Part shown: piece after piece, positions 1 to 34,767 of the stretch
How the letters are laid out: every line of letters starts with the position of its first letter
Numbering within the stretch: position 1 is the first letter of the stretch
Virus record (IMG/VR): IMGVR_UViG_3300004180_000003
Coordinates: 1 to 34,767 of that record
DNA: 34,767 nt
Reading direction: 5' to 3' (one strand)
DNA from: a virus
Position numbers and translations under genes: made by a program
Notes under the pieces: model-generated
Seen by the model: only the letters and a program-made list of their open reading frames with translations
Database searches by the model: none
What the model was told of the DNA's origin: nothing

Positions 1-81
1 TATAGGGCACCTGTGAATTTTTCAATGGGTACTTAATGTGCCCCGTGCTCAATCAGAGGCTGTCATTATGACTTCATCATC
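1..81. other. Left host flank
   Basis: DNA outside the left terminal repeat. No gene is visible. GGGCAC (5-10) and GTGCCC (38-43) could form a hairpin. The last five bases before the prophage are TCATC. Confidence 0.6.
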
Positions 82-107
82 TGTGAAGAGGCGGGATATT
101 TGGCGTA
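82..107 (+). repeat. Left terminal inverted repeat and transposase site L1
   Basis: Starts with TGTGAAG and ends with the core GATATTTGGCGT that recurs at both prophage ends. It matches the reverse complement of the right terminus at 20 of 24 positions. By analogy with the Mu attL sites it should be the outermost transposase binding and cleavage site. Confidence 0.85.
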
Positions 108-113
108 GTAGCC

Positions 114-150
114 GGAACTTGGTGGAATGACTCGGGACTTAGAGGAATAA
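114..150. repeat. Imperfect 17-bp direct repeat near the left end
   Basis: Copies at 114-130 and 134-150 agree at 13 of 17 positions (GGRACTTRGWGGAATRA) with a period of 20 bp. They lie between end sites L1 and L2 and do not resemble the transposase core. They might bind an accessory protein, or be chance. Confidence 0.35.
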
Positions 151-180
151 GGGTTGCGGGGTTTTTTGGGTAGTTTTAAA

Positions 181-200
181 ATTTGCGCGATATTTGGCGT
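181..200 (+). repeat. Transposase binding site L2
   Basis: This 20-bp copy of the end repeat (core GCGCGATATTTGGCGT) is in the same orientation as L1. The 20 bases are repeated exactly at L3, 222-241. Confidence 0.8.
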
Positions 201-221
201 GATTCAATTGGTTTTCAAATT

Positions 222-241
222 ATTTGCGCGATATTTGGCGT
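222..241 (+). repeat. Transposase binding site L3
   Basis: Exact 20-base repeat of L2, 41 bp further in, in the same orientation. Three sites at the left end match the L1-L2-L3 plan of Mu. The site lies just outside the first prophage gene. Confidence 0.8.
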
Positions 242-266
242 AAAAATAACAGGCCATTAACAGCAT

Positions 267-476
267 TTAATTAGTTTCTGCTTCAACTTCGTTTTTTGCA
301 TTGATATTGATTGTTAGATTTAGCGGACCGGATACTTGGGGCGCTTCAATCACCACATGAATATGATGCTTATCAAAAATTACCATCTCTTTATATATAG
401 ACGATCCAGGCATTGGATGGTTTGCACTTAATTTTGTAAAAATTACCCGCCCTTTGTGATTCTTGCGTCTGTCCAT
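267..476 (-). CDS. Small conserved-type protein downstream of the repressor
   Basis: A 69-residue protein, leftmost gene of the prophage, on the minus strand 18 bp downstream of the repressor gene and presumably cotranscribed with it. An AAGGAT ribosome binding site precedes its ATG. The N-terminus is basic (MDRRKNHKGR), followed by alternating hydrophobic and polar stretches suggesting a small beta-rich fold. No motif is recognised and no function is proposed. Its position suggests expression in the lysogen, so a role in immunity or host modulation is possible but unproven. Confidence 0.6.
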   Translation of the reverse strand: MDRRKNHKGRVIFTKLSANHPMPGSSIYKEMVIFDKHHIHVVIEAPQVSGPLNLTININAKNEVEAETN

Positions 477-494
477 AACGGATATTATCCTTGC

Positions 495-1067
495 CTACAT
501 TGATTTAACCAAATTCTTCAGGATTGATTGAGCGTGTGAGAACGACTCGGTATTTTCCTTCGCTTTATCACGCATTATCACTTGATAGGCAGCGCCGACG
601 GCATCTGCCATTTCCCGCGGGGTCATCGTTACGCGGTTTTTTTCGTTTTGACGGCCCACGAACAACACGCATATCTCCAACACATCAATATCGATAGGAT
701 TGGCCTCTGACGGCGTTTGCTCGCCCTGAGTATAGCTAGAATCGACAGGAACGCCTTTTGCGTCCTCTCGCACTGCCCCTCTGTCTTTATGCGCGTCAGC
801 GTCAACAGTGGAATACGTCGGGCTAGCACTGAACACCTCTAATCCCCTTGGCTTGCTGTTACGAAACATCTCGCCTTCACCTGTCAACAGCCAGTTGATA
901 TTAATCCCAGCACGCGCAAAGGCTTCAAGTGCATCAGCTCCGGGCTTCTTATTATTAATTTCATATTTTTGATACGTACTATAGGGAATGCCTAATAGCG
1001 CAGATGCTTCATCTTGCTTAAGGTTTTTGTCAGCTCGCCATAGCTTTAATTTATCTCCGATATTCAT
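495..1067 (-). CDS. Phage repressor (Cro/CI-type HTH)
   Basis: A 190-residue protein with an N-terminal helix-turn-helix of the HTH_3/XRE class at about residues 5-63; DEASALLGIPYSTYQKYE is the two-helix core and NWLLTGEGEMF the usual ending of this domain. Residues 70-120 look like a flexible linker and 125-190 a small helical C-terminal domain. No S24 peptidase Ser-Lys dyad is evident, so LexA-like self-cleavage is unlikely and induction must work otherwise, for example through the antirepressor at 10910. It diverges from the Ner and transposase operon. An operator half-site overlaps its start codon, implying autoregulation. This fills the role of Mu c. Confidence 0.85.
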   Translation of the reverse strand: MNIGDKLKLWRADKNLKQDEASALLGIPYSTYQKYEINNKKPGADALEAFARAGININWLLTGEGEMFRNSKPRGLEVFSASPTYSTVDADAHKDRGAVREDAKGVPVDSSYTQGEQTPSEANPIDIDVLEICVLFVGRQNEKNRVTMTPREMADAVGAAYQVIMRDKAKENTESFSHAQSILKNLVKSM

Positions 1068-1197
1068 GACTTAACCCAATAGTCCGGTTGAGTCATTTTA
1101 TAGAATCCGGTTGAGACACGTGACCTAACCGGATGTATTTGATTTATATATAAATTATCTAATTTCATAAAGTTCTAATATTCATCCGGTTAAGACA
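1067..1197. promoter_or_regulatory. Repressor operator cluster (TCCGGTTNAGNCA half-sites)
   Basis: Five related half-sites are visible: 1067-1079 (reverse, degenerate, overlapping the repressor start), 1083-1095 (forward), 1106-1118 (forward), 1121-1133 (reverse) and 1185-1197 (forward). The first pair and the 1106-1133 pair form dyads. A possible leftward -10 (TATAAA on the minus strand, 1098-1103) lies between the two dyads, so binding there would block repressor transcription. Assigning them to the 190-residue repressor is inference from position. Confidence 0.7.
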
Positions 1198-1203
1198 AGC
1201 TTT

Positions 1204-1281
1204 ATAGGGATTATTTACCAATAAAAATAAATCACCAAAGGGATGATTATTTTATTGACAACATTCCCTAAAGGGATTGTA
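1204..1281 (+). promoter_or_regulatory. Second operator family (AAAGGGATTATT repeats), likely Ner sites
   Basis: Three direct copies of RWAGGGATKRTW lie at 1204-1215, 1237-1248 and 1270-1281. The last is part of the palindrome ATTCCCTAAAGGGAT (1263-1277), which fills the spacer between the -35 and -10 boxes of the early promoter. They differ in sequence from the TCCGGTT family, suggesting a second regulator, most simply the Ner-like protein encoded next. Confidence 0.6.
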
Positions 1282-1283
1282 AT
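1255..1283 (+). promoter_or_regulatory. Early rightward promoter
   Basis: TTGACA at 1255-1260, a 17-bp spacer and TGTAAT at 1278-1283 make a near-consensus sigma70 promoter. It reads into the Ner-like gene (ATG 1333) and the transposition operon. Its position rules out the longer in-frame start at 1243 for Ner. Confidence 0.8.
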
Positions 1284-1332
1284 ATTCACCAGTCGGCAAT
1301 CAAGCCAGACTACAAAGACAATAGGAAAGAGT

Positions 1333-1671
1333 ATGAATACAAAAGCGCAAAAAAAAGCCAATCTTGAAGCAGAACCTGCTCAAGACTGGCATCCATCTGA
1401 CGTAATCGCTGCTTTGCATAAGTCTGGCTGGACGCTTGCTGAGCTGGGTAGACATCATGGATTAAAAAGCGGCCAAACGCTATCAAAATGCTTGACCGGT
1501 AGTTACCCCATCGCCGAAGGCCGTATTGCCGAGGCATTGGGAGTGCATCCAAAAACCATTTGGCCGAGTCGCTACTTAGATAATGGCGATACTAAACCGC
1601 GCGGTTTTCGGGCCTTAAAGTTTAACCGACTGGCGGCCCACGTCAATGTAGAAGATAGCGTCAGTCAGTAA
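1333..1671 (+). CDS. ner: Ner-like DNA-binding regulator
   Basis: A 112-residue protein. Residues about 18-70 match the Mu Ner pattern: DWHPSDVIAALHKSGWTLAE, then the recognition helix region and IAEALGVHPKTIWPSRY. The C-terminal 40 residues are longer than in Mu Ner (75 aa). The ATG at 1333 follows AGGAAAGAG and lies downstream of the early promoter; the upstream ATG at 1243 precedes the -35 box and is rejected. In Mu, Ner lowers transcription from the early and repressor promoters once lytic growth has begun. The second operator family at 1204-1281 is its likely target. Confidence 0.88.
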   Translation: MNTKAQKKANLEAEPAQDWHPSDVIAALHKSGWTLAELGRHHGLKSGQTLSKCLTGSYPIAEGRIAEALGVHPKTIWPSRYLDNGDTKPRGFRALKFNRLAAHVNVEDSVSQ

Positions 1672-1691
1672 GCATAGAAGGGATTGTTGAT

Positions 1692-4061
1692 ATGGAACAG
1701 AGTGAGATTATCAACAAGGCACTGTATGCCGATGCTGAGGAAATATCGCTGGCAATTGGGAAAAGCGTTAGGACTATTATTCGTATGGCGGACCATGATA
1801 AATGGGTGTTTTTACCAGAAAAAACCCGTAGTCGGCATCCTAAGAAGTGGTTTTTGATTAGTAAGTTGCCCATCGATATTGCTGCGAAAGTCATCCCATA
1901 CAAAGATCAACTTAGAAAGGAGTTACACAATGAGCAAAAAAGTAAAGATGTCGGTCATGCCGACAGTGCGGAAATTTCCGAACAAGCTAACTATGCACAA
2001 GATAACAGATCAGCAGATGGACGAGATTCTAGCAATGGAGCATCAGTTAACCGTCTACCAGCTGTCGTTCATGGCTCAGGCAAAGGGAAAACCAGGCGCA
2101 ATGATGCCAATGTGGCATCACCCAACTACTCAGAATTGGGCGGAAAATTACGAGCTGGAGTTTCATCAGGTGCCGGAGATGATGACGGAAACCCTATTAA
2201 TAGACCTATTGCAAGTTCGCAGACTGGCAACGCTGGGCCTGATCATAAAAGTCAGCTTACAGGGAAATCCTTGGTGGCAATTGACAGCGCGCGGCCATCT
2301 GGTGGTGACCTTGTACATGGGATACATGCAGGATTACCAGCAGGACATCGAAAATCTATAAAAACCACCGACAAACAACGCGAAATAGACGGCGCAAGGC
2401 AATACATTCTTAACTTTATTAAGCATTCAGGAAGTAAGGATGATGAAGCGGTTATTTTTATCAATCAGGGCTATAGCGCTGGCACTTTACATGCTGACTT
2501 GGTCCATGCCTATGAACATTGCAATGCTAAAGCCGCCAAGAAGGTTAAGCCATTAACTAAGCGTTCCGTAGTGCGTTGGCGCCAGTTAAAGACAAGAGAT
2601 ACCTCGTGTTTGCCGAAGAAAACCAGAGTGAAAGCCGATTGGCGGCAAGTGTGGTGGTTTCAGCTGTTTTTAAGTTGTTATCGCAAGCCGCAAAAGCCAA
2701 ATGTAACCGAAGCCTATAGGGACTTTAAAGAACTGTGGTGCGCACAAGGTTTAGTGATAGATGATTTACCCAAGTATGACGCGGTAAATCGACTGCTTAA
2801 CAAGATGCCACATATTGAGCGGGAAAAATATCGCCGTACTGGTGCAGAAATGGCAGCAATGATGTCATGCAAGCGGCGTAACTGGAATGATATGGCCAGC
2901 AATACCGTCTGGGTAGGAGATGGCCATACATTCAAGGCTAAGGTAATTAACCCTAAAAATGGTCGCGCCTTTGCCCCGGAAGTGACGGTGATTATTGATG
3001 CACGCAGTCGGTTTATTGTGGGGTGGGCATTTAGTTTATCGGAAAACGTTATTGCTGTATCAGAGGCACTTGGCAATGCCATGTTGAAGTATGGCAAACC
3101 CATTTTTTATTACTCTGACAATGGCTCTGGGCAAACCGCCAAGCAGTTGGATTGTAAGGTGGGCGGCTTGTTAGGGCGGATGGATATTAGCCATGAAACC
3201 GGCATACCAGGTAATCCACAAGGTCGCGGATTGATTGAAGGGCTTTGGGATATTACGGCAATTGCAGCGGCAAAGACCTTCCCAACCTTTCAAGGTACCG
3301 GCATGGATAGGGATACCTTACGTATTGTAACTAACAAGATTAACAGCGCTAAACGCAAAGGTGAAGTGCCGGATTTTGTCCCAGACTGGCATCGGTTTAT
3401 GGCGACTTGCGAGGAGTATTTTGACACTTATAACCATGAGCATAAGCACAGCAGTTTAGGCGGTAAAACGCCAGCGGAAGTGTACTTTGCCAACCTTAAT
3501 GATGAATGGAACCGGCCTTTAACAGAGAACGAGAAGATTAATCTGTATCGCCCATCTGAAATAAGAACGCCGCACCGAGGGGAAATAGACTGGATCAACA
3601 ACAAATATTTTCACAAAGACCTAGCTTATCTGCCAGCTAAGACCAAGGTGATGATGTCATACGATATGCACCATGCGGATTTTGTCTGGGTAAGCCACTT
3701 GAACGGGGAGTTTATTTGCAAGGCGGAATGGAATGGCAACATGGTAGATGGCTTTCCAAAAACCTTAGTTGATCAAAAAATATCTCAGCGTATTGATGGC
3801 ATTGTTAAACGTAAACAGGACGGTATGGATGCCGCCAATGCTGAACGCGGCCATGAAATCGAAGGCGAAGTATTGCAACGCATTCCGACGATACCAAAGG
3901 AAGTTATTGAGCCGTTGCAGTTTGTACCGGTGCCAGCCAAGACGGTTGAAGAGCCGCCGAAGCCGGTAGTGTTTACCAACTTTAGCAAGCAAGAACCCGA
4001 AGAGAAGACCGGTAGCTATATGGATACCGTGATGGCTCTTTACAAAAATAAGGGCCAATAA
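1692..4061 (+). CDS. A: MuA-like DDE transposase with enlarged linker
   Basis: This 789-residue protein performs strand transfer for integration and replicative transposition. Residues 1-75 form a MuA N-terminal winged-helix type domain; about 225-300 are the end-binding domains; the catalytic core carries D410 (GDGH), D476 (YSDNG) and E516 (GLIEG); the C-terminal part, about 570-789, should contact the B protein. MuA is 663 residues, and the extra length lies mainly in residues 80-223, rich in Ser, Gly, Asn and Asp with no Trp, Phe, Cys or Met. That stretch is exactly where another gene (1930-2361) is nested in the +1 frame. AAGGGAT precedes the ATG. Confidence 0.93.
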   Translation: MEQSEIINKALYADAEEISLAIGKSVRTIIRMADHDKWVFLPEKTRSRHPKKWFLISKLPIDIAAKVIPYKDQLRKELHNEQKSKDVGHADSAEISEQANYAQDNRSADGRDSSNGASVNRLPAVVHGSGKGKTRRNDANVASPNYSELGGKLRAGVSSGAGDDDGNPINRPIASSQTGNAGPDHKSQLTGKSLVAIDSARPSGGDLVHGIHAGLPAGHRKSIKTTDKQREIDGARQYILNFIKHSGSKDDEAVIFINQGYSAGTLHADLVHAYEHCNAKAAKKVKPLTKRSVVRWRQLKTRDTSCLPKKTRVKADWRQVWWFQLFLSCYRKPQKPNVTEAYRDFKELWCAQGLVIDDLPKYDAVNRLLNKMPHIEREKYRRTGAEMAAMMSCKRRNWNDMASNTVWVGDGHTFKAKVINPKNGRAFAPEVTVIIDARSRFIVGWAFSLSENVIAVSEALGNAMLKYGKPIFYYSDNGSGQTAKQLDCKVGGLLGRMDISHETGIPGNPQGRGLIEGLWDITAIAAAKTFPTFQGTGMDRDTLRIVTNKINSAKRKGEVPDFVPDWHRFMATCEEYFDTYNHEHKHSSLGGKTPAEVYFANLNDEWNRPLTENEKINLYRPSEIRTPHRGEIDWINNKYFHKDLAYLPAKTKVMMSYDMHHADFVWVSHLNGEFICKAEWNGNMVDGFPKTLVDQKISQRIDGIVKRKQDGMDAANAERGHEIEGEVLQRIPTIPKEVIEPLQFVPVPAKTVEEPPKPVVFTNFSKQEPEEKTGSYMDTVMALYKNKGQ
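1930..2361 (+). CDS. Nested overlapping gene inside transposase; putative winged-helix protein
   Basis: This 143-codon ORF lies wholly inside the transposase gene, in the +1 frame, covering transposase codons 80-223. Its ATG follows a strong ribosome binding site (AGAAAGGAG, about 1914-1922) by 7 bases. The product looks like a globular protein: four Trp, many Met and Tyr and regular hydrophobic spacing. Residues 86-130 (LLQVRRLATLGLII, then WWQLTARGH) resemble the last helix and wing of a MarR/PadR-like winged-helix domain. The transposase frame over the same bases is low-complexity, suggesting this frame is the older, constrained one. No homologue is recognised. A DNA-binding or transposition-modulating role is inference. 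Confidence 0.68.
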   Translation: MSKKVKMSVMPTVRKFPNKLTMHKITDQQMDEILAMEHQLTVYQLSFMAQAKGKPGAMMPMWHHPTTQNWAENYELEFHQVPEMMTETLLIDLLQVRRLATLGLIIKVSLQGNPWWQLTARGHLVVTLYMGYMQDYQQDIENL

Positions 4062-4077
4062 CGGCCCCTATCCCAAC

Positions 4078-4105
4078 CTGACTATTACGAGTAGTCAGAT
4101 TTTTT
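4078..4105 (+). terminator. Possible attenuator between transposase and B genes
   Basis: CTGACTA (4078-4084) pairs with TAGTCAG (4092-4098) around a 7-base loop, followed by six T (4100-4105). The stem is short, so partial termination is more likely than a full stop; it could set the A to B ratio. Confidence 0.5.
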
Positions 4106-4132
4106 ACCACCAACGAAGCAAGGATATTAACA

Positions 4133-4882
4133 ATGAAAAGCCATTTTGTAAAAACCAGTAATTACCAAGTATTTATGGTCATGCTTGATGCGGTTGAAAG
4201 TCGAGCGCCTAAAGAGGGCCGCATTATCAACGTTAACGGCGAGCCAGGCAGCGGTAAAAGCCGCACCATGGACCATGTGGGCGCGGATCGTAATGCCATT
4301 TACATCAACGGCATGCCGGGTATGACAGTGGGTTATTTGCGGGATTTGCTGGCGTATGAGTTGGGCTGCCCGGGTGGTACTCGGTTGCAGCAGCAACAGG
4401 CGATAAACCGCGCGTTTAGTGAGCGGGTGCCGATGGTGATTTTTGACGAGGCCCAACATGGCCTACATAAAAAAGCCGAATGCATTGAGTTTTTGCGCTG
4501 CACCTGTGAGCAAGTCGGCAGTGTATTGGTGTTAGTGTGTCACACCTCGGAAAAGCACCGGTTTGGTGAACATAAGCTGGCCCATATCAGTACCCGGATC
4601 AGCGCGGTGGTTGAGTTTAAGCCCGCCAATACTGCCGATGCCATGCTGTATTTGCATGAGCTGTGCGAGGTGAAGATCGACATTGGCATTGCTCAGCTGG
4701 CAGCCGCCCAATCAAAGGGGCGCTATCGCTTGCTGGCCAATGCCTGCCGTACCTTGGAAGATTTCGCCCAGTCATCGGGTAAAACAGAGTTAACCATTAA
4801 TGATGTCAAAGGCATGATGCTCTGTGAAGACGCGATGAAAGCGTTACGCAATAAGGGCTTAAGCCAAAAGGCGGGTAACTAA
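4133..4882 (+). CDS. B: MuB-like AAA+ ATPase, target-capture protein
   Basis: A 249-residue ATPase with Walker A NGEPGSGKSR at 35-44 and Walker B PMVIFDEAQ at 100-108, plus a sensor strand VLVLVCHTSEKHR near 131-143. This is the AAA_22 type typical of transposition ATPases. In Mu, B coats target DNA, stimulates A and gives target immunity. It is shorter than MuB (312 aa), mainly because it lacks the N-terminal HTH extension; shorter forms are common in B3/D3112-like phages. It follows the transposase after a possible attenuator, has AAGGAT upstream of the ATG, and its TAA overlaps the next start by one base. Confidence 0.9.
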   Translation: MKSHFVKTSNYQVFMVMLDAVESRAPKEGRIINVNGEPGSGKSRTMDHVGADRNAIYINGMPGMTVGYLRDLLAYELGCPGGTRLQQQQAINRAFSERVPMVIFDEAQHGLHKKAECIEFLRCTCEQVGSVLVLVCHTSEKHRFGEHKLAHISTRISAVVEFKPANTADAMLYLHELCEVKIDIGIAQLAAAQSKGRYRLLANACRTLEDFAQSSGKTELTINDVKGMMLCEDAMKALRNKGLSQKAGN

Positions 4883-5223
4883 TGGTTGCACGTAAAAAAC
4901 GCCCAACGCGCGGCTTACGAGCCCGCGCGTGGTGGGTCCTTAGAAAAAACAAAACGATGACGCTGACGGATATACAAAACAGCATCTGCACAGGGTCAGA
5001 AAAAAGCGCCGACAGTAACTTGCGGCGCTGGCTGAAAGCCTTGGTTAACGTGGGATTAGTGTCTTGTACCATTGTTGATGACGGCATTTTAAACAGCAAC
5101 GGCAGCAATTGTTACAAGCTGGTAAAGGATGTCGGCCCCAAGCCGCCGGTGGTACGGGACAAGGGTGGGGTAGTGTTTGACCCCAATAGCAACCAGATAC
5201 TCGACAAGGTGGGTGTTAAATGA
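4882..5223 (+). CDS. Small winged-helix-like early protein
   Basis: A 113-residue basic protein. Residues about 12-75 have a winged-helix pattern: a helix (RARAWWVLRKNK), MTLTDIQNSI, then NLRRWLKALVNVGLVSC and a hairpin. The C-terminus is a Pro- and Gly-rich tail. It starts on the last base of the B stop codon (TAATG), so it is translationally coupled to B. Such small wHTH proteins often follow B in Mu-like phages. The partner and operator are unknown. Confidence 0.7.
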   Translation: MVARKKRPTRGLRARAWWVLRKNKTMTLTDIQNSICTGSEKSADSNLRRWLKALVNVGLVSCTIVDDGILNSNGSNCYKLVKDVGPKPPVVRDKGGVVFDPNSNQILDKVGVK

Positions 5224-5522
5224 CGGAGCTATTAACAGCCTTTAAAGCCAAACGCGCCGAAATCGGCACAAAAGAACTGGCGGATGCATTAGGGATAAAA
5301 GACAGTGCGGTGCGCATGGTATGCACCGGTAATTACCCTAACCCACACAACATACTTAACCAGTTTGCCCGGCATTTTATCAACGTGGTGGCGTGTCCGT
5401 ATGCGGGCCGAACCATTGAGCGAGATGAATGCAAGCAACGCTCCAGCGGGCCGCGCCCGTTTGGTGGATCAGCAAAACTTAACTGGTGGCAAGCCTGCCA
5501 ACACTGCGAGCACAGATCATGA
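5220..5522 (+). CDS. HTH DNA-binding protein with C-terminal cysteines
   Basis: A 100-residue protein whose residues 1-45 form a helix-turn-helix (TKELADALGIKDSAVRMVCT), followed by a segment seen in early proteins of Mu-like phages: VACPYAGRTIERDEC in the middle and a WWQACQHCEH ending. The four cysteines (CP, EC, ACQHC) might bind a metal. The ATG overlaps the previous TGA by four bases (ATGA). Likely an early DNA-binding accessory protein; its exact job is unknown. Confidence 0.72.
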   Translation: MTELLTAFKAKRAEIGTKELADALGIKDSAVRMVCTGNYPNPHNILNQFARHFINVVACPYAGRTIERDECKQRSSGPRPFGGSAKLNWWQACQHCEHRS

Positions 5523-5752
5523 GCAAAGTTTTTATTATTTTGGAAGACGCCGGTACCGGGATTGATGTTAAGGGGCTTACTCAGCACCCTACCGATCACC
5601 CAGAGGCCGCAGGATTAACACCAGCCGAACAACTGGGCGAGTTTTTAAAGACTGCCGCGCAAGTTTGGCTGGAAACCCAACACATGGATACACCACGGGC
5701 GCTGGCTTATGTACAAGCGCTTGCTAACCACGATGCTAGAGGACTGCACTGA
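5519..5752 (+). CDS. Hypothetical early protein
   Basis: A 77-residue protein (MSKVFIILEDAGTG). The start at 5519 is chosen because it overlaps the previous stop as ATGA; an in-frame ATG at 5486 would lie deep in the upstream gene. A short beta strand at the N-terminus is followed by two amphipathic helices (EQLGEFLKTAAQVWLETQ and RALAYVQALANH). No function recognised. It belongs to the coupled early gene string. Confidence 0.7.
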   Translation: MSKVFIILEDAGTGIDVKGLTQHPTDHPEAAGLTPAEQLGEFLKTAAQVWLETQHMDTPRALAYVQALANHDARGLH

Positions 5753-5970
5753 TGAGCACAATCAATCATAGCGACATCCCACAAACCAATACAGCCAGTT
5801 ACTCCGCGTATTTGCTAGAAAAAATCTACAGCAAAGATGCCCACATTGAGCATTTACGCACTGAGCTAAGCCACGCCAAACAAGACCGCGATGCCGGGTG
5901 GGCGCTGGCGATTGGCCTGGTTGTTATCGTCGTCGCATTATTTGCTAAATGGCCGGGGGGCATTTTATGA
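5752..5970 (+). CDS. Small membrane protein with coiled coil
   Basis: A 72-residue protein. Residues 24-46 form a charged helix, possibly a coiled coil (KDAHIEHLRTELSHAKQDRD). Residues 48-66 are a single transmembrane segment (WALAIGLVVIVVALFAKW) near the C-terminus. It starts on the last base of the previous TGA. The topology suggests a cytoplasmic N-terminal helix anchored in the inner membrane. Function unknown. Confidence 0.68.
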   Translation: MSTINHSDIPQTNTASYSAYLLEKIYSKDAHIEHLRTELSHAKQDRDAGWALAIGLVVIVVALFAKWPGGIL

Positions 5971-6245
5971 CACCACGCTTACACATACCCAACGTGCCGT
6001 TAATGCGCGAAGCACATCAATCGGCCTTAAAAGCCATCGCGACCTTGGATGCGATGAACATCGAGATAGAAAGCATGATGATTGCTAACTATCAACCGAT
6101 TATCTGTGTAGCGCATTGCCAAAAGAACTACCAGCTGTTTGGTGCAATGGCAGGGCGAGTTGCTGACGCGGGTAGTCGCTATATGCGCCGGGATGCCATG
6201 TTGCATGGCTGCAAAATAGTCTGGACAGAGCAGGAGGTCGCATGA
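5967..6245 (+). CDS. Hypothetical early protein
   Basis: A 92-residue protein (MTPRLHIPNVPLMREAHQSA). The start at 5967 overlaps the previous stop as ATGA and has a G-rich site upstream; the in-frame ATG at 5949 would lie in the membrane-segment codons of the preceding gene. It is mostly helical with a C-terminal basic segment (GSRYMRRDAMLHGCKIVW). It resembles small accessory proteins of Mu-like early operons; no function recognised. Confidence 0.68.
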   Translation: MTPRLHIPNVPLMREAHQSALKAIATLDAMNIEIESMMIANYQPIICVAHCQKNYQLFGAMAGRVADAGSRYMRRDAMLHGCKIVWTEQEVA

Positions 6246-6388
6246 GCGTTGCTATCGAGCATTTATCACCGTTATTACTGGTACTAACAGGCGCCGCAAT
6301 TGGTTTTAGCCTAGGGGTTATCACTATGGCATTAATCATCATTAATCGACCAGATGATGAGGAGGATGAGCATGAGCGAGGCATCTGA
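6242..6388 (+). CDS. 48-residue single-pass membrane protein
   Basis: ATG at 6242 overlaps the previous TGA, with AGGAGG just upstream (6231-6236). Residues 8-35 are hydrophobic (LSPLLLVLTGAAIGFSLGVI), followed by a very acidic tail (RPDDEEDEHERG). The acidic tail codons double as the ribosome binding site of the next gene, which overlaps it by 17 bases. Function unknown; membrane location inferred. Confidence 0.62.
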   Translation: MSVAIEHLSPLLLVLTGAAIGFSLGVITMALIIINRPDDEEDEHERGI

Positions 6389-6800
6389 TTTACTTGATGA
6401 TCTGCTTACGCCGCCTAAACCAATTAACAGCCTGGAAGCCTGCGACCTATTAGGATTCCCGGCGACAAAAATCGGCATCGCTTACTTAAGTGTATTGATT
6501 ACTTACTGCCCAAGCTTTCCGGAAAAATTCAGGATTAAAGGGCAACGAGGACAAAACTTTTTTAACCGATCTGAGCTGACTGATTGGCTGGCAAGTAACA
6601 GCGTTAAACAAGCCTTAAGTGCCGCTTACAAAAAACGCAGTGGCGAGGGTGAGATCAGCCCCACCCAAGCGCTACGGCTGGCATTTTTAAAAGGTGAGTT
6701 TGCCCCACCAGACCAGCAACGGCGCAAGTCAATAAAACGCTTACATGCAAAACACTTTAACGCCAGCCCAGTTAAACGGGTAACGGTCGGCAACTTTTAA
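6372..6800 (+). CDS. Putative HTH/excisionase-like early protein
   Basis: A 142-residue protein. Of three in-frame ATGs (6354, 6366, 6372), 6372 sits six bases after GAGGAGG and is preferred. Residues about 24-80 (SLEACDLLGF, then QNFFNRSELTDWLAS) look like a MerR/AlpA-type helix-turn-helix in which a residue pair marks the second half. The rest is basic (QQRRKSIKRLHAKH), consistent with nucleic-acid binding. Role not known. Confidence 0.65.
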   Translation: MSEASDLLDDLLTPPKPINSLEACDLLGFPATKIGIAYLSVLITYCPSFPEKFRIKGQRGQNFFNRSELTDWLASNSVKQALSAAYKKRSGEGEISPTQALRLAFLKGEFAPPDQQRRKSIKRLHAKHFNASPVKRVTVGNF

Positions 6801-6830
6801 CCATTTTTTAAACAACAAAGGATAAATCAC

Positions 6831-7442
6831 ATGACTACTGTACCCACCGGCTACAGACCCAACGCCCAAGGGCACTTAATCCCCAACGAGTCCATCAAAC
6901 CATTGGATTTACTGCGTGACGACACCGTGCGCCGCATTGTTGACAATGCCCGAGACACTCAACACCAACTATTACGCTTTAAAACCAGCGCCATGGACGA
7001 CATTAACAGTTTTGTTGATATTGCCGCCGAGCAATACAGCACCAAGCTGGGCGGCAAGCGTGGCAACCTGACGCTGACCAGCTTTGATGGCCGCTACCGC
7101 ATCAACGTGCAAGTGTCTGATTTGCTGCGCTTTGATGAGCGCCTGCATATCGCCAAGCAACTCATTGATGAGTGCATCCATGAATGGACCACCGACAGCA
7201 ATGCCAACATCAAAGCCCTTATTGAGCACGCCTTTCAGACGGATAAAGAGGGCAACATCAACAAAGGCCGCGTGTTTGGCTTAATGCGCTTAAAAATCGA
7301 TGATGCCAAATGGATTAAAGCCATGGAAGCCTTAAAAGATAGCATCCAGATTGCCAGCAGCTCCGAGTACATGCGGGTTTATGAGCGTATTGGACAGACC
7401 GACCAATACAAACAAATTGCACTTGATATAGCGGGGATATAG
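6831..7442 (+). CDS. DUF3164 family protein
   Basis: A 203-residue protein of the DUF3164 family, common in Mu-like phages just before GemA. Visible marks are the N-terminal GYRPNAQGHLIPNESIKP, the middle LTLTSFDGRYRINVQVSD and the RVFGLMRLKIDDAKWIKAME segment before the C-terminal helix. AAAGGAT precedes the ATG. Biochemical role unknown. It is followed two bases later by gemA. Confidence 0.88.
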   Translation: MTTVPTGYRPNAQGHLIPNESIKPLDLLRDDTVRRIVDNARDTQHQLLRFKTSAMDDINSFVDIAAEQYSTKLGGKRGNLTLTSFDGRYRINVQVSDLLRFDERLHIAKQLIDECIHEWTTDSNANIKALIEHAFQTDKEGNINKGRVFGLMRLKIDDAKWIKAMEALKDSIQIASSSEYMRVYERIGQTDQYKQIALDIAGI

Positions 7443-7444
7443 CC

Positions 7445-7897
7445 ATGACACACCCAACCAACCGGCCAAAAGCCGCCCTGAGACGCAATGCCGCCATGGG
7501 CAAGATCCACATCGCCAAAAAGCAATTAGGTATGGATGACGACACCTATCGCGCTATGTTGCTCAGCATTGGCGGCGTTAAATCCAGCAAGGATTTATCA
7601 CCCGAGGGCATTGATAAAGTCGTTAAGCACCTGGCAAGCATTGGCGCCGCCTTTACCAAAGCCAACAACGCAGGTAGGGCCCCACGCAACTTAAACAGCG
7701 ACTCCAACCGTGCTGGGCTGCTGAAAAAGATTGAGGCGTTGCTGGCAGAGGCAGGCAGGCCCTGGACATACGCCGCCAGCATGGCTAAGCGCATGTACAA
7801 AAAAGACACCCTGGAGTTTTGCAGCGCTACCGAGCTGACCGGGATTATTGCCGGGCTGGTTAAAAATGCCCAGCGTGAGGGGAGGAGGACGCAATGA
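7445..7897 (+). CDS. gemA: GemA/Gp16 family regulator
   Basis: A 150-residue protein of the Mu Gp16/GemA family (DUF1018). Typical signature: KIHIAKKQLGMDDDTYRAML, then GGVKSSKDLSPEGI, and a C-terminal half around WTYAASMAKRMYKKD with a helical ending. In Mu, GemA modulates host gene expression and DNA supercoiling; the mechanism is not settled. Its stop overlaps the next start (ATGA). Confidence 0.9.
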   Translation: MTHPTNRPKAALRRNAAMGKIHIAKKQLGMDDDTYRAMLLSIGGVKSSKDLSPEGIDKVVKHLASIGAAFTKANNAGRAPRNLNSDSNRAGLLKKIEALLAEAGRPWTYAASMAKRMYKKDTLEFCSATELTGIIAGLVKNAQREGRRTQ

Positions 7898-8121
7898 ACC
7901 CACAAACAGAAGCGGCATTACAGGCCATTTTTACAACAAATTTGGTGGGGATAGAAAAAGAAAAACACATGCAAATGATAACAGCTGCGTGTTCGATAGC
8001 TATGGAACAGCTCCACGGTAGCGAAATGCTTGCTGGTTTTTTACAAGCCGCTATTAACAATGTTGGGAATAATGAAGACGTACCCAACCTTGAGGCAATT
8101 TATAGGGGGAGGACGCAATGA
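7894..8121 (+). CDS. Hypothetical early protein
   Basis: A 75-residue, mostly helical, mildly acidic protein (TEAALQAIFTTNLVGIEKEK). It starts in an ATGA overlap with gemA; the ribosome binding site (GGGGAGGAGG) lies in the gemA end. Its own end repeats nearly the same GGGGGAGGACGC sequence before the next ATG. No recognised domain. Confidence 0.65.
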   Translation: MNPQTEAALQAIFTTNLVGIEKEKHMQMITAACSIAMEQLHGSEMLAGFLQAAINNVGNNEDVPNLEAIYRGRTQ

Positions 8122-8282
8122 AATCAACCCTGATAATTAGCTCAATATTTTTTTCGATGAATTTGTTATGTGCCTACCTAACTGACGACCGTGGGTATTA
8201 TTTTTTAGCCGGTTATTTTGCGGCCACAACTATGATGTGCAGTTGGTATTTTGCAATGCGGGGGAAATATGCAACTCAATAG
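8118..8282 (+). CDS. 54-residue two-helix membrane protein
   Basis: ATG at 8118 follows GGGGGAGGACGCA and overlaps the previous stop. Residues 3-21 (STLIISSIFFSMNLLCAY) and 27-46 (YYFLAGYFAATTMMCSWYF) are hydrophobic, giving a predicted two-pass membrane protein with a short basic tail. It overlaps the next gene by 14 bases. Function unknown. Confidence 0.6.
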   Translation: MKSTLIISSIFFSMNLLCAYLTDDRGYYFLAGYFAATTMMCSWYFAMRGKYATQ

Positions 8283-8754
8283 ATGCCCAATTTGCCACAG
8301 CCGCATTAGTCTTGAAGCCATGGTGCAAGACGATGCTGGGCGCGAGCTGCTTAATCTGCTGGTAAAACTGGACAGCAGCCACGCCCGCGCCTTGGTAAGT
8401 TACTTAGGGCTGTTTAGATCCAGCACCCGTGATTTATCAAACGACAAAGCCATCCGCTTGGCAAATGACGTGCTTGAGCTATGCCAGCCCTATGATTTTA
8501 AAGTATCGGCATTGCTTAAAACCGTTGAAAGCCTGCAAGGCAAAGGCGGCAAGCCGTTGGCTAACCATAACTACCTAAAGCGGGTGCTTGAGGACACCAC
8601 CAACAAAAACAAGGCCGTAGGATGGGTAGAACGCAGTGAAACCCATGCGGTTAATAAAGATGGGTTTCGCGATGCTCTACCCATCCTACCGGCACGCAAC
8701 CTCAGCAAAACCGCCCAGGCACTGCAATCACTAGAGGATTTTGGCAATGAATGA
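8269..8754 (+). CDS. Zinc-finger-like early protein carrying an in-frame palindromic insert
   Basis: A 161-residue protein. Start at ATG 8269, five bases after GGGGGAA; a TTG at 8251 is rejected. N-terminal CPICHSR is a half zinc knuckle, followed by DDAGRELLNLLVKL and ALVSYLGLFRSSTRDLS, a pattern seen in Mu-like early proteins. Residues about 117-140 (AVGWVERSETHAVNKDGFRD) are encoded by an inserted palindromic repeat (8617-8689) that keeps the frame open. Role probably DNA-related; unproven. Confidence 0.72.
   Translation: MQLNRCPICHSRISLEAMVQDDAGRELLNLLVKLDSSHARALVSYLGLFRSSTRDLSNDKAIRLANDVLELCQPYDFKVSALLKTVESLQGKGGKPLANHNYLKRVLEDTTNKNKAVGWVERSETHAVNKDGFRDALPILPARNLSKTAQALQSLEDFGNE
8617..8689. 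repeat. Palindromic repeat element, copy 1, inside a coding gene
   Basis: A 73-bp interrupted palindrome with 30-base arms (8617-8646 and 8660-8689) that pair at 25 of 30 positions. The outer 14 bases of each arm are perfect (GTAGGATGGGTAGA). The left arm is identical to copy 2 at 9436. Read in frame it gives the familiar GWVERSETH peptide found in many aquatic proteobacterial genomes. Confidence 0.88.
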
Positions 8755-9139
8755 GCCAGTCAACCAACCATTACCACCGGTTAACTGGCTTAAACAGTGT
8801 GTATCCGTGGGTATCGGTGCCTTGGTCGTGCTGCATTTAGACGGCGCACCACCGGCTGAAACCGTGCGCAGTACGGCATCCATGTGGTATCGCATTATCA
8901 AAGGTTGGCCGATCCTTTGGGACGAAGCCCTGGACAGAGGCCGCTTAACCCAAGCCTTTATTGCCCTGGCCAGTCAGTCAACACGCTGGCCAGCACCCCA
9001 CCAACTGCGACCGCTATTACCGTCGCGCATCTATCCACAACAGGCATTACCGCCACCCGAATACCCGGAGGAAAAAGCCAAAGCCAACCGGCAGAAAATA
9101 AGAGACTTATTAAAAACCGCTTACCGAAAAATCAACTAA
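8747..9139 (+). CDS. Conserved Mu-like early protein of unknown function
   Basis: A 130-residue protein (ATG 8747, overlapping the previous stop; TTG 8741 rejected). The order LPPVNWL, GALVVLHLDGAPPAETV, then WDEALDRGRLTQAFIALA and STRWPAPHQLRPLLP is typical of a hypothetical family found before the HU or SSB genes in transposable phages. The C-terminus is a basic helix (EKAKANRQKIRDLLKTAYRK). A replication-accessory role is a guess. Confidence 0.7.
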   Translation: MNEPVNQPLPPVNWLKQCVSVGIGALVVLHLDGAPPAETVRSTASMWYRIIKGWPILWDEALDRGRLTQAFIALASQSTRWPAPHQLRPLLPSRIYPQQALPPPEYPEEKAKANRQKIRDLLKTAYRKIN

Positions 9140-9156
9140 CCCAACCGGAGAACAAC

Positions 9157-9429
9157 ATGAACCACAAAGAACTGATCGAGCAATTATCAACCGATATCGC
9201 TACCAACAAAGCGACCATTGAGCGCGTTTTAAAAGGCCTTGCAGACGTTGCCGGCAACCAATTAAAAACTAACGGCAGCTTTGTTTTGCACGGCATCGGC
9301 TCTATCGTCACCGTTGACGCCGCCGCCCGTGAAGGCCGCAACCCTGCCACCGGCGAAGTCATCCACATCCCAGCCAAAAAGCGCATTAAGCTGAAGGCGT
9401 GTAAGGCATTAAAAGACGCCGTAGCATAA
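9157..9429 (+). CDS. HU/IHF-family DNA-bending protein
   Basis: A 90-residue protein of the HU/IHF fold: N-terminal two-helix dimer region (KELIEQLSTDIATNKATIER), the beta arm with GRNPATGEVIHIPAKKRIKL and a C-terminal helix (ACKALKDAV). The conserved RNPATGE...IPA turn that inserts between bases is intact. Starts at ATG 9157 after CCGGAG. HU is required for Mu transpososome assembly, so a phage-encoded copy next to replication genes makes sense. Confidence 0.92.
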   Translation: MNHKELIEQLSTDIATNKATIERVLKGLADVAGNQLKTNGSFVLHGIGSIVTVDAAAREGRNPATGEVIHIPAKKRIKLKACKALKDAVA

Positions 9430-9435
9430 CCATTG

Positions 9436-9504
9436 GTAGGATGGGTAGAACGCAGTGAAACCCATGCGGAAATGATGGGTTTCGCGATGCTCTACCCATC
9501 CTAC
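9436..9504. repeat. Palindromic repeat element, copy 2, intergenic
   Basis: A 69-bp copy between the HU-like and SSB-like genes. Arms at 9436-9465 and 9475-9504 are the same as those of copy 1; only the loop differs. It forms a long hairpin and may act as transcript end or processing site. Confidence 0.88.
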
Positions 9505-9535
9505 ACTTTACCAACCACCAACCACCTAAAACATC

Positions 9536-9835
9536 ATGGCCAAAAAATACGACTTAGCCGTTAAAACCGGCACCTACAAAGCGCAAGACGGCACCGATAA
9601 AGGCCGCTACGAAACCTTGGGCGAGATCCACCCAGGCCGAGACGGTGGCTACTTCGCCCGCATTAACGCCTTTCGGATGCTGGGCTTAGCAATGGCCGCC
9701 GTGGCCAGGGGCGATGATTCCGTGTTGGTGTCGTTGTTTACCCCTACCGGTACCAAATCCCTAGCAGCACCAGGGCCTGCACCAAGAGCACCAGAGCCAG
9801 AATTACCGCCATATGATGATGACATCCCGTTTTAG
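9536..9835 (+). CDS. Putative ssDNA-binding-like protein with SSB-type acidic tip
   Basis: A 99-residue protein. The N-terminal 65 residues (KYDLAVKTGTYKAQDGTDKG, then GEIHPGRDGGYFARINAF) suggest a small beta-barrel. Residues 78-90 are a Pro/Ala-rich linker, and the last nine residues end in YDDDDIPF-like acidity (PPYDDDIPF). Bacterial SSB ends in DDDIPF, the peptide that docks ExoI, PriA, RecQ and other repair proteins. It may bind ssDNA at transposition forks or recruit host replication proteins; the ssDNA part is inferred. Confidence 0.72.
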   Translation: MAKKYDLAVKTGTYKAQDGTDKGRYETLGEIHPGRDGGYFARINAFRMLGLAMAAVARGDDSVLVSLFTPTGTKSLAAPGPAPRAPEPELPPYDDDIPF

Positions 9836-9847
9836 AGGTTAGACAGC

Positions 9848-9870
9848 GTGGGCAGGGATTATCTGCCCAC
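9848..9870 (+). terminator. Hairpin after the early operon
   Basis: GTGGGCAG (9848-9855) and CTGCCCAC (9863-9870) form an 8-bp perfect stem with a 7-base loop. There is no T run, so it may be a Rho-assisted end or a 3' stabiliser rather than an intrinsic terminator. Confidence 0.5.
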
Positions 9871-9919
9871 CATTAACCTGCTATATTCAAACGCTTAACC
9901 AATAACACCAGATGGATTT

Positions 9920-10591
9920 ATGAAAAAGATAACGATTTTATTAGCGGGATTGGCTTTAACAGGCTGTGCAAACCTTAAGTATCCTGGTTGGGAGCAAGTA
10001 AAAGTCACGGACTCGGTCTACAAACAACCTTGTCGATTTGTCATTGAAGAATATTGTCTTGAAGAGGGGAGTGCAGCTTGCTTAGACTGGTATAAAAAAC
10101 GAGTGATTAAAAACGATGCGAATACTTTAATTACCCCAAAAAATGGAACTGGCCAATATTTTTATTGTTCCGCAGGCTTACCTCCATTTATCGCAAAGCC
10201 AAAATCTATATATCTCGTAAAACCAAGCGAATTTAAACCGGCTGCAACCAAGATAGACTATGCGCAAGCAACGGCAGAATGTACTTATGAATCACATAAA
10301 GCCACTGTTGATACTAGCGGACCACAACCTGTTAGGGCATATACTCCAACGTTAAGTTACAGCTACAATTCAGCACAGCTAAGTGCTATAAGTCAGGATA
10401 GTACCAATCAACTCCATCATGAAATAATGCTAAGCCAAGAAGAATCAAAGCTTTTTAGCGAATGCCTGACAGCGAAAGGATTTGTTATTAGCCATACCAA
10501 TGATGCACAGTCAATGGATGCGCACCTTAAAAACTGTCCAGAATTGGAAAGCCACAACCAGCCCTGCTTTATTCCTAATTCGCCCCAATAA
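9920..10591 (+). CDS. Lipoprotein, probable accessory (moron) gene
   Basis: A 223-residue protein with a lipoprotein signal: KK start, hydrophobic ILLAGLALTG and Cys at residue 16 (LTGC). The rest has several cysteines (CRFVIEEYCLEEGSAACLDW) that could form disulfides in the periplasm. It is more AT-rich than its neighbours and sits between two hairpins, outside the coupled early string, suggesting later acquisition. Such lipoproteins in prophages often change the host surface or block superinfection; no specific function is claimed. Confidence 0.75.
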   Translation: MKKITILLAGLALTGCANLKYPGWEQVKVTDSVYKQPCRFVIEEYCLEEGSAACLDWYKKRVIKNDANTLITPKNGTGQYFYCSAGLPPFIAKPKSIYLVKPSEFKPAATKIDYAQATAECTYESHKATVDTSGPQPVRAYTPTLSYSYNSAQLSAISQDSTNQLHHEIMLSQEESKLFSECLTAKGFVISHTNDAQSMDAHLKNCPELESHNQPCFIPNSPQ

Positions 10592-10602
10592 AGGCCAAAG
10601 CC

Positions 10603-10630
10603 AAGCAGCCATCAACATTGGCGGCTGTTT
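10603..10630 (+). terminator. Weak terminator-like hairpin after the lipoprotein gene
   Basis: AAGCAGCC (10603-10610) pairs with GGCTGTTT (10623-10630) with one G-T pair; loop of 12 bases, followed by GTCTTT. Modest stability. Confidence 0.4.
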
Positions 10631-10740
10631 GTCTTTACCCTTTGAAATGTTTGACAAAAGAAAAACCGAGGGCTAAGCTAATCGGGCGTTGGCAAAATAC
10701 AACGCTCGGGCTTGACATCTCGGTACTTCACGGCACATCG

Positions 10741-10760
10741 CCGCATCATGCGGTTTTTTT
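10741..10760 (+). terminator. Rho-independent terminator upstream of C4 RNA
   Basis: CCGCA-TCA-TGCGG (10741-10753) followed immediately by seven T (10754-10760). It should insulate the C4 RNA and antirepressor segment from upstream transcription. Confidence 0.78.
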
Positions 10761-10793
10761 ATGTGCATTGCTTCAGCTCTTCATTATGTCGGG

Positions 10794-10850
10794 CTGGGCA
10801 GGCCGCCGCAAGGCGGGCCGGTCGTGAGTCCGGTATGTCAACCTGCTCAG
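10794..10850 (+). ncRNA. c4: C4-type antisense RNA
   Basis: Predicted three-way junction. Closing stem CTGGGCAGG (10794-10802) with CCTGCTCAG (10842-10850), one G-U; hairpin 2 CCGCC-GCAA-GGCGG (10803-10816), a GNRA loop; hairpin 3 CCGG (10818-10821) and CCGG (10830-10833) with an 8-base loop. The loop contains CGTGAGT (10823-10829), exactly complementary to ACTCACG (10893-10899) at the antirepressor ribosome binding site. Shape and place match the C4 RNA of P1/P7, which silences ant by pairing. No clear promoter was found; a weak one (TTATGT, CATTAT) may lie at 10759-10787. Confidence 0.82.
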
Positions 10851-10851
10851 T

Positions 10852-10902
10852 CCGGCGCCATGTGTGACATTGTGACGCCGGGTATTTAACTTACTCACGG
10901 AG
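10852..10902 (+). promoter_or_regulatory. Antirepressor leader with C4 target sites and short reading frame
   Basis: CCGGCG (10852-10857) and CGCCGG (10876-10881) can form a hairpin whose loop has TGACAT (10865-10870), complementary to ATGTCA in C4 (10835-10840). The second target ACTCACG (10893-10899) overlaps the GGAG ribosome binding site (10899-10902). A nine-codon frame (10860-10889) is translatable across the hairpin and ends 20 bases before the antirepressor ATG. Confidence 0.65.
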
Positions 10903-10909
10903 CAATACA

Positions 10910-11473
10910 ATGAAAACTCAAGTCCAAACTTTCCAATTCCATTCTCATTCACTGCGTGTCATCGTTAACGATAATGGTGAACCTTGGTTTATCGCCAAAG
11001 ATGTAGCCGACCATCTTGGTTTTAGTGATACACAAGCAATGACTCGCAAGCTCGAAGAGGATGATGTTAAAAAAGCAAACCTATTTGAAATCGGTTTGCA
11101 TAACAATCAAACGCTTATAAGTGAATCTGGCTTATATTTATCGGTATTATCAAGCCGAAAACCAGAAACAAAAGCATTCAAAAAATGGGTGACTGCCGAA
11201 GTCCTGCCATCTTTACGCAAAACCGGCAGCTACGGCATCCCCAAAGAAGCCGCCGCGACTATCCAAGCCTTACAAACCGAACTGCTCAAAGCCCGTCCAC
11301 GCTTAAACGACACCTTAAAGCTCAGGCAGGCTGGGTTTTCCAAGGCCAGAACAGCGAAAATGCTGGGCTTTGGTGAAACCACCATCGATAAAGAAGTTAG
11401 CATCCTAAAAGCCTGTGGCTATCCAGTCGCTACCCCCGGCACACAGGTCGATTTGTTTGGCGGTGAGTTATGA
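10910..11473 (+). CDS. Bro-N domain antirepressor
   Basis: A 187-residue protein. Residues about 5-105 are a Bro-N domain: WFIAKDVADHLGFSDTQAM, LISESGLYLSVLSSRKPETK, AFKKWVTAEVLPSLRKTGSY. Residues 136-172 form a resolvase-like helix-turn-helix (LRQAGFSKARTAKMLGFGET). It is the type of protein that lifts repression in P1 and P22-like phages, and it has the matching C4 antisense RNA immediately upstream. Its likely target is the repressor at 495-1067, by inference. Its ATG follows GGAG by seven bases. Confidence 0.88.
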   Translation: MKTQVQTFQFHSHSLRVIVNDNGEPWFIAKDVADHLGFSDTQAMTRKLEEDDVKKANLFEIGLHNNQTLISESGLYLSVLSSRKPETKAFKKWVTAEVLPSLRKTGSYGIPKEAAATIQALQTELLKARPRLNDTLKLRQAGFSKARTAKMLGFGETTIDKEVSILKACGYPVATPGTQVDLFGGEL

Positions 11474-11778
11474 GTAATGTGATTGCCTTCCCCGCGCCTA
11501 AAGAAAAGGATGTTTATGTCGCGCCTGAAGTTGCCGTTATGTACATATTTACCATGGCATTTGGTGGCAACGATAAAGCTAAGCAATGGGCAGAATATGG
11601 ATTGGAAGTCGCCAAAGAGCGTGGATTCGCTTTAAGCGATATGCTCATTAGATATGCCACAAACCCTGAAACGGAGGCGAATGGCGTGCGTGCATTGAAA
11701 AGCTTTGTTGAATATCTGCCTGCTGAAGAGTTTTTCACTATTAATGGGTTAGAGGTTGTTAAAGGCGGTGCCGCATGA
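11470..11778 (+). CDS. Hypothetical protein in antirepressor operon
   Basis: A 102-residue protein (start overlaps the antirepressor stop as ATGA). Mostly helical: APEVAVMYIFTMAFGGNDKA, then KQWAEYGLEVAKERG and NGVRALKSFVEYLPAEEFF. No known domain recognised. Cotranslation with the antirepressor suggests a linked role in the lysis-lysogeny switch or simply early expression. Confidence 0.68.
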   Translation: MSNVIAFPAPKEKDVYVAPEVAVMYIFTMAFGGNDKAKQWAEYGLEVAKERGFALSDMLIRYATNPETEANGVRALKSFVEYLPAEEFFTINGLEVVKGGAA

Positions 11779-11993
11779 GCCCAACCCTAGACGCCCTTGA
11801 TCGCATCGACAACATTACCGTGTGTTTAGAGGCGGTCAGCGATTTACTGCTACCAGAAACCGACCTGCATGCCGTTAACCGCGATAAACAAGCCGTGCTG
11901 TTAGCGTTTTTAGTAGCCGAACTACAAGCCGCCCGCCAGCAACTAAGCCACGCCAACCGGCCCGATAACCCCGTTATTGCTATGCATCAATAA
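11775..11993 (+). CDS. Hypothetical small helical protein
   Basis: A 72-residue protein rich in Leu, Ala and Asp (LDALDRIDNITVCLEAVSDL and VLLAFLVAELQAARQQL), predicted as two amphipathic helices. Starts by ATGA overlap; last gene of this operon, directly followed by a strong terminator. Function unknown. Confidence 0.66.
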   Translation: MSPTLDALDRIDNITVCLEAVSDLLLPETDLHAVNRDKQAVLLAFLVAELQAARQQLSHANRPDNPVIAMHQ

Positions 11994-12001
11994 CAGCCAC
12001 C

Positions 12002-12031
12002 TAAGCCCGCTTAACGCGGGCTTATTTGTTT
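12002..12031 (+). terminator. Strong Rho-independent terminator closing the early region
   Basis: TAAGCCCGC (12002-12010) with GCGGGCTTA (12016-12024), loop TTAAC, followed by TTTGTTT. It separates the antirepressor operon from the Mor gene. Confidence 0.85.
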
Positions 12032-12035
12032 ACGC

Positions 12036-12065
12036 TTGAAACTGTGCATAATGATTTGGTTTAAA
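12036..12065 (+). promoter_or_regulatory. Candidate promoter for mor
   Basis: TTGAAA (12036-12041), an 18-bp spacer and TTTAAA (12060-12065), between the strong terminator and the mor start at 12083. A promoter is required here because of the terminator; these boxes are the best match but imperfect. Confidence 0.45.
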
Positions 12066-12082
12066 TTTTTCGGGCCGCCATC

Positions 12083-12484
12083 ATGCCAGTACTGCCACTT
12101 TTTGATTTACCAACTGCGCTCATCCCTGAGCGCTTGCAGGAGATCGCCGGGTATTGCGGCGAGCAAACCGCGCTGGTATTGCTGCTTAATTTCCCCGGCG
12201 TGCATGTGCGCATCCCTAAAAAAGCCCACCCCACCCATAAACTTGCTGAGCTGTTAGGGATGCCCGCCTTTTTAAAAATGGTGGAGATTTTTCCAGATGA
12301 AGTGCTGCAAATCCCCCGCGCGGCCAAAGCCATTAGGGCGTTGCGCAATCAACAAATTCTGCGTGATTTTGCGGTCGGGCACTCCCAAGCCCGAATAGCG
12401 CTTAATTACGGCATGACTGAGCGCCAGGTAAACACCATTTGCAACACCGTCCGCATTGATAGCCAGCTGGATTTGTTTGCCTAA
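12083..12484 (+). CDS. mor: Mor/C-type late-gene activator
   Basis: A 133-residue protein of the Mor transcription activator family. Visible features are the N-terminal dimer region (IPERLQEIAGYCGEQTALVL), the strand GVHVRIPK and a C-terminal helix-turn-helix in residues 95-128 (DFAVGHSQARIALNYGMTER, then QVNTIC). Mor and C of Mu bind a dyad upstream of promoters lacking a good -35 box and recruit RNA polymerase. Only one such gene is seen, so it probably does the work of both Mor and C for lysis, head and tail genes. Preceded by a strong terminator. Confidence 0.88.
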   Translation: MPVLPLFDLPTALIPERLQEIAGYCGEQTALVLLLNFPGVHVRIPKKAHPTHKLAELLGMPAFLKMVEIFPDEVLQIPRAAKAIRALRNQQILRDFAVGHSQARIALNYGMTERQVNTICNTVRIDSQLDLFA

Positions 12485-12555
12485 ACACGCCACCACGCCA
12501 CGCTTGCGAAGCACCAGCTAACCAAACCAACCGCCACGCCGCGTAACATTGCGGC

Positions 12556-13107
12556 ATGACAAAAAACACCCCACATACATTAAGCCCTGCCGGGTTAACC
12601 CTGATTAAAGACAGCGAAAAACTGTGTTTGCAGGCGTACCTGTGCCCAGCTAATAAAGTCACTATCGGCTATGGCCATGTGATTATGCCCAACTTGGATG
12701 CCGGGCTGTTTAACATGGATAAACAGGCGCTAGCGCCCACCATTGCTGATTGCCAGTTGCGCAGAGCCATTACCCCGTTTGCTAAACAATGGCTAAAAAT
12801 CACTATTGAGCAAGCCGAATTACTGCTGGCTAAAGACACCAGACAAAGCCAGTTGTTTATTGCCTCCGTTACCCATGTTGACCTTACTCAGGGCCAGTTT
12901 GATGCCTTGTGCAGCCTGGTATTTAACATCGGCCAGGGCAATTATGCACAATCAACCATCCGTAAACTGGTTAATGCCGGGGACTTTAGCAGTGCTGCTG
13001 CTGAGTTTGACCGCTGGATTTACACCACTAAAAACGGCAAAAAAGAGCCGCAACCCGGATTAATCACCCGCCGCGCTAAAGAGCGCGCCTTGTTTGAGGG
13101 TTTATGA
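12556..13107 (+). CDS. Endolysin, GH24-type lysozyme
   Basis: A 183-residue muramidase-like protein. The catalytic signature is E21, C30, T36 in SEKLCLQAYLCPANKVTIGY, the E-8-C-5-T variant of the T4/P22 lysozyme triad, followed by the usual GYGH. Later marks are LTQGQFDALCSLVFNIG and the C-terminal GLITRRAKERALFEG. No signal peptide, so release depends on the holin at 13573. No good ribosome binding site or -35/-10 pair lies in the 72 bases upstream, fitting activator-dependent late transcription; a small GCCGC/GCGGC hairpin (12538-12555) lies just before the ATG. Confidence 0.92.
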   Translation: MTKNTPHTLSPAGLTLIKDSEKLCLQAYLCPANKVTIGYGHVIMPNLDAGLFNMDKQALAPTIADCQLRRAITPFAKQWLKITIEQAELLLAKDTRQSQLFIASVTHVDLTQGQFDALCSLVFNIGQGNYAQSTIRKLVNAGDFSSAAAEFDRWIYTTKNGKKEPQPGLITRRAKERALFEGL

Positions 13108-13355
13108 ACACAACACCATCCCAACTAAAAGCCATTATCACTTTGCTGGCCTTGGCAATAGACGATCTTGAAGACCGTTTAAGCATCCGCAAGCACTGTA
13201 TGACCGACCTTAAGCCGCACCTATGCCCAGTAGTACAAGCCATGGAAGCGGAGTTAGCCAAGTTTAAAGGGGCAGGCCGCAAAGCCACGTTTGAGCTGCT
13301 GGTGAGCGGCATATCGCATCGAAACTTTATGAAATTTATCAAGGAATTACCATGA
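13104..13355 (+). CDS. Hypothetical protein in lysis cassette
   Basis: An 83-residue helical protein. N-terminal LKAIITLLALAIDDLEDRL may be a helix rather than a membrane span; C-terminal half is basic. ATGA overlap with the lysozyme gene and with the next one. No domain recognised. Confidence 0.62.
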   Translation: MNTTPSQLKAIITLLALAIDDLEDRLSIRKHCMTDLKPHLCPVVQAMEAELAKFKGAGRKATFELLVSGISHRNFMKFIKELP

Positions 13356-13576
13356 TATTACTGACGATTATCATTGCTGTACTGGCCGCAGGCTGGCTTA
13401 AACAGTGGCGGCAAACGCAAAGCTTACGGCGCGAGCTTGCCACCAGCGACCAAGCCACGCTGCATGCCGCTTATTTACTCAGTCGTGCCGAATCCCGCAA
13501 TATCCGCCTACATAACCGCTTAGCCGCCGTTAGAGCCGCCGTTGAAACCTCACTACATAAGGACTTACACCAATGA
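13352..13576 (+). CDS. N-terminally anchored coiled-coil protein, possible inner-membrane spanin
   Basis: A 74-residue protein: residues 1-15 are hydrophobic (MILLTIIIAVLAAGW), the rest is a charged helix (QTQSLRRELATSDQATLHAA and RLHNRLAAVRAAVE). That topology (one N-terminal membrane anchor and a periplasmic coiled coil) and the place between lysozyme and holin fit an Rz-like i-spanin, but it is shorter than usual and no Rz1 lipoprotein partner with a lipobox is seen nearby. Confidence 0.55.
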   Translation: MILLTIIIAVLAAGWLKQWRQTQSLRRELATSDQATLHAAYLLSRAESRNIRLHNRLAAVRAAVETSLHKDLHQ

Positions 13577-13974
13577 TTGGCATAGACGCGATTGCAACCT
13601 TAGTCTCTACCACTGTCGATAAGATTTGGCCGGATGCCAATATTGAGGCGCAAGCCAAGGCCGACACGCTTAAACAAGAGCTAACCAAAGAGCTCGAATA
13701 CACTCTGGGCCAAATCGACATCAACAAGATAGAGGCGGCCAGCAGCTCAGTATTTGTGGCCGGTTGGCGGCCTGCTGTGGGTTGGGCCGGGGCCTCTGGT
13801 TACGGTTATGAGTTTGTATTAAGGCCGATATTAAACGGCCTGATTGTCGCTGCTGGCTTTCCGCCGGTGTTTCCAGGCATTGAGATCGAAGCGCTAAGCA
13901 GCTTGTTGTTTGGGCTGTTGGGTTTAGGCACGCTAAGGACAGTTGAAAAGGTTAAGGGAGTAGCGCGCAAATGA
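13573..13974 (+). CDS. Holin of the 3TM type
   Basis: A 133-residue protein. Residues 20-50 are a charged helix (AKADTLKQELTKELEYTLGQ), followed by NKIEAASSSVFVAGWRPAVG, a signature of the 3TM holin family described in gene transfer agents and Mu-like phages. Hydrophobic segments at about 57-76, 80-102 and 108-122. It should open the inner membrane to release the lysozyme. Starts four bases before the end of the previous gene. Confidence 0.85.
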   Translation: MIGIDAIATLVSTTVDKIWPDANIEAQAKADTLKQELTKELEYTLGQIDINKIEAASSSVFVAGWRPAVGWAGASGYGYEFVLRPILNGLIVAAGFPPVFPGIEIEALSSLLFGLLGLGTLRTVEKVKGVARK

Positions 13975-14147
13975 GGAAATCATATGCCATGCTCGCCTCT
14001 GCAATGCTTGCAGTATCAACCATGCTGCCGACATCAGGGCTAAAAATACCACCAAGAATTAACCAAGAAATAAGCACCCCATTTAAACGCTACGGTGCCA
14101 GCACTGGCAAGCGCCGCAGTAGCCGTGCCGAAGTGCGAGGTTGGTAA
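13971..14147 (+). CDS. 58-residue putative exported protein
   Basis: ATG at 13971 overlaps the holin stop as ATGA. N-terminal MRKSYAMLASAMLAVSTMLP looks like a signal peptide, possibly cleaved after the following residues; the remainder is basic (KRYGASTGKRRSSRAEVRGW). No lipobox Cys, so it is not a plain Rz1. It may be a small periplasmic lysis accessory. Confidence 0.5.
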   Translation: MRKSYAMLASAMLAVSTMLPTSGLKIPPRINQEISTPFKRYGASTGKRRSSRAEVRGW

Positions 14148-14206
14148 TGGATTTGCTAGCGATTTTATTGTTGATCGTCTGGGTGTTGTACCAATGTCTG
14201 ATTTAA
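14147..14206 (+). CDS. 19-residue hydrophobic peptide (candidate)
   Basis: The ATG overlaps the previous stop (TAATG). The product MDLLAILLLIVWVLYQCLI is nearly all hydrophobic, enough for one membrane span, and its end overlaps the start of the next gene. No ribosome binding site of its own; translation would be by coupling. It could be a leader to bring ribosomes to the TraR-like start, or a small lysis-related membrane peptide. Confidence 0.4.
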   Translation: MDLLAILLLIVWVLYQCLI

Positions 14207-14427
14207 TCGATACCGCCAACCAGGCGGCGGAATTTATCCGAGATGCTGACCTGGCCAACGAGCTGGCAAGGCACACCATGCCGCCGCAACATATCGTTGA
14301 CGGCTTCGTGCATTGCAGCGATTGCGACGCCGTTATTGACCCACAACGATTAACAGCCAAACCGGACTGCATCCGCTGCATTGGTTGCCAAACAGCGTTT
14401 GAAAAGCAGGCTAAACAATGGAGATAA
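14194..14427 (+). CDS. TraR/DksA-family zinc finger protein
   Basis: A 77-residue protein. The start at 14194 gives MSDLIDTANQAAEFIRD, the usual N-terminus; earlier in-frame ATG at 14095 would overlap the upstream gene. Four cysteines in CSDCD and CIRCIGC form the DksA-type C4 zinc finger. Such small phage TraR-like proteins can bind the RNA polymerase secondary channel and mimic ppGpp plus DksA. In Mu-like phages they sit just before head genes. Confidence 0.83.
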   Translation: MSDLIDTANQAAEFIRDADLANELARHTMPPQHIVDGFVHCSDCDAVIDPQRLTAKPDCIRCIGCQTAFEKQAKQWR

Positions 14428-14774
14428 CCGTCGAGTTTTGGCAACTGATTGGTATAGCAGGCGGGGTGTTAACCGCGTTTATCTCTGTGATATTTGCCGC
14501 CGGTAAATTGTTTTTATCGCAATTGGAGCGGCGCTTAGATGGCCGGTTTAAATCGCTGGATAGTCGCTTCGGCGCGCTGGAACAAGCCTTTGCCAGTGAT
14601 GCTAAGGAATGGCAACGCATCGAGCGGGAAATCTTACTAATGAAAGCCGACATGCCGGTGCAGTACGTGCGCCGAGACGACTACATCCGTAACCAAACCA
14701 TTATCGAGGCCAAGATTGACGGGCTAGCAGTACGCATTGAAAACGCACTTTTAAAAGGGAACCACCATGGCTGA
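14418..14774 (+). CDS. Membrane-anchored coiled-coil protein (DUF2730-like)
   Basis: A 118-residue protein with one N-terminal transmembrane segment (residues 8-33, LIGIAGGVLTAFISVIFAAG) and a long charged helix (LERRLDGRFKSLDSRFGALE) that continues to residue 110. Position directly before the gp26-like gene matches the Mu gp25-type protein; the family name is tentative. Exact role not established. Confidence 0.68.
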   Translation: MEITVEFWQLIGIAGGVLTAFISVIFAAGKLFLSQLERRLDGRFKSLDSRFGALEQAFASDAKEWQRIEREILLMKADMPVQYVRRDDYIRNQTIIEAKIDGLAVRIENALLKGNHHG

Positions 14775-15078
14775 TATGCACAAAATACGCCGCGAAACCA
14801 TTCGCTGGCAAATCCTGTTAACGCTTAACAATGCCCGGCCTATCGGTGCCTTTGAAAAGTTAGTGTTGTCGGTGATCCAGTCCGAATACCCGGACGCCAC
14901 CCAAAACGAAGTGCGGCGGGAGCTGGATTATTTAGGCGGGCGTAGCCTGGTACATATCGACAAACGCCCTGAGGGCCGCTGGTTTTGCGAGATCATCCGC
15001 TATGGCGTGGATGTGGTCGAGTATACCGTGGCGGTTGAGCCAGGCATTGCCAGACCAGAGCAGTATTTTGATGCGTAA
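14767..15078 (+). CDS. Mu gp26-like winged-helix protein
   Basis: A 103-residue protein with a winged-helix pattern: IRWQILLTLNNARPIGAFEK, then ATQNEVRRELDYLGGRSLVH and the wing DKRPEGRWFCEIIRYG. The ending VDVVEYTVAVEPGIARPEQY is typical of Mu gp26-like proteins just before the small terminase subunit. Overlaps both neighbours by a few bases. Function in phage assembly or regulation is not known. Confidence 0.8.
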   Translation: MADMHKIRRETIRWQILLTLNNARPIGAFEKLVLSVIQSEYPDATQNEVRRELDYLGGRSLVHIDKRPEGRWFCEIIRYGVDVVEYTVAVEPGIARPEQYFDA

Positions 15079-15265
15079 GCAAGCGATCATGTATACATTT
15101 TGGCTAACACGTTGGAGTTTATTAGATAGGTTTTTAATCCGCTGTTCGTGGTCCCCTGTATTCGGTGTCGGCGTGGATCGATATAGAAACGGATCAAGAA
15201 CAGGCCGCATCTATCTTTTTAATTTTATCTTTGTGCAGCTTAAAGTTCGGGTAAATCATGCCTAA
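15071..15265 (+). CDS. 64-residue basic protein
   Basis: ATG at 15071 overlaps the previous stop by 8 bases and its end overlaps the terminase small subunit start by 8. The product is basic and hydrophobic (MRKQAIMYTFWLTRWSLLDR, then a GVGVDRYRNGSRTGRIYLF segment). The overlaps on both sides and the full use of the 180-bp gap argue for a real gene. Function unknown. Confidence 0.58.
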   Translation: MRKQAIMYTFWLTRWSLLDRFLIRCSWSPVFGVGVDRYRNGSRTGRIYLFNFIFVQLKVRVNHA

Positions 15266-15824
15266 GCCCAGCCTAATCGATAGCCTAACCCCAGAACAGC
15301 GCAGCGAATTCGAGCGCGAGTTAATCCGCCGAAACTTTGCTGACTACGATGGCTTTGTGGAGTGGTTAACCGCCAACGGCTTTGATATTAGCCGCTCTGC
15401 TGCTTACCGCCATGGCGCTAAGCTAAAACGCAAGCTGCAAGCGGTACGCAACAGCACCGAGGCCGCGCGGATGATTGCTGAAGCGGCACCGGATGACAGT
15501 GATTTGCGCTCAGCGGCGGTTATCTCCCTGGTGCAATCTGAATTGTTTGATGTCATGGTCAGTTTGCAGGATCTTGACGAAGCAGAACCCGGCGAGCGGG
15601 TAGGCTTGTTAAAAGAGGCCGCGCGGTCGGTGCTGGATATGACCAAAGCCAGCGGATTGCAGAAAAAATGGAAACAAGAAGTTGAAGACGCAGTAATGGC
15701 CGCGCAACTGGATACCTTAAAGCGCTTGGCCGCCTACATCGACAAAAACAACCCTGAATTTAAGGCTGCATTTGCGCAAATATTAACGCCATTTGGCGCG
15801 TCGTTAACCGATGGCCGCGCGTAG
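15258..15824 (+). CDS. Terminase small subunit (DUF3486, Mu gp27-like)
   Basis: A 188-residue protein of the DUF3486 family. N-terminal part (IDSLTPEQRSEFERELIRRN, then ISRSAAYRHGAKLKRKL) contains the HTH-like DNA recognition region; the C-terminal part is helical (EAARSVLDMTKASGLQKKWK). In Mu this subunit recognises pac near the left end and hands DNA to the large subunit for headful packaging. Overlaps the large subunit by 14 bases. Confidence 0.88.
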   Translation: MPKPSLIDSLTPEQRSEFERELIRRNFADYDGFVEWLTANGFDISRSAAYRHGAKLKRKLQAVRNSTEAARMIAEAAPDDSDLRSAAVISLVQSELFDVMVSLQDLDEAEPGERVGLLKEAARSVLDMTKASGLQKKWKQEVEDAVMAAQLDTLKRLAAYIDKNNPEFKAAFAQILTPFGASLTDGRA

Positions 15825-17256
15825 AAAAGACCAGTTTATCGGCGAAATATCGCAGCTCGCCGAACAGGTAGCAGCGGAAGTTTCAGCCAATACGGCACAA
15901 GCACTGACGTTTAGGGATTGGTGCCATTCGGCTAGCCCAGAGTTTAGATGGGATTGGCCACATTTGGCCTATATTCGTGGGCGGCTTGAACCGATTACCG
16001 ACATGCTTGAGCAGTCATTGCGTGGGGAGGTGTCAGACCATAAGCCTCGGCATTTGATATTGTCGGTACCGCCACGTCACGGAAAATCAGAGCAGGTAAC
16101 CGTGCGTTACCCCGCCTATTTGATGGAGCGCTTCCCAAAATTACGCACCATTGTCGGCGCTTACAACGCCGCATTAGCGCTTAAATTTAGCCGTAAAACC
16201 AAGCGTATTGCCTCACAGCGCATTAATTTAGCCAAAGATGCCAACACTACCGCTGAATGGGAAACCGCCGAGGGCGGCGGCTTAAGGGCTGTTGGTGCGG
16301 GTGGCGGTGTCACCGGTCACGGTGCCAACCTAATCATCATTGATGACCCGGTAAAGTCGCGAGAAGAAGCTAACTCAGAAACCTACCGCGAGAAGATTTG
16401 GGACTGGTTTACCGATGACATCTATACCCGACTAGAGCCGGGCGGTGTAGTCATCATCATTATGACCCGCTGGCATGAGGACGACCTGGTAGGCCGAATC
16501 CAGAAAAGTGACTTTGCCGATGATTTTGAGGTGATTAATTTAGCCGCTGAAGCTGAATACGGTGACCCATTAGGGCGCCCAGTAGGTGCCGCCCTTTGTC
16601 CAGACCGGTTTAACGAAACTGCCCTGGCAAAGCTTAGAGTGATCTTGGGGCGTAGCTATTACTCTCTGTACCAAGGCCGACCGGCAGCGGTTGAAGGCGA
16701 TATTATCAATATCAACTGGTTTAAGCGCTACCAGTACCGGCCAGCGTTTAAGCGCATTGTGCAAAGTTGGGACACGGCGCAAAAGGCCAGCCTTAAAAAC
16801 GATTACAACGTTTGCTGTACTTTTGGCGAAACCGAAGAAGGTGACTCGTATTTATTGGATATTTACCGTGAGCGCATGGAATACCCCAAGTTAAAACGCG
16901 CTGCTATTGAGCAAAAAAAGCGCTGGAACCCTAACGCAATATTGATTGAAGACAAAGGCCATGGCACCGCCTTAGGGCAAGAGCTTAAAGAACTGCCCGG
17001 ATACAGCGTCATCATGATCGAGCCGGAAGGCGACAAGGTCACGCGGATGAGCGTTGAATCATCAGCTATTGAATCGGGCCGTGTTTGGTTGCCGGGCAAC
17101 GGCTTATGGCTAGCTGAGTTTGAAAACGAATGCACCAATTTCCCGGCCGTTAAGCATGACGACCAGGTTGATGCAATGTCGCAGTATCTTTTTTGGATAC
17201 GCAACCCCAACAAGAAAAAGGCCGATTACCGGTCATGGAGCTTACCGTGGCTATAG
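15811..17256 (+). CDS. Terminase large subunit
   Basis: A 481-residue packaging motor. Walker A VPPRHGKSE at 86-94, Walker B NLIIIDDP at 173-180, coupling motif MTRWHEDD at 218-225. C-terminal nuclease of RNase H fold with QSWDTAQK, ILIEDKGHG and HDDQVDAMSQYLF carrying its acidic residues. All key residues look intact. The sequence is of the Terminase_6 type common in siphoviruses. Next gene overlaps by 22 bases. Confidence 0.95.
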   Translation: MAARRKDQFIGEISQLAEQVAAEVSANTAQALTFRDWCHSASPEFRWDWPHLAYIRGRLEPITDMLEQSLRGEVSDHKPRHLILSVPPRHGKSEQVTVRYPAYLMERFPKLRTIVGAYNAALALKFSRKTKRIASQRINLAKDANTTAEWETAEGGGLRAVGAGGGVTGHGANLIIIDDPVKSREEANSETYREKIWDWFTDDIYTRLEPGGVVIIIMTRWHEDDLVGRIQKSDFADDFEVINLAAEAEYGDPLGRPVGAALCPDRFNETALAKLRVILGRSYYSLYQGRPAAVEGDIININWFKRYQYRPAFKRIVQSWDTAQKASLKNDYNVCCTFGETEEGDSYLLDIYRERMEYPKLKRAAIEQKKRWNPNAILIEDKGHGTALGQELKELPGYSVIMIEPEGDKVTRMSVESSAIESGRVWLPGNGLWLAEFENECTNFPAVKHDDQVDAMSQYLFWIRNPNKKKADYRSWSLPWL

Positions 17257-18560
17257 ACCGCACATCCGACCAATTTTTATTAGATGCCTACAGCGGCAAG
17301 GGTGGCTTTGCCAATGGTGAGTATTTAATTGCCCACCCGCGCGAGTCTGACACCAAGCTTAAGGCCCGCAAAGAGCTGGCGGTTTACCCAAACTTCGTCC
17401 GCAAAATCGTTGATGTAATGATGGGGTTTTTATGGCGGCAAGCGCCCAGCCGTGAGGTTGATGATCTGTACAGTACGTTTATTAACAATGCTGACGGCAT
17501 CGGCACCAAACTAGATACCTTACTGGCTAGCTATCAGCGCTTAGCGATGATTGTCGGCACCGTGTACGTCATTGTTGATAAACCCACCAGCCAAGGCCAA
17601 ACCCGCGCCACACAAGCCGCACCTTACTTAGCGTTGCGCTTGCCTGGGCAACTGGCCAGCGAAACTAAAAACGCCGCCGGTGAGTGGGAATCCGTCACGT
17701 TTACTGAGTTGCAGGGCAATAAAACCGTTTACCGCACCTACACCCGCACCGGCTGGCAACTGACCGAAAAAGCCAACGGCGAGGGGATGATAGATCAGGG
17801 AGTTTACAGCTTAGGCCGGGTGCCGGTGGTGCGGTTACATATCGCTAAGCCGCTAACGCCGTCAGATAGCCAGTCACAAAGCTTTGTTTTTGACCTGGCG
17901 GCCTTGAATTGGGATTTGTTTAATTTACGCTCTGAGTTGCGCGAGCTGTTTCGGGCGCAAACCTTCGCCATGCTAGCGTTACCGGTGGCCGACGAAGCCG
18001 AGCGAGAAAAGCTTAAAGACCTACAAATCGGCACGGAAAACGCCTTAACCTACAACCCCAACGGCGGCGGAACGCCCAGCTTTATCGCGCCGCCGCCAGA
18101 CCCGGTAACGCTGTACATGCAGCAAATTGAAGCCACCGTGACTGACATTTACCGGGTGGCAAATCTTGAGTTTGTGGGCGGCGTGCAGCAAAGCGGCGTG
18201 GCGTTAAGCTTCCATTTTCAAGAAGCCAATAGCAGTTTGCGCGGCATGGCCGAGATGTGCGAAGCCGCAGAAGCGGAAATCGCCAGCCTTGTGCATCTCT
18301 GGCAGGGCAGCACCTTTGACGGCAATATCGCTTACAGCAATGATTTTAATATCACCGATCTGCAATCCGCCATTAACACCGCCATGGATAGTGTCACCCT
18401 GGGTATGGGGGCAGAGTTTGACAAAGCCATTAAAAAACGCCTGGCCAAGCAGATTTTAGGCAATGACGCTGCACCGAGTATTTTGGCGGCGATTGATAGC
18501 GAGATCGACGCACAGGGCGATACGTATGGGGATCGGGTAGCACAGCAGGCGGGAGTGTAA
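17235..18560 (+). CDS. Portal protein
   Basis: A 441-residue protein. The first ATG at 17235 is preferred over an in-frame TTG at 17193. Signs of a portal are the opening FANGEYLIAHPRESDTKLKA, AVYPNFVRKIVDVMMGFLWR, the middle RLAMIVGTVYVIVDKPTSQ and a long helical C-terminus, close to the DUF4055 type. Place between terminase and MuF supports it. It forms the dodecameric DNA gate of the capsid. The exact family assignment is tentative; the role is well supported by order. Confidence 0.82.
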   Translation: MELTVAIDRTSDQFLLDAYSGKGGFANGEYLIAHPRESDTKLKARKELAVYPNFVRKIVDVMMGFLWRQAPSREVDDLYSTFINNADGIGTKLDTLLASYQRLAMIVGTVYVIVDKPTSQGQTRATQAAPYLALRLPGQLASETKNAAGEWESVTFTELQGNKTVYRTYTRTGWQLTEKANGEGMIDQGVYSLGRVPVVRLHIAKPLTPSDSQSQSFVFDLAALNWDLFNLRSELRELFRAQTFAMLALPVADEAEREKLKDLQIGTENALTYNPNGGGTPSFIAPPPDPVTLYMQQIEATVTDIYRVANLEFVGGVQQSGVALSFHFQEANSSLRGMAEMCEAAEAEIASLVHLWQGSTFDGNIAYSNDFNITDLQSAINTAMDSVTLGMGAEFDKAIKKRLAKQILGNDAAPSILAAIDSEIDAQGDTYGDRVAQQAGV

Positions 18561-18563
18561 AGA

Positions 18564-18776
18564 ATGGAAAAGCTGTACGTACTAAATTACATTGAAAGCA
18601 TAGAATCAATTGCTAGGCCACTGGCCTGTAGCAACTCTGTGGACAAACTAAGGCAAATCGTGCCATGTAATCGGTGGCAAGTAGGTAATGATCCTAACGA
18701 CTCAAACGTCAGGAGAAAGTCATTAGATACGGATTATCCGTATTATGAGGTACGTGAAATGCCTTATGTCTGTTGA
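18564..18776 (+). CDS. Hypothetical small protein between portal and MuF
   Basis: A 70-residue protein, three bases after the portal stop, no strong ribosome binding site. Contains three cysteines and an acidic C-terminal half (SLDTDYPYYEVREMPYV). Looks more AT-rich than the flanking head genes, hinting at an inserted small gene. No function recognised. Confidence 0.52.
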   Translation: MEKLYVLNYIESIESIARPLACSNSVDKLRQIVPCNRWQVGNDPNDSNVRRKSLDTDYPYYEVREMPYVC

Positions 18777-18791
18777 TCTTTGGGGGTGGGT

Positions 18792-19004
18792 ATGAGCGTC
18801 AGCATTTTTCCAAACACCACTACATTAAGCTGTAAACAGGCGCTTGAATCAGCCTTGCGGGATGTGGATCTTTTAGATGACGTGCTGATTGTCGGTACGT
18901 ACAAAGAGGACAACAGCCTGTTTATAGTGTCCTCACGGCTAAACCGCGCCCAAGCCTTATGGTTAGCAAAAATGGCCGAATTACATGCCTTAGACAATGA
19001 CTGA
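18792..19004 (+). CDS. Hypothetical small protein upstream of MuF
   Basis: A 70-residue protein. ATG 18792 follows GGGGGTGGG; a TTG at 18780 is rejected. The core (DLLDDVLIVGTYKEDNSLFI, then SRLNRAQALWLAKMAELHAL) suggests a small alpha-beta fold. Overlaps the MuF-like gene by 8 bases. No known role. Confidence 0.6.
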   Translation: MSVSIFPNTTTLSCKQALESALRDVDLLDDVLIVGTYKEDNSLFIVSSRLNRAQALWLAKMAELHALDND

Positions 19005-20037
19005 TTACCCAGAGCTTTACAAACGCCTGGCCCAAGAAATCCTTAAGCATGAGGGCCGCATTGAAGGTGATACTCAAATATTTGTTGCAGAATTGTCAAG
19101 ACAATTGCGAAATGATGGCTACCAATTAACCCCGGAGTCAGAATTAATTATGAGCAATTATATAGCACAAGCCTTAGCCGCCATTAAAACCGGCATACAA
19201 CAGGCAACGGCAACCGCACTAACACAAGATTTACAATCTGAAGTTGTGTTGAAATCGACCGAGCAAGCATTTATCGAGCAATGGCCAGACGGATTAAACC
19301 TCAGTGACCGCTTGTGGAAATGGGACGATGCCACCCGCAAAGGCGTTAGCCAGGTATTACAAGAGGGTATTCGCGCAGGAAAGGGAGTCGATAGTGTTGC
19401 AATGGACATGCAGCGGGCTATCGAGCAAGCTACAGGCGGCCAGCGCTTTAAAATCGTCAGCGAACATGCTGATGACTGGGTAGCCGAGCTGCACAAATCA
19501 GCAATGACACTAATACACGACGCAAATGCGCGTAAACAGTGGAATGATACGGTGGAACAAGCACGAGAAATCATTGACGGACTAAAAGAGACCGGAAGCA
19601 GAAGCGCTGCCCAGCGCGTACTGTCTCAAATGCAAAAAGCCGTCGAAAAAGGTCGCGAAGAGCTGCTTGATAAAGCTGTGAAATGGTGGACTTACGACAA
19701 GCAGCTATACAACTTAAAACGCATTGCCCGCACTGAAATGGCGAATGCCACACACCGCGCGGTTATTGACAGCACCATTAACGATAAAACCATCATTGGT
19801 TATCAATGGCGGTTATCAGGCAGTCATCCGGTATCAGATATTTGTGATGTTTATGCCAATGTTGAGATGGGGCTGGGTAAGGGCGTGTTTACCAAAGAGA
19901 CGGTGCCACGGCACAAGGCCCACCCGCATTGCATGTGCCAGTTGATTCCGCGCGTGACCCCCATCAGCACTAAAGGCCAATTTAGTTATGAGCAGTTGCG
20001 GCAAAGAATCGTTAAACCCGCAGCTAACAAGCAATAA
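18997..20037 (+). CDS. MuF-like head morphogenesis protein
   Basis: A 346-residue minor head protein. C-terminal MuF domain is clear: LKRIARTEMANATHRAVIDS, then YQWRLSGSHPVSDICDVYAN and HKAHPHCMCQLIPRV with its conserved His and Cys residues. The N-terminal 200 residues are helical. MuF (gp30) and SPP1 gp7 homologues bind the portal and help assembly and DNA ejection. Its last codons lie in the first copy of a direct repeat that flanks the following insert. Confidence 0.9.
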   Translation: MTDYPELYKRLAQEILKHEGRIEGDTQIFVAELSRQLRNDGYQLTPESELIMSNYIAQALAAIKTGIQQATATALTQDLQSEVVLKSTEQAFIEQWPDGLNLSDRLWKWDDATRKGVSQVLQEGIRAGKGVDSVAMDMQRAIEQATGGQRFKIVSEHADDWVAELHKSAMTLIHDANARKQWNDTVEQAREIIDGLKETGSRSAAQRVLSQMQKAVEKGREELLDKAVKWWTYDKQLYNLKRIARTEMANATHRAVIDSTINDKTIIGYQWRLSGSHPVSDICDVYANVEMGLGKGVFTKETVPRHKAHPHCMCQLIPRVTPISTKGQFSYEQLRQRIVKPAANKQ

Positions 20038-20047
20038 CAAAAAAAAC
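20024..20047 (+). repeat. Direct repeat, left copy, flanking inserted module
   Basis: CTAACAAGCAATAAC followed by A8C; includes the MuF stop. Repeated at 20663-20687 with one extra C. Confidence 0.75.
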
Positions 20048-20069
20048 AGAAAGAGTTTTTCTCACGAAC

Positions 20070-20111
20070 ACACAAAATAATTGTGTACAACGCAATATAT
20101 TTGTGTATAAT
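20070..20111 (+). promoter_or_regulatory. Promoter and palindromic operator of the inserted module
   Basis: Inverted repeat ACACAA-AATAA-TTGTGT at 20070-20086, with TTGTGT again at 20101-20106 running into TATAAT (20106-20111), a perfect -10. A -35 is weak (TGTACA 20083-20088 at 17-bp spacing). Suggests an independently regulated promoter inside the late region, as for morons. Confidence 0.58.
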
Positions 20112-20158
20112 AGTCAGCAAGTGAGGCGATCCGCTGAACTACTACCGGAGTTAATAAC

Positions 20159-20494
20159 ATGTTAATAGCAGATAAATATTTCAAAAAAATAAAAAATCAT
20201 GAAATGTTCAAAAAATTTAACCCATTTTTTGGCGGTGAAACCAGTGTCGCATTGGTAAAACTGGGTGTTATTTTTGATGGGATGTCAGAGGACGGATCAT
20301 TCAACAGAGATGAAGTGATAGAAGTCGTTCGATATGCACTACCGAGTGACTTCACTCTTGAAATTTTTGGACAAATAGAAACAGAAATCGAATATATTTT
20401 TGGGTGGGATTACTCAGACGAACATCAACTCCCCACGTTTACTAAGCCAAAGCAAAACCCTTTTTTCAAAGCCGAAGAAAGCGATGATTTCTAA
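20159..20494 (+). CDS. Hypothetical protein of inserted module
   Basis: A 111-residue acidic protein: MLIADKYFKKIKNHEMFKKF at the start, then FGGETSVALVKLGVIFDGMS and a C-terminal Pro- and acid-rich tail (AEESDDF). Codon use is more AT-rich than that of the head genes around it. It has its own promoter region and ribosome binding site (CCGGAG) and ends overlapping the next gene. Possibly a moron carried for the lysogen. Function unknown. Confidence 0.66.
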   Translation: MLIADKYFKKIKNHEMFKKFNPFFGGETSVALVKLGVIFDGMSEDGSFNRDEVIEVVRYALPSDFTLEIFGQIETEIEYIFGWDYSDEHQLPTFTKPKQNPFFKAEESDDF

Positions 20495-20666
20495 GTCGAC
20501 ACCCTCAGAACAGTGCAAAAATGCGGGGCTTGACAGCCTCGCCGAGCTTTCCAGGATCAGCGGCGAGTCGGTTACCAATTTAGTAAATTGGCACAAAAAA
20601 TATCCAATCCGATTCCGTCTTTTGCTTGCCGGGGCTGCGGCTGAAAAACGACAAGCAGGCGCCTAA
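20484..20666 (+). CDS. Small HTH protein of inserted module
   Basis: A 60-residue protein starting at ATG 20484 inside the end of the previous gene. Residues 9-45 (CKNAGLDSLAELSRISGESV, then TNLVNWHKKYP) form a helix-turn-helix typical of small phage or plasmid regulators. It is a natural candidate to bind the palindrome at 20070-20086 and control the module. Its stop lies in the right copy of the direct repeat. Confidence 0.72.
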   Translation: MISKSTPSEQCKNAGLDSLAELSRISGESVTNLVNWHKKYPIRFRLLLAGAAAEKRQAGA

Positions 20667-20687
20667 CAAGCAATAACCAAAAAAAAC
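20663..20687 (+). repeat. Direct repeat, right copy, flanking inserted module
   Basis: CTAACAAGCAATAAC, then C and A8C; matches 20024-20047 apart from the added C. Together the copies enclose the two-gene insert. Confidence 0.75.
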
Positions 20688-20926
20688 GCTGTTTAATCCA
20701 CGTTTTTAACAAAACCCACATATTGAGTCATAAAAAAATTTAACGGCTCAATAACGGGGTGCCTCGACAGTATTATCGCTATTTTTGGGTTAAGTTTCGG
20801 GTTGTTTTACATCCCTATGCAATCGCCCCAGAAAAACACCTTCCGAAGTCCTACCGTATCCACTTGCCAAATCCTTGCCCTATCCTGTCGATGCAATCTA
20901 AATCATCAACCTATAGGACAACCCGC
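20688..20926. other. Non-coding gap before scaffold gene
   Basis: No convincing gene. ATTGAG...CTCAAT inverted bases near 20721-20752 surround an A/T-rich spacer and may form a weak hairpin. An open frame in phase with the scaffold reaches back to 20759 but its sequence does not look like protein. Confidence 0.5.
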
Positions 20927-21526
20927 ATGTTTAGAGTTAAACACCGTTTTTGCAATGCCGACCCCGCGCCAACTGGCGGCGCAACGCCACCCGCTGCACC
21001 TGCAGCACCCGCTACCCCCGTTATTGATGTGCAAACGCAAATCAACCAAGCCCTGGCCGCCCAACAAGCCGAGTTTGCCACGCAGCTGGAAAAAGCCACC
21101 GGTCATAAAGACATTGCTGGATTAACCGAGGCGCAATTAAAGGCCCAGGGCAAGCTGCAAGAATTGGCCGACAGCAAAGCAGCTGAAGCCAGCAATTACA
21201 AATCAAAATTTGAACAGGCCGCTATCGGCAATGCGTTGTTGTCCGCCTCGGTTGATGCCGTTGACGCGGCCACAGTTAAAGACCTGCTGGCCGGTAAAGC
21301 GGCGGTTGACGATAACGGCGTGGTGACGATTGACGGTAAGCCGGTTGCTGATGCGGTTGTGCAATTGTTAAAAGACAAGCCGTTTTTGGCTAAAGCGCAA
21401 GGAGAACCCGGCTCAGGTGCGCCGCAAAATACCGGCGGCGGCAAAGTATTGACACGGGTGGCGTTTGACCAGCTTTCGCCAATTGAAAGATCAACGCATA
21501 TCAGCACCGGCGGCACCGTTATTTAA
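20927..21526 (+). CDS. Capsid scaffolding protein
   Basis: A 199-residue protein. The start at 20927 (AGGACA upstream) is preferred to 20759, which would add implausible sequence. After a Pro/Ala-rich segment (APTGGATPPAAPAAPATP), residues about 35-100 are a charged coiled coil (INQALAAQQAEFATQLEKAT), and the C-terminal tail has SPIERSTHIS. This composition and its place just before the coat gene are typical of scaffolds, which shape the procapsid and then leave. Confidence 0.8.
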   Translation: MFRVKHRFCNADPAPTGGATPPAAPAAPATPVIDVQTQINQALAAQQAEFATQLEKATGHKDIAGLTEAQLKAQGKLQELADSKAAEASNYKSKFEQAAIGNALLSASVDAVDAATVKDLLAGKAAVDDNGVVTIDGKPVADAVVQLLKDKPFLAKAQGEPGSGAPQNTGGGKVLTRVAFDQLSPIERSTHISTGGTVI

Positions 21527-21563
21527 TAAGCCGGTTAATCCCCCAATTTAAAGAGAGAGCACT

Positions 21564-22700
21564 ATGCCTAATACCCTAACTAATTTAATCCCTGATTTGT
21601 ATGCCGCGTTGGATGTTGTATCCCGCGAGCAAATTGGCTTTATACCATCAGTTACCCTCGATGCCACCGTCGCTAGAGCGGCCCTGAATGAGGCTGTCCG
21701 CTCGGCCGTCACCCCCGCAGCAGTTGGCTCTGATATTGTCCCAGGCGTAACGCCACCGGACGATGGTGATCAGTCGATTGGTAACCGCAGCATAACGATT
21801 ACTAAAGCGCGCCGCTGGCCCGTGCGTTGGAATGGTGAGCAATCTAAAGGGGTTAACAACGGCCCCGGGGTGTTAAGCATCCGTGCTCAGCAATTTGCGC
21901 AAGCGATGCGGGCGGCAACAAATGAAATTGAGGCCGACCTTGCCACGCTATATAAAACATCATCCCGCGCTTACGGCACACCAGGCACGACGCCATTTGC
22001 TACCGCCGGTGATTACACCGATGCGGCATTTGTGCGGCAAATACTGGTTGATAATGGGGCGCCCACATCCGATTTACAGCTGGTGATTAATACGACCGCC
22101 GGGGCAGTATTTAGGGGCAAGCAATCACAAGCGCAAATCTACGGATCAGATACTTTGCAACGTCAAGGCATTTTATTAGATGTACACGGTATGCAAATTC
22201 GCGAGTCTGCCCAGGTTAAAACGCATACCAAAGGCACAGGTGCCAATTATTTAGTTAACAATGGCGCGGGCTATGCGATTGGTGCCACGGCACTAGCGGC
22301 CGATACCGGTACCGGTACCGTGTTGGCAGGTGATGTTGTTACCTTTAATGGCAATAACGACAAGCATGTAGTCGGCACCGCGTTAAGCGGCGGCAACTTG
22401 GCATTAAATGAGCCGGGATTACGCACAGCAGTTGCCGACAATGTCGCGATCACGGTCGGCAACAGTTACGCAGCTAATTTGGCCTTTAGCCGATCAGCAA
22501 TTGTCTTGGCAACCCGCGCACCGGCATTACCAGAAGAAGGGGACTCGGCAATTGACCGGTTTATGTTAGTTGACCCACGCAGTGGCCTGACCTTCGAAGT
22601 CTCGATGTATATGCAATATCGTCAAGTCCAGTATGAGGTTGCCATTGCTTGGGGCTTTGCCAACGTTAAACCTGAGCATACTGCGACGTTACAGGGCTAA
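21564..22700 (+). CDS. Major capsid protein, P22 coat-like
   Basis: A 378-residue coat protein. Recognisable parts: LIPDLYAALDVVSREQIGFI at the start, ITKARRWPVRWNGEQS, IRAQQFAQAMRAATNEIEAD and near the end NLAFSRSAIVLATRAPALPE with DPRSGLTFEVSMYMQYRQVQ. These are signatures of the P22 gp5-like coat family (HK97 fold), not of Mu gpT. A typical insertion domain lies around residues 225-300. AAAGAGAGAG precedes the ATG. Confidence 0.92.
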   Translation: MPNTLTNLIPDLYAALDVVSREQIGFIPSVTLDATVARAALNEAVRSAVTPAAVGSDIVPGVTPPDDGDQSIGNRSITITKARRWPVRWNGEQSKGVNNGPGVLSIRAQQFAQAMRAATNEIEADLATLYKTSSRAYGTPGTTPFATAGDYTDAAFVRQILVDNGAPTSDLQLVINTTAGAVFRGKQSQAQIYGSDTLQRQGILLDVHGMQIRESAQVKTHTKGTGANYLVNNGAGYAIGATALAADTGTGTVLAGDVVTFNGNNDKHVVGTALSGGNLALNEPGLRTAVADNVAITVGNSYAANLAFSRSAIVLATRAPALPEEGDSAIDRFMLVDPRSGLTFEVSMYMQYRQVQYEVAIAWGFANVKPEHTATLQG

Positions 22701-22703
22701 ACC

Positions 22704-23078
22704 ATGGCGACTAAACCCATCAGATCAAAAAAACCGGTTGTCAATAAGGCGGCAACCGATCAACCCAATACCCCACCAAAGCTGTCTACAGGGGCTGTGG
22801 ATAATCAGCTCCCTGATGTGGCTGTGGTCGATGCCATTACCGATGATGAGCCTGCGGCCGATGCCATTAGCGATGATTTAGAGCAGCCTTGGCTAGGTGG
22901 CAATCCTGACGACCAGGGCGATATTGATGATGACATCGACAGTGATGATGTAACTGAGCCGGTTGTCGAACTGGTGTCGTTACATCGCGACGAACCGCAG
23001 CACGAGGGCGGGCCGTTAGATGCTGACGTACACCCTGAAGAAATCGACAACTACCTGGCCGCAGGCTGGGTGCGCTAA
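22704..23078 (+). CDS. Acidic head-region protein
   Basis: A 124-residue very acidic protein (many Asp: DDIDSDDVTEPVVELVSLHR). The C-terminus HPEEIDNYLAAGWVR matches a short ending found on hypothetical proteins next to coat genes. Repeat-like ADAISDD/VDAITDD units around residues 38-60. Possibly a decoration or head-completion protein; not established. Confidence 0.65.
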   Translation: MATKPIRSKKPVVNKAATDQPNTPPKLSTGAVDNQLPDVAVVDAITDDEPAADAISDDLEQPWLGGNPDDQGDIDDDIDSDDVTEPVVELVSLHRDEPQHEGGPLDADVHPEEIDNYLAAGWVR

Positions 23079-23095
23079 ATAAAGGACCGAGGGCC

Positions 23096-23554
23096 ATGAT
23101 CAACATCAAATTAGATTTGGGTGATGCGCCCTCGGTGCTGGCGGCGTTTGCTAATCAAAGCAGCGTGCAAAAAGTGGTAAATGCAGCGGCTGAAAGCTAC
23201 GTTGATGATATTCATGATTTTATAGATGCAGGGCACGCATTTACACCGCGCACCGGACAATTGCAGCAGGCTACCAATTGGCGGCCTACGGGTAATGGCA
23301 CCGCTGAAATTTATGCGAATACTGACTATGCGGGCTATGTTGAGCAGGGTACTAAGGCGCATAAAATCGCCCCAAAGCCCGGCGGCAAGGGCTTAAAAAT
23401 CGGCGTGGCTGGTGGTGGCGGTTACATTATCAGACGAGCAGTTAACCATCCAGGCAGCAAGCCGCATCCATTCTTTTTTTCTGACCAACCCGACCGACTT
23501 GAGCACATGCAAGCCAAAGCCTTGAGCGTGTTAGCGCAAGCCATGGACAGATAA
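23096..23554 (+). CDS. HK97 gp10-like head-tail or tail completion protein
   Basis: A 152-residue protein. Features of the HK97 gp10 family: THR-PRTGQLQQATNWRP-type segment (FTPRTGQLQQATNWRPTG), NTDYAGYVEQGTKAHKI and the C-terminal HPGSKPHPFFFSDQPDRLE. It joins tail to head in long-tailed phages. Preceded by AAAGGACCGAGG. Confidence 0.85.
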   Translation: MINIKLDLGDAPSVLAAFANQSSVQKVVNAAAESYVDDIHDFIDAGHAFTPRTGQLQQATNWRPTGNGTAEIYANTDYAGYVEQGTKAHKIAPKPGGKGLKIGVAGGGGYIIRRAVNHPGSKPHPFFFSDQPDRLEHMQAKALSVLAQAMDR

Positions 23555-23555
23555 C

Positions 23556-23804
23556 ATGCTTGATCCCGTCGATTACGAGCAACACCCCAGTGACGTAATT
23601 AAACGCAAAATCAGGCTGCTTGAAAACGACGCCCGGATGATTTTATTTACCATTGCCCACTTGGGGGCCAGCCTATTACACGGGGTAAAACCTGAGCGCT
23701 ATATGCCTAGCCTACATGCTATCCACCAGCTGAGCCAACGTGCGATTGATTACCATGCCAACATTAAGCGCTTGCAACAACAACTAGACAAAAACGATGC
23801 CTAA
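23556..23804 (+). CDS. Hypothetical helical protein in head-tail region
   Basis: An 82-residue mostly helical protein (VIKRKIRLLENDARMILFTI, then AIHQLSQRAIDYHANIKRLQ). Two bases after the gp10-like stop, overlaps the next gene by 8. No domain recognised. Confidence 0.66.
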   Translation: MLDPVDYEQHPSDVIKRKIRLLENDARMILFTIAHLGASLLHGVKPERYMPSLHAIHQLSQRAIDYHANIKRLQQQLDKNDA

Positions 23805-24153
23805 ATATGCCCAATTTGCCGACTGTATCGATCCGGCGCTGACTGTATCAGCACTTAATTTAACCGAGGCTGATGTCTACGTCGATTTGGCGCTGGGCAA
23901 TATCGGCATTACCCCCACGCAGGCGTTATTGATCACTCTGCCCAATGCCGCATTAACGGCCATTGCCGCTACCTGGGCCAAACGCCTGGCAGCGATCGAG
24001 GGCAGCATGGGCGACAACTCATTATTAATGGACAAGGCCAGGCAATACCAAACCAATGCCGAAAGCCTGGTTAAACAACTAAATCGCACGGCGCTGGGCT
24101 TATCCGAGCCCACCGGCACCGGTTACGGATCACTGACCCTCGGGAGGGGCTAA
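23797..24153 (+). CDS. Probable head-tail connector protein
   Basis: A 118-residue helical protein: LTEADVYVDLALGNIGITPT, then LTAIAATWAKRLAAIEGSMG and DKARQYQTNAESLVKQLNRT. The pattern of short helices and its place between gp10-like and tail genes suggest a gp6-type connector; this is inference. Stop and next start share a base (TAATG). Confidence 0.62.
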   Translation: MPKYAQFADCIDPALTVSALNLTEADVYVDLALGNIGITPTQALLITLPNAALTAIAATWAKRLAAIEGSMGDNSLLMDKARQYQTNAESLVKQLNRTALGLSEPTGTGYGSLTLGRG

Positions 24154-25667
24154 TGAAAAAAATTACAGCACCAGAAAGATCAACCGAACTATTACGCGCC
24201 GGGCAAGTGATGACCGTGACCGGCCAAGCGCTGGTCGAGTGGTTTGGCGAGGGTGGGGTTAAAAAAGGCCCTGTTGCGGTTAATGGCAGCAAGGCTATCG
24301 GGCCATTTGGCAGTGATGTGCAGCTGGTTATTTCAGCGTTAGCGGGGGTGGTTGGTTTTGAGGCGGGGGAGGTGGATGCTGAGGCGTTGGTTAGTTATGT
24401 TGGTAGTGGCACGTCATCAATATCTCGCACCATCCCGCCTAGTTTTGTGGACACAACAGACGTTATTGCTGATTACACAATAGTTGTTGCTAATACTGGT
24501 ACAGCGACAGAGTCGACTGATTTTGCTAAATCATCAACCAAAACTATCTGGTTAGATACACCCACCAAAAACCCAACCGCCAACGCATATATACAGGCTG
24601 ATAATAAATCGGTTGATTTTAGTGATGAAACCACCCCTATTTTAGTAGCATATTACACCCCATACATACCTGCTGGGTCATCAGTAGCATTAGCGTTTTG
24701 GGCATCAAATCAATCCGCGTTAGGTAGTGCTAACAGGTCAAGCTGCGCGCTAACAGCGGCAGAGAACATAGGCTGGAACATTGCACCTATTGATAAACGT
24801 GCTACTGGTAACGCACCGTACGCCCCTAATTTGGTGCAAAATGGTACTGCAGCGCTTAATAACGCTAACCCAGTTGTATCATATAGGGCACAACTTTCAG
24901 GAAGCACAACAAGCAACAGGCAGGTATATATTGACAGCATTACAACTGGTTACAGAGAGCGCCCTAAAATTATCTTAACACTTGACGACAATCTTAAAAC
25001 AGGCTACACAATAGGCTATGTTGAGGCCAGAAAACGCAATATAAAAAATAGCTTTTTTTATATTTACGACGCCATTGGCAACCCAGGCAATATGACCGCT
25101 GCACAAATGCAACAGATTAAAAGCGACCCATCTGCATATTGCGGGTTACACGGCGCTAAGCGATTTGATGGGGCAGGTAGTGGAGCTGGTACTACGCCGA
25201 TTGGTGAGATGACGCGCAATATTAATGGCCTTAAAAATCTAGGCTTATCTGATTGTCGTTACATGGCCTGGCCCGAGGGGCAGATACGGCCAGATGACAG
25301 AAGTGTTTGTTTAGATGTGGCAGCGTCGCTAGGGATTGTAGGTGCTAGAAATACTCAACATGGATACAATTTCACATACAACGGCTGTTATGAGCCGTTG
25401 GCAATGCGGGCCGTGGGACTAAATAATCTTAATACCTTAGCTCAAGTCAAGGCCGCCATTGATACAGCGATTGAATGGGGCACATCTTTAGTTTTATACG
25501 GTCATGGATTTGGTGCTGTAACTGATACATTGACATGGATTACCCAGGATTATCTTGATCTTTTAGATTACATCGCACTAAAACGATCGCTCGGACTTAT
25601 TGATGATATGCGCTACGACGAGTGGATGGATGGGCTGACTAGCCCTGTAACACCAACCAGGTTTTAA
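24153..25667 (+). CDS. Virion protein with polysaccharide-deacetylase (NodB-like) domain
   Basis: A 504-residue protein. Residues 1-85 look like a particle-binding head; 90-265 are beta-rich; about 270-490 resemble the NodB/carbohydrate esterase 4 domain: motif 1 TLDD (276-279), motif 2 reduced to LHGAKRFDG (332-340), motif 3 MAWPEGQI (371-378), and YGHGF (449-453) as the late His motif. Metal-binding normally needs Asp plus two His; the second His of motif 2 is not plain, so activity is uncertain. It could trim host surface polysaccharide on adsorption. The order (before the tail tube) is unusual for a fibre. Confidence 0.72.
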   Translation: MKKITAPERSTELLRAGQVMTVTGQALVEWFGEGGVKKGPVAVNGSKAIGPFGSDVQLVISALAGVVGFEAGEVDAEALVSYVGSGTSSISRTIPPSFVDTTDVIADYTIVVANTGTATESTDFAKSSTKTIWLDTPTKNPTANAYIQADNKSVDFSDETTPILVAYYTPYIPAGSSVALAFWASNQSALGSANRSSCALTAAENIGWNIAPIDKRATGNAPYAPNLVQNGTAALNNANPVVSYRAQLSGSTTSNRQVYIDSITTGYRERPKIILTLDDNLKTGYTIGYVEARKRNIKNSFFYIYDAIGNPGNMTAAQMQQIKSDPSAYCGLHGAKRFDGAGSGAGTTPIGEMTRNINGLKNLGLSDCRYMAWPEGQIRPDDRSVCLDVAASLGIVGARNTQHGYNFTYNGCYEPLAMRAVGLNNLNTLAQVKAAIDTAIEWGTSLVLYGHGFGAVTDTLTWITQDYLDLLDYIALKRSLGLIDDMRYDEWMDGLTSPVTPTRF

Positions 25668-25712
25668 TTTATATTAAAAATTAAGCTTAAGAAGCCCTTC
25701 AACTCCCACCAA

Positions 25713-25738
25713 GTCTGCATGATGCCTATCATGCAGAC
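25713..25738 (+). terminator. Strong 10-bp hairpin
   Basis: GTCTGCATGA (25713-25722) and TCATGCAGAC (25729-25738) pair perfectly around a 6-base loop. No T run follows. It lies 32 bases before the next gene and could be an mRNA processing or Rho-assisted site. Confidence 0.55.
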
Positions 25739-25770
25739 ATGAACATTTTCCAAAAAATCCCTCGCTCTTT

Positions 25771-26199
25771 ATGAGCATTAAAGCCTTACTCGCTACCCGT
25801 GCGAAGCTGCAAAGCTTCGCCTCGCTCAATGCTTATTGGCAAAGTCGGTACCAGCGGCCAGCAAAGCACATTATCGGCTATAAAAAGCCAGTTAACGCCA
25901 ACGATTACCCCGCTATTTGTTATGTGCCGATTAATTCCACTCGCCCTGATAGCGTCGGCGGCATGGCTAAAGAGATCATTAGCCTAGTAGTTGGTATTAA
26001 TGAGCCTGAGATAACGAATGATATTTTCGACGGCGTTAGCCAGCTGGCCATTATCGAGGGCCTGATTTTTGATTGTTTAGAGGCTGGCGAGCTGGGCGTT
26101 AATGCGATGTATTTAGGCGAGGCAAAAACCACCAGCGATCTATCTGTTCGGCACCCTTTTCACGAGCTTGAGATCACTTTTTTAGCCGCATCACGATAG
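25771..26199 (+). CDS. Probable tail completion/terminator protein
   Basis: A 142-residue protein with alternating strands and helices (KPVNANDYPAICYVPINSTR, then KEIISLVVGINEPEITNDIF and HPFHELEITFLAAS at the end). The ending in a strand plus its place just before the tail tube fits tail terminator proteins (lambda gpU-like). No firm motif. Start at ATG 25771 without a strong ribosome binding site. Confidence 0.62.
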   Translation: MSIKALLATRAKLQSFASLNAYWQSRYQRPAKHIIGYKKPVNANDYPAICYVPINSTRPDSVGGMAKEIISLVVGINEPEITNDIFDGVSQLAIIEGLIFDCLEAGELGVNAMYLGEAKTTSDLSVRHPFHELEITFLAASR

Positions 26200-26219
26200 T
26201 CATTTTTTAGGAGACATCT

Positions 26220-26378
26220 ATGCAAGATCAATACACTGGCCAGGCAGGCACTTTCGTCGTCGATCCTATCTCGGGCACGCGCATCCCGTATGACGAGTGG
26301 ATTGCACAAGAGGCTGCAAAGGCGGCCGAAGTAAAGCCTAAAAAATCCCCCAAACACGACACTGAGGAGTCAATCTAA
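26220..26378 (+). CDS. 52-residue protein before tail tube gene
   Basis: ATG 26220 after TAGGAG. The product starts MQDQYTGQAGTFVVDPISGT, continues RIPYDEWIAQEAAKAA and ends with a lysine-rich then acidic tail. Its TAA shares a base with the tail tube ATG. Small proteins of this kind precede tail tube genes in several siphoviruses; function unknown. Confidence 0.66.
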   Translation: MQDQYTGQAGTFVVDPISGTRIPYDEWIAQEAAKAAEVKPKKSPKHDTEESI

Positions 26379-27556
26379 TGGCATTAGCACAACGCAAGCG
26401 CGTTATTTTGGTTAAACAAGAGGCTACTTACGGCACTGATGCTACGCCGGTTGCAGCCGATGCCGTACTGTGCAGTAATTTAAACCTAAACCCAATTGAG
26501 GGTAGCGAAGTTGCCCGTGATTTTATCCGGCCGTTTTTTGGTGGCTCCGGCTCCATCCGCGTGGAGAATTACTCAACCCTTGATTTCGAAACCGAATTGG
26601 CCGGTTCCGGCGCTGCTGGAACTGCGCCAGAATGGGGCGCTTTGTTAAAGTCGGCAAACTGGACCGAGACAGTGACAGCGGCAGCGATTACCGGCACTGC
26701 GCAAGTGGGCGGGTCAACTACCAGCATTAAATTGGCGGCCGCCGCCTCTGCGGTTGATGATTTTTACACGGGCATGACGGTTAGTTTAACCGCCGGTACC
26801 GGCAGTGGCCAGGCGGGCGAAATCATCGGTTACGTGGGATCAACCAAGATTGCGACTATTGCTAAAGCTTGGGCTGTGGCTCCAGACGCTACCAGCACCT
26901 ACAGCATCGGCGCTAACGTTATCTATACGCCTAACAGCAATTTCGGTACGGCCACGGCTAACACCTCATCATCGATCTATTTTAATATTGATGGCGTGCG
27001 TCATGTATTGCTGGGCGCTCGCGGTACCTGTAGCTTTGAGATGTCAGCCAAGCAAATCCCAAAAATCAAATGGAAATTCACCGGCTTGCTGGGCACGATT
27101 GCTGACGCCACCTTGCCAGCAGCCGATTTTACCGGCTGGCAAACACCGGCTACGGTATCTACCGCTAACACGACCGATTTAAATTTGCTGGGCTATAACG
27201 GCGCGGTGCTGCAAACGCTTAATTTTGATATTGCAAACCAAGTGATCTATCGGCAATTGGTGGGTGCAGAGTCAGTGCTGATTACCGATCGTAAACCGGT
27301 TGGAAATGTCTCCATTGAGGCGGTAACGGTAGCGACAAAAGACTGGTGGACGCTAGCGAAAAATGCCACTACAGGGCCTTTTGCAGTAAAGCACGGCCAA
27401 ACGGCTGGCAACATCGTTGGTGTTACCGCACCTAAAGTGCAGTTAACCCAACCCAAATACAGCGACAGCGACGGCGTAACGATGATGGACTTCGGTCTGG
27501 CATTTATCCCCTCCGGCGCATCCGGCAACGATGAAATCCGCATTTGCGTTAAATAA
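26378..27556 (+). CDS. Major tail tube protein
   Basis: A 392-residue protein. N-terminal KRVILVKQEATYGTDATPVA and NLNPIEGSEVARDFIRPFFG are typical of siphovirus tail tube subunits. Residues about 112-170 hold an inserted beta repeat module (GMTVSLTAGTGSGQAGEIIG) seen in many phage structural proteins. C-terminal DSDGVTMMDFGLAFIPSG completes the tube fold. No sheath gene nearby, so the tail is non-contractile. Confidence 0.87.
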   Translation: MALAQRKRVILVKQEATYGTDATPVAADAVLCSNLNLNPIEGSEVARDFIRPFFGGSGSIRVENYSTLDFETELAGSGAAGTAPEWGALLKSANWTETVTAAAITGTAQVGGSTTSIKLAAAASAVDDFYTGMTVSLTAGTGSGQAGEIIGYVGSTKIATIAKAWAVAPDATSTYSIGANVIYTPNSNFGTATANTSSSIYFNIDGVRHVLLGARGTCSFEMSAKQIPKIKWKFTGLLGTIADATLPAADFTGWQTPATVSTANTTDLNLLGYNGAVLQTLNFDIANQVIYRQLVGAESVLITDRKPVGNVSIEAVTVATKDWWTLAKNATTGPFAVKHGQTAGNIVGVTAPKVQLTQPKYSDSDGVTMMDFGLAFIPSGASGNDEIRICVK

Positions 27557-27565
27557 GGAACAGCT

Positions 27566-27931
27566 ATGGCTTTTAAACTAAACACATCCAGTACCTATAA
27601 ATACCCGGTTAAATTTGCAATTGTTAGCGAGCATGGCGGCACCATTGACCAGGAGTTTACCGCGATTTTTAAGCGCCTGGATCGTGCGCAAGTGGTCGAT
27701 TTGCGTAACCGCCACCAAGGCGACAGCGGCAATAGTATTGATGAGGTATTGGATGCCGACGTTGCCTATATCACTGAGTTTTTAACCGGGTGGGAGGGGG
27801 TCGATTTAAACGGCGAAACCGAATTTAACCAAGACAATTTGCGGCTGTTATTAAAGTCCCTGCCTAAGATCAATATCTTTATTTCAAGCGCCTTTTTTGA
27901 CAGCGATGGGGCGGTTGCAAGAAAAAACTAA
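27566..27931 (+). CDS. Tail assembly chaperone, short form (gpG-like)
   Basis: A 121-residue protein upstream of the tape measure, start after AAGGAACAG. It has TIDQEFTAIFKRLDRAQVVD, then LDADVAYITEFLTGWEGVDL and ends ARKN just after a slippery A AAA AAC. In lambda-like tails, gpG coats the tape measure during assembly and a fraction of ribosomes shift to make the longer gpG-T. The same arrangement is seen here. Confidence 0.85.
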   Translation: MAFKLNTSSTYKYPVKFAIVSEHGGTIDQEFTAIFKRLDRAQVVDLRNRHQGDSGNSIDEVLDADVAYITEFLTGWEGVDLNGETEFNQDNLRLLLKSLPKINIFISSAFFDSDGAVARKN

Positions 27932-28278
27932 TTGATTCCGCCTTGTATTGGGCACAAGGCGGCAAAGATGACGGTAAGGCGCTGGCAGATGACGCCGCTA
28001 TTTTAGGGTTGATTTTGCCAGTATCAGAGCCAGAAAAAGACCCTGATTTTTATGTATTGCCGGAAAACTGGCCCACAGTGATGGTGTTTTTGGCGTTAGG
28101 AACGGCATGGCGGATTGATGGCATGAGCGGGGTCTGGAAGGGCCTGGATTATCCATCAGTTAAAACCGTAATGTGGGCACAGGGCGTTAAAAAAGCCGAT
28201 CGCAAAGGCGTATTTAACGGCCTGCAAATCATGGAGCGGGCGGTAATTGATTTAATCAACAGCAAGCTTAAGAAATGA
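27566..28278 (+). CDS. Tail assembly chaperone, -1 frameshift fusion (gpG-T-like)
   Basis: A predicted 237-residue fusion: the first 121 codons, then a shift at 27922-27928 into the -1 frame from 27928, adding LIDSALYWAQGGKDDGK and the rest. The downstream part is of the DUF1799 type (DAAILGLILPVSEPEKD, then WPTVMVFLALGTAWRIDGMS). The -1 frame is open from 27901 and has no ATG near its start, only a TTG at 27943, so independent translation is unlikely. A helper for tape measure folding. Confidence 0.83.
27922..27962 (+). promoter_or_regulatory. Programmed -1 frameshift signal
   Basis: Slippery heptamer A AAA AAC (27922-27928), phased to the upstream frame; nine-base spacer (27929-27937) with the zero-frame TAA directly after the heptamer; then a 9-bp perfect stem CCGCCTTGT (27938-27946) and ACAAGGCGG (27954-27962) with a 7-base loop. 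Confidence 0.88.
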
Positions 28279-28279
28279 T

Positions 28280-31200
28280 ATGAATAAAGAGTTAGGGCTA
28301 AAACTTATCATTACTGGTGATGGCAAGGTAGCGGTGCAGGCATCTAAAGAGGTGCAGGCAGCGTTGGCTGGGGTTGCTACTGAATCTAAAAAGGCTGGCA
28401 ATTCATCAGCCACAATGGCCAATGAGTTTGAAAAAAATAGCCGCTCTGCCGGTAGTGCTGTCGATGGTTTAGGATCAAAAATAAAGGGTTTAGGTATAAC
28501 AGCCGGTGCAACATTTACGGCGATTAAGCTCGTTGGTGTAACTAGAGAGTTTGATATTTTAAACGCCGGTTTAAAAACAGCGACTGGATCAGCCGATCTT
28601 GCCGCTAGCGCCTTTGTAGCCATTCAGGATTTTGCAGCTTCGACACCATATGCGCTGCAGCAATCAGTCGATGCCTTTGTTAAATTAAAAAACTATGGTT
28701 TAGACCCATCAGAAAGAGCCCTTAGATCTTACGGCAATACGGCGTCATCACTCGGCAAAGATTTGTCGCAGATGATCGAGGCTGTTGCCGATGCTTCAAC
28801 TGGCGAAATGGAGCGGCTTAAAGAGTTCGGTATCCGCGCAAGTATCCAAGGCAACCAGGTCGCCTTTACATTTAAAGGCGTTAAAACAACGGTTAAAAAT
28901 GAAAGTGAGGCAATACAGGATTATCTAATAAAGCTGGGCGAGAATAATTTTGCCACGGCTATGCAAGATCGTATGAACTCGCTGGATGGGATACTGAGCA
29001 ACCTGGGTGATGAATGGGATACGCTGTTTTTAAATATCAGCAAGCAAGGGATTGGGGATGTGATATCTGCATCAGCTTCAGTCGCTGTTGATGGTCTCGG
29101 CGGTATCAATGACTATTTAGAGTCCGGTATTTTTGAGCAAGATTTAGCGGTTGTATCTAGTGCATTTGCAGGGTTCGGCGATGATGTTGATGGCGAGATG
29201 TCGCTATTGACTGACTCCGTATCATCGTATTTTGATGAGATTGGCTTGAGTGGGCAAAAGACCGCTGGGTTTTTAGAGCGAGAGTTTGCGGCATCATTGC
29301 AAAACACCAGGTCTTTTATAAAGATCATGATAGTGGAGGCCGCGTCGGCAGCGGATAAGGTAGGGGAGTTTTTCAAAAGCGAAAACAACTCAATGGCCCC
29401 GCCTGGGCAAAAACGTGACGATAAAATCGCGGCTATTGATAAAAACAGGATGGACAGCATTTCGTCAATTTTGGACGAGCACAATGCAGCTATCGCCAAA
29501 ACTAACGAGCTGATTACAGCTACTGCCAAGTTAAGAGCTGAGCACCAAAAACAGCGCGAGGAGGGCCGGAAAACGTCTGAAGACCGGCTAGCGCAGTTTA
29601 AAAATAATATAGCCGCTGCTGTCCAGGATGATCCTAAGGCAAAAAAGGCGGCGGAATCAGCAGCTAAACATGCTAAGGAACAGGCTGACGCGGCGATTAA
29701 GAAGCTAAACGACCGCGCCCAAGCCATGCGCGAAGGCGCAAACCCTGATGTTGCTTTTATCGCCAACATCGAAGAATACACAGCCGCCTACAATCGCGGG
29801 GCAATCTCCATCAGTGATTATGTATTCTGGCTGACTAAGTTGGATGATACCCGCCAGCAAGCTAATGGCGGCACGCCGGATACCGGCTGGGCGGATATTA
29901 CTGCGATACAAGACGAGGTATCGCTGCAGCGTAGCCAAGACGCGACTAAGGGCGTTGATGATTACGTTAAATCCCTGGACAGGGCCAAAGACAGCGCGTC
30001 GGCATTGAGTGATGTGTCGTCTTCTATATTTGATGGTGCCCTGGGTGGGGTTAATTTAATCGCCGGGGCATTTAATACCCTAACGAAAAGCATTGCCGAT
30101 ACTACTAAAGAGCTGGAGGCCAATAGCGCCGCGCGTATCGCTAATGATGCAGAGCCGGAATCTGCTAAAAAGAGCGCCGATAGGATAAAGATCGCCAATG
30201 AAGAAAAGCGTTTGCAGAATGAGCAATTAAAAAACTCATTGTCTGGCATTCGCCAAATTTCCAGCGCCACGGCCAGCATGTTTAAGGAAAATACCAACGC
30301 GCGGCGGGCGTTTAACGTTATCGCGTTGGCGGCCAGTGTTACCGAGCGCATGGCCGACATCGCCGGGTTAGGCATTAAGGCGGCCTCGGCAGTGTTGGAG
30401 CAAGGCAAGGGTGAGCCATATACCGCTTTTGCGCGGATGGCAGCGATGGCAGCTATTGTGGGCAGTGTGTTGTCTGCGGCCGGTGCCGGGACGTTTCAAT
30501 TCGGTGGCAGTTCCGTGCCTAAAGGCCAGGTTCCTACCTCGCCGGATTCCGGTACTGTGCTGGGTGATCCATCCGCAAAGTCTGAGTCGATCAGTAAAAC
30601 CTATACCCTTTTGCAAGACATTCATGCTACTGAGTACCGCGAGTTGCGGGGGATTAATAGTGGCGTTGCGGCCATGAATAAGGGCATTACTGACTCGATT
30701 ACTAAGCTGTTTCAGGCGGGTGGTTTACAAACGCCAAATATCTCTGGCTTAGGTACTAAGATAAGCGGGATTGGCTCATTTTTAACCTCTATTGACCCTG
30801 TTAATAAGATGGGGTTAGATCCAATAGGTAAATTTATCCTGAAGGGGCTTTTCGGTACTACTAAAACATCTATCACCGGTGGCGGCATCTATGCCGGTGG
30901 CAATTCATTGGCGTCTATATTAAATGGTGGCGACATCTCCGCCGCTCAATACACCGAGATAACTAAAACTAAGAAAAGCTGGTTCAGCAAGTCTTCAAAA
31001 GTGTCCGAGGTGATGGGGCCGGTTAATGCCGACTTTCAAGATTCGTTATCCGAGATCTTTCGCGGTATGGGTACATCTATGCTGGCGATGTCTACTGAGT
31101 TTGGTAACGACATGACTAGCTCTATCAATAATTACGTCATCCCTAAGTTAAAGATTAGCCTGCACGGCCTGTCGTCTGACGACATGATTAAAACCCTAAA

Positions 31201-32035
31201 CAACGCGCTATCTACCCAACTCGATACCATGACCAGCGCCATTTTTGGCAGCATGATTAAAAAGTACCAAAAGTTAGGCGAGGGCATGTTCGAAACCGCT
31301 ACCCGGCTGGTGTCCGAAAAGGCAATTGTGCTGGATGCGATCGACCTGGTCGGCAGTAGTTTTAAGGGCGATGCGATCGATATGGCTGATGGTCTGGTAC
31401 AACTCGCGGGCGGTATTAAAGAGTTTCAAGCGCAATTTGATGACTATTACCGCAAGTTTTACAGTGAGAGCGAGCAGCTGGCCAACACCACGCGCCGCCT
31501 CACAGCAAGCTTAGCGGATATGAATATCACACTGCCAGACAGCCGCAACGCTTACCGCGACCTGGTCAATGCCCAACAATTGGACACCGAGGCAGGCCGT
31601 GAGCGTTACGACCAACTGTTAAAGCTCTCTACGGCCGCAGACACGTATTACGCCAGCATGGAGAAATTGCGTGAGTCGATGAAGCTGTTGACACAAGATA
31701 ATTTCAAAAGCGCGGTGGATTACAAGCGTTATTTGGGGCTGGCCAGCCTGTCGGGTATTAAAGCTGCAACCGATCTACTGCCTGCTAATCCCAACACAAC
31801 GTTTATGCCCACCGGTAGCCCTAACCAGTTGTTGCCTGGTATTGCCAGCACGCCAATGACCACTGCATTTATGACCGTTGCAGAGAGCAATAACGCCGTG
31901 GCCAATGAGGTAAAGCAACTGCGTATCGAGCAACAAGCGCAAGCGCTGGCTATCGCCAAGAACACCGCGGATATGGCAAAACTATTGAAACGCTGGGAAG
32001 GTGATGGCCTGCCTGCCACGCGGGTTATTGCATGA
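28280..32035 (+). CDS. Tail tape measure protein
   Basis: A 1251-residue protein. N-terminal tape-measure domain at about 65-190 (REFDILNAGLKTATGSADLA, then FAASTPYALQQSVDAFVKLK and MIEAVADASTGEMERLKEFG). Long coiled coils near 395-500 and 615-665; a hydrophobic stretch around 710-740 (FARMAAMAAIVGSVLSAAGA) that may insert in the host membrane. At 1.5 angstrom per residue the tail would be about 185-190 nm. It starts two bases after the chaperone fusion stop. Confidence 0.93.
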   Translation: MNKELGLKLIITGDGKVAVQASKEVQAALAGVATESKKAGNSSATMANEFEKNSRSAGSAVDGLGSKIKGLGITAGATFTAIKLVGVTREFDILNAGLKTATGSADLAASAFVAIQDFAASTPYALQQSVDAFVKLKNYGLDPSERALRSYGNTASSLGKDLSQMIEAVADASTGEMERLKEFGIRASIQGNQVAFTFKGVKTTVKNESEAIQDYLIKLGENNFATAMQDRMNSLDGILSNLGDEWDTLFLNISKQGIGDVISASASVAVDGLGGINDYLESGIFEQDLAVVSSAFAGFGDDVDGEMSLLTDSVSSYFDEIGLSGQKTAGFLEREFAASLQNTRSFIKIMIVEAASAADKVGEFFKSENNSMAPPGQKRDDKIAAIDKNRMDSISSILDEHNAAIAKTNELITATAKLRAEHQKQREEGRKTSEDRLAQFKNNIAAAVQDDPKAKKAAESAAKHAKEQADAAIKKLNDRAQAMREGANPDVAFIANIEEYTAAYNRGAISISDYVFWLTKLDDTRQQANGGTPDTGWADITAIQDEVSLQRSQDATKGVDDYVKSLDRAKDSASALSDVSSSIFDGALGGVNLIAGAFNTLTKSIADTTKELEANSAARIANDAEPESAKKSADRIKIANEEKRLQNEQLKNSLSGIRQISSATASMFKENTNARRAFNVIALAASVTERMADIAGLGIKAASAVLEQGKGEPYTAFARMAAMAAIVGSVLSAAGAGTFQFGGSSVPKGQVPTSPDSGTVLGDPSAKSESISKTYTLLQDIHATEYRELRGINSGVAAMNKGITDSITKLFQAGGLQTPNISGLGTKISGIGSFLTSIDPVNKMGLDPIGKFILKGLFGTTKTSITGGGIYAGGNSLASILNGGDISAAQYTEITKTKKSWFSKSSKVSEVMGPVNADFQDSLSEIFRGMGTSMLAMSTEFGNDMTSSINNYVIPKLKISLHGLSSDDMIKTLNNALSTQLDTMTSAIFGSMIKKYQKLGEGMFETATRLVSEKAIVLDAIDLVGSSFKGDAIDMADGLVQLAGGIKEFQAQFDDYYRKFYSESEQLANTTRRLTASLADMNITLPDSRNAYRDLVNAQQLDTEAGRERYDQLLKLSTAADTYYASMEKLRESMKLLTQDNFKSAVDYKRYLGLASLSGIKAATDLLPANPNTTFMPTGSPNQLLPGIASTPMTTAFMTVAESNNAVANEVKQLRIEQQAQALAIAKNTADMAKLLKRWEGDGLPATRVIA

Positions 32036-32928
32036 TTATCATCCGGCCGTTTGTAGTGGATTCCGATATCGCCCTGGTTAGCTCCAACATCCCGGAAACT
32101 GACTATTCCGAGTGGTTAGTTGGCACTACCTATGCGCTGGGCGTGCGGGTAATCAGATCCAGTAATCACATGGTTTATGAGTCATTAACTGCCGGTAATA
32201 TCGGCAATACACCGGAGATCTCGCCAACAGTCTGGCTGCAGGTGGGTAAAACCAATAGATGGCGGATGTTTGATGAGTCTGTTACCTCGCAATCAACTGC
32301 GGCCGATACTATCAATGTAACGGTGCAAGCGGCTGGGCGGATTGATTCTATTGGGCTATTTAATGTTGCCGGCAGCTCTGCGCAAGTAATTGTCCATGAC
32401 ACGTTCGGTGTCGAGGTTTACAACAAAACCTATTCGTTAGTTGATGCCAGCGGCGTTTATGATCTGTATAGCTATTTCTACGAGCCGGTGGTTCGTAAGA
32501 CCGACCTGGTTGTTTTAGATCTTCCGCAACGCTCTAACCCGCGCATTACTATCATTATTAATGATCCAGGCGCGACTGCAAAGCTGGGGGTGTTTGTGTT
32601 GGGGTATCAGCGTGAGATCGGAGGCACGCAGTATGGAGCAAAAGTAGGTATCCAGGATTACAGCGTAAAGACTCGGGATGCGTTCGGTAATTACTCAATT
32701 TTAGAGCGGGATTTTAATAAAAACGGCAGTTTCCAAGTTGATGTTGATAAGCACTTGGTCGATGCAACCTATTCGTTATTAGCGTCATATCGCTCTACAG
32801 CCGTTGTTTATATAGGCTCTGATATTTATGGATCAACGGTCATATATGGGTTTTTTAAAGATTTTTCCGCGTTAATTTCTTATCCAAAGTTTTCAATTTA
32901 TTCGATCGATATCGAAGGGTTAACATAA
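32032..32928 (+). CDS. Tail tip or fibre protein with carbohydrate-binding-like segment
   Basis: A 298-residue protein, ATGA overlap with the tape measure gene. Residues about 25-75 (WLVGTTYALGVRVIRSSNHM, VYESLTAGNIGNTPEISPT, VWLQVG) resemble a small chitin/carbohydrate-binding module repeat seen in tail fibres. The remainder is beta-rich. Its place after the tape measure suggests a tail tip component that touches surface sugars. No baseplate hub domain recognised. Confidence 0.68.
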   Translation: MIIIRPFVVDSDIALVSSNIPETDYSEWLVGTTYALGVRVIRSSNHMVYESLTAGNIGNTPEISPTVWLQVGKTNRWRMFDESVTSQSTAADTINVTVQAAGRIDSIGLFNVAGSSAQVIVHDTFGVEVYNKTYSLVDASGVYDLYSYFYEPVVRKTDLVVLDLPQRSNPRITIIINDPGATAKLGVFVLGYQREIGGTQYGAKVGIQDYSVKTRDAFGNYSILERDFNKNGSFQVDVDKHLVDATYSLLASYRSTAVVYIGSDIYGSTVIYGFFKDFSALISYPKFSIYSIDIEGLT

Positions 32929-34055
32929 TGGCAATTACACCGATTACGGTTGTAAATCACAATTTAACGGATCGCGAATTGGTTGATGCGGTTGATAATT
33001 TCATGGCTGAGTTGCCGACGTTTGCTGAGGAGTTAAACGCTGCAGCGCTGGCGATGAATAACAATTCAACTAATTCAACCAGCGCCTCGGCGCTAACTAT
33101 TGCTGTGGGGGCGCTGTCTCTGACTGTGCAAACGGCAAAAAGTTACGTAGTGGGGATGTCGGTTAAAGTTGCATTGACAGCTGACGGCACACAGTGGATG
33201 TTCGGGGATGTAACTGCATATAACTCTGGCACTGGGGCACTAAGTGTTTATGTGGCCAGCATTCAAGGTGCGGGCTCAGGATCAGCCTGGACCATATCGC
33301 AAAGTTCACCGGGCGGGGCAGCCGTTAATGGTTCTGCTACTCAGGATTTTACTGTTCGATCGTTAAAACAGCAGTTGGGAACCGATATTGCCAGCGCAGC
33401 AACAATCAACTTGGATGCTGCTACAGGTGACACAGTTGATGTAACTGGTGCTGCAACGATAACTGCCATTACATTAACTGCCGGTAATGTTAAAACTGTA
33501 CGTCATACGGGGTCGCAGATATTAACTAATGGTGCGTCGCTGATCCTGCCTGGTGGTGGCAATATCATCACTCAGTCAGGTGATTATTCTGTTTGGATTG
33601 GGTATCCATCCGGGGTTGTACGTTGCTTGTCGTATGTCCGGGCGGGTGGGTATGATGATATTGGCGTTGTTAAGGCATTTGCTGGATCAACCCCGCCTGC
33701 GGGACATATCGAGTGTCCGCCTGCGGTTAGTCTGAGTTTGTCACCATCCGCCTATCCAGCGCTTTTTGCGGCAATTGGCTACCTGTGGAGCGGTGGGGCA
33801 AGCTCTGGCAACTTTTCACCACCATGGGTGCCAGTAGATTATGCGCTGGTTTCTGGCGGTACGGTGGGTAGTAGTACAACGGGTGATAATAAAGCACATG
33901 CCCATCAATATGGTGGCATAAAGGGTAATGCAGACGGTTCATCCAGCGGCGCAACGCCTGAGATTGCTGGCAATGCTTTTGCAACATCAACGGTAGGATC
34001 TGCGGCAAACTATCCGGCTGGTCAGCGTGTTAAATTTATGGTGAGGTACAAATGA
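32928..34055 (+). CDS. Tail fibre protein with collar-like C-terminus
   Basis: A 375-residue protein. Middle part has low-complexity beta repeats (ASALTIAVGALSLTVQTAKS). The C-terminal 130 residues resemble the phage tail collar domain: GVVKAFAGSTPPAGHIECPP, then SPSAYPALFAAIGYLWSGGA and a Gly/Ser/His-rich tip (TGDNKAHAHQYGGIKGNADG). The tip likely decides receptor binding. Starts on the last base of the previous stop (TAATG). Confidence 0.85.
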   Translation: MAITPITVVNHNLTDRELVDAVDNFMAELPTFAEELNAAALAMNNNSTNSTSASALTIAVGALSLTVQTAKSYVVGMSVKVALTADGTQWMFGDVTAYNSGTGALSVYVASIQGAGSGSAWTISQSSPGGAAVNGSATQDFTVRSLKQQLGTDIASAATINLDAATGDTVDVTGAATITAITLTAGNVKTVRHTGSQILTNGASLILPGGGNIITQSGDYSVWIGYPSGVVRCLSYVRAGGYDDIGVVKAFAGSTPPAGHIECPPAVSLSLSPSAYPALFAAIGYLWSGGASSGNFSPPWVPVDYALVSGGTVGSSTTGDNKAHAHQYGGIKGNADGSSSGATPEIAGNAFATSTVGSAANYPAGQRVKFMVRYK

Positions 34056-34618
34056 TCAAGCGTGTATATTTATTTAATGATAACAATCTATTTACACATC
34101 ACTATGATGCCGGTGTCAGCCCGGAACAGCCGGGTGTTTATATCACTCCAGATAATAGCTTGGACACTGAGCCTGATTTCGTTGCTGGGACATGGCCGGT
34201 GGCAATTAATGGCGTGTGGGTAAATCAACTGGATTATCGAGGCATTGTCTGGGATACGGCAACAGGTAATCGAGTAGAGCATGAACAACTAGGCGCGTTG
34301 CCTGCTGGATTAACAATAATCCCTAAGCCCGTTGGGTTTTATCATTGGGCTGATGGTGCATGGGTATTTGATATTGAGGCGTCAAGGGCTGCAATGTCAT
34401 GCACATCTGGTCAGTTTAGGATAGCACTTAACCAACTTGGGCTTAGATCAACAGTCGAGCAAGCTATCCTAGTGGCTAATCAGGATACAAAGGACATGTG
34501 GGAGTATTTCACAACGTATAAACGATTACATCCTGCCGTTGTCGGTATTGCTACAGCACTGGGTAAAACGGACGTTGAAGTCGATGCTATATTCGAGCTG
34601 GCGGTAACCATAAATTAG
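34052..34618 (+). CDS. Tail fibre assembly or accessory protein
   Basis: A 188-residue protein, last gene of the phage. N-terminal half: RVYLFNDNNLFTHHYDAGVS, then WVNQLDYRGIVWDTATG and YHWADGAWVFDIEASRAAMS, a pattern of proteins that follow collar fibres and assist folding or attach to them. C-terminal half is helical. ATGA overlap with the fibre gene. Assignment by pattern and position. Confidence 0.7.
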   Translation: MIKRVYLFNDNNLFTHHYDAGVSPEQPGVYITPDNSLDTEPDFVAGTWPVAINGVWVNQLDYRGIVWDTATGNRVEHEQLGALPAGLTIIPKPVGFYHWADGAWVFDIEASRAAMSCTSGQFRIALNQLGLRSTVEQAILVANQDTKDMWEYFTTYKRLHPAVVGIATALGKTDVEVDAIFELAVTIN

Positions 34619-34631
34619 GATTTATTTGGTC

Positions 34632-34672
34632 GATATTTGGCGTTATTTAGGTTTAATTTAACGCCAAATATC
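34632..34672. repeat. Right-end sites R3 and R2, forming a hairpin
   Basis: GATATTTGGCGTTA (34632-34645, forward) and TAACGCCAAATATC (34659-34672, reverse) are two end-repeat copies facing each other; as RNA they give a 14-bp perfect stem with a 13-base loop. They serve as transposase sites and may also end the late transcript. Confidence 0.78.
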
Positions 34673-34683
34673 ATGCAAATTTA

Positions 34684-34707
34684 CGCCAAATATCGCGCGG
34701 CTTTACA
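34684..34707 (-). repeat. Right terminal inverted repeat and transposase site R1
   Basis: Reverse complement begins TGTAAAG and carries the core GATATTTGGCG; 20 of 24 positions match the left end at 82-105. R1 and R2 point inward, opposite to L1-L3, as expected for Mu ends. Confidence 0.85.
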
Positions 34708-34767
34708 AGCGAACCTCATCAGAACTGTGCACATTGTGGCTCGGCCACTGAATTAGTTCGAACAGCC
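34708..34767. other. Right host flank
   Basis: Sixty bases outside the right repeat. No gene assigned. Contains TCATC at 34716-34720, the same five bases as just left of the prophage (77-81), but 8 bases away from the terminus. Confidence 0.5.

What the first reader, a model, noticed from the sequence alone, without database searches (positions are those of the whole stretch)
1930..2361. A complete gene nested out of frame in the transposase linker
Seen: a 143-codon +1-frame ORF with a strong ribosome binding site (AGAAAGGAG, 7 bases before ATG) lies wholly within the transposase gene. Its product looks globular, with a winged-helix-like pattern (RLATLGLII...WWQLTARGH). The transposase frame over the same bases (codons 80-223) is Ser/Gly/Asn-rich and lacks Trp, Phe, Cys and Met, and makes the enzyme some 126 residues longer than MuA. 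Inference: an ancestral gene was captured or overprinted so that the transposase reads through it as a linker between its enhancer-binding and end-binding domains. The small protein might regulate transposition or immunity.
Basis: partly seen in the sequence, partly recalled or inferred. Interest (0 to 1): 0.92.

Follow-up and report, generated by a model that had tools for sequence, protein, structure and literature searches.

The report
Conserved gene hidden inside phage transposase
In a small, apparently undescribed branch of Mu-like phages, a complete second gene for a small folded protein (probably DNA-binding) is written in another reading frame inside the transposase gene, so that the stretch of transposase between two of its DNA-binding domains is just the other reading of that gene.

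Summary
ORF 1930-2361 lies in the +1 frame of a Mu-type transposase (1692-4061). Database scans found one well-supported transposase clade of 15 members. Ten (nine distinct) carry a homologous +1-frame ORF at the same place, the junction of domains Ialpha and Ibeta. All nine distinct copies have a Shine-Dalgarno motif before the nested ATG, against 1 of 289 control out-of-frame ATGs. The other five lack the ORF and the motif and have only a short linker. Substitutions inside the overlap show strong purifying selection on the nested protein and none detectable on the transposase linker residues. Yet the transposase frame stays open, and poor in hydrophobic residues, far beyond chance, so both frames appear to be read. 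The nested protein has no sequence relative in the libraries searched. AlphaFold2 gives a moderate-confidence winged helix (MarR/HxlR type). The nested segment has also moved between transposase genes by recombination. Most likely a captured regulator gene, through which the transposase reads as a disordered tether. The function (DNA-binding early regulator) is inferred; expression is untested. I found no earlier report.

The parts
1692..4061 (+). Mu-type DDE transposase gene A, 789 aa, containing the nested gene
   Evidence: phrog_310 E 3.8e-118; rve and Mu-transpos_C matches
1692..1928 (+). Transposase domain Ialpha (enhancer-binding type), aligned with the N-terminal region of the sister transposases
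1914..1922 (+). Shine-Dalgarno AGAAAGGAG of the nested gene, 7 nt before its ATG; a strong SD is present in all nine distinct nested loci
1930..2361 (+). Nested +1-frame gene, 143 aa, probable winged-helix protein, new family
   Evidence: homologous nested frame in nine distinct loci; purifying selection; AlphaFold2
1929..2360 (+). Transposase codons 80-223: hydrophilic, probably disordered Ialpha-Ibeta linker encoded by the same bases
2370..3927 (+). Transposase core from the end-binding domain onward (starts DKQREIDGARQ), colinear with relatives that lack the nested gene
495..1067 (-). Repressor gene (context)
   Evidence: phrog_8/phrog_4
1333..1671 (+). Ner-like early repressor gene (context)
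   Evidence: phrog_769 E 7e-24
4133..4882 (+). Transposition protein B (context)
   Evidence: phrog_296 E 5e-25

Best explanation
This is a genuine double-coding locus. The early mRNA of a Mu-like phage carries the transposase gene A. Inside it, the stretch coding for the tether between the enhancer-binding domain Ialpha and the end-binding domain Ibeta also encodes, in the +1 frame and from its own ribosome binding site, a separate protein of 117-157 residues with a probable winged-helix fold. Ribosomes that start at the A start codon read the stretch as a disordered linker; ribosomes that start at the inner AGGAG-ATG make the small protein. SHOWN by sequence: homologous nested frames in nine distinct loci, conserved SD and start, purifying selection on the nested product, both frames kept open, presence coupled to linker length. 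INFERRED: (a) the nested gene entered an originally short linker (about 45 aa in sisters) in a register where the other frame could be kept free of stops, so the transposase linker is the newer reading; (b) the product is a DNA-binding early regulator, made in step with the transposase, that modulates early transcription or transposition. I put double coding at about 0.95, capture polarity at about 0.7, and the DNA-binding regulator role at about 0.5; the confidence given is for the whole of double coding plus read-through linker.
For: Nested homologues in the same +1 register at the same domain junction in nine distinct loci. SD in 9 of 9 against 1 of 289 control ATGs. Substitutions follow nested codon positions inside the overlap and transposase positions outside. 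Nested protein changes 38 against 58.9+-3.7 expected at random; transposase-frame changes 65 against 55.9+-3.7 (window-L016), with three other pairs agreeing. Transposase frame open by chance given the nested protein: 0 of 2000 in seven of nine loci. Linker poorer in hydrophobic residues than the nested protein imposes in seven of nine loci. Five sister transposases and all outgroups examined lack the gene; the sisters have a short linker and no SD. No internal restart for the transposase core. The MuA linker (aa 65-89) is highly tolerant of insertions and variable in length (PMC3362531). Fold.
Against: No expression data for either frame. The fold rests on shallow alignments (pLDDT 62 and 73) and Foldseek E values stay above 0.001. 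L068 and L020 support some of the single tests only weakly. No free-standing homologue that would prove capture was found.
Confidence: 0.9

Rival explanations
1. Overprinting in the usual direction: the transposase linker first grew into a long hydrophilic tether, and a new protein later arose de novo from its +1 frame.
For: Viral de novo frames are mostly shifted +1 relative to the older frame, especially for internal overlaps (review PMC8227390), and the nested gene is +1 relative to the transposase. No free-standing homologue found.
Against: No clade member has a long linker without the nested gene. The linker residues are not conserved while the nested protein is, and the disordered product, usually the newer one (PMC8227390), is the linker. 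A winged-helix fold is less expected of a de novo protein (inference).
Confidence: 0.25
2. The small protein is not a regulator of its own phage but an accessory early protein acting on the host or on competing phages (exclusion, anti-defence, host takeover), placed in the transposase so that it is made first.
For: Early operons of Mu-like phages carry accessory genes; in the transposable Pseudomonas phage Fc02 a short overlapping gene gives superinfection exclusion (PMC9936078). The nested gene is a presence/absence module and evolves fast.
Against: The predicted fold resembles DNA-binding regulators. No functional evidence either way.
Confidence: 0.35
3. The +1 ORF is a chance by-product of the composition of the linker and is not a gene.
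For: Long out-of-frame ORFs do occur by chance in G+C-rich relatives of this transposase.
Against: Chance of an open frame 0 of 2000 in the window; homologous product, SD, codon-position pattern and selection in nine distinct loci.
Confidence: 0.02
4. The transposase frame over the nested gene is not translated as one protein: Ialpha is a separate product and the core is made from an internal start, the join being a chance open frame.
For: Free-standing Ialpha-type genes exist just upstream of A in L024 and L068.
Against: The transposase frame would almost never stay open by chance; its composition is constrained; no conserved internal start with an SD near the end-binding domain.
Confidence: 0.03

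Closest known systems
Lambda Rz/Rz1 (o-spanin gene embedded out of frame in the i-spanin gene)
   Same: A complete gene embedded out of frame, with its own start, in a double-stranded DNA phage (PMC5295617, listed; own knowledge)
   Different: Rz1 is a lipoprotein that works in lysis together with its partner; here the host gene is a transposase, the overlap lies in an interdomain linker and the product looks like a winged helix
phiX174 gene E within gene D
   Same: Internal overlap with both frames used (PMC8227390)
   Different: Compact single-stranded DNA genome and a lysis peptide; here a 35-kb Mu-like phage and a probable regulator
olg1/olg2 of transposable Pseudomonas phage Fc02
   Same: Overlapping same-strand genes in a Mu-like phage (PMC9936078)
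   Different: They lie upstream of the repressor gene, not in the transposase; product type differs
MuA transposase family
   Same: Domain order, DDE integrase core and gene order with Ner and B; linker Ialpha-Ibeta known to be variable (PMC3362531)
   Different: MuA is 663 aa; here the linker is about 100 residues longer than in sister transposases and double-coding
MarR/HxlR-type winged-helix regulators
   Same: Predicted helices, two-stranded wing and long C-terminal helix, Z 8-10
   Different: No sequence-level match to any such family; DNA binding not shown

Membership tests
Nested (internal) overlapping gene pair | One ORF wholly inside another, in a different frame, longer than chance allows | tested here: met
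Nested (internal) overlapping gene pair | Inner frame conserved as a protein across diverged relatives | tested here: met
Nested (internal) overlapping gene pair | Purifying selection on the inner product | tested here: met
Nested (internal) overlapping gene pair | Outer frame also under constraint | tested here: met
   kept open and hydrophilic beyond chance in most loci; residues not detectably conserved
Nested (internal) overlapping gene pair | Both products made in the cell | not testable with these tools
   needs ribosome profiling or proteomics
MuA transposase family (outer gene) | DDE integrase core and Mu-transpos_C domain in a phage with Ner and B neighbours | tested here: met
MarR/HxlR-type winged-helix proteins (inner gene) | Winged-helix fold | tested here: inconclusive
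   AlphaFold2 pLDDT 62 and 73; VIA Z 8-10; Foldseek E above 0.001
MarR/HxlR-type winged-helix proteins (inner gene) | Sequence match to a MarR/HxlR family model | tested here: not met
   no Pfam match, nothing in PDB sequences
MarR/HxlR-type winged-helix proteins (inner gene) | Binds DNA as a dimer | not testable with these tools
   needs a binding assay

The most novel reading that the evidence does not exclude
An interdomain linker of a transposase has become a cradle for a captured regulator gene: the phage makes the recombinase and its regulator from the same bases, and the Ialpha-plus-nested segment is exchanged between transposase genes as one cassette, the small protein being matched to the DNA specificity of the Ialpha domain it travels with.
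Probability: 0.3. Interest if true: 0.9.

Novelty: new variant of a known kind. Interest (0 to 1): 0.8.

Why it matters
Complete out-of-frame nested genes that are conserved and under measurable selection are rarely documented in larger phages, and gene callers normally discard them. This one offers a clean natural experiment: relatives with and without the nested gene, a disordered partner frame, and a well-studied enzyme family whose linker is known to tolerate insertions. It suggests that flexible interdomain linkers can be places where phages store extra genes, and it defines a new protein family whose part in Mu-like early regulation can be tested directly.

Tried and rejected
Close-relative scans of viral contigs with the single proteins or two-row alignments found nothing; DNA patterns from conserved transposase motifs worked. 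The last pattern returned no new clade member, only a further piece of the L024 contig, so that collection looks exhausted for this clade. Standalone homologues of the nested protein: none in phage records; the WQLTARG pattern in viral contigs found only nested copies; none in about 650 kb of fetched loci. In sampled genomes only L002's MAG matched. A weak genome hit, L028, is an antisense frame of an unrelated gene and was rejected. Weak PHROG hits (best E about 0.007) were not accepted. Origin of the nested protein from the Ialpha domain or from the regulator gene after B: no profile similarity. Comparison of L020 with A3 is circular because A3 contains L020, and was not used. Frameshift fusion of Ialpha to the nested protein: rejected, since the +1 frame is closed just upstream of the ATG in L002, L020 and L022. 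Internal restart of the transposase after the overlap: no conserved start with an SD. Codon usage for the age of the frames: undecided. The tree of nested proteins alone is unresolved. RNA families and structure at the inner start: nothing notable. Literature searches found no report of this arrangement; the library holds only open-licence papers.

Full report
OBSERVATION. The transposase ORF 1692-4061 (789 aa) contains, in its +1 frame, a complete ORF 1930-2361 (143 aa) preceded by AGAAAGGAG with 7 nt spacing. The transposase reading of the same bases (codons 80-223) lacks W, F, C and M and is rich in G, S, A, D and N. The window is a virus record of 34,767 bases, with repressor, Ner, A and B genes in Mu order. 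The transposase belongs to phrog_310 (E 3.8e-118) and carries Mu-transpos_C and rve matches, the latter just under Pfam's cut-off.

RELATIVES. A genome scan with the transposase found one Rhodocyclaceae MAG contig (L002, 55% identity). It carries a +1-frame ORF at the same place, whose product is 33% identical to the window's nested protein along its length. DNA patterns from conserved transposase motifs then brought in more viral contigs. In the transposase tree 15 sequences form one clade (100/100). Ten of them (nine distinct; L022 and L026 are near-identical) have the nested gene: window, L002, L013, L016, L019, L020, L022/L026, L024, L068. Five do not: L014, L015, L017, L023, L025. L020 is the most divergent member (E 0.015 against a profile built without it). 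A single origin is not rejected (AU p 0.41). Relatives outside the clade lack the gene.

ANATOMY. In all nine distinct loci the nested ATG sits at the end of domain Ialpha. The stop codon falls at the onset of the end-binding part (window DKQREIDGARQ, elsewhere such as QRLKDGARQ), so the nested gene fills the interdomain linker. Each has AGGAG, GGAGG or AAGGA at SD distance; among 289 other out-of-frame ATGs in the same transposase genes only one does. The five sisters without the gene have a short linker, no such motif and no long +1 ORF there. In MuA this linker (aa 65-89) is highly tolerant of insertions and varies in length and composition among homologues (PMC3362531).

BOTH FRAMES ARE CONSTRAINED. 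Synonymous recoding of the window's transposase never left the +1 frame open (0 of 2000), and recoding of the nested protein never left the transposase frame open (0 of 2000). The second result is 0 of 2000 in seven of nine loci, 0.003 in L022 and 0.075 in L068. In pairwise comparisons the substitutions follow the transposase codon positions in the flanks and the nested codon positions inside the overlap. For window and L016 the nested protein has 38 amino-acid differences, against 58.9+-3.7 expected if the same substitutions fell at random without stops; the transposase frame has 65, against 55.9+-3.7. Three other pairs agree. So the residue sequence of the linker is not detectably conserved. 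Its character is: in seven of nine loci hydrophobic residues are depleted beyond what the nested protein imposes, p 0.016 or less. The simplest reading is that the transposase needs an open, hydrophilic tether there and nothing more. No conserved internal start would let the core be made separately. The +1 frame is closed just upstream of the ATG in L002, L020 and L022, which excludes a frameshift fusion.

THE NESTED PROTEIN. No Pfam, PHROG or PDB sequence family matches convincingly, and no phage record encodes a relative. The most conserved motif is WQLTARG near the wing. AlphaFold2 models of the window protein (pLDDT 62) and of the L022 protein (pLDDT 73, with blocks of 85-89) both give helices followed by a two-stranded wing and a long C-terminal helix. 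The best structural matches are MarR, MepR, HxlR and TubR type proteins at Z 8-10, but Foldseek E values stay above 0.001. I take a winged helix as likely and DNA binding as plausible.

HISTORY. Short linkers outside and inside the clade, and linker length tied to gene presence, favour insertion of a gene into the linker, the transposase reading through it, over de novo birth inside a pre-existing long linker. Codon usage does not decide. The segment also moves. The window's core is sister to L002 (69% identity, 100/99 support), but its nested protein is 71% identical to that of L016. Nucleotide identity to L016 is about 75% inside the overlap and 41-75% in the core, while identity to L002 is 40-53% in the overlap and 59-83% in most of the core; the switch lies shortly after the overlap. 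L024 and L068 have free-standing Ialpha-type genes just upstream of A. This shows that the domain can exist as a separate gene in this clade, and offers a route to fusion across an intervening gene (speculative).

MECHANISM AND JUDGEMENT. Most likely the early transcript is read twice: from the A start, to give a transposase with a long disordered tether, and from the inner SD, to give a small probable DNA-binding protein made in step with it. Its target is unknown; early transcription or transposition is my first guess (about 0.5), an accessory or host-takeover role the main alternative (about 0.35). Nested phage genes are known (Rz/Rz1; phiX174 E within D), and overlapping genes are reported in a transposable phage outside the transposase (PMC9936078). 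I found no report of a conserved gene nested in a transposase linker, within the limits of an open-licence library. Expression is the missing evidence.

Noticed in passing
L024:2838-3296 (+) and L068:2062-2358 (+): Free-standing genes encoding an Ialpha-type domain like the transposase's own N-terminus, immediately upstream of A; possibly competitors for the enhancer or operator.
   Followed up: partly
window 1700-2415 against L016; window from about 2560 against L002: The transposase gene is mosaic: the Ialpha-plus-nested segment resembles L016, the core resembles L002.
   Followed up: yes
L023:2138-2986 (reverse-complement coordinates): A gene beginning [33 protein letters not shown] lies between the ner region and A in a sister phage without the nested gene.
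   Followed up: no
L014, L015, L016, L017, L020, L023, L068 upstream of A: A gene of about 150 aa with the motif LTVDLF/LTLDLF/FTLELF lies between ner and A in many clade members but not in the window.
   Followed up: no
window 495-1067 (-): The repressors of window and L002 share a nearly identical C-terminal part but have unrelated N-terminal DNA-binding parts, as expected for swapped immunity specificity.
   Followed up: no

Follow-up and report, generated by a model that had tools for sequence, protein, structure and literature searches.

What does a C4 antisense RNA control in a Mu-like phage that carries a CI-type repressor of its own, and what does a copy of the RNA's target do upstream of it? 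We analysed a window of 34,767 nucleotides (positions 1 to 34,767 of IMG/VR virus record IMGVR_UViG_3300004180_000003), in which a preliminary description had proposed a C4 RNA that controls a Bro-N antirepressor beside a CI-type repressor and Ner. Matches to Pfam and phrog bore out this context. They gave the gene order CI-type helix-turn-helix (HTH) repressor, Ner, TnpA, TnpB, C4-ant, Mor and lysozyme, with transposase A and B, Ner and Mor arranged as in a Mu-like phage, and relatives with the same order were found. The Ner-like winged-helix repressor (1243-1671; PF13693, 2e-23; phrog_769), the Mu-type transposase A (1692-4061; PF09299; phrog_310, 4e-118) and the transposition protein B of the AAA type (4133-4882; PF13401; phrog_296) are all encoded on the plus strand, as is the Mor-like middle/late activator (12083-12484; PF08765, 2e-8; phrog_836), the next operon landmark 3' of ant. 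The CI-type repressor of 190 aa, the presumed target of Ant, is encoded on the minus strand (495-1067; Pfam, phrog). Its Pfam matches were to HTH families only and the S24 peptidase domain was absent, in agreement with the earlier claim of a repressor without a self-cleavage domain. Between this gene and Ner, positions 1084-1197 contain the repeats CCGGTTGAGTCA, CCGGTTGAGACA and CCGGTTAAGACA and one inverse copy, which are likely operators.

The identity of the RNA was examined by an Infernal search with Rfam models, which had been named as the first test able to refute it. The covariance model RF01695 matched positions 10782-10862 of the plus strand with 58.6 bits (cut-off 45; E 5e-9; full model 1-87), and this was the sole Rfam match over the cut-off in the window. 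The minimum free energy (MFE) fold is a three-way junction with a closing stem, a GCAA (GNRA) hairpin and a second hairpin; its energy of −48.3 kcal/mol (z −5.56) was equalled by none of 200 shuffles. These results show both family membership and fold. The junction and both hairpins agree with the preliminary description, but the closing stem has 15 bp in the MFE fold (10788-10802 with 10842-10856) instead of 9. Likewise, the span of 10794-10902 given there holds the loop and its target but begins 12 bases inside C4 and does not reach the promoter, the upstream target copy and the terminator (10651-10766). By analogy with the P1 record, the mature form of C4 would extend from about 10788 to 10859.

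The C4 loop b' (CGTGAGT, 10823-10829) is the exact complement of b2 (ACTCACG, 10893-10899), 64 bases downstream. On the plus strand, b2 overlaps GGAG (10899-10902), the ribosome-binding site (RBS) of ant, so that the whole element covers 10893-10902; the ATG follows at 10910. The gene (10910-11473, plus strand) encodes an antirepressor-like protein of 187 aa with a Bro-N domain (PF02498, 2e-23; 83.1 bits against a Pfam cut-off of 25.6) and a match to phrog_130, anti-repressor Ant (3e-42). Within the C4 junction segment a' (ATGTCAA, 10835-10841), the bases ATGTCA (10835-10840) are complementary to a2 (TGACAT, 10865-10870, plus strand), which lies between C4 and the gene. When the window stretch was mononucleotide-shuffled, a complement of at least 7 nt to the 8-nt loop arose within 60 nt in 98 of 20,000 shuffles. 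The duplex of C4 with a2b2 has a calculated energy of −21.9 kcal/mol, equalled in 0 of 300 shuffles. The proposed pairing of the loop with the RBS of a Bro-N gene was borne out by the exact 7-nt match and by this energy. In a cross matrix of eight C4 RNAs, the cognate a2b2 was the best-pairing target in all eight rows, as expected of immunity specificity. We consider it very probable that C4 silences ant here, in what would be an antisense immunity module of the C4 type.

The segment CGCCGGGT between a2 and b2 (10876-10883, plus strand) is complementary to the 3' closing strand of C4, GTCCGGCG (10850-10857). This pairing reached at least 8 bp in 42 of 73 loci among the matches listed (permuted mean 18.4, maximum 27). 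From the complementarity, an anti-C4 hairpin is possible, in which C4 would be broken and a2 would lie in a loop.

The C4 loci studied are a sample: a pattern scan of viral contigs gave at least 119 stretches, and some of the 119 listed match the pattern by chance, without RBS pairing. After addition of the window and removal of duplicates, 106 distinct loci were obtained. We searched a region of 60 nt, beginning 15 nt 3' of the motif, for complements of each loop. A complement of at least 7 nt was present in 61 of the 106 loci among the matches listed (window included), compared with a mean of 2.8 and a maximum of 8 for permuted loops (500 permutations). The excess over the permuted mean indicates that the pairing is under selection. 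A chance match of the loop, considered as an alternative, was rejected by this permutation among loci. The loop-to-RBS match recurs across the family with differing sequences, and loop and target thus covary; the covarying targets are shown by the data, as is the gene context.

For tests of the leader, P1, P7 and some records found by their transposase were added, giving 112 loci, of which 76 were kept (match of at least 6 nt at the right distance) and 73 had enough upstream DNA. Of the 76 loci, 74 among the matches listed have an open reading frame (ORF) that begins shortly after b2, which places the loop matches at ribosome-binding sites. We compared 69 of the 72 distinct first ORFs with Pfam (L049, L070 and L087 were omitted for doubtful starts or frames, and the ends or starts of L021 and L067 were taken at slightly different positions). 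Bro-N was the commonest family directly 3' of C4 (13 of the 69 ORFs among the matches listed), followed by Rha (6), KilA-N (4), AntA (3) and P22_AR_N (2); DUF6124 (3) and DUF3077 (2), families of unknown function, were also represented among these listed matches. This spread suggests that antirepressor-like genes of several unrelated kinds are under C4 control. A protein of about 72 aa starting with MSYDTQEA or similar is encoded directly 3' of C4 in L013, L017, L059, L061, L102, L117 and others, where it occupies the place that icd has in P1. The gene behind the intact C4 of L155 (1318-1452, minus strand) has an in-frame stop, which leaves it 45 codons, and is possibly a broken antirepressor. 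In L142 (G131), a Bro-N gene precedes C4 (record positions of about 10616-10864 and 11467-11548), and another gene, AntA-like by our reading, follows it (L157, 1629-2231); the target of this C4 seems to have been exchanged.

Upstream of C4, the window has a second copy of the target, as P1 does. This copy, a1b1 (10712-10732, plus strand), was delimited by duplex folding with the loop-to-junction part of C4 and consists of a1 (TTGACAT, 10712-10718), a CGG and b1 (ACTTCACG, 10725-10732), of which TCACG pairs contiguously with the C4 loop. The a1b1/C4 duplex has 18 pairs with one-base bulges and an energy of −21.3 kcal/mol (0 of 300 shuffles equal), and it is more contiguous than that of a2b2 in the window. 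Within b1 itself, 5 contiguous pairs and a bulge are formed, which is weaker than in most relatives. A probable sigma-70-like promoter of the C4-ant unit precedes a1b1 on the plus strand (10651-10679: TTGACA at 10651-10656, 17 nt, TAAGCT at 10674-10679). A similar arrangement, TTGAC or TTGAT, 17 or 18 nt and TAnnCT, precedes C4 in seven Mu-like relatives. A mechanical promoter scan did not have 10651-10679 among its calls, and from the sequence we infer promoter activity and a start site here. In the P1 record, an operator of C1 lies at the c4 promoter, whereas none was seen in the window: comparison of the C4 promoter with the early CI/Ner region gave isolated one-mismatch 10-mers only, and the repeats of 1084-1197 were not seen there. 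This was a simple comparison, which leaves room for an operator at the C4 promoter.

Directly 3' of b1, three strands begin that can fold in two ways: strands 1 and 2 form a putative antiterminator hairpin, and strands 2 and 3, followed by a T-run, form an intrinsic-terminator-like hairpin, an arrangement like that of an attenuator. In the window, the antiterminator pairs CGGC (10731-10734) with GCCG (10740-10743; 4 bp, −4.9 kcal/mol, plus strand), and its first 2 nt are the last two of b1. The terminator-like hairpin (10741-10760, plus strand; −5.3 kcal/mol) pairs CCGCA with TGCGG and is followed by seven T (10754-10760); it was found by our script and by a terminator scan (stem 10740-10754). 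The two hairpins span 10731-10760 and are mutually exclusive. An outer helix of GCACAT (10733-10738) with ATGTGC (10761-10766), spanning 10733-10766 of the plus strand, encloses terminator and T-run and can form in read-through RNA alone.

We investigated whether this layout recurs, using scripts for terminators, antiterminators and folding shares whose thresholds were chosen by ourselves. Among the matches listed, b1 reached at least 6 nt in 64 of 73 loci (permuted mean 9.1, maximum 17) and at least 7 nt in 44 of 73 (permuted mean 2.3, maximum 7). A terminator-like hairpin with T-run was found by the script in 59 of the 73 listed loci; the 14 without one include a few that were mis-anchored, L021 and L106 having been counted as lacking a terminator for this reason. 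Fifty-eight leaders of the 73 could be parsed (49 clusters at 80% ungapped identity); L075 was left out of the antiterminator test as mis-anchored. In the b1 test and the cross matrix, L153 was left unparsed for want of a motif match. An antiterminator of at least 5 bp was present in 47 of these 58 listed leaders, compared with a permuted mean of 23.6 and a maximum of 33 in 300 permutations; shuffled leaders, a less strict control than permuted ones, gave an expectation of 5.3. At a cut-off of 4 bp, which the antiterminator of the window just meets, the count (53 of 58 among the matches listed) was hardly above the permuted leaders (mean 47.4, maximum 52). The first strand of the antiterminator was overlapped by b1 in 48 of 50 loci among the matches listed, by a median of 2 nt, which is also the overlap in the window. 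The outer helix had at least 6 bp in 26 of 50 listed loci (permuted mean 13.3, maximum 20).

When a1b1 was blocked in folding calculations, the predicted terminator share rose by more than 0.05 in 37 of 50 loci among the matches listed and fell in none, and the mean over these 50 listed loci went from 0.58 to 0.95. This rise is partly due to the overlap of b1 with the antiterminator, the bound-state calculation blocking the overlapping bases by construction. The leaders of P1 and P7 have the same antiterminator/terminator layout, with predicted terminator shares of 0.92 without and 0.93 with C4 for P1 and of 0.16 and 0.88 for P7; their a1b1 energies (−8.7 and −13.1) are not meaningful, as cropping removed a1. 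For the window, the share goes from 0.88 in the absence of C4 to 0.93 in its presence, and the attenuator prediction is a weak one for the window itself.

From these data, we infer a series of steps that comprises processing, repression of ant, action of Ant on CI and attenuation. One transcript from a promoter near 10651 would carry a1b1, terminator, C4, a2b2 and ant. As in P1, C4 would be excised from it by RNase P as a small RNA of about 77 nt, at a site suggested by the P1 record. The loop and junction of C4 would pair with a2b2 and mask the RBS of the Bro-N antirepressor; with a2b2 covered, lysogens would make C4 and little Ant. With no self-cleavage domain in the CI-type repressor, it is probably Ant that relieves repression, on the assumption that it acts on this CI. 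On new transcripts, C4 would also pair with a1b1 and take the first bases of the antiterminator, so that termination before C4 and ant would be favoured, a negative feedback. The antiterminator would form first, and co-transcriptional folding could favour it. Whether C4 feeds back on its own operon in this way is, in our estimate, an even question for the locus. For the family as a whole, P1 and P7 included, we propose with a probability of roughly 0.5 that C4 acts twice, blocking translation at a2b2 and attenuating transcription through a1b1 before its own gene. On infection, this same-strand, same-transcript autoregulation would yield C4 and antirepressor in a pulse that limits itself, and the anti-C4 hairpin may set whether a transcript becomes C4 or mRNA.

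The more contiguous pairing of a1b1 (18 pairs, one-base bulges, −21.3 kcal/mol) would also suit a decoy: C4 could act at the RBS of ant only, and the leader RNA ending at the terminator could soak it up. The terminator predicted with or without C4 in the window (0.93 and 0.88) would then release a1b1 RNA steadily. Such a sponge, however, needs no terminator-competing hairpin that overlaps b1, yet the listed leaders have one of at least 5 bp in 47 of 58, more than in any of 300 permutations, and in 48 of 50 it shares bases with b1. We regard the sponge as possible but less probable than dual action.

In P1, C4 blocks translation of icd and Rho-dependent termination ensues. The pairing of C4 at a1b1 and a2b2 could likewise act mainly by blocking translation, with Rho-dependent termination inside ant to follow, and the upstream hairpins could then be processing signals for the release of C4. 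In accordance with this, the outer helix forms in read-through RNA alone and encloses the terminator, and cleavage sites a little 5' of C4 are described for P1 and P7 and for Acinetobacter baumannii C4-like RNAs (PMC5320573). The T-run right behind the second hairpin in most leaders, however, marks an intrinsic terminator and not a cleavage site, and we hold this explanation to be unlikely. The degraded upstream b1 of the window (5 nt) compared with its relatives might also point to a decayed or repurposed C4 that has lost control of ant in this phage. Against this, all stems are intact, the match of loop and b2 is exact and the duplex energy lies beyond all 300 shuffles, which makes decay very improbable. 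Silencing of ant by C4, with feedback at a1b1 as a proposed second step, is our preferred reading.

The preliminary description had considered the joining of C4 to a transposable phage unusual. This was overstated, because C4 occurs in further Mu-like phages, and Bro-N is the commonest family behind C4. The PF09299 transposase was present in 7 of 119 C4-pattern records among the matches listed (3/50, 0/30 and 4/39); in one of the seven, G102, the matched pattern (L103) shows no RBS pairing and is probably not a C4. Conversely, C4 was found in 7 of 23 transposase-matched records, some of which are short fragments or distant relatives. These relatives were obtained with three closer TnpA members, a seven-member alignment being too divergent to scan. 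Its position relative to mor varies: C4 precedes mor in the window, L122 and L124 and follows it in L123, L140, L141, L142 and L147.

Single-protein scans of viral contigs with Ant and TnpA found no relative, nor did a distant blastn search of 10401-11900 against phages. A relative was found as a prophage in a Rhodocyclaceae assembly (L130), and this family is a lead for the window's host. Identity of L130 to the window is 96% over 81-908, 92% over 8703-9984 and, for the Mor protein, 97%; the left sides are mostly 89-96% identical in DNA, with 75% in the transposase region. Just before mor, window positions of about 9985-11990, including C4-ant, are replaced in L130 (11705-14312) by unrelated genes, among which no antirepressor was seen. 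By cmscan, no C4 was found there even at E 5, and none in the whole assembly. Since L130 lacks C4-ant, the unit is an exchangeable cassette, placed before or after mor, and such a phage can do without it. The 96% identity of L130 on the CI side, together with its lack of C4-ant, indicates that the C4-ant layer is optional and is a point against the proposed scheme, in which Ant is assumed to act on CI.

The locus shares with the P1/P7 C4 (RF01695; immI operon c4-icd-ant) the fold, the loop and junction targets, the order of a1b1 before and a2b2 behind C4, the target over an RBS and the antirepressor operon. In the P1 record, a2 is at the same place relative to C4 as in the window, and the a1 and b1 before c4 are labelled 'putative'. 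The carrier differs, being a transposable phage, unlike P1 and P7. Moreover, the first gene in P1 is icd, followed by ant, whereas C4 of the window is predicted to act directly on the Bro-N antirepressor gene. In plasmids, antisense attenuators are known from pT181 repC and pIP501 repR, in which the antisense RNA tips the nascent leader towards a terminator. Those RNAs are made from the opposite strand, whereas C4 would share both strand and transcript with the leader on which it acts. The Ant protein of phage P22 is not known to be of the Bro-N type. Its translation is blocked by the small RNA sar, according to PMC12197685, but this RNA and its fold differ from C4.

C4-like sRNAs are expressed in A. 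baumannii, where coverage increases at a GGW site immediately 5' of the C4 part (PMC5320573). They share the C4 fold with the window, but they are described as a group of 21 related sRNAs of a single genome, for which no antirepressor target is stated (PMC5320573), whereas the window has one copy adjoining its target. Weinberg et al. 2010 list a c4-a1b1 motif in gamma-Proteobacteria and phages, scored as not cis-regulatory (PMC2864571). Its name and position suggest the same leader as that of the window; the main text, as far as available, gives no terminator reading of it (PMC2864571). No attenuator proposal for a1b1 and no stated role for it were found in the literature searched, outside which the founding P1 papers fell; a proposal of this kind may exist in the literature of the 1990s. 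The C4 of the window is of a kind already known, and the proposed attenuator is the part that would be novel. If confirmed, an attenuator at a1b1 would be novel for the C4 family in general.

Our findings suggest that the cassette moves between transposable phages near mor, and that carriage of the CI repressor is separated from carriage of an antirepressor switch. The upstream copy a1b1 would gain a concrete role as a C4-controlled attenuator. If this is true, a textbook immunity RNA would act at a second level, on transcription, and would do so in many phages.

Follow-up and report, generated by a model that had tools for sequence, protein, structure and literature searches.

The plus strand of the window analyzed here, the whole 34,767-nt stretch of the viral record IMGVR_UViG_3300004180_000003, encodes a siphophage-like set of tail genes in which a tail protein gene is followed by a G-like gene, an overlapping -1 frame, and a tape measure gene. 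Two overlapping frames sit between the tail protein and tape measure genes, as the lambda G/G-T type of tail chaperone locus requires. The features of the junction and its flanking genes are as follows:

26378..27556, plus strand: probable major tail (tube) protein gene, directly 5' of the G-like gene (PHROG 290 "minor tail protein", E 8.5e-33)
27566..27931, plus strand: G-like gene coding for a putative 121-aa tail assembly chaperone, ATG start and TAA stop (PF08748 match)
27908..27911, plus strand: GGGG, a possible but weak SD-like upstream stimulator 10 nt 5' of the heptamer (anti-SD energy)
27922..27928, plus strand: candidate slippery heptamer A_AAA_AAC, in phase with the G gene (sequence; conserved at synonymous positions)
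27929..27931, plus strand: zero-frame TAA stop abutting the heptamer (adjacency in 35 of 37 clusters vs. 10.7 expected)
27929..27937, plus strand: spacer of 9 nt from heptamer to stem (sequence)
27938..27946, plus strand: 5' arm of the stem, CCGCCTTGT (folding; compensatory changes in relatives)
27954..27962, plus strand: 3' arm of the stem, ACAAGGCGG, with the loop at 27947-27953 (folding; relatives compared)
27928..28278, plus strand: predicted T-like extension in the -1 frame, 116 residues (LIDSALYW...), ending at TGA 28276-28278 (PF08809, PHROG 680)
28280..32035, plus strand: tape measure gene of 1251 aa directly downstream of the T-like frame (PHROG 24709 and others, E down to 4.9e-54)

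The sequence features listed by the first-pass annotation were all recovered. The heptamer is in phase directly 5' of the G stop, with the zero-frame codons AGA AAA AAC TAA at the junction, and the 9-base spacer leads into a stem of 9 perfect base pairs closing a 7-nt loop. No stop interrupts the -1 frame between 27901 and 28275, and no ATG lies near the start of T, the first one in this frame being at approximately 28081 inside the DUF1799 domain and preceded by TTG codons at 27943, 28009, and 28015 as the first possible starts. The two product lengths given by that annotation also agree with the open frames, which predict proteins of 121 aa and of 121 + 116 = 237 aa joined at ARKN-LIDSA (...N-LIDSALYWAQGGK). 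Choosing the G start by SD strength picked internal starts at some loci, including position 27692 in the window; this automatic pick was set aside and the ATG at 27566 was used. The tape measure gene additionally matched the Pfam model TMP_3 at E 7e-9, which lies under the cut-off of that model, and the place of the 26378..27556 gene in the order, as for lambda V, is consistent with a product that is probably the major tail (tube) protein.

Two further observations were made elsewhere in the window. A 504-aa ORF between the neck and tail genes (24153-25667) contains a stretch, ILTLDDNLKTG ... LVLYGHGF, resembling NodB-type polysaccharide deacetylases, and no Pfam model matched this ORF at E 0.01. 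The phage lysozyme gene (PF00959) has an in-phase GGGTTTA before its stop (13098-13107) and an 83-aa ORF in the -1 frame; this candidate frameshift site was rejected because an ATG at 13104, which overlaps the stop, gives the ORF a start of its own, and the junction is thus an ordinary overlap.

Profile searches identified both proteins of the junction. The 121-residue G protein matched PF08748 (Phage_TAC_4) at E 9.7e-10 with 39.2 bits (gathering cut-off 21.1), while the T extension matched PF08809 (DUF1799) at E 3.2e-18 with 66.2 bits (cut-off 26) and PHROG 680 at E 2.2e-20. DUF1799 was matched by all 41 T proteins scanned, and Phage_TAC_4 was matched at E 0.01 by 14 of the 28 aligned G proteins, a fraction that counts against the chaperone assignment. 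The AlphaFold model of G had a mean pLDDT of 76, and its top three VIA-align matches were 3fgx (Z 4.8), 2ob9 (Z 4.5), and 3klu (Z 3.4), all low Z scores below the level at which such a match stands alone; Foldseek paired the model with 2ob9 at E 0.34. The entry 2ob9 is the HK97 tail assembly chaperone, and all three entries fall within the tail assembly chaperone structural set; the matches of the modeled structure support the chaperone identity, short of proof. The T model was confident (pLDDT 88) and gave no structural match in the fold search. Solved structures searched by sequence with the G and T profiles yielded no credible match, and NCBIfam held no model for either protein. DUF1799 is considered here to be a T-like domain, i.e., the putative frameshift-made extension of a Phage_TAC_4 chaperone.

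Within the window the elements of the signal differ in how far they depart from chance. The AAAAAAC motif is not rare, occurring 20 times against 11.8 expected. Among the 60 plus-strand frames of at least 80 aa, only the heptamer at 27922 lay within the last 12 codons and opened onto a -1 frame exceeding 85 codons. The whole window contains five separate perfect hairpins of at least 9 bp, and the stem gave z -0.83 over 69 nt by dinucleotide shuffling and p = 0.027 (energy) and 0.023 (stem length) by synonymous-codon shuffling. With a p of about 0.02-0.03, the stem counts for little when taken alone, and the case from the window alone is moderate. The signal as a whole lies far beyond chance because of the comparative evidence across relatives.

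A near-identity DNA search among phages gave no match. Among cellular genomes, the nearest relative lay on a 36-kb contig of a Rhodocyclaceae MAG, the stretches shared within the searched region being 84-96% identical; the host is likely to be betaproteobacterial. DUF1799 loci were gathered by protein similarity rather than by the heptamer, and their junctions formed 38 clusters with T identities below 75% between clusters. All 38 clusters had an in-phase heptamer at the end of the G gene, comprising A_AAA_AAC (25), G_GGA_AAC (12), and A_AAA_AAG (1), and the codon choice at the heptamer given the encoded residues had a summed log10 P of -54.9 over the 38 clusters. Serratia phage Scapp, without such a heptamer, and locus L044, with A_AAA_AAC 36 nt 5' of the stop, stand outside this count. 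A family search independent of both heptamer and stem covered 398 genomes from a single phylum, the one to which the L010-carrying Rhodocyclaceae MAG belongs, and found DUF1799 in 30 of them. Twenty-nine loci from this search were examined (L065 was left out as the same place as L010), and 28 had an in-phase heptamer, 27 of them AAC-ended, with 24 of these (A_AAA_AAC or G_GGA_AAC) abutting the stop. The exception, L086, scores below the DUF1799 cut-off. This locus (G013, four similar copies) has a weak DUF1799 match and an adjoining overlapping frame without any X_XXY_YYZ heptamer. A minority branch (L020, L025, L026, and L077) has A_AAA_AAG 15-18 nt before the stop rather than the AAC-plus-stop form.

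The stop codon next to the heptamer, noticed by the first-pass annotation without its conservation, is itself constrained. In the clusters with AAC-ended heptamers the T frame starts with Leu, and the stop takes its first bases from this Leu codon. Codon usage given this Leu and the next base would place an adjacent stop at 10.7 of the 37 junctions, whereas it was observed at 35. If G follows, a stop arises from CTA alone, and this rare Leu codon was present in 13 of 13 cases vs. 1.1 expected. Therefore, the stop is maintained by selection and is not incidental. Such selection, read from codon choice, would mean either that the slip site is the required endpoint of the protein or that the stop takes part in the shift, and it poses the question of whether slippage occurs before or after translocation. 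One tentative proposal, which we regard as possible but doubtful, is that the heptamer-abutting stop is a working part of the signal, with slippage after translocation when the stop is in the A site and with the release factor level competing to tune the G:G-T ratio. If true, the DUF1799 family would represent natural stop-codon "intercodon" frameshifting in bacteria, on AAC-ended heptamers, which the usual E. coli rules would rate as weak. In a bacterial system, an "intercodon" stop reduced -1 frameshifting and allowed competition by RF2 (PMC4373837).

Comparison of relatives also pointed to RNA structure downstream of the heptamer. The hairpin region had a mean z of -1.11 +/- 0.21 against synonymous shuffles (38 clusters), compared with -0.01 to -0.34 in five control windows of the same genes; by group, z was -1.47 for A_AAA_AAC and -0.4 for G_GGA_AAC, i.e., little excess structure in the latter. 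Among the five closest sequences, three of the nine stem pairs were changed on both sides and still paired, with TTG/CAA in the window and the compensatory GAG/CTC in L005, and pairing was 89% in the true register vs. 24-58% in a slid pairing control. Two mid-stem pairs are broken in L010 and L014 (two of the four closest relatives), and more distant lineages have different stems in different registers. A downstream hairpin is favored at the junction and is the predicted stimulator; among lambda-type chaperone pairs, such a structure is helpful without being required in every member. The GGGG at 27908-27911 had an anti-SD energy z of -1.76 vs. synonymous shuffles; with a family mean of only -0.42 +/- 0.15, an SD-like upstream stimulator was discarded as a family feature.

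The locus is almost certainly, as judged from its sequence and those of its relatives, a programmed -1 ribosomal frameshift that yields two tail assembly chaperones from a single start. On AGA AAA AAC TAA most ribosomes would terminate, releasing G, the 121-residue chaperone. The stem-loop 9 nt downstream would slow a minority, which would slip back one base with Lys-tRNA and Asn-tRNA on A_AAA_AAC, continue with CTA ATT GAT, and add 116 further residues; the resulting 237-residue G-T fusion would carry DUF1799 at its C terminus. By analogy with lambda, we infer that the fusion is the minor product, that G would coat the tape measure and T recruit the tail tube protein, and that neither would stay in the virion. 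The frameshift and its lambda gpG/gpG-T parallel, both proposed by the first-pass annotation, gain support from the identity and order of the genes, the phase and the open frames, the heptamer conserved at synonymous sites in 38 clusters, the selected stop, the favored hairpin with its compensatory changes, and the lack of a conserved start in the downstream frame. Its description of the signal as "textbook" holds for the frameshift reading and less so for the site, as AAC-ended heptamers are far less slippery in E. coli than AAG-ended ones and A_AAA_AAC is a poor shift site in that species, which counts against the interpretation (PMC5009743).

T could instead be a separate gene that ribosomes reach by reinitiating after the G stop, at TTG 27943 or at some other internal codon. 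This TTG lies 12 nt past the stop, an ATG overlaps the stop in L005 (TAATG), and many deposited records begin T at an internal start codon. Such initiation is nevertheless quite unlikely because TTG 27943 is inside the stem and without an SD (+0.6 kcal/mol) and because starts are not conserved: their position, codon, and SD vary among relatives, several junctions are without any start within 120 nt, and residues 5' of any start (LxxAAxxW) are conserved. An independent start would also leave the conservation of AAA AAC and its phase unexplained. The six-A run of the heptamer might alternatively promote transcriptional slippage, by which one A would be added to some mRNAs and the frames joined, and this we consider less probable again, since the G_GGA_AAC relatives have no long homopolymer: in one third of the clusters no run exceeds three and slippage of this kind is not expected. 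The remaining clusters mostly have exactly AAAAAAC rather than longer runs, and the favored downstream hairpin also counts against it. The 20 copies of AAAAAAC in the window would fit chance or codon-bias features in a decayed or mis-assembled pair, a single gene having been broken by a true frameshift mutation. In dozens of independent phages and prophages the break falls at the same codon and both halves are intact; sequencing error or gene decay is thereby excluded for practical purposes.

Under the programmed frameshift, the protein set of this phage would comprise products of 121 and 237 residues with no free T protein, and DUF1799, which databases list as of unknown function and label hypothetical or "tail length tape measure protein," is given a putative role. 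The pattern also offers an annotation rule, namely A_AAA_AAC or G_GGA_AAC directly 5' of the chaperone stop. In the deposited records of L006, L007, and L049-L056, the DUF1799 gene begins at an internal start codon and the frameshift product was missed. As the lambda-type mechanism is already known, the additions made here are modest and consist of the family-wide rule (A/G heptamer ending in AAC plus stop) and the DUF1799 function. Among the papers searched, the only one to name DUF1799 says nothing of frameshifting.

Several known systems resemble the junction to differing degrees. The Serratia phages Scapp (MH553517) and Smarc2 (MT980831) carry DUF1799 relatives already annotated as tape measure chaperone frameshift products; Smarc2 shares the A_AAA_AAC-TGA arrangement, whereas Scapp is without an X_XXY_YYZ heptamer and has GAAAAGTATTAA at its site. 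The same heptamer as in the window works in E. coli in IS1, in a mobile-element gene without an established stimulator. Lambda gpG/gpG-T is alike in gene order, in the overlapping -1 frame, in a chaperone with a C-terminal extension, both encoded ahead of the tape measure gene, and in a slippery heptamer located shortly before the first gene ends; it differs in that its domains belong to families other than PF08748 and PF08809 seen here, and a downstream hairpin is present in the window. The lambda heptamer is G_GGA_AAG, AAG-ended and not abutted by the stop, compared with the AAC-ended heptamer and abutting stop found here, a layout in which the junction again departs from "textbook." Frameshifting in tail chaperone genes of the lambda type has been established for a long time (Levin 1993 and Xu 2004 and 2013, as cited in PMC5009743). 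In the Acinetobacter phages Loki (gp12/gp13) and IME_AB3, AAAAAAC likewise abuts the chaperone stop, a fusion has been predicted, and the genes are annotated as a joined CDS; they differ by an extra gene between chaperone and tape measure, the parts of the source consulted mention no hairpin, and the likeness drawn here is one of site layout (PMC5313236). The same two heptamers found across the DUF1799 family occur in the tape measure chaperone genes of the Caulobacter phages phiCbK (AAAAAAC) and Colossus (GGGAAAC), a likeness drawn at the level of the heptamers (PMC3556154).
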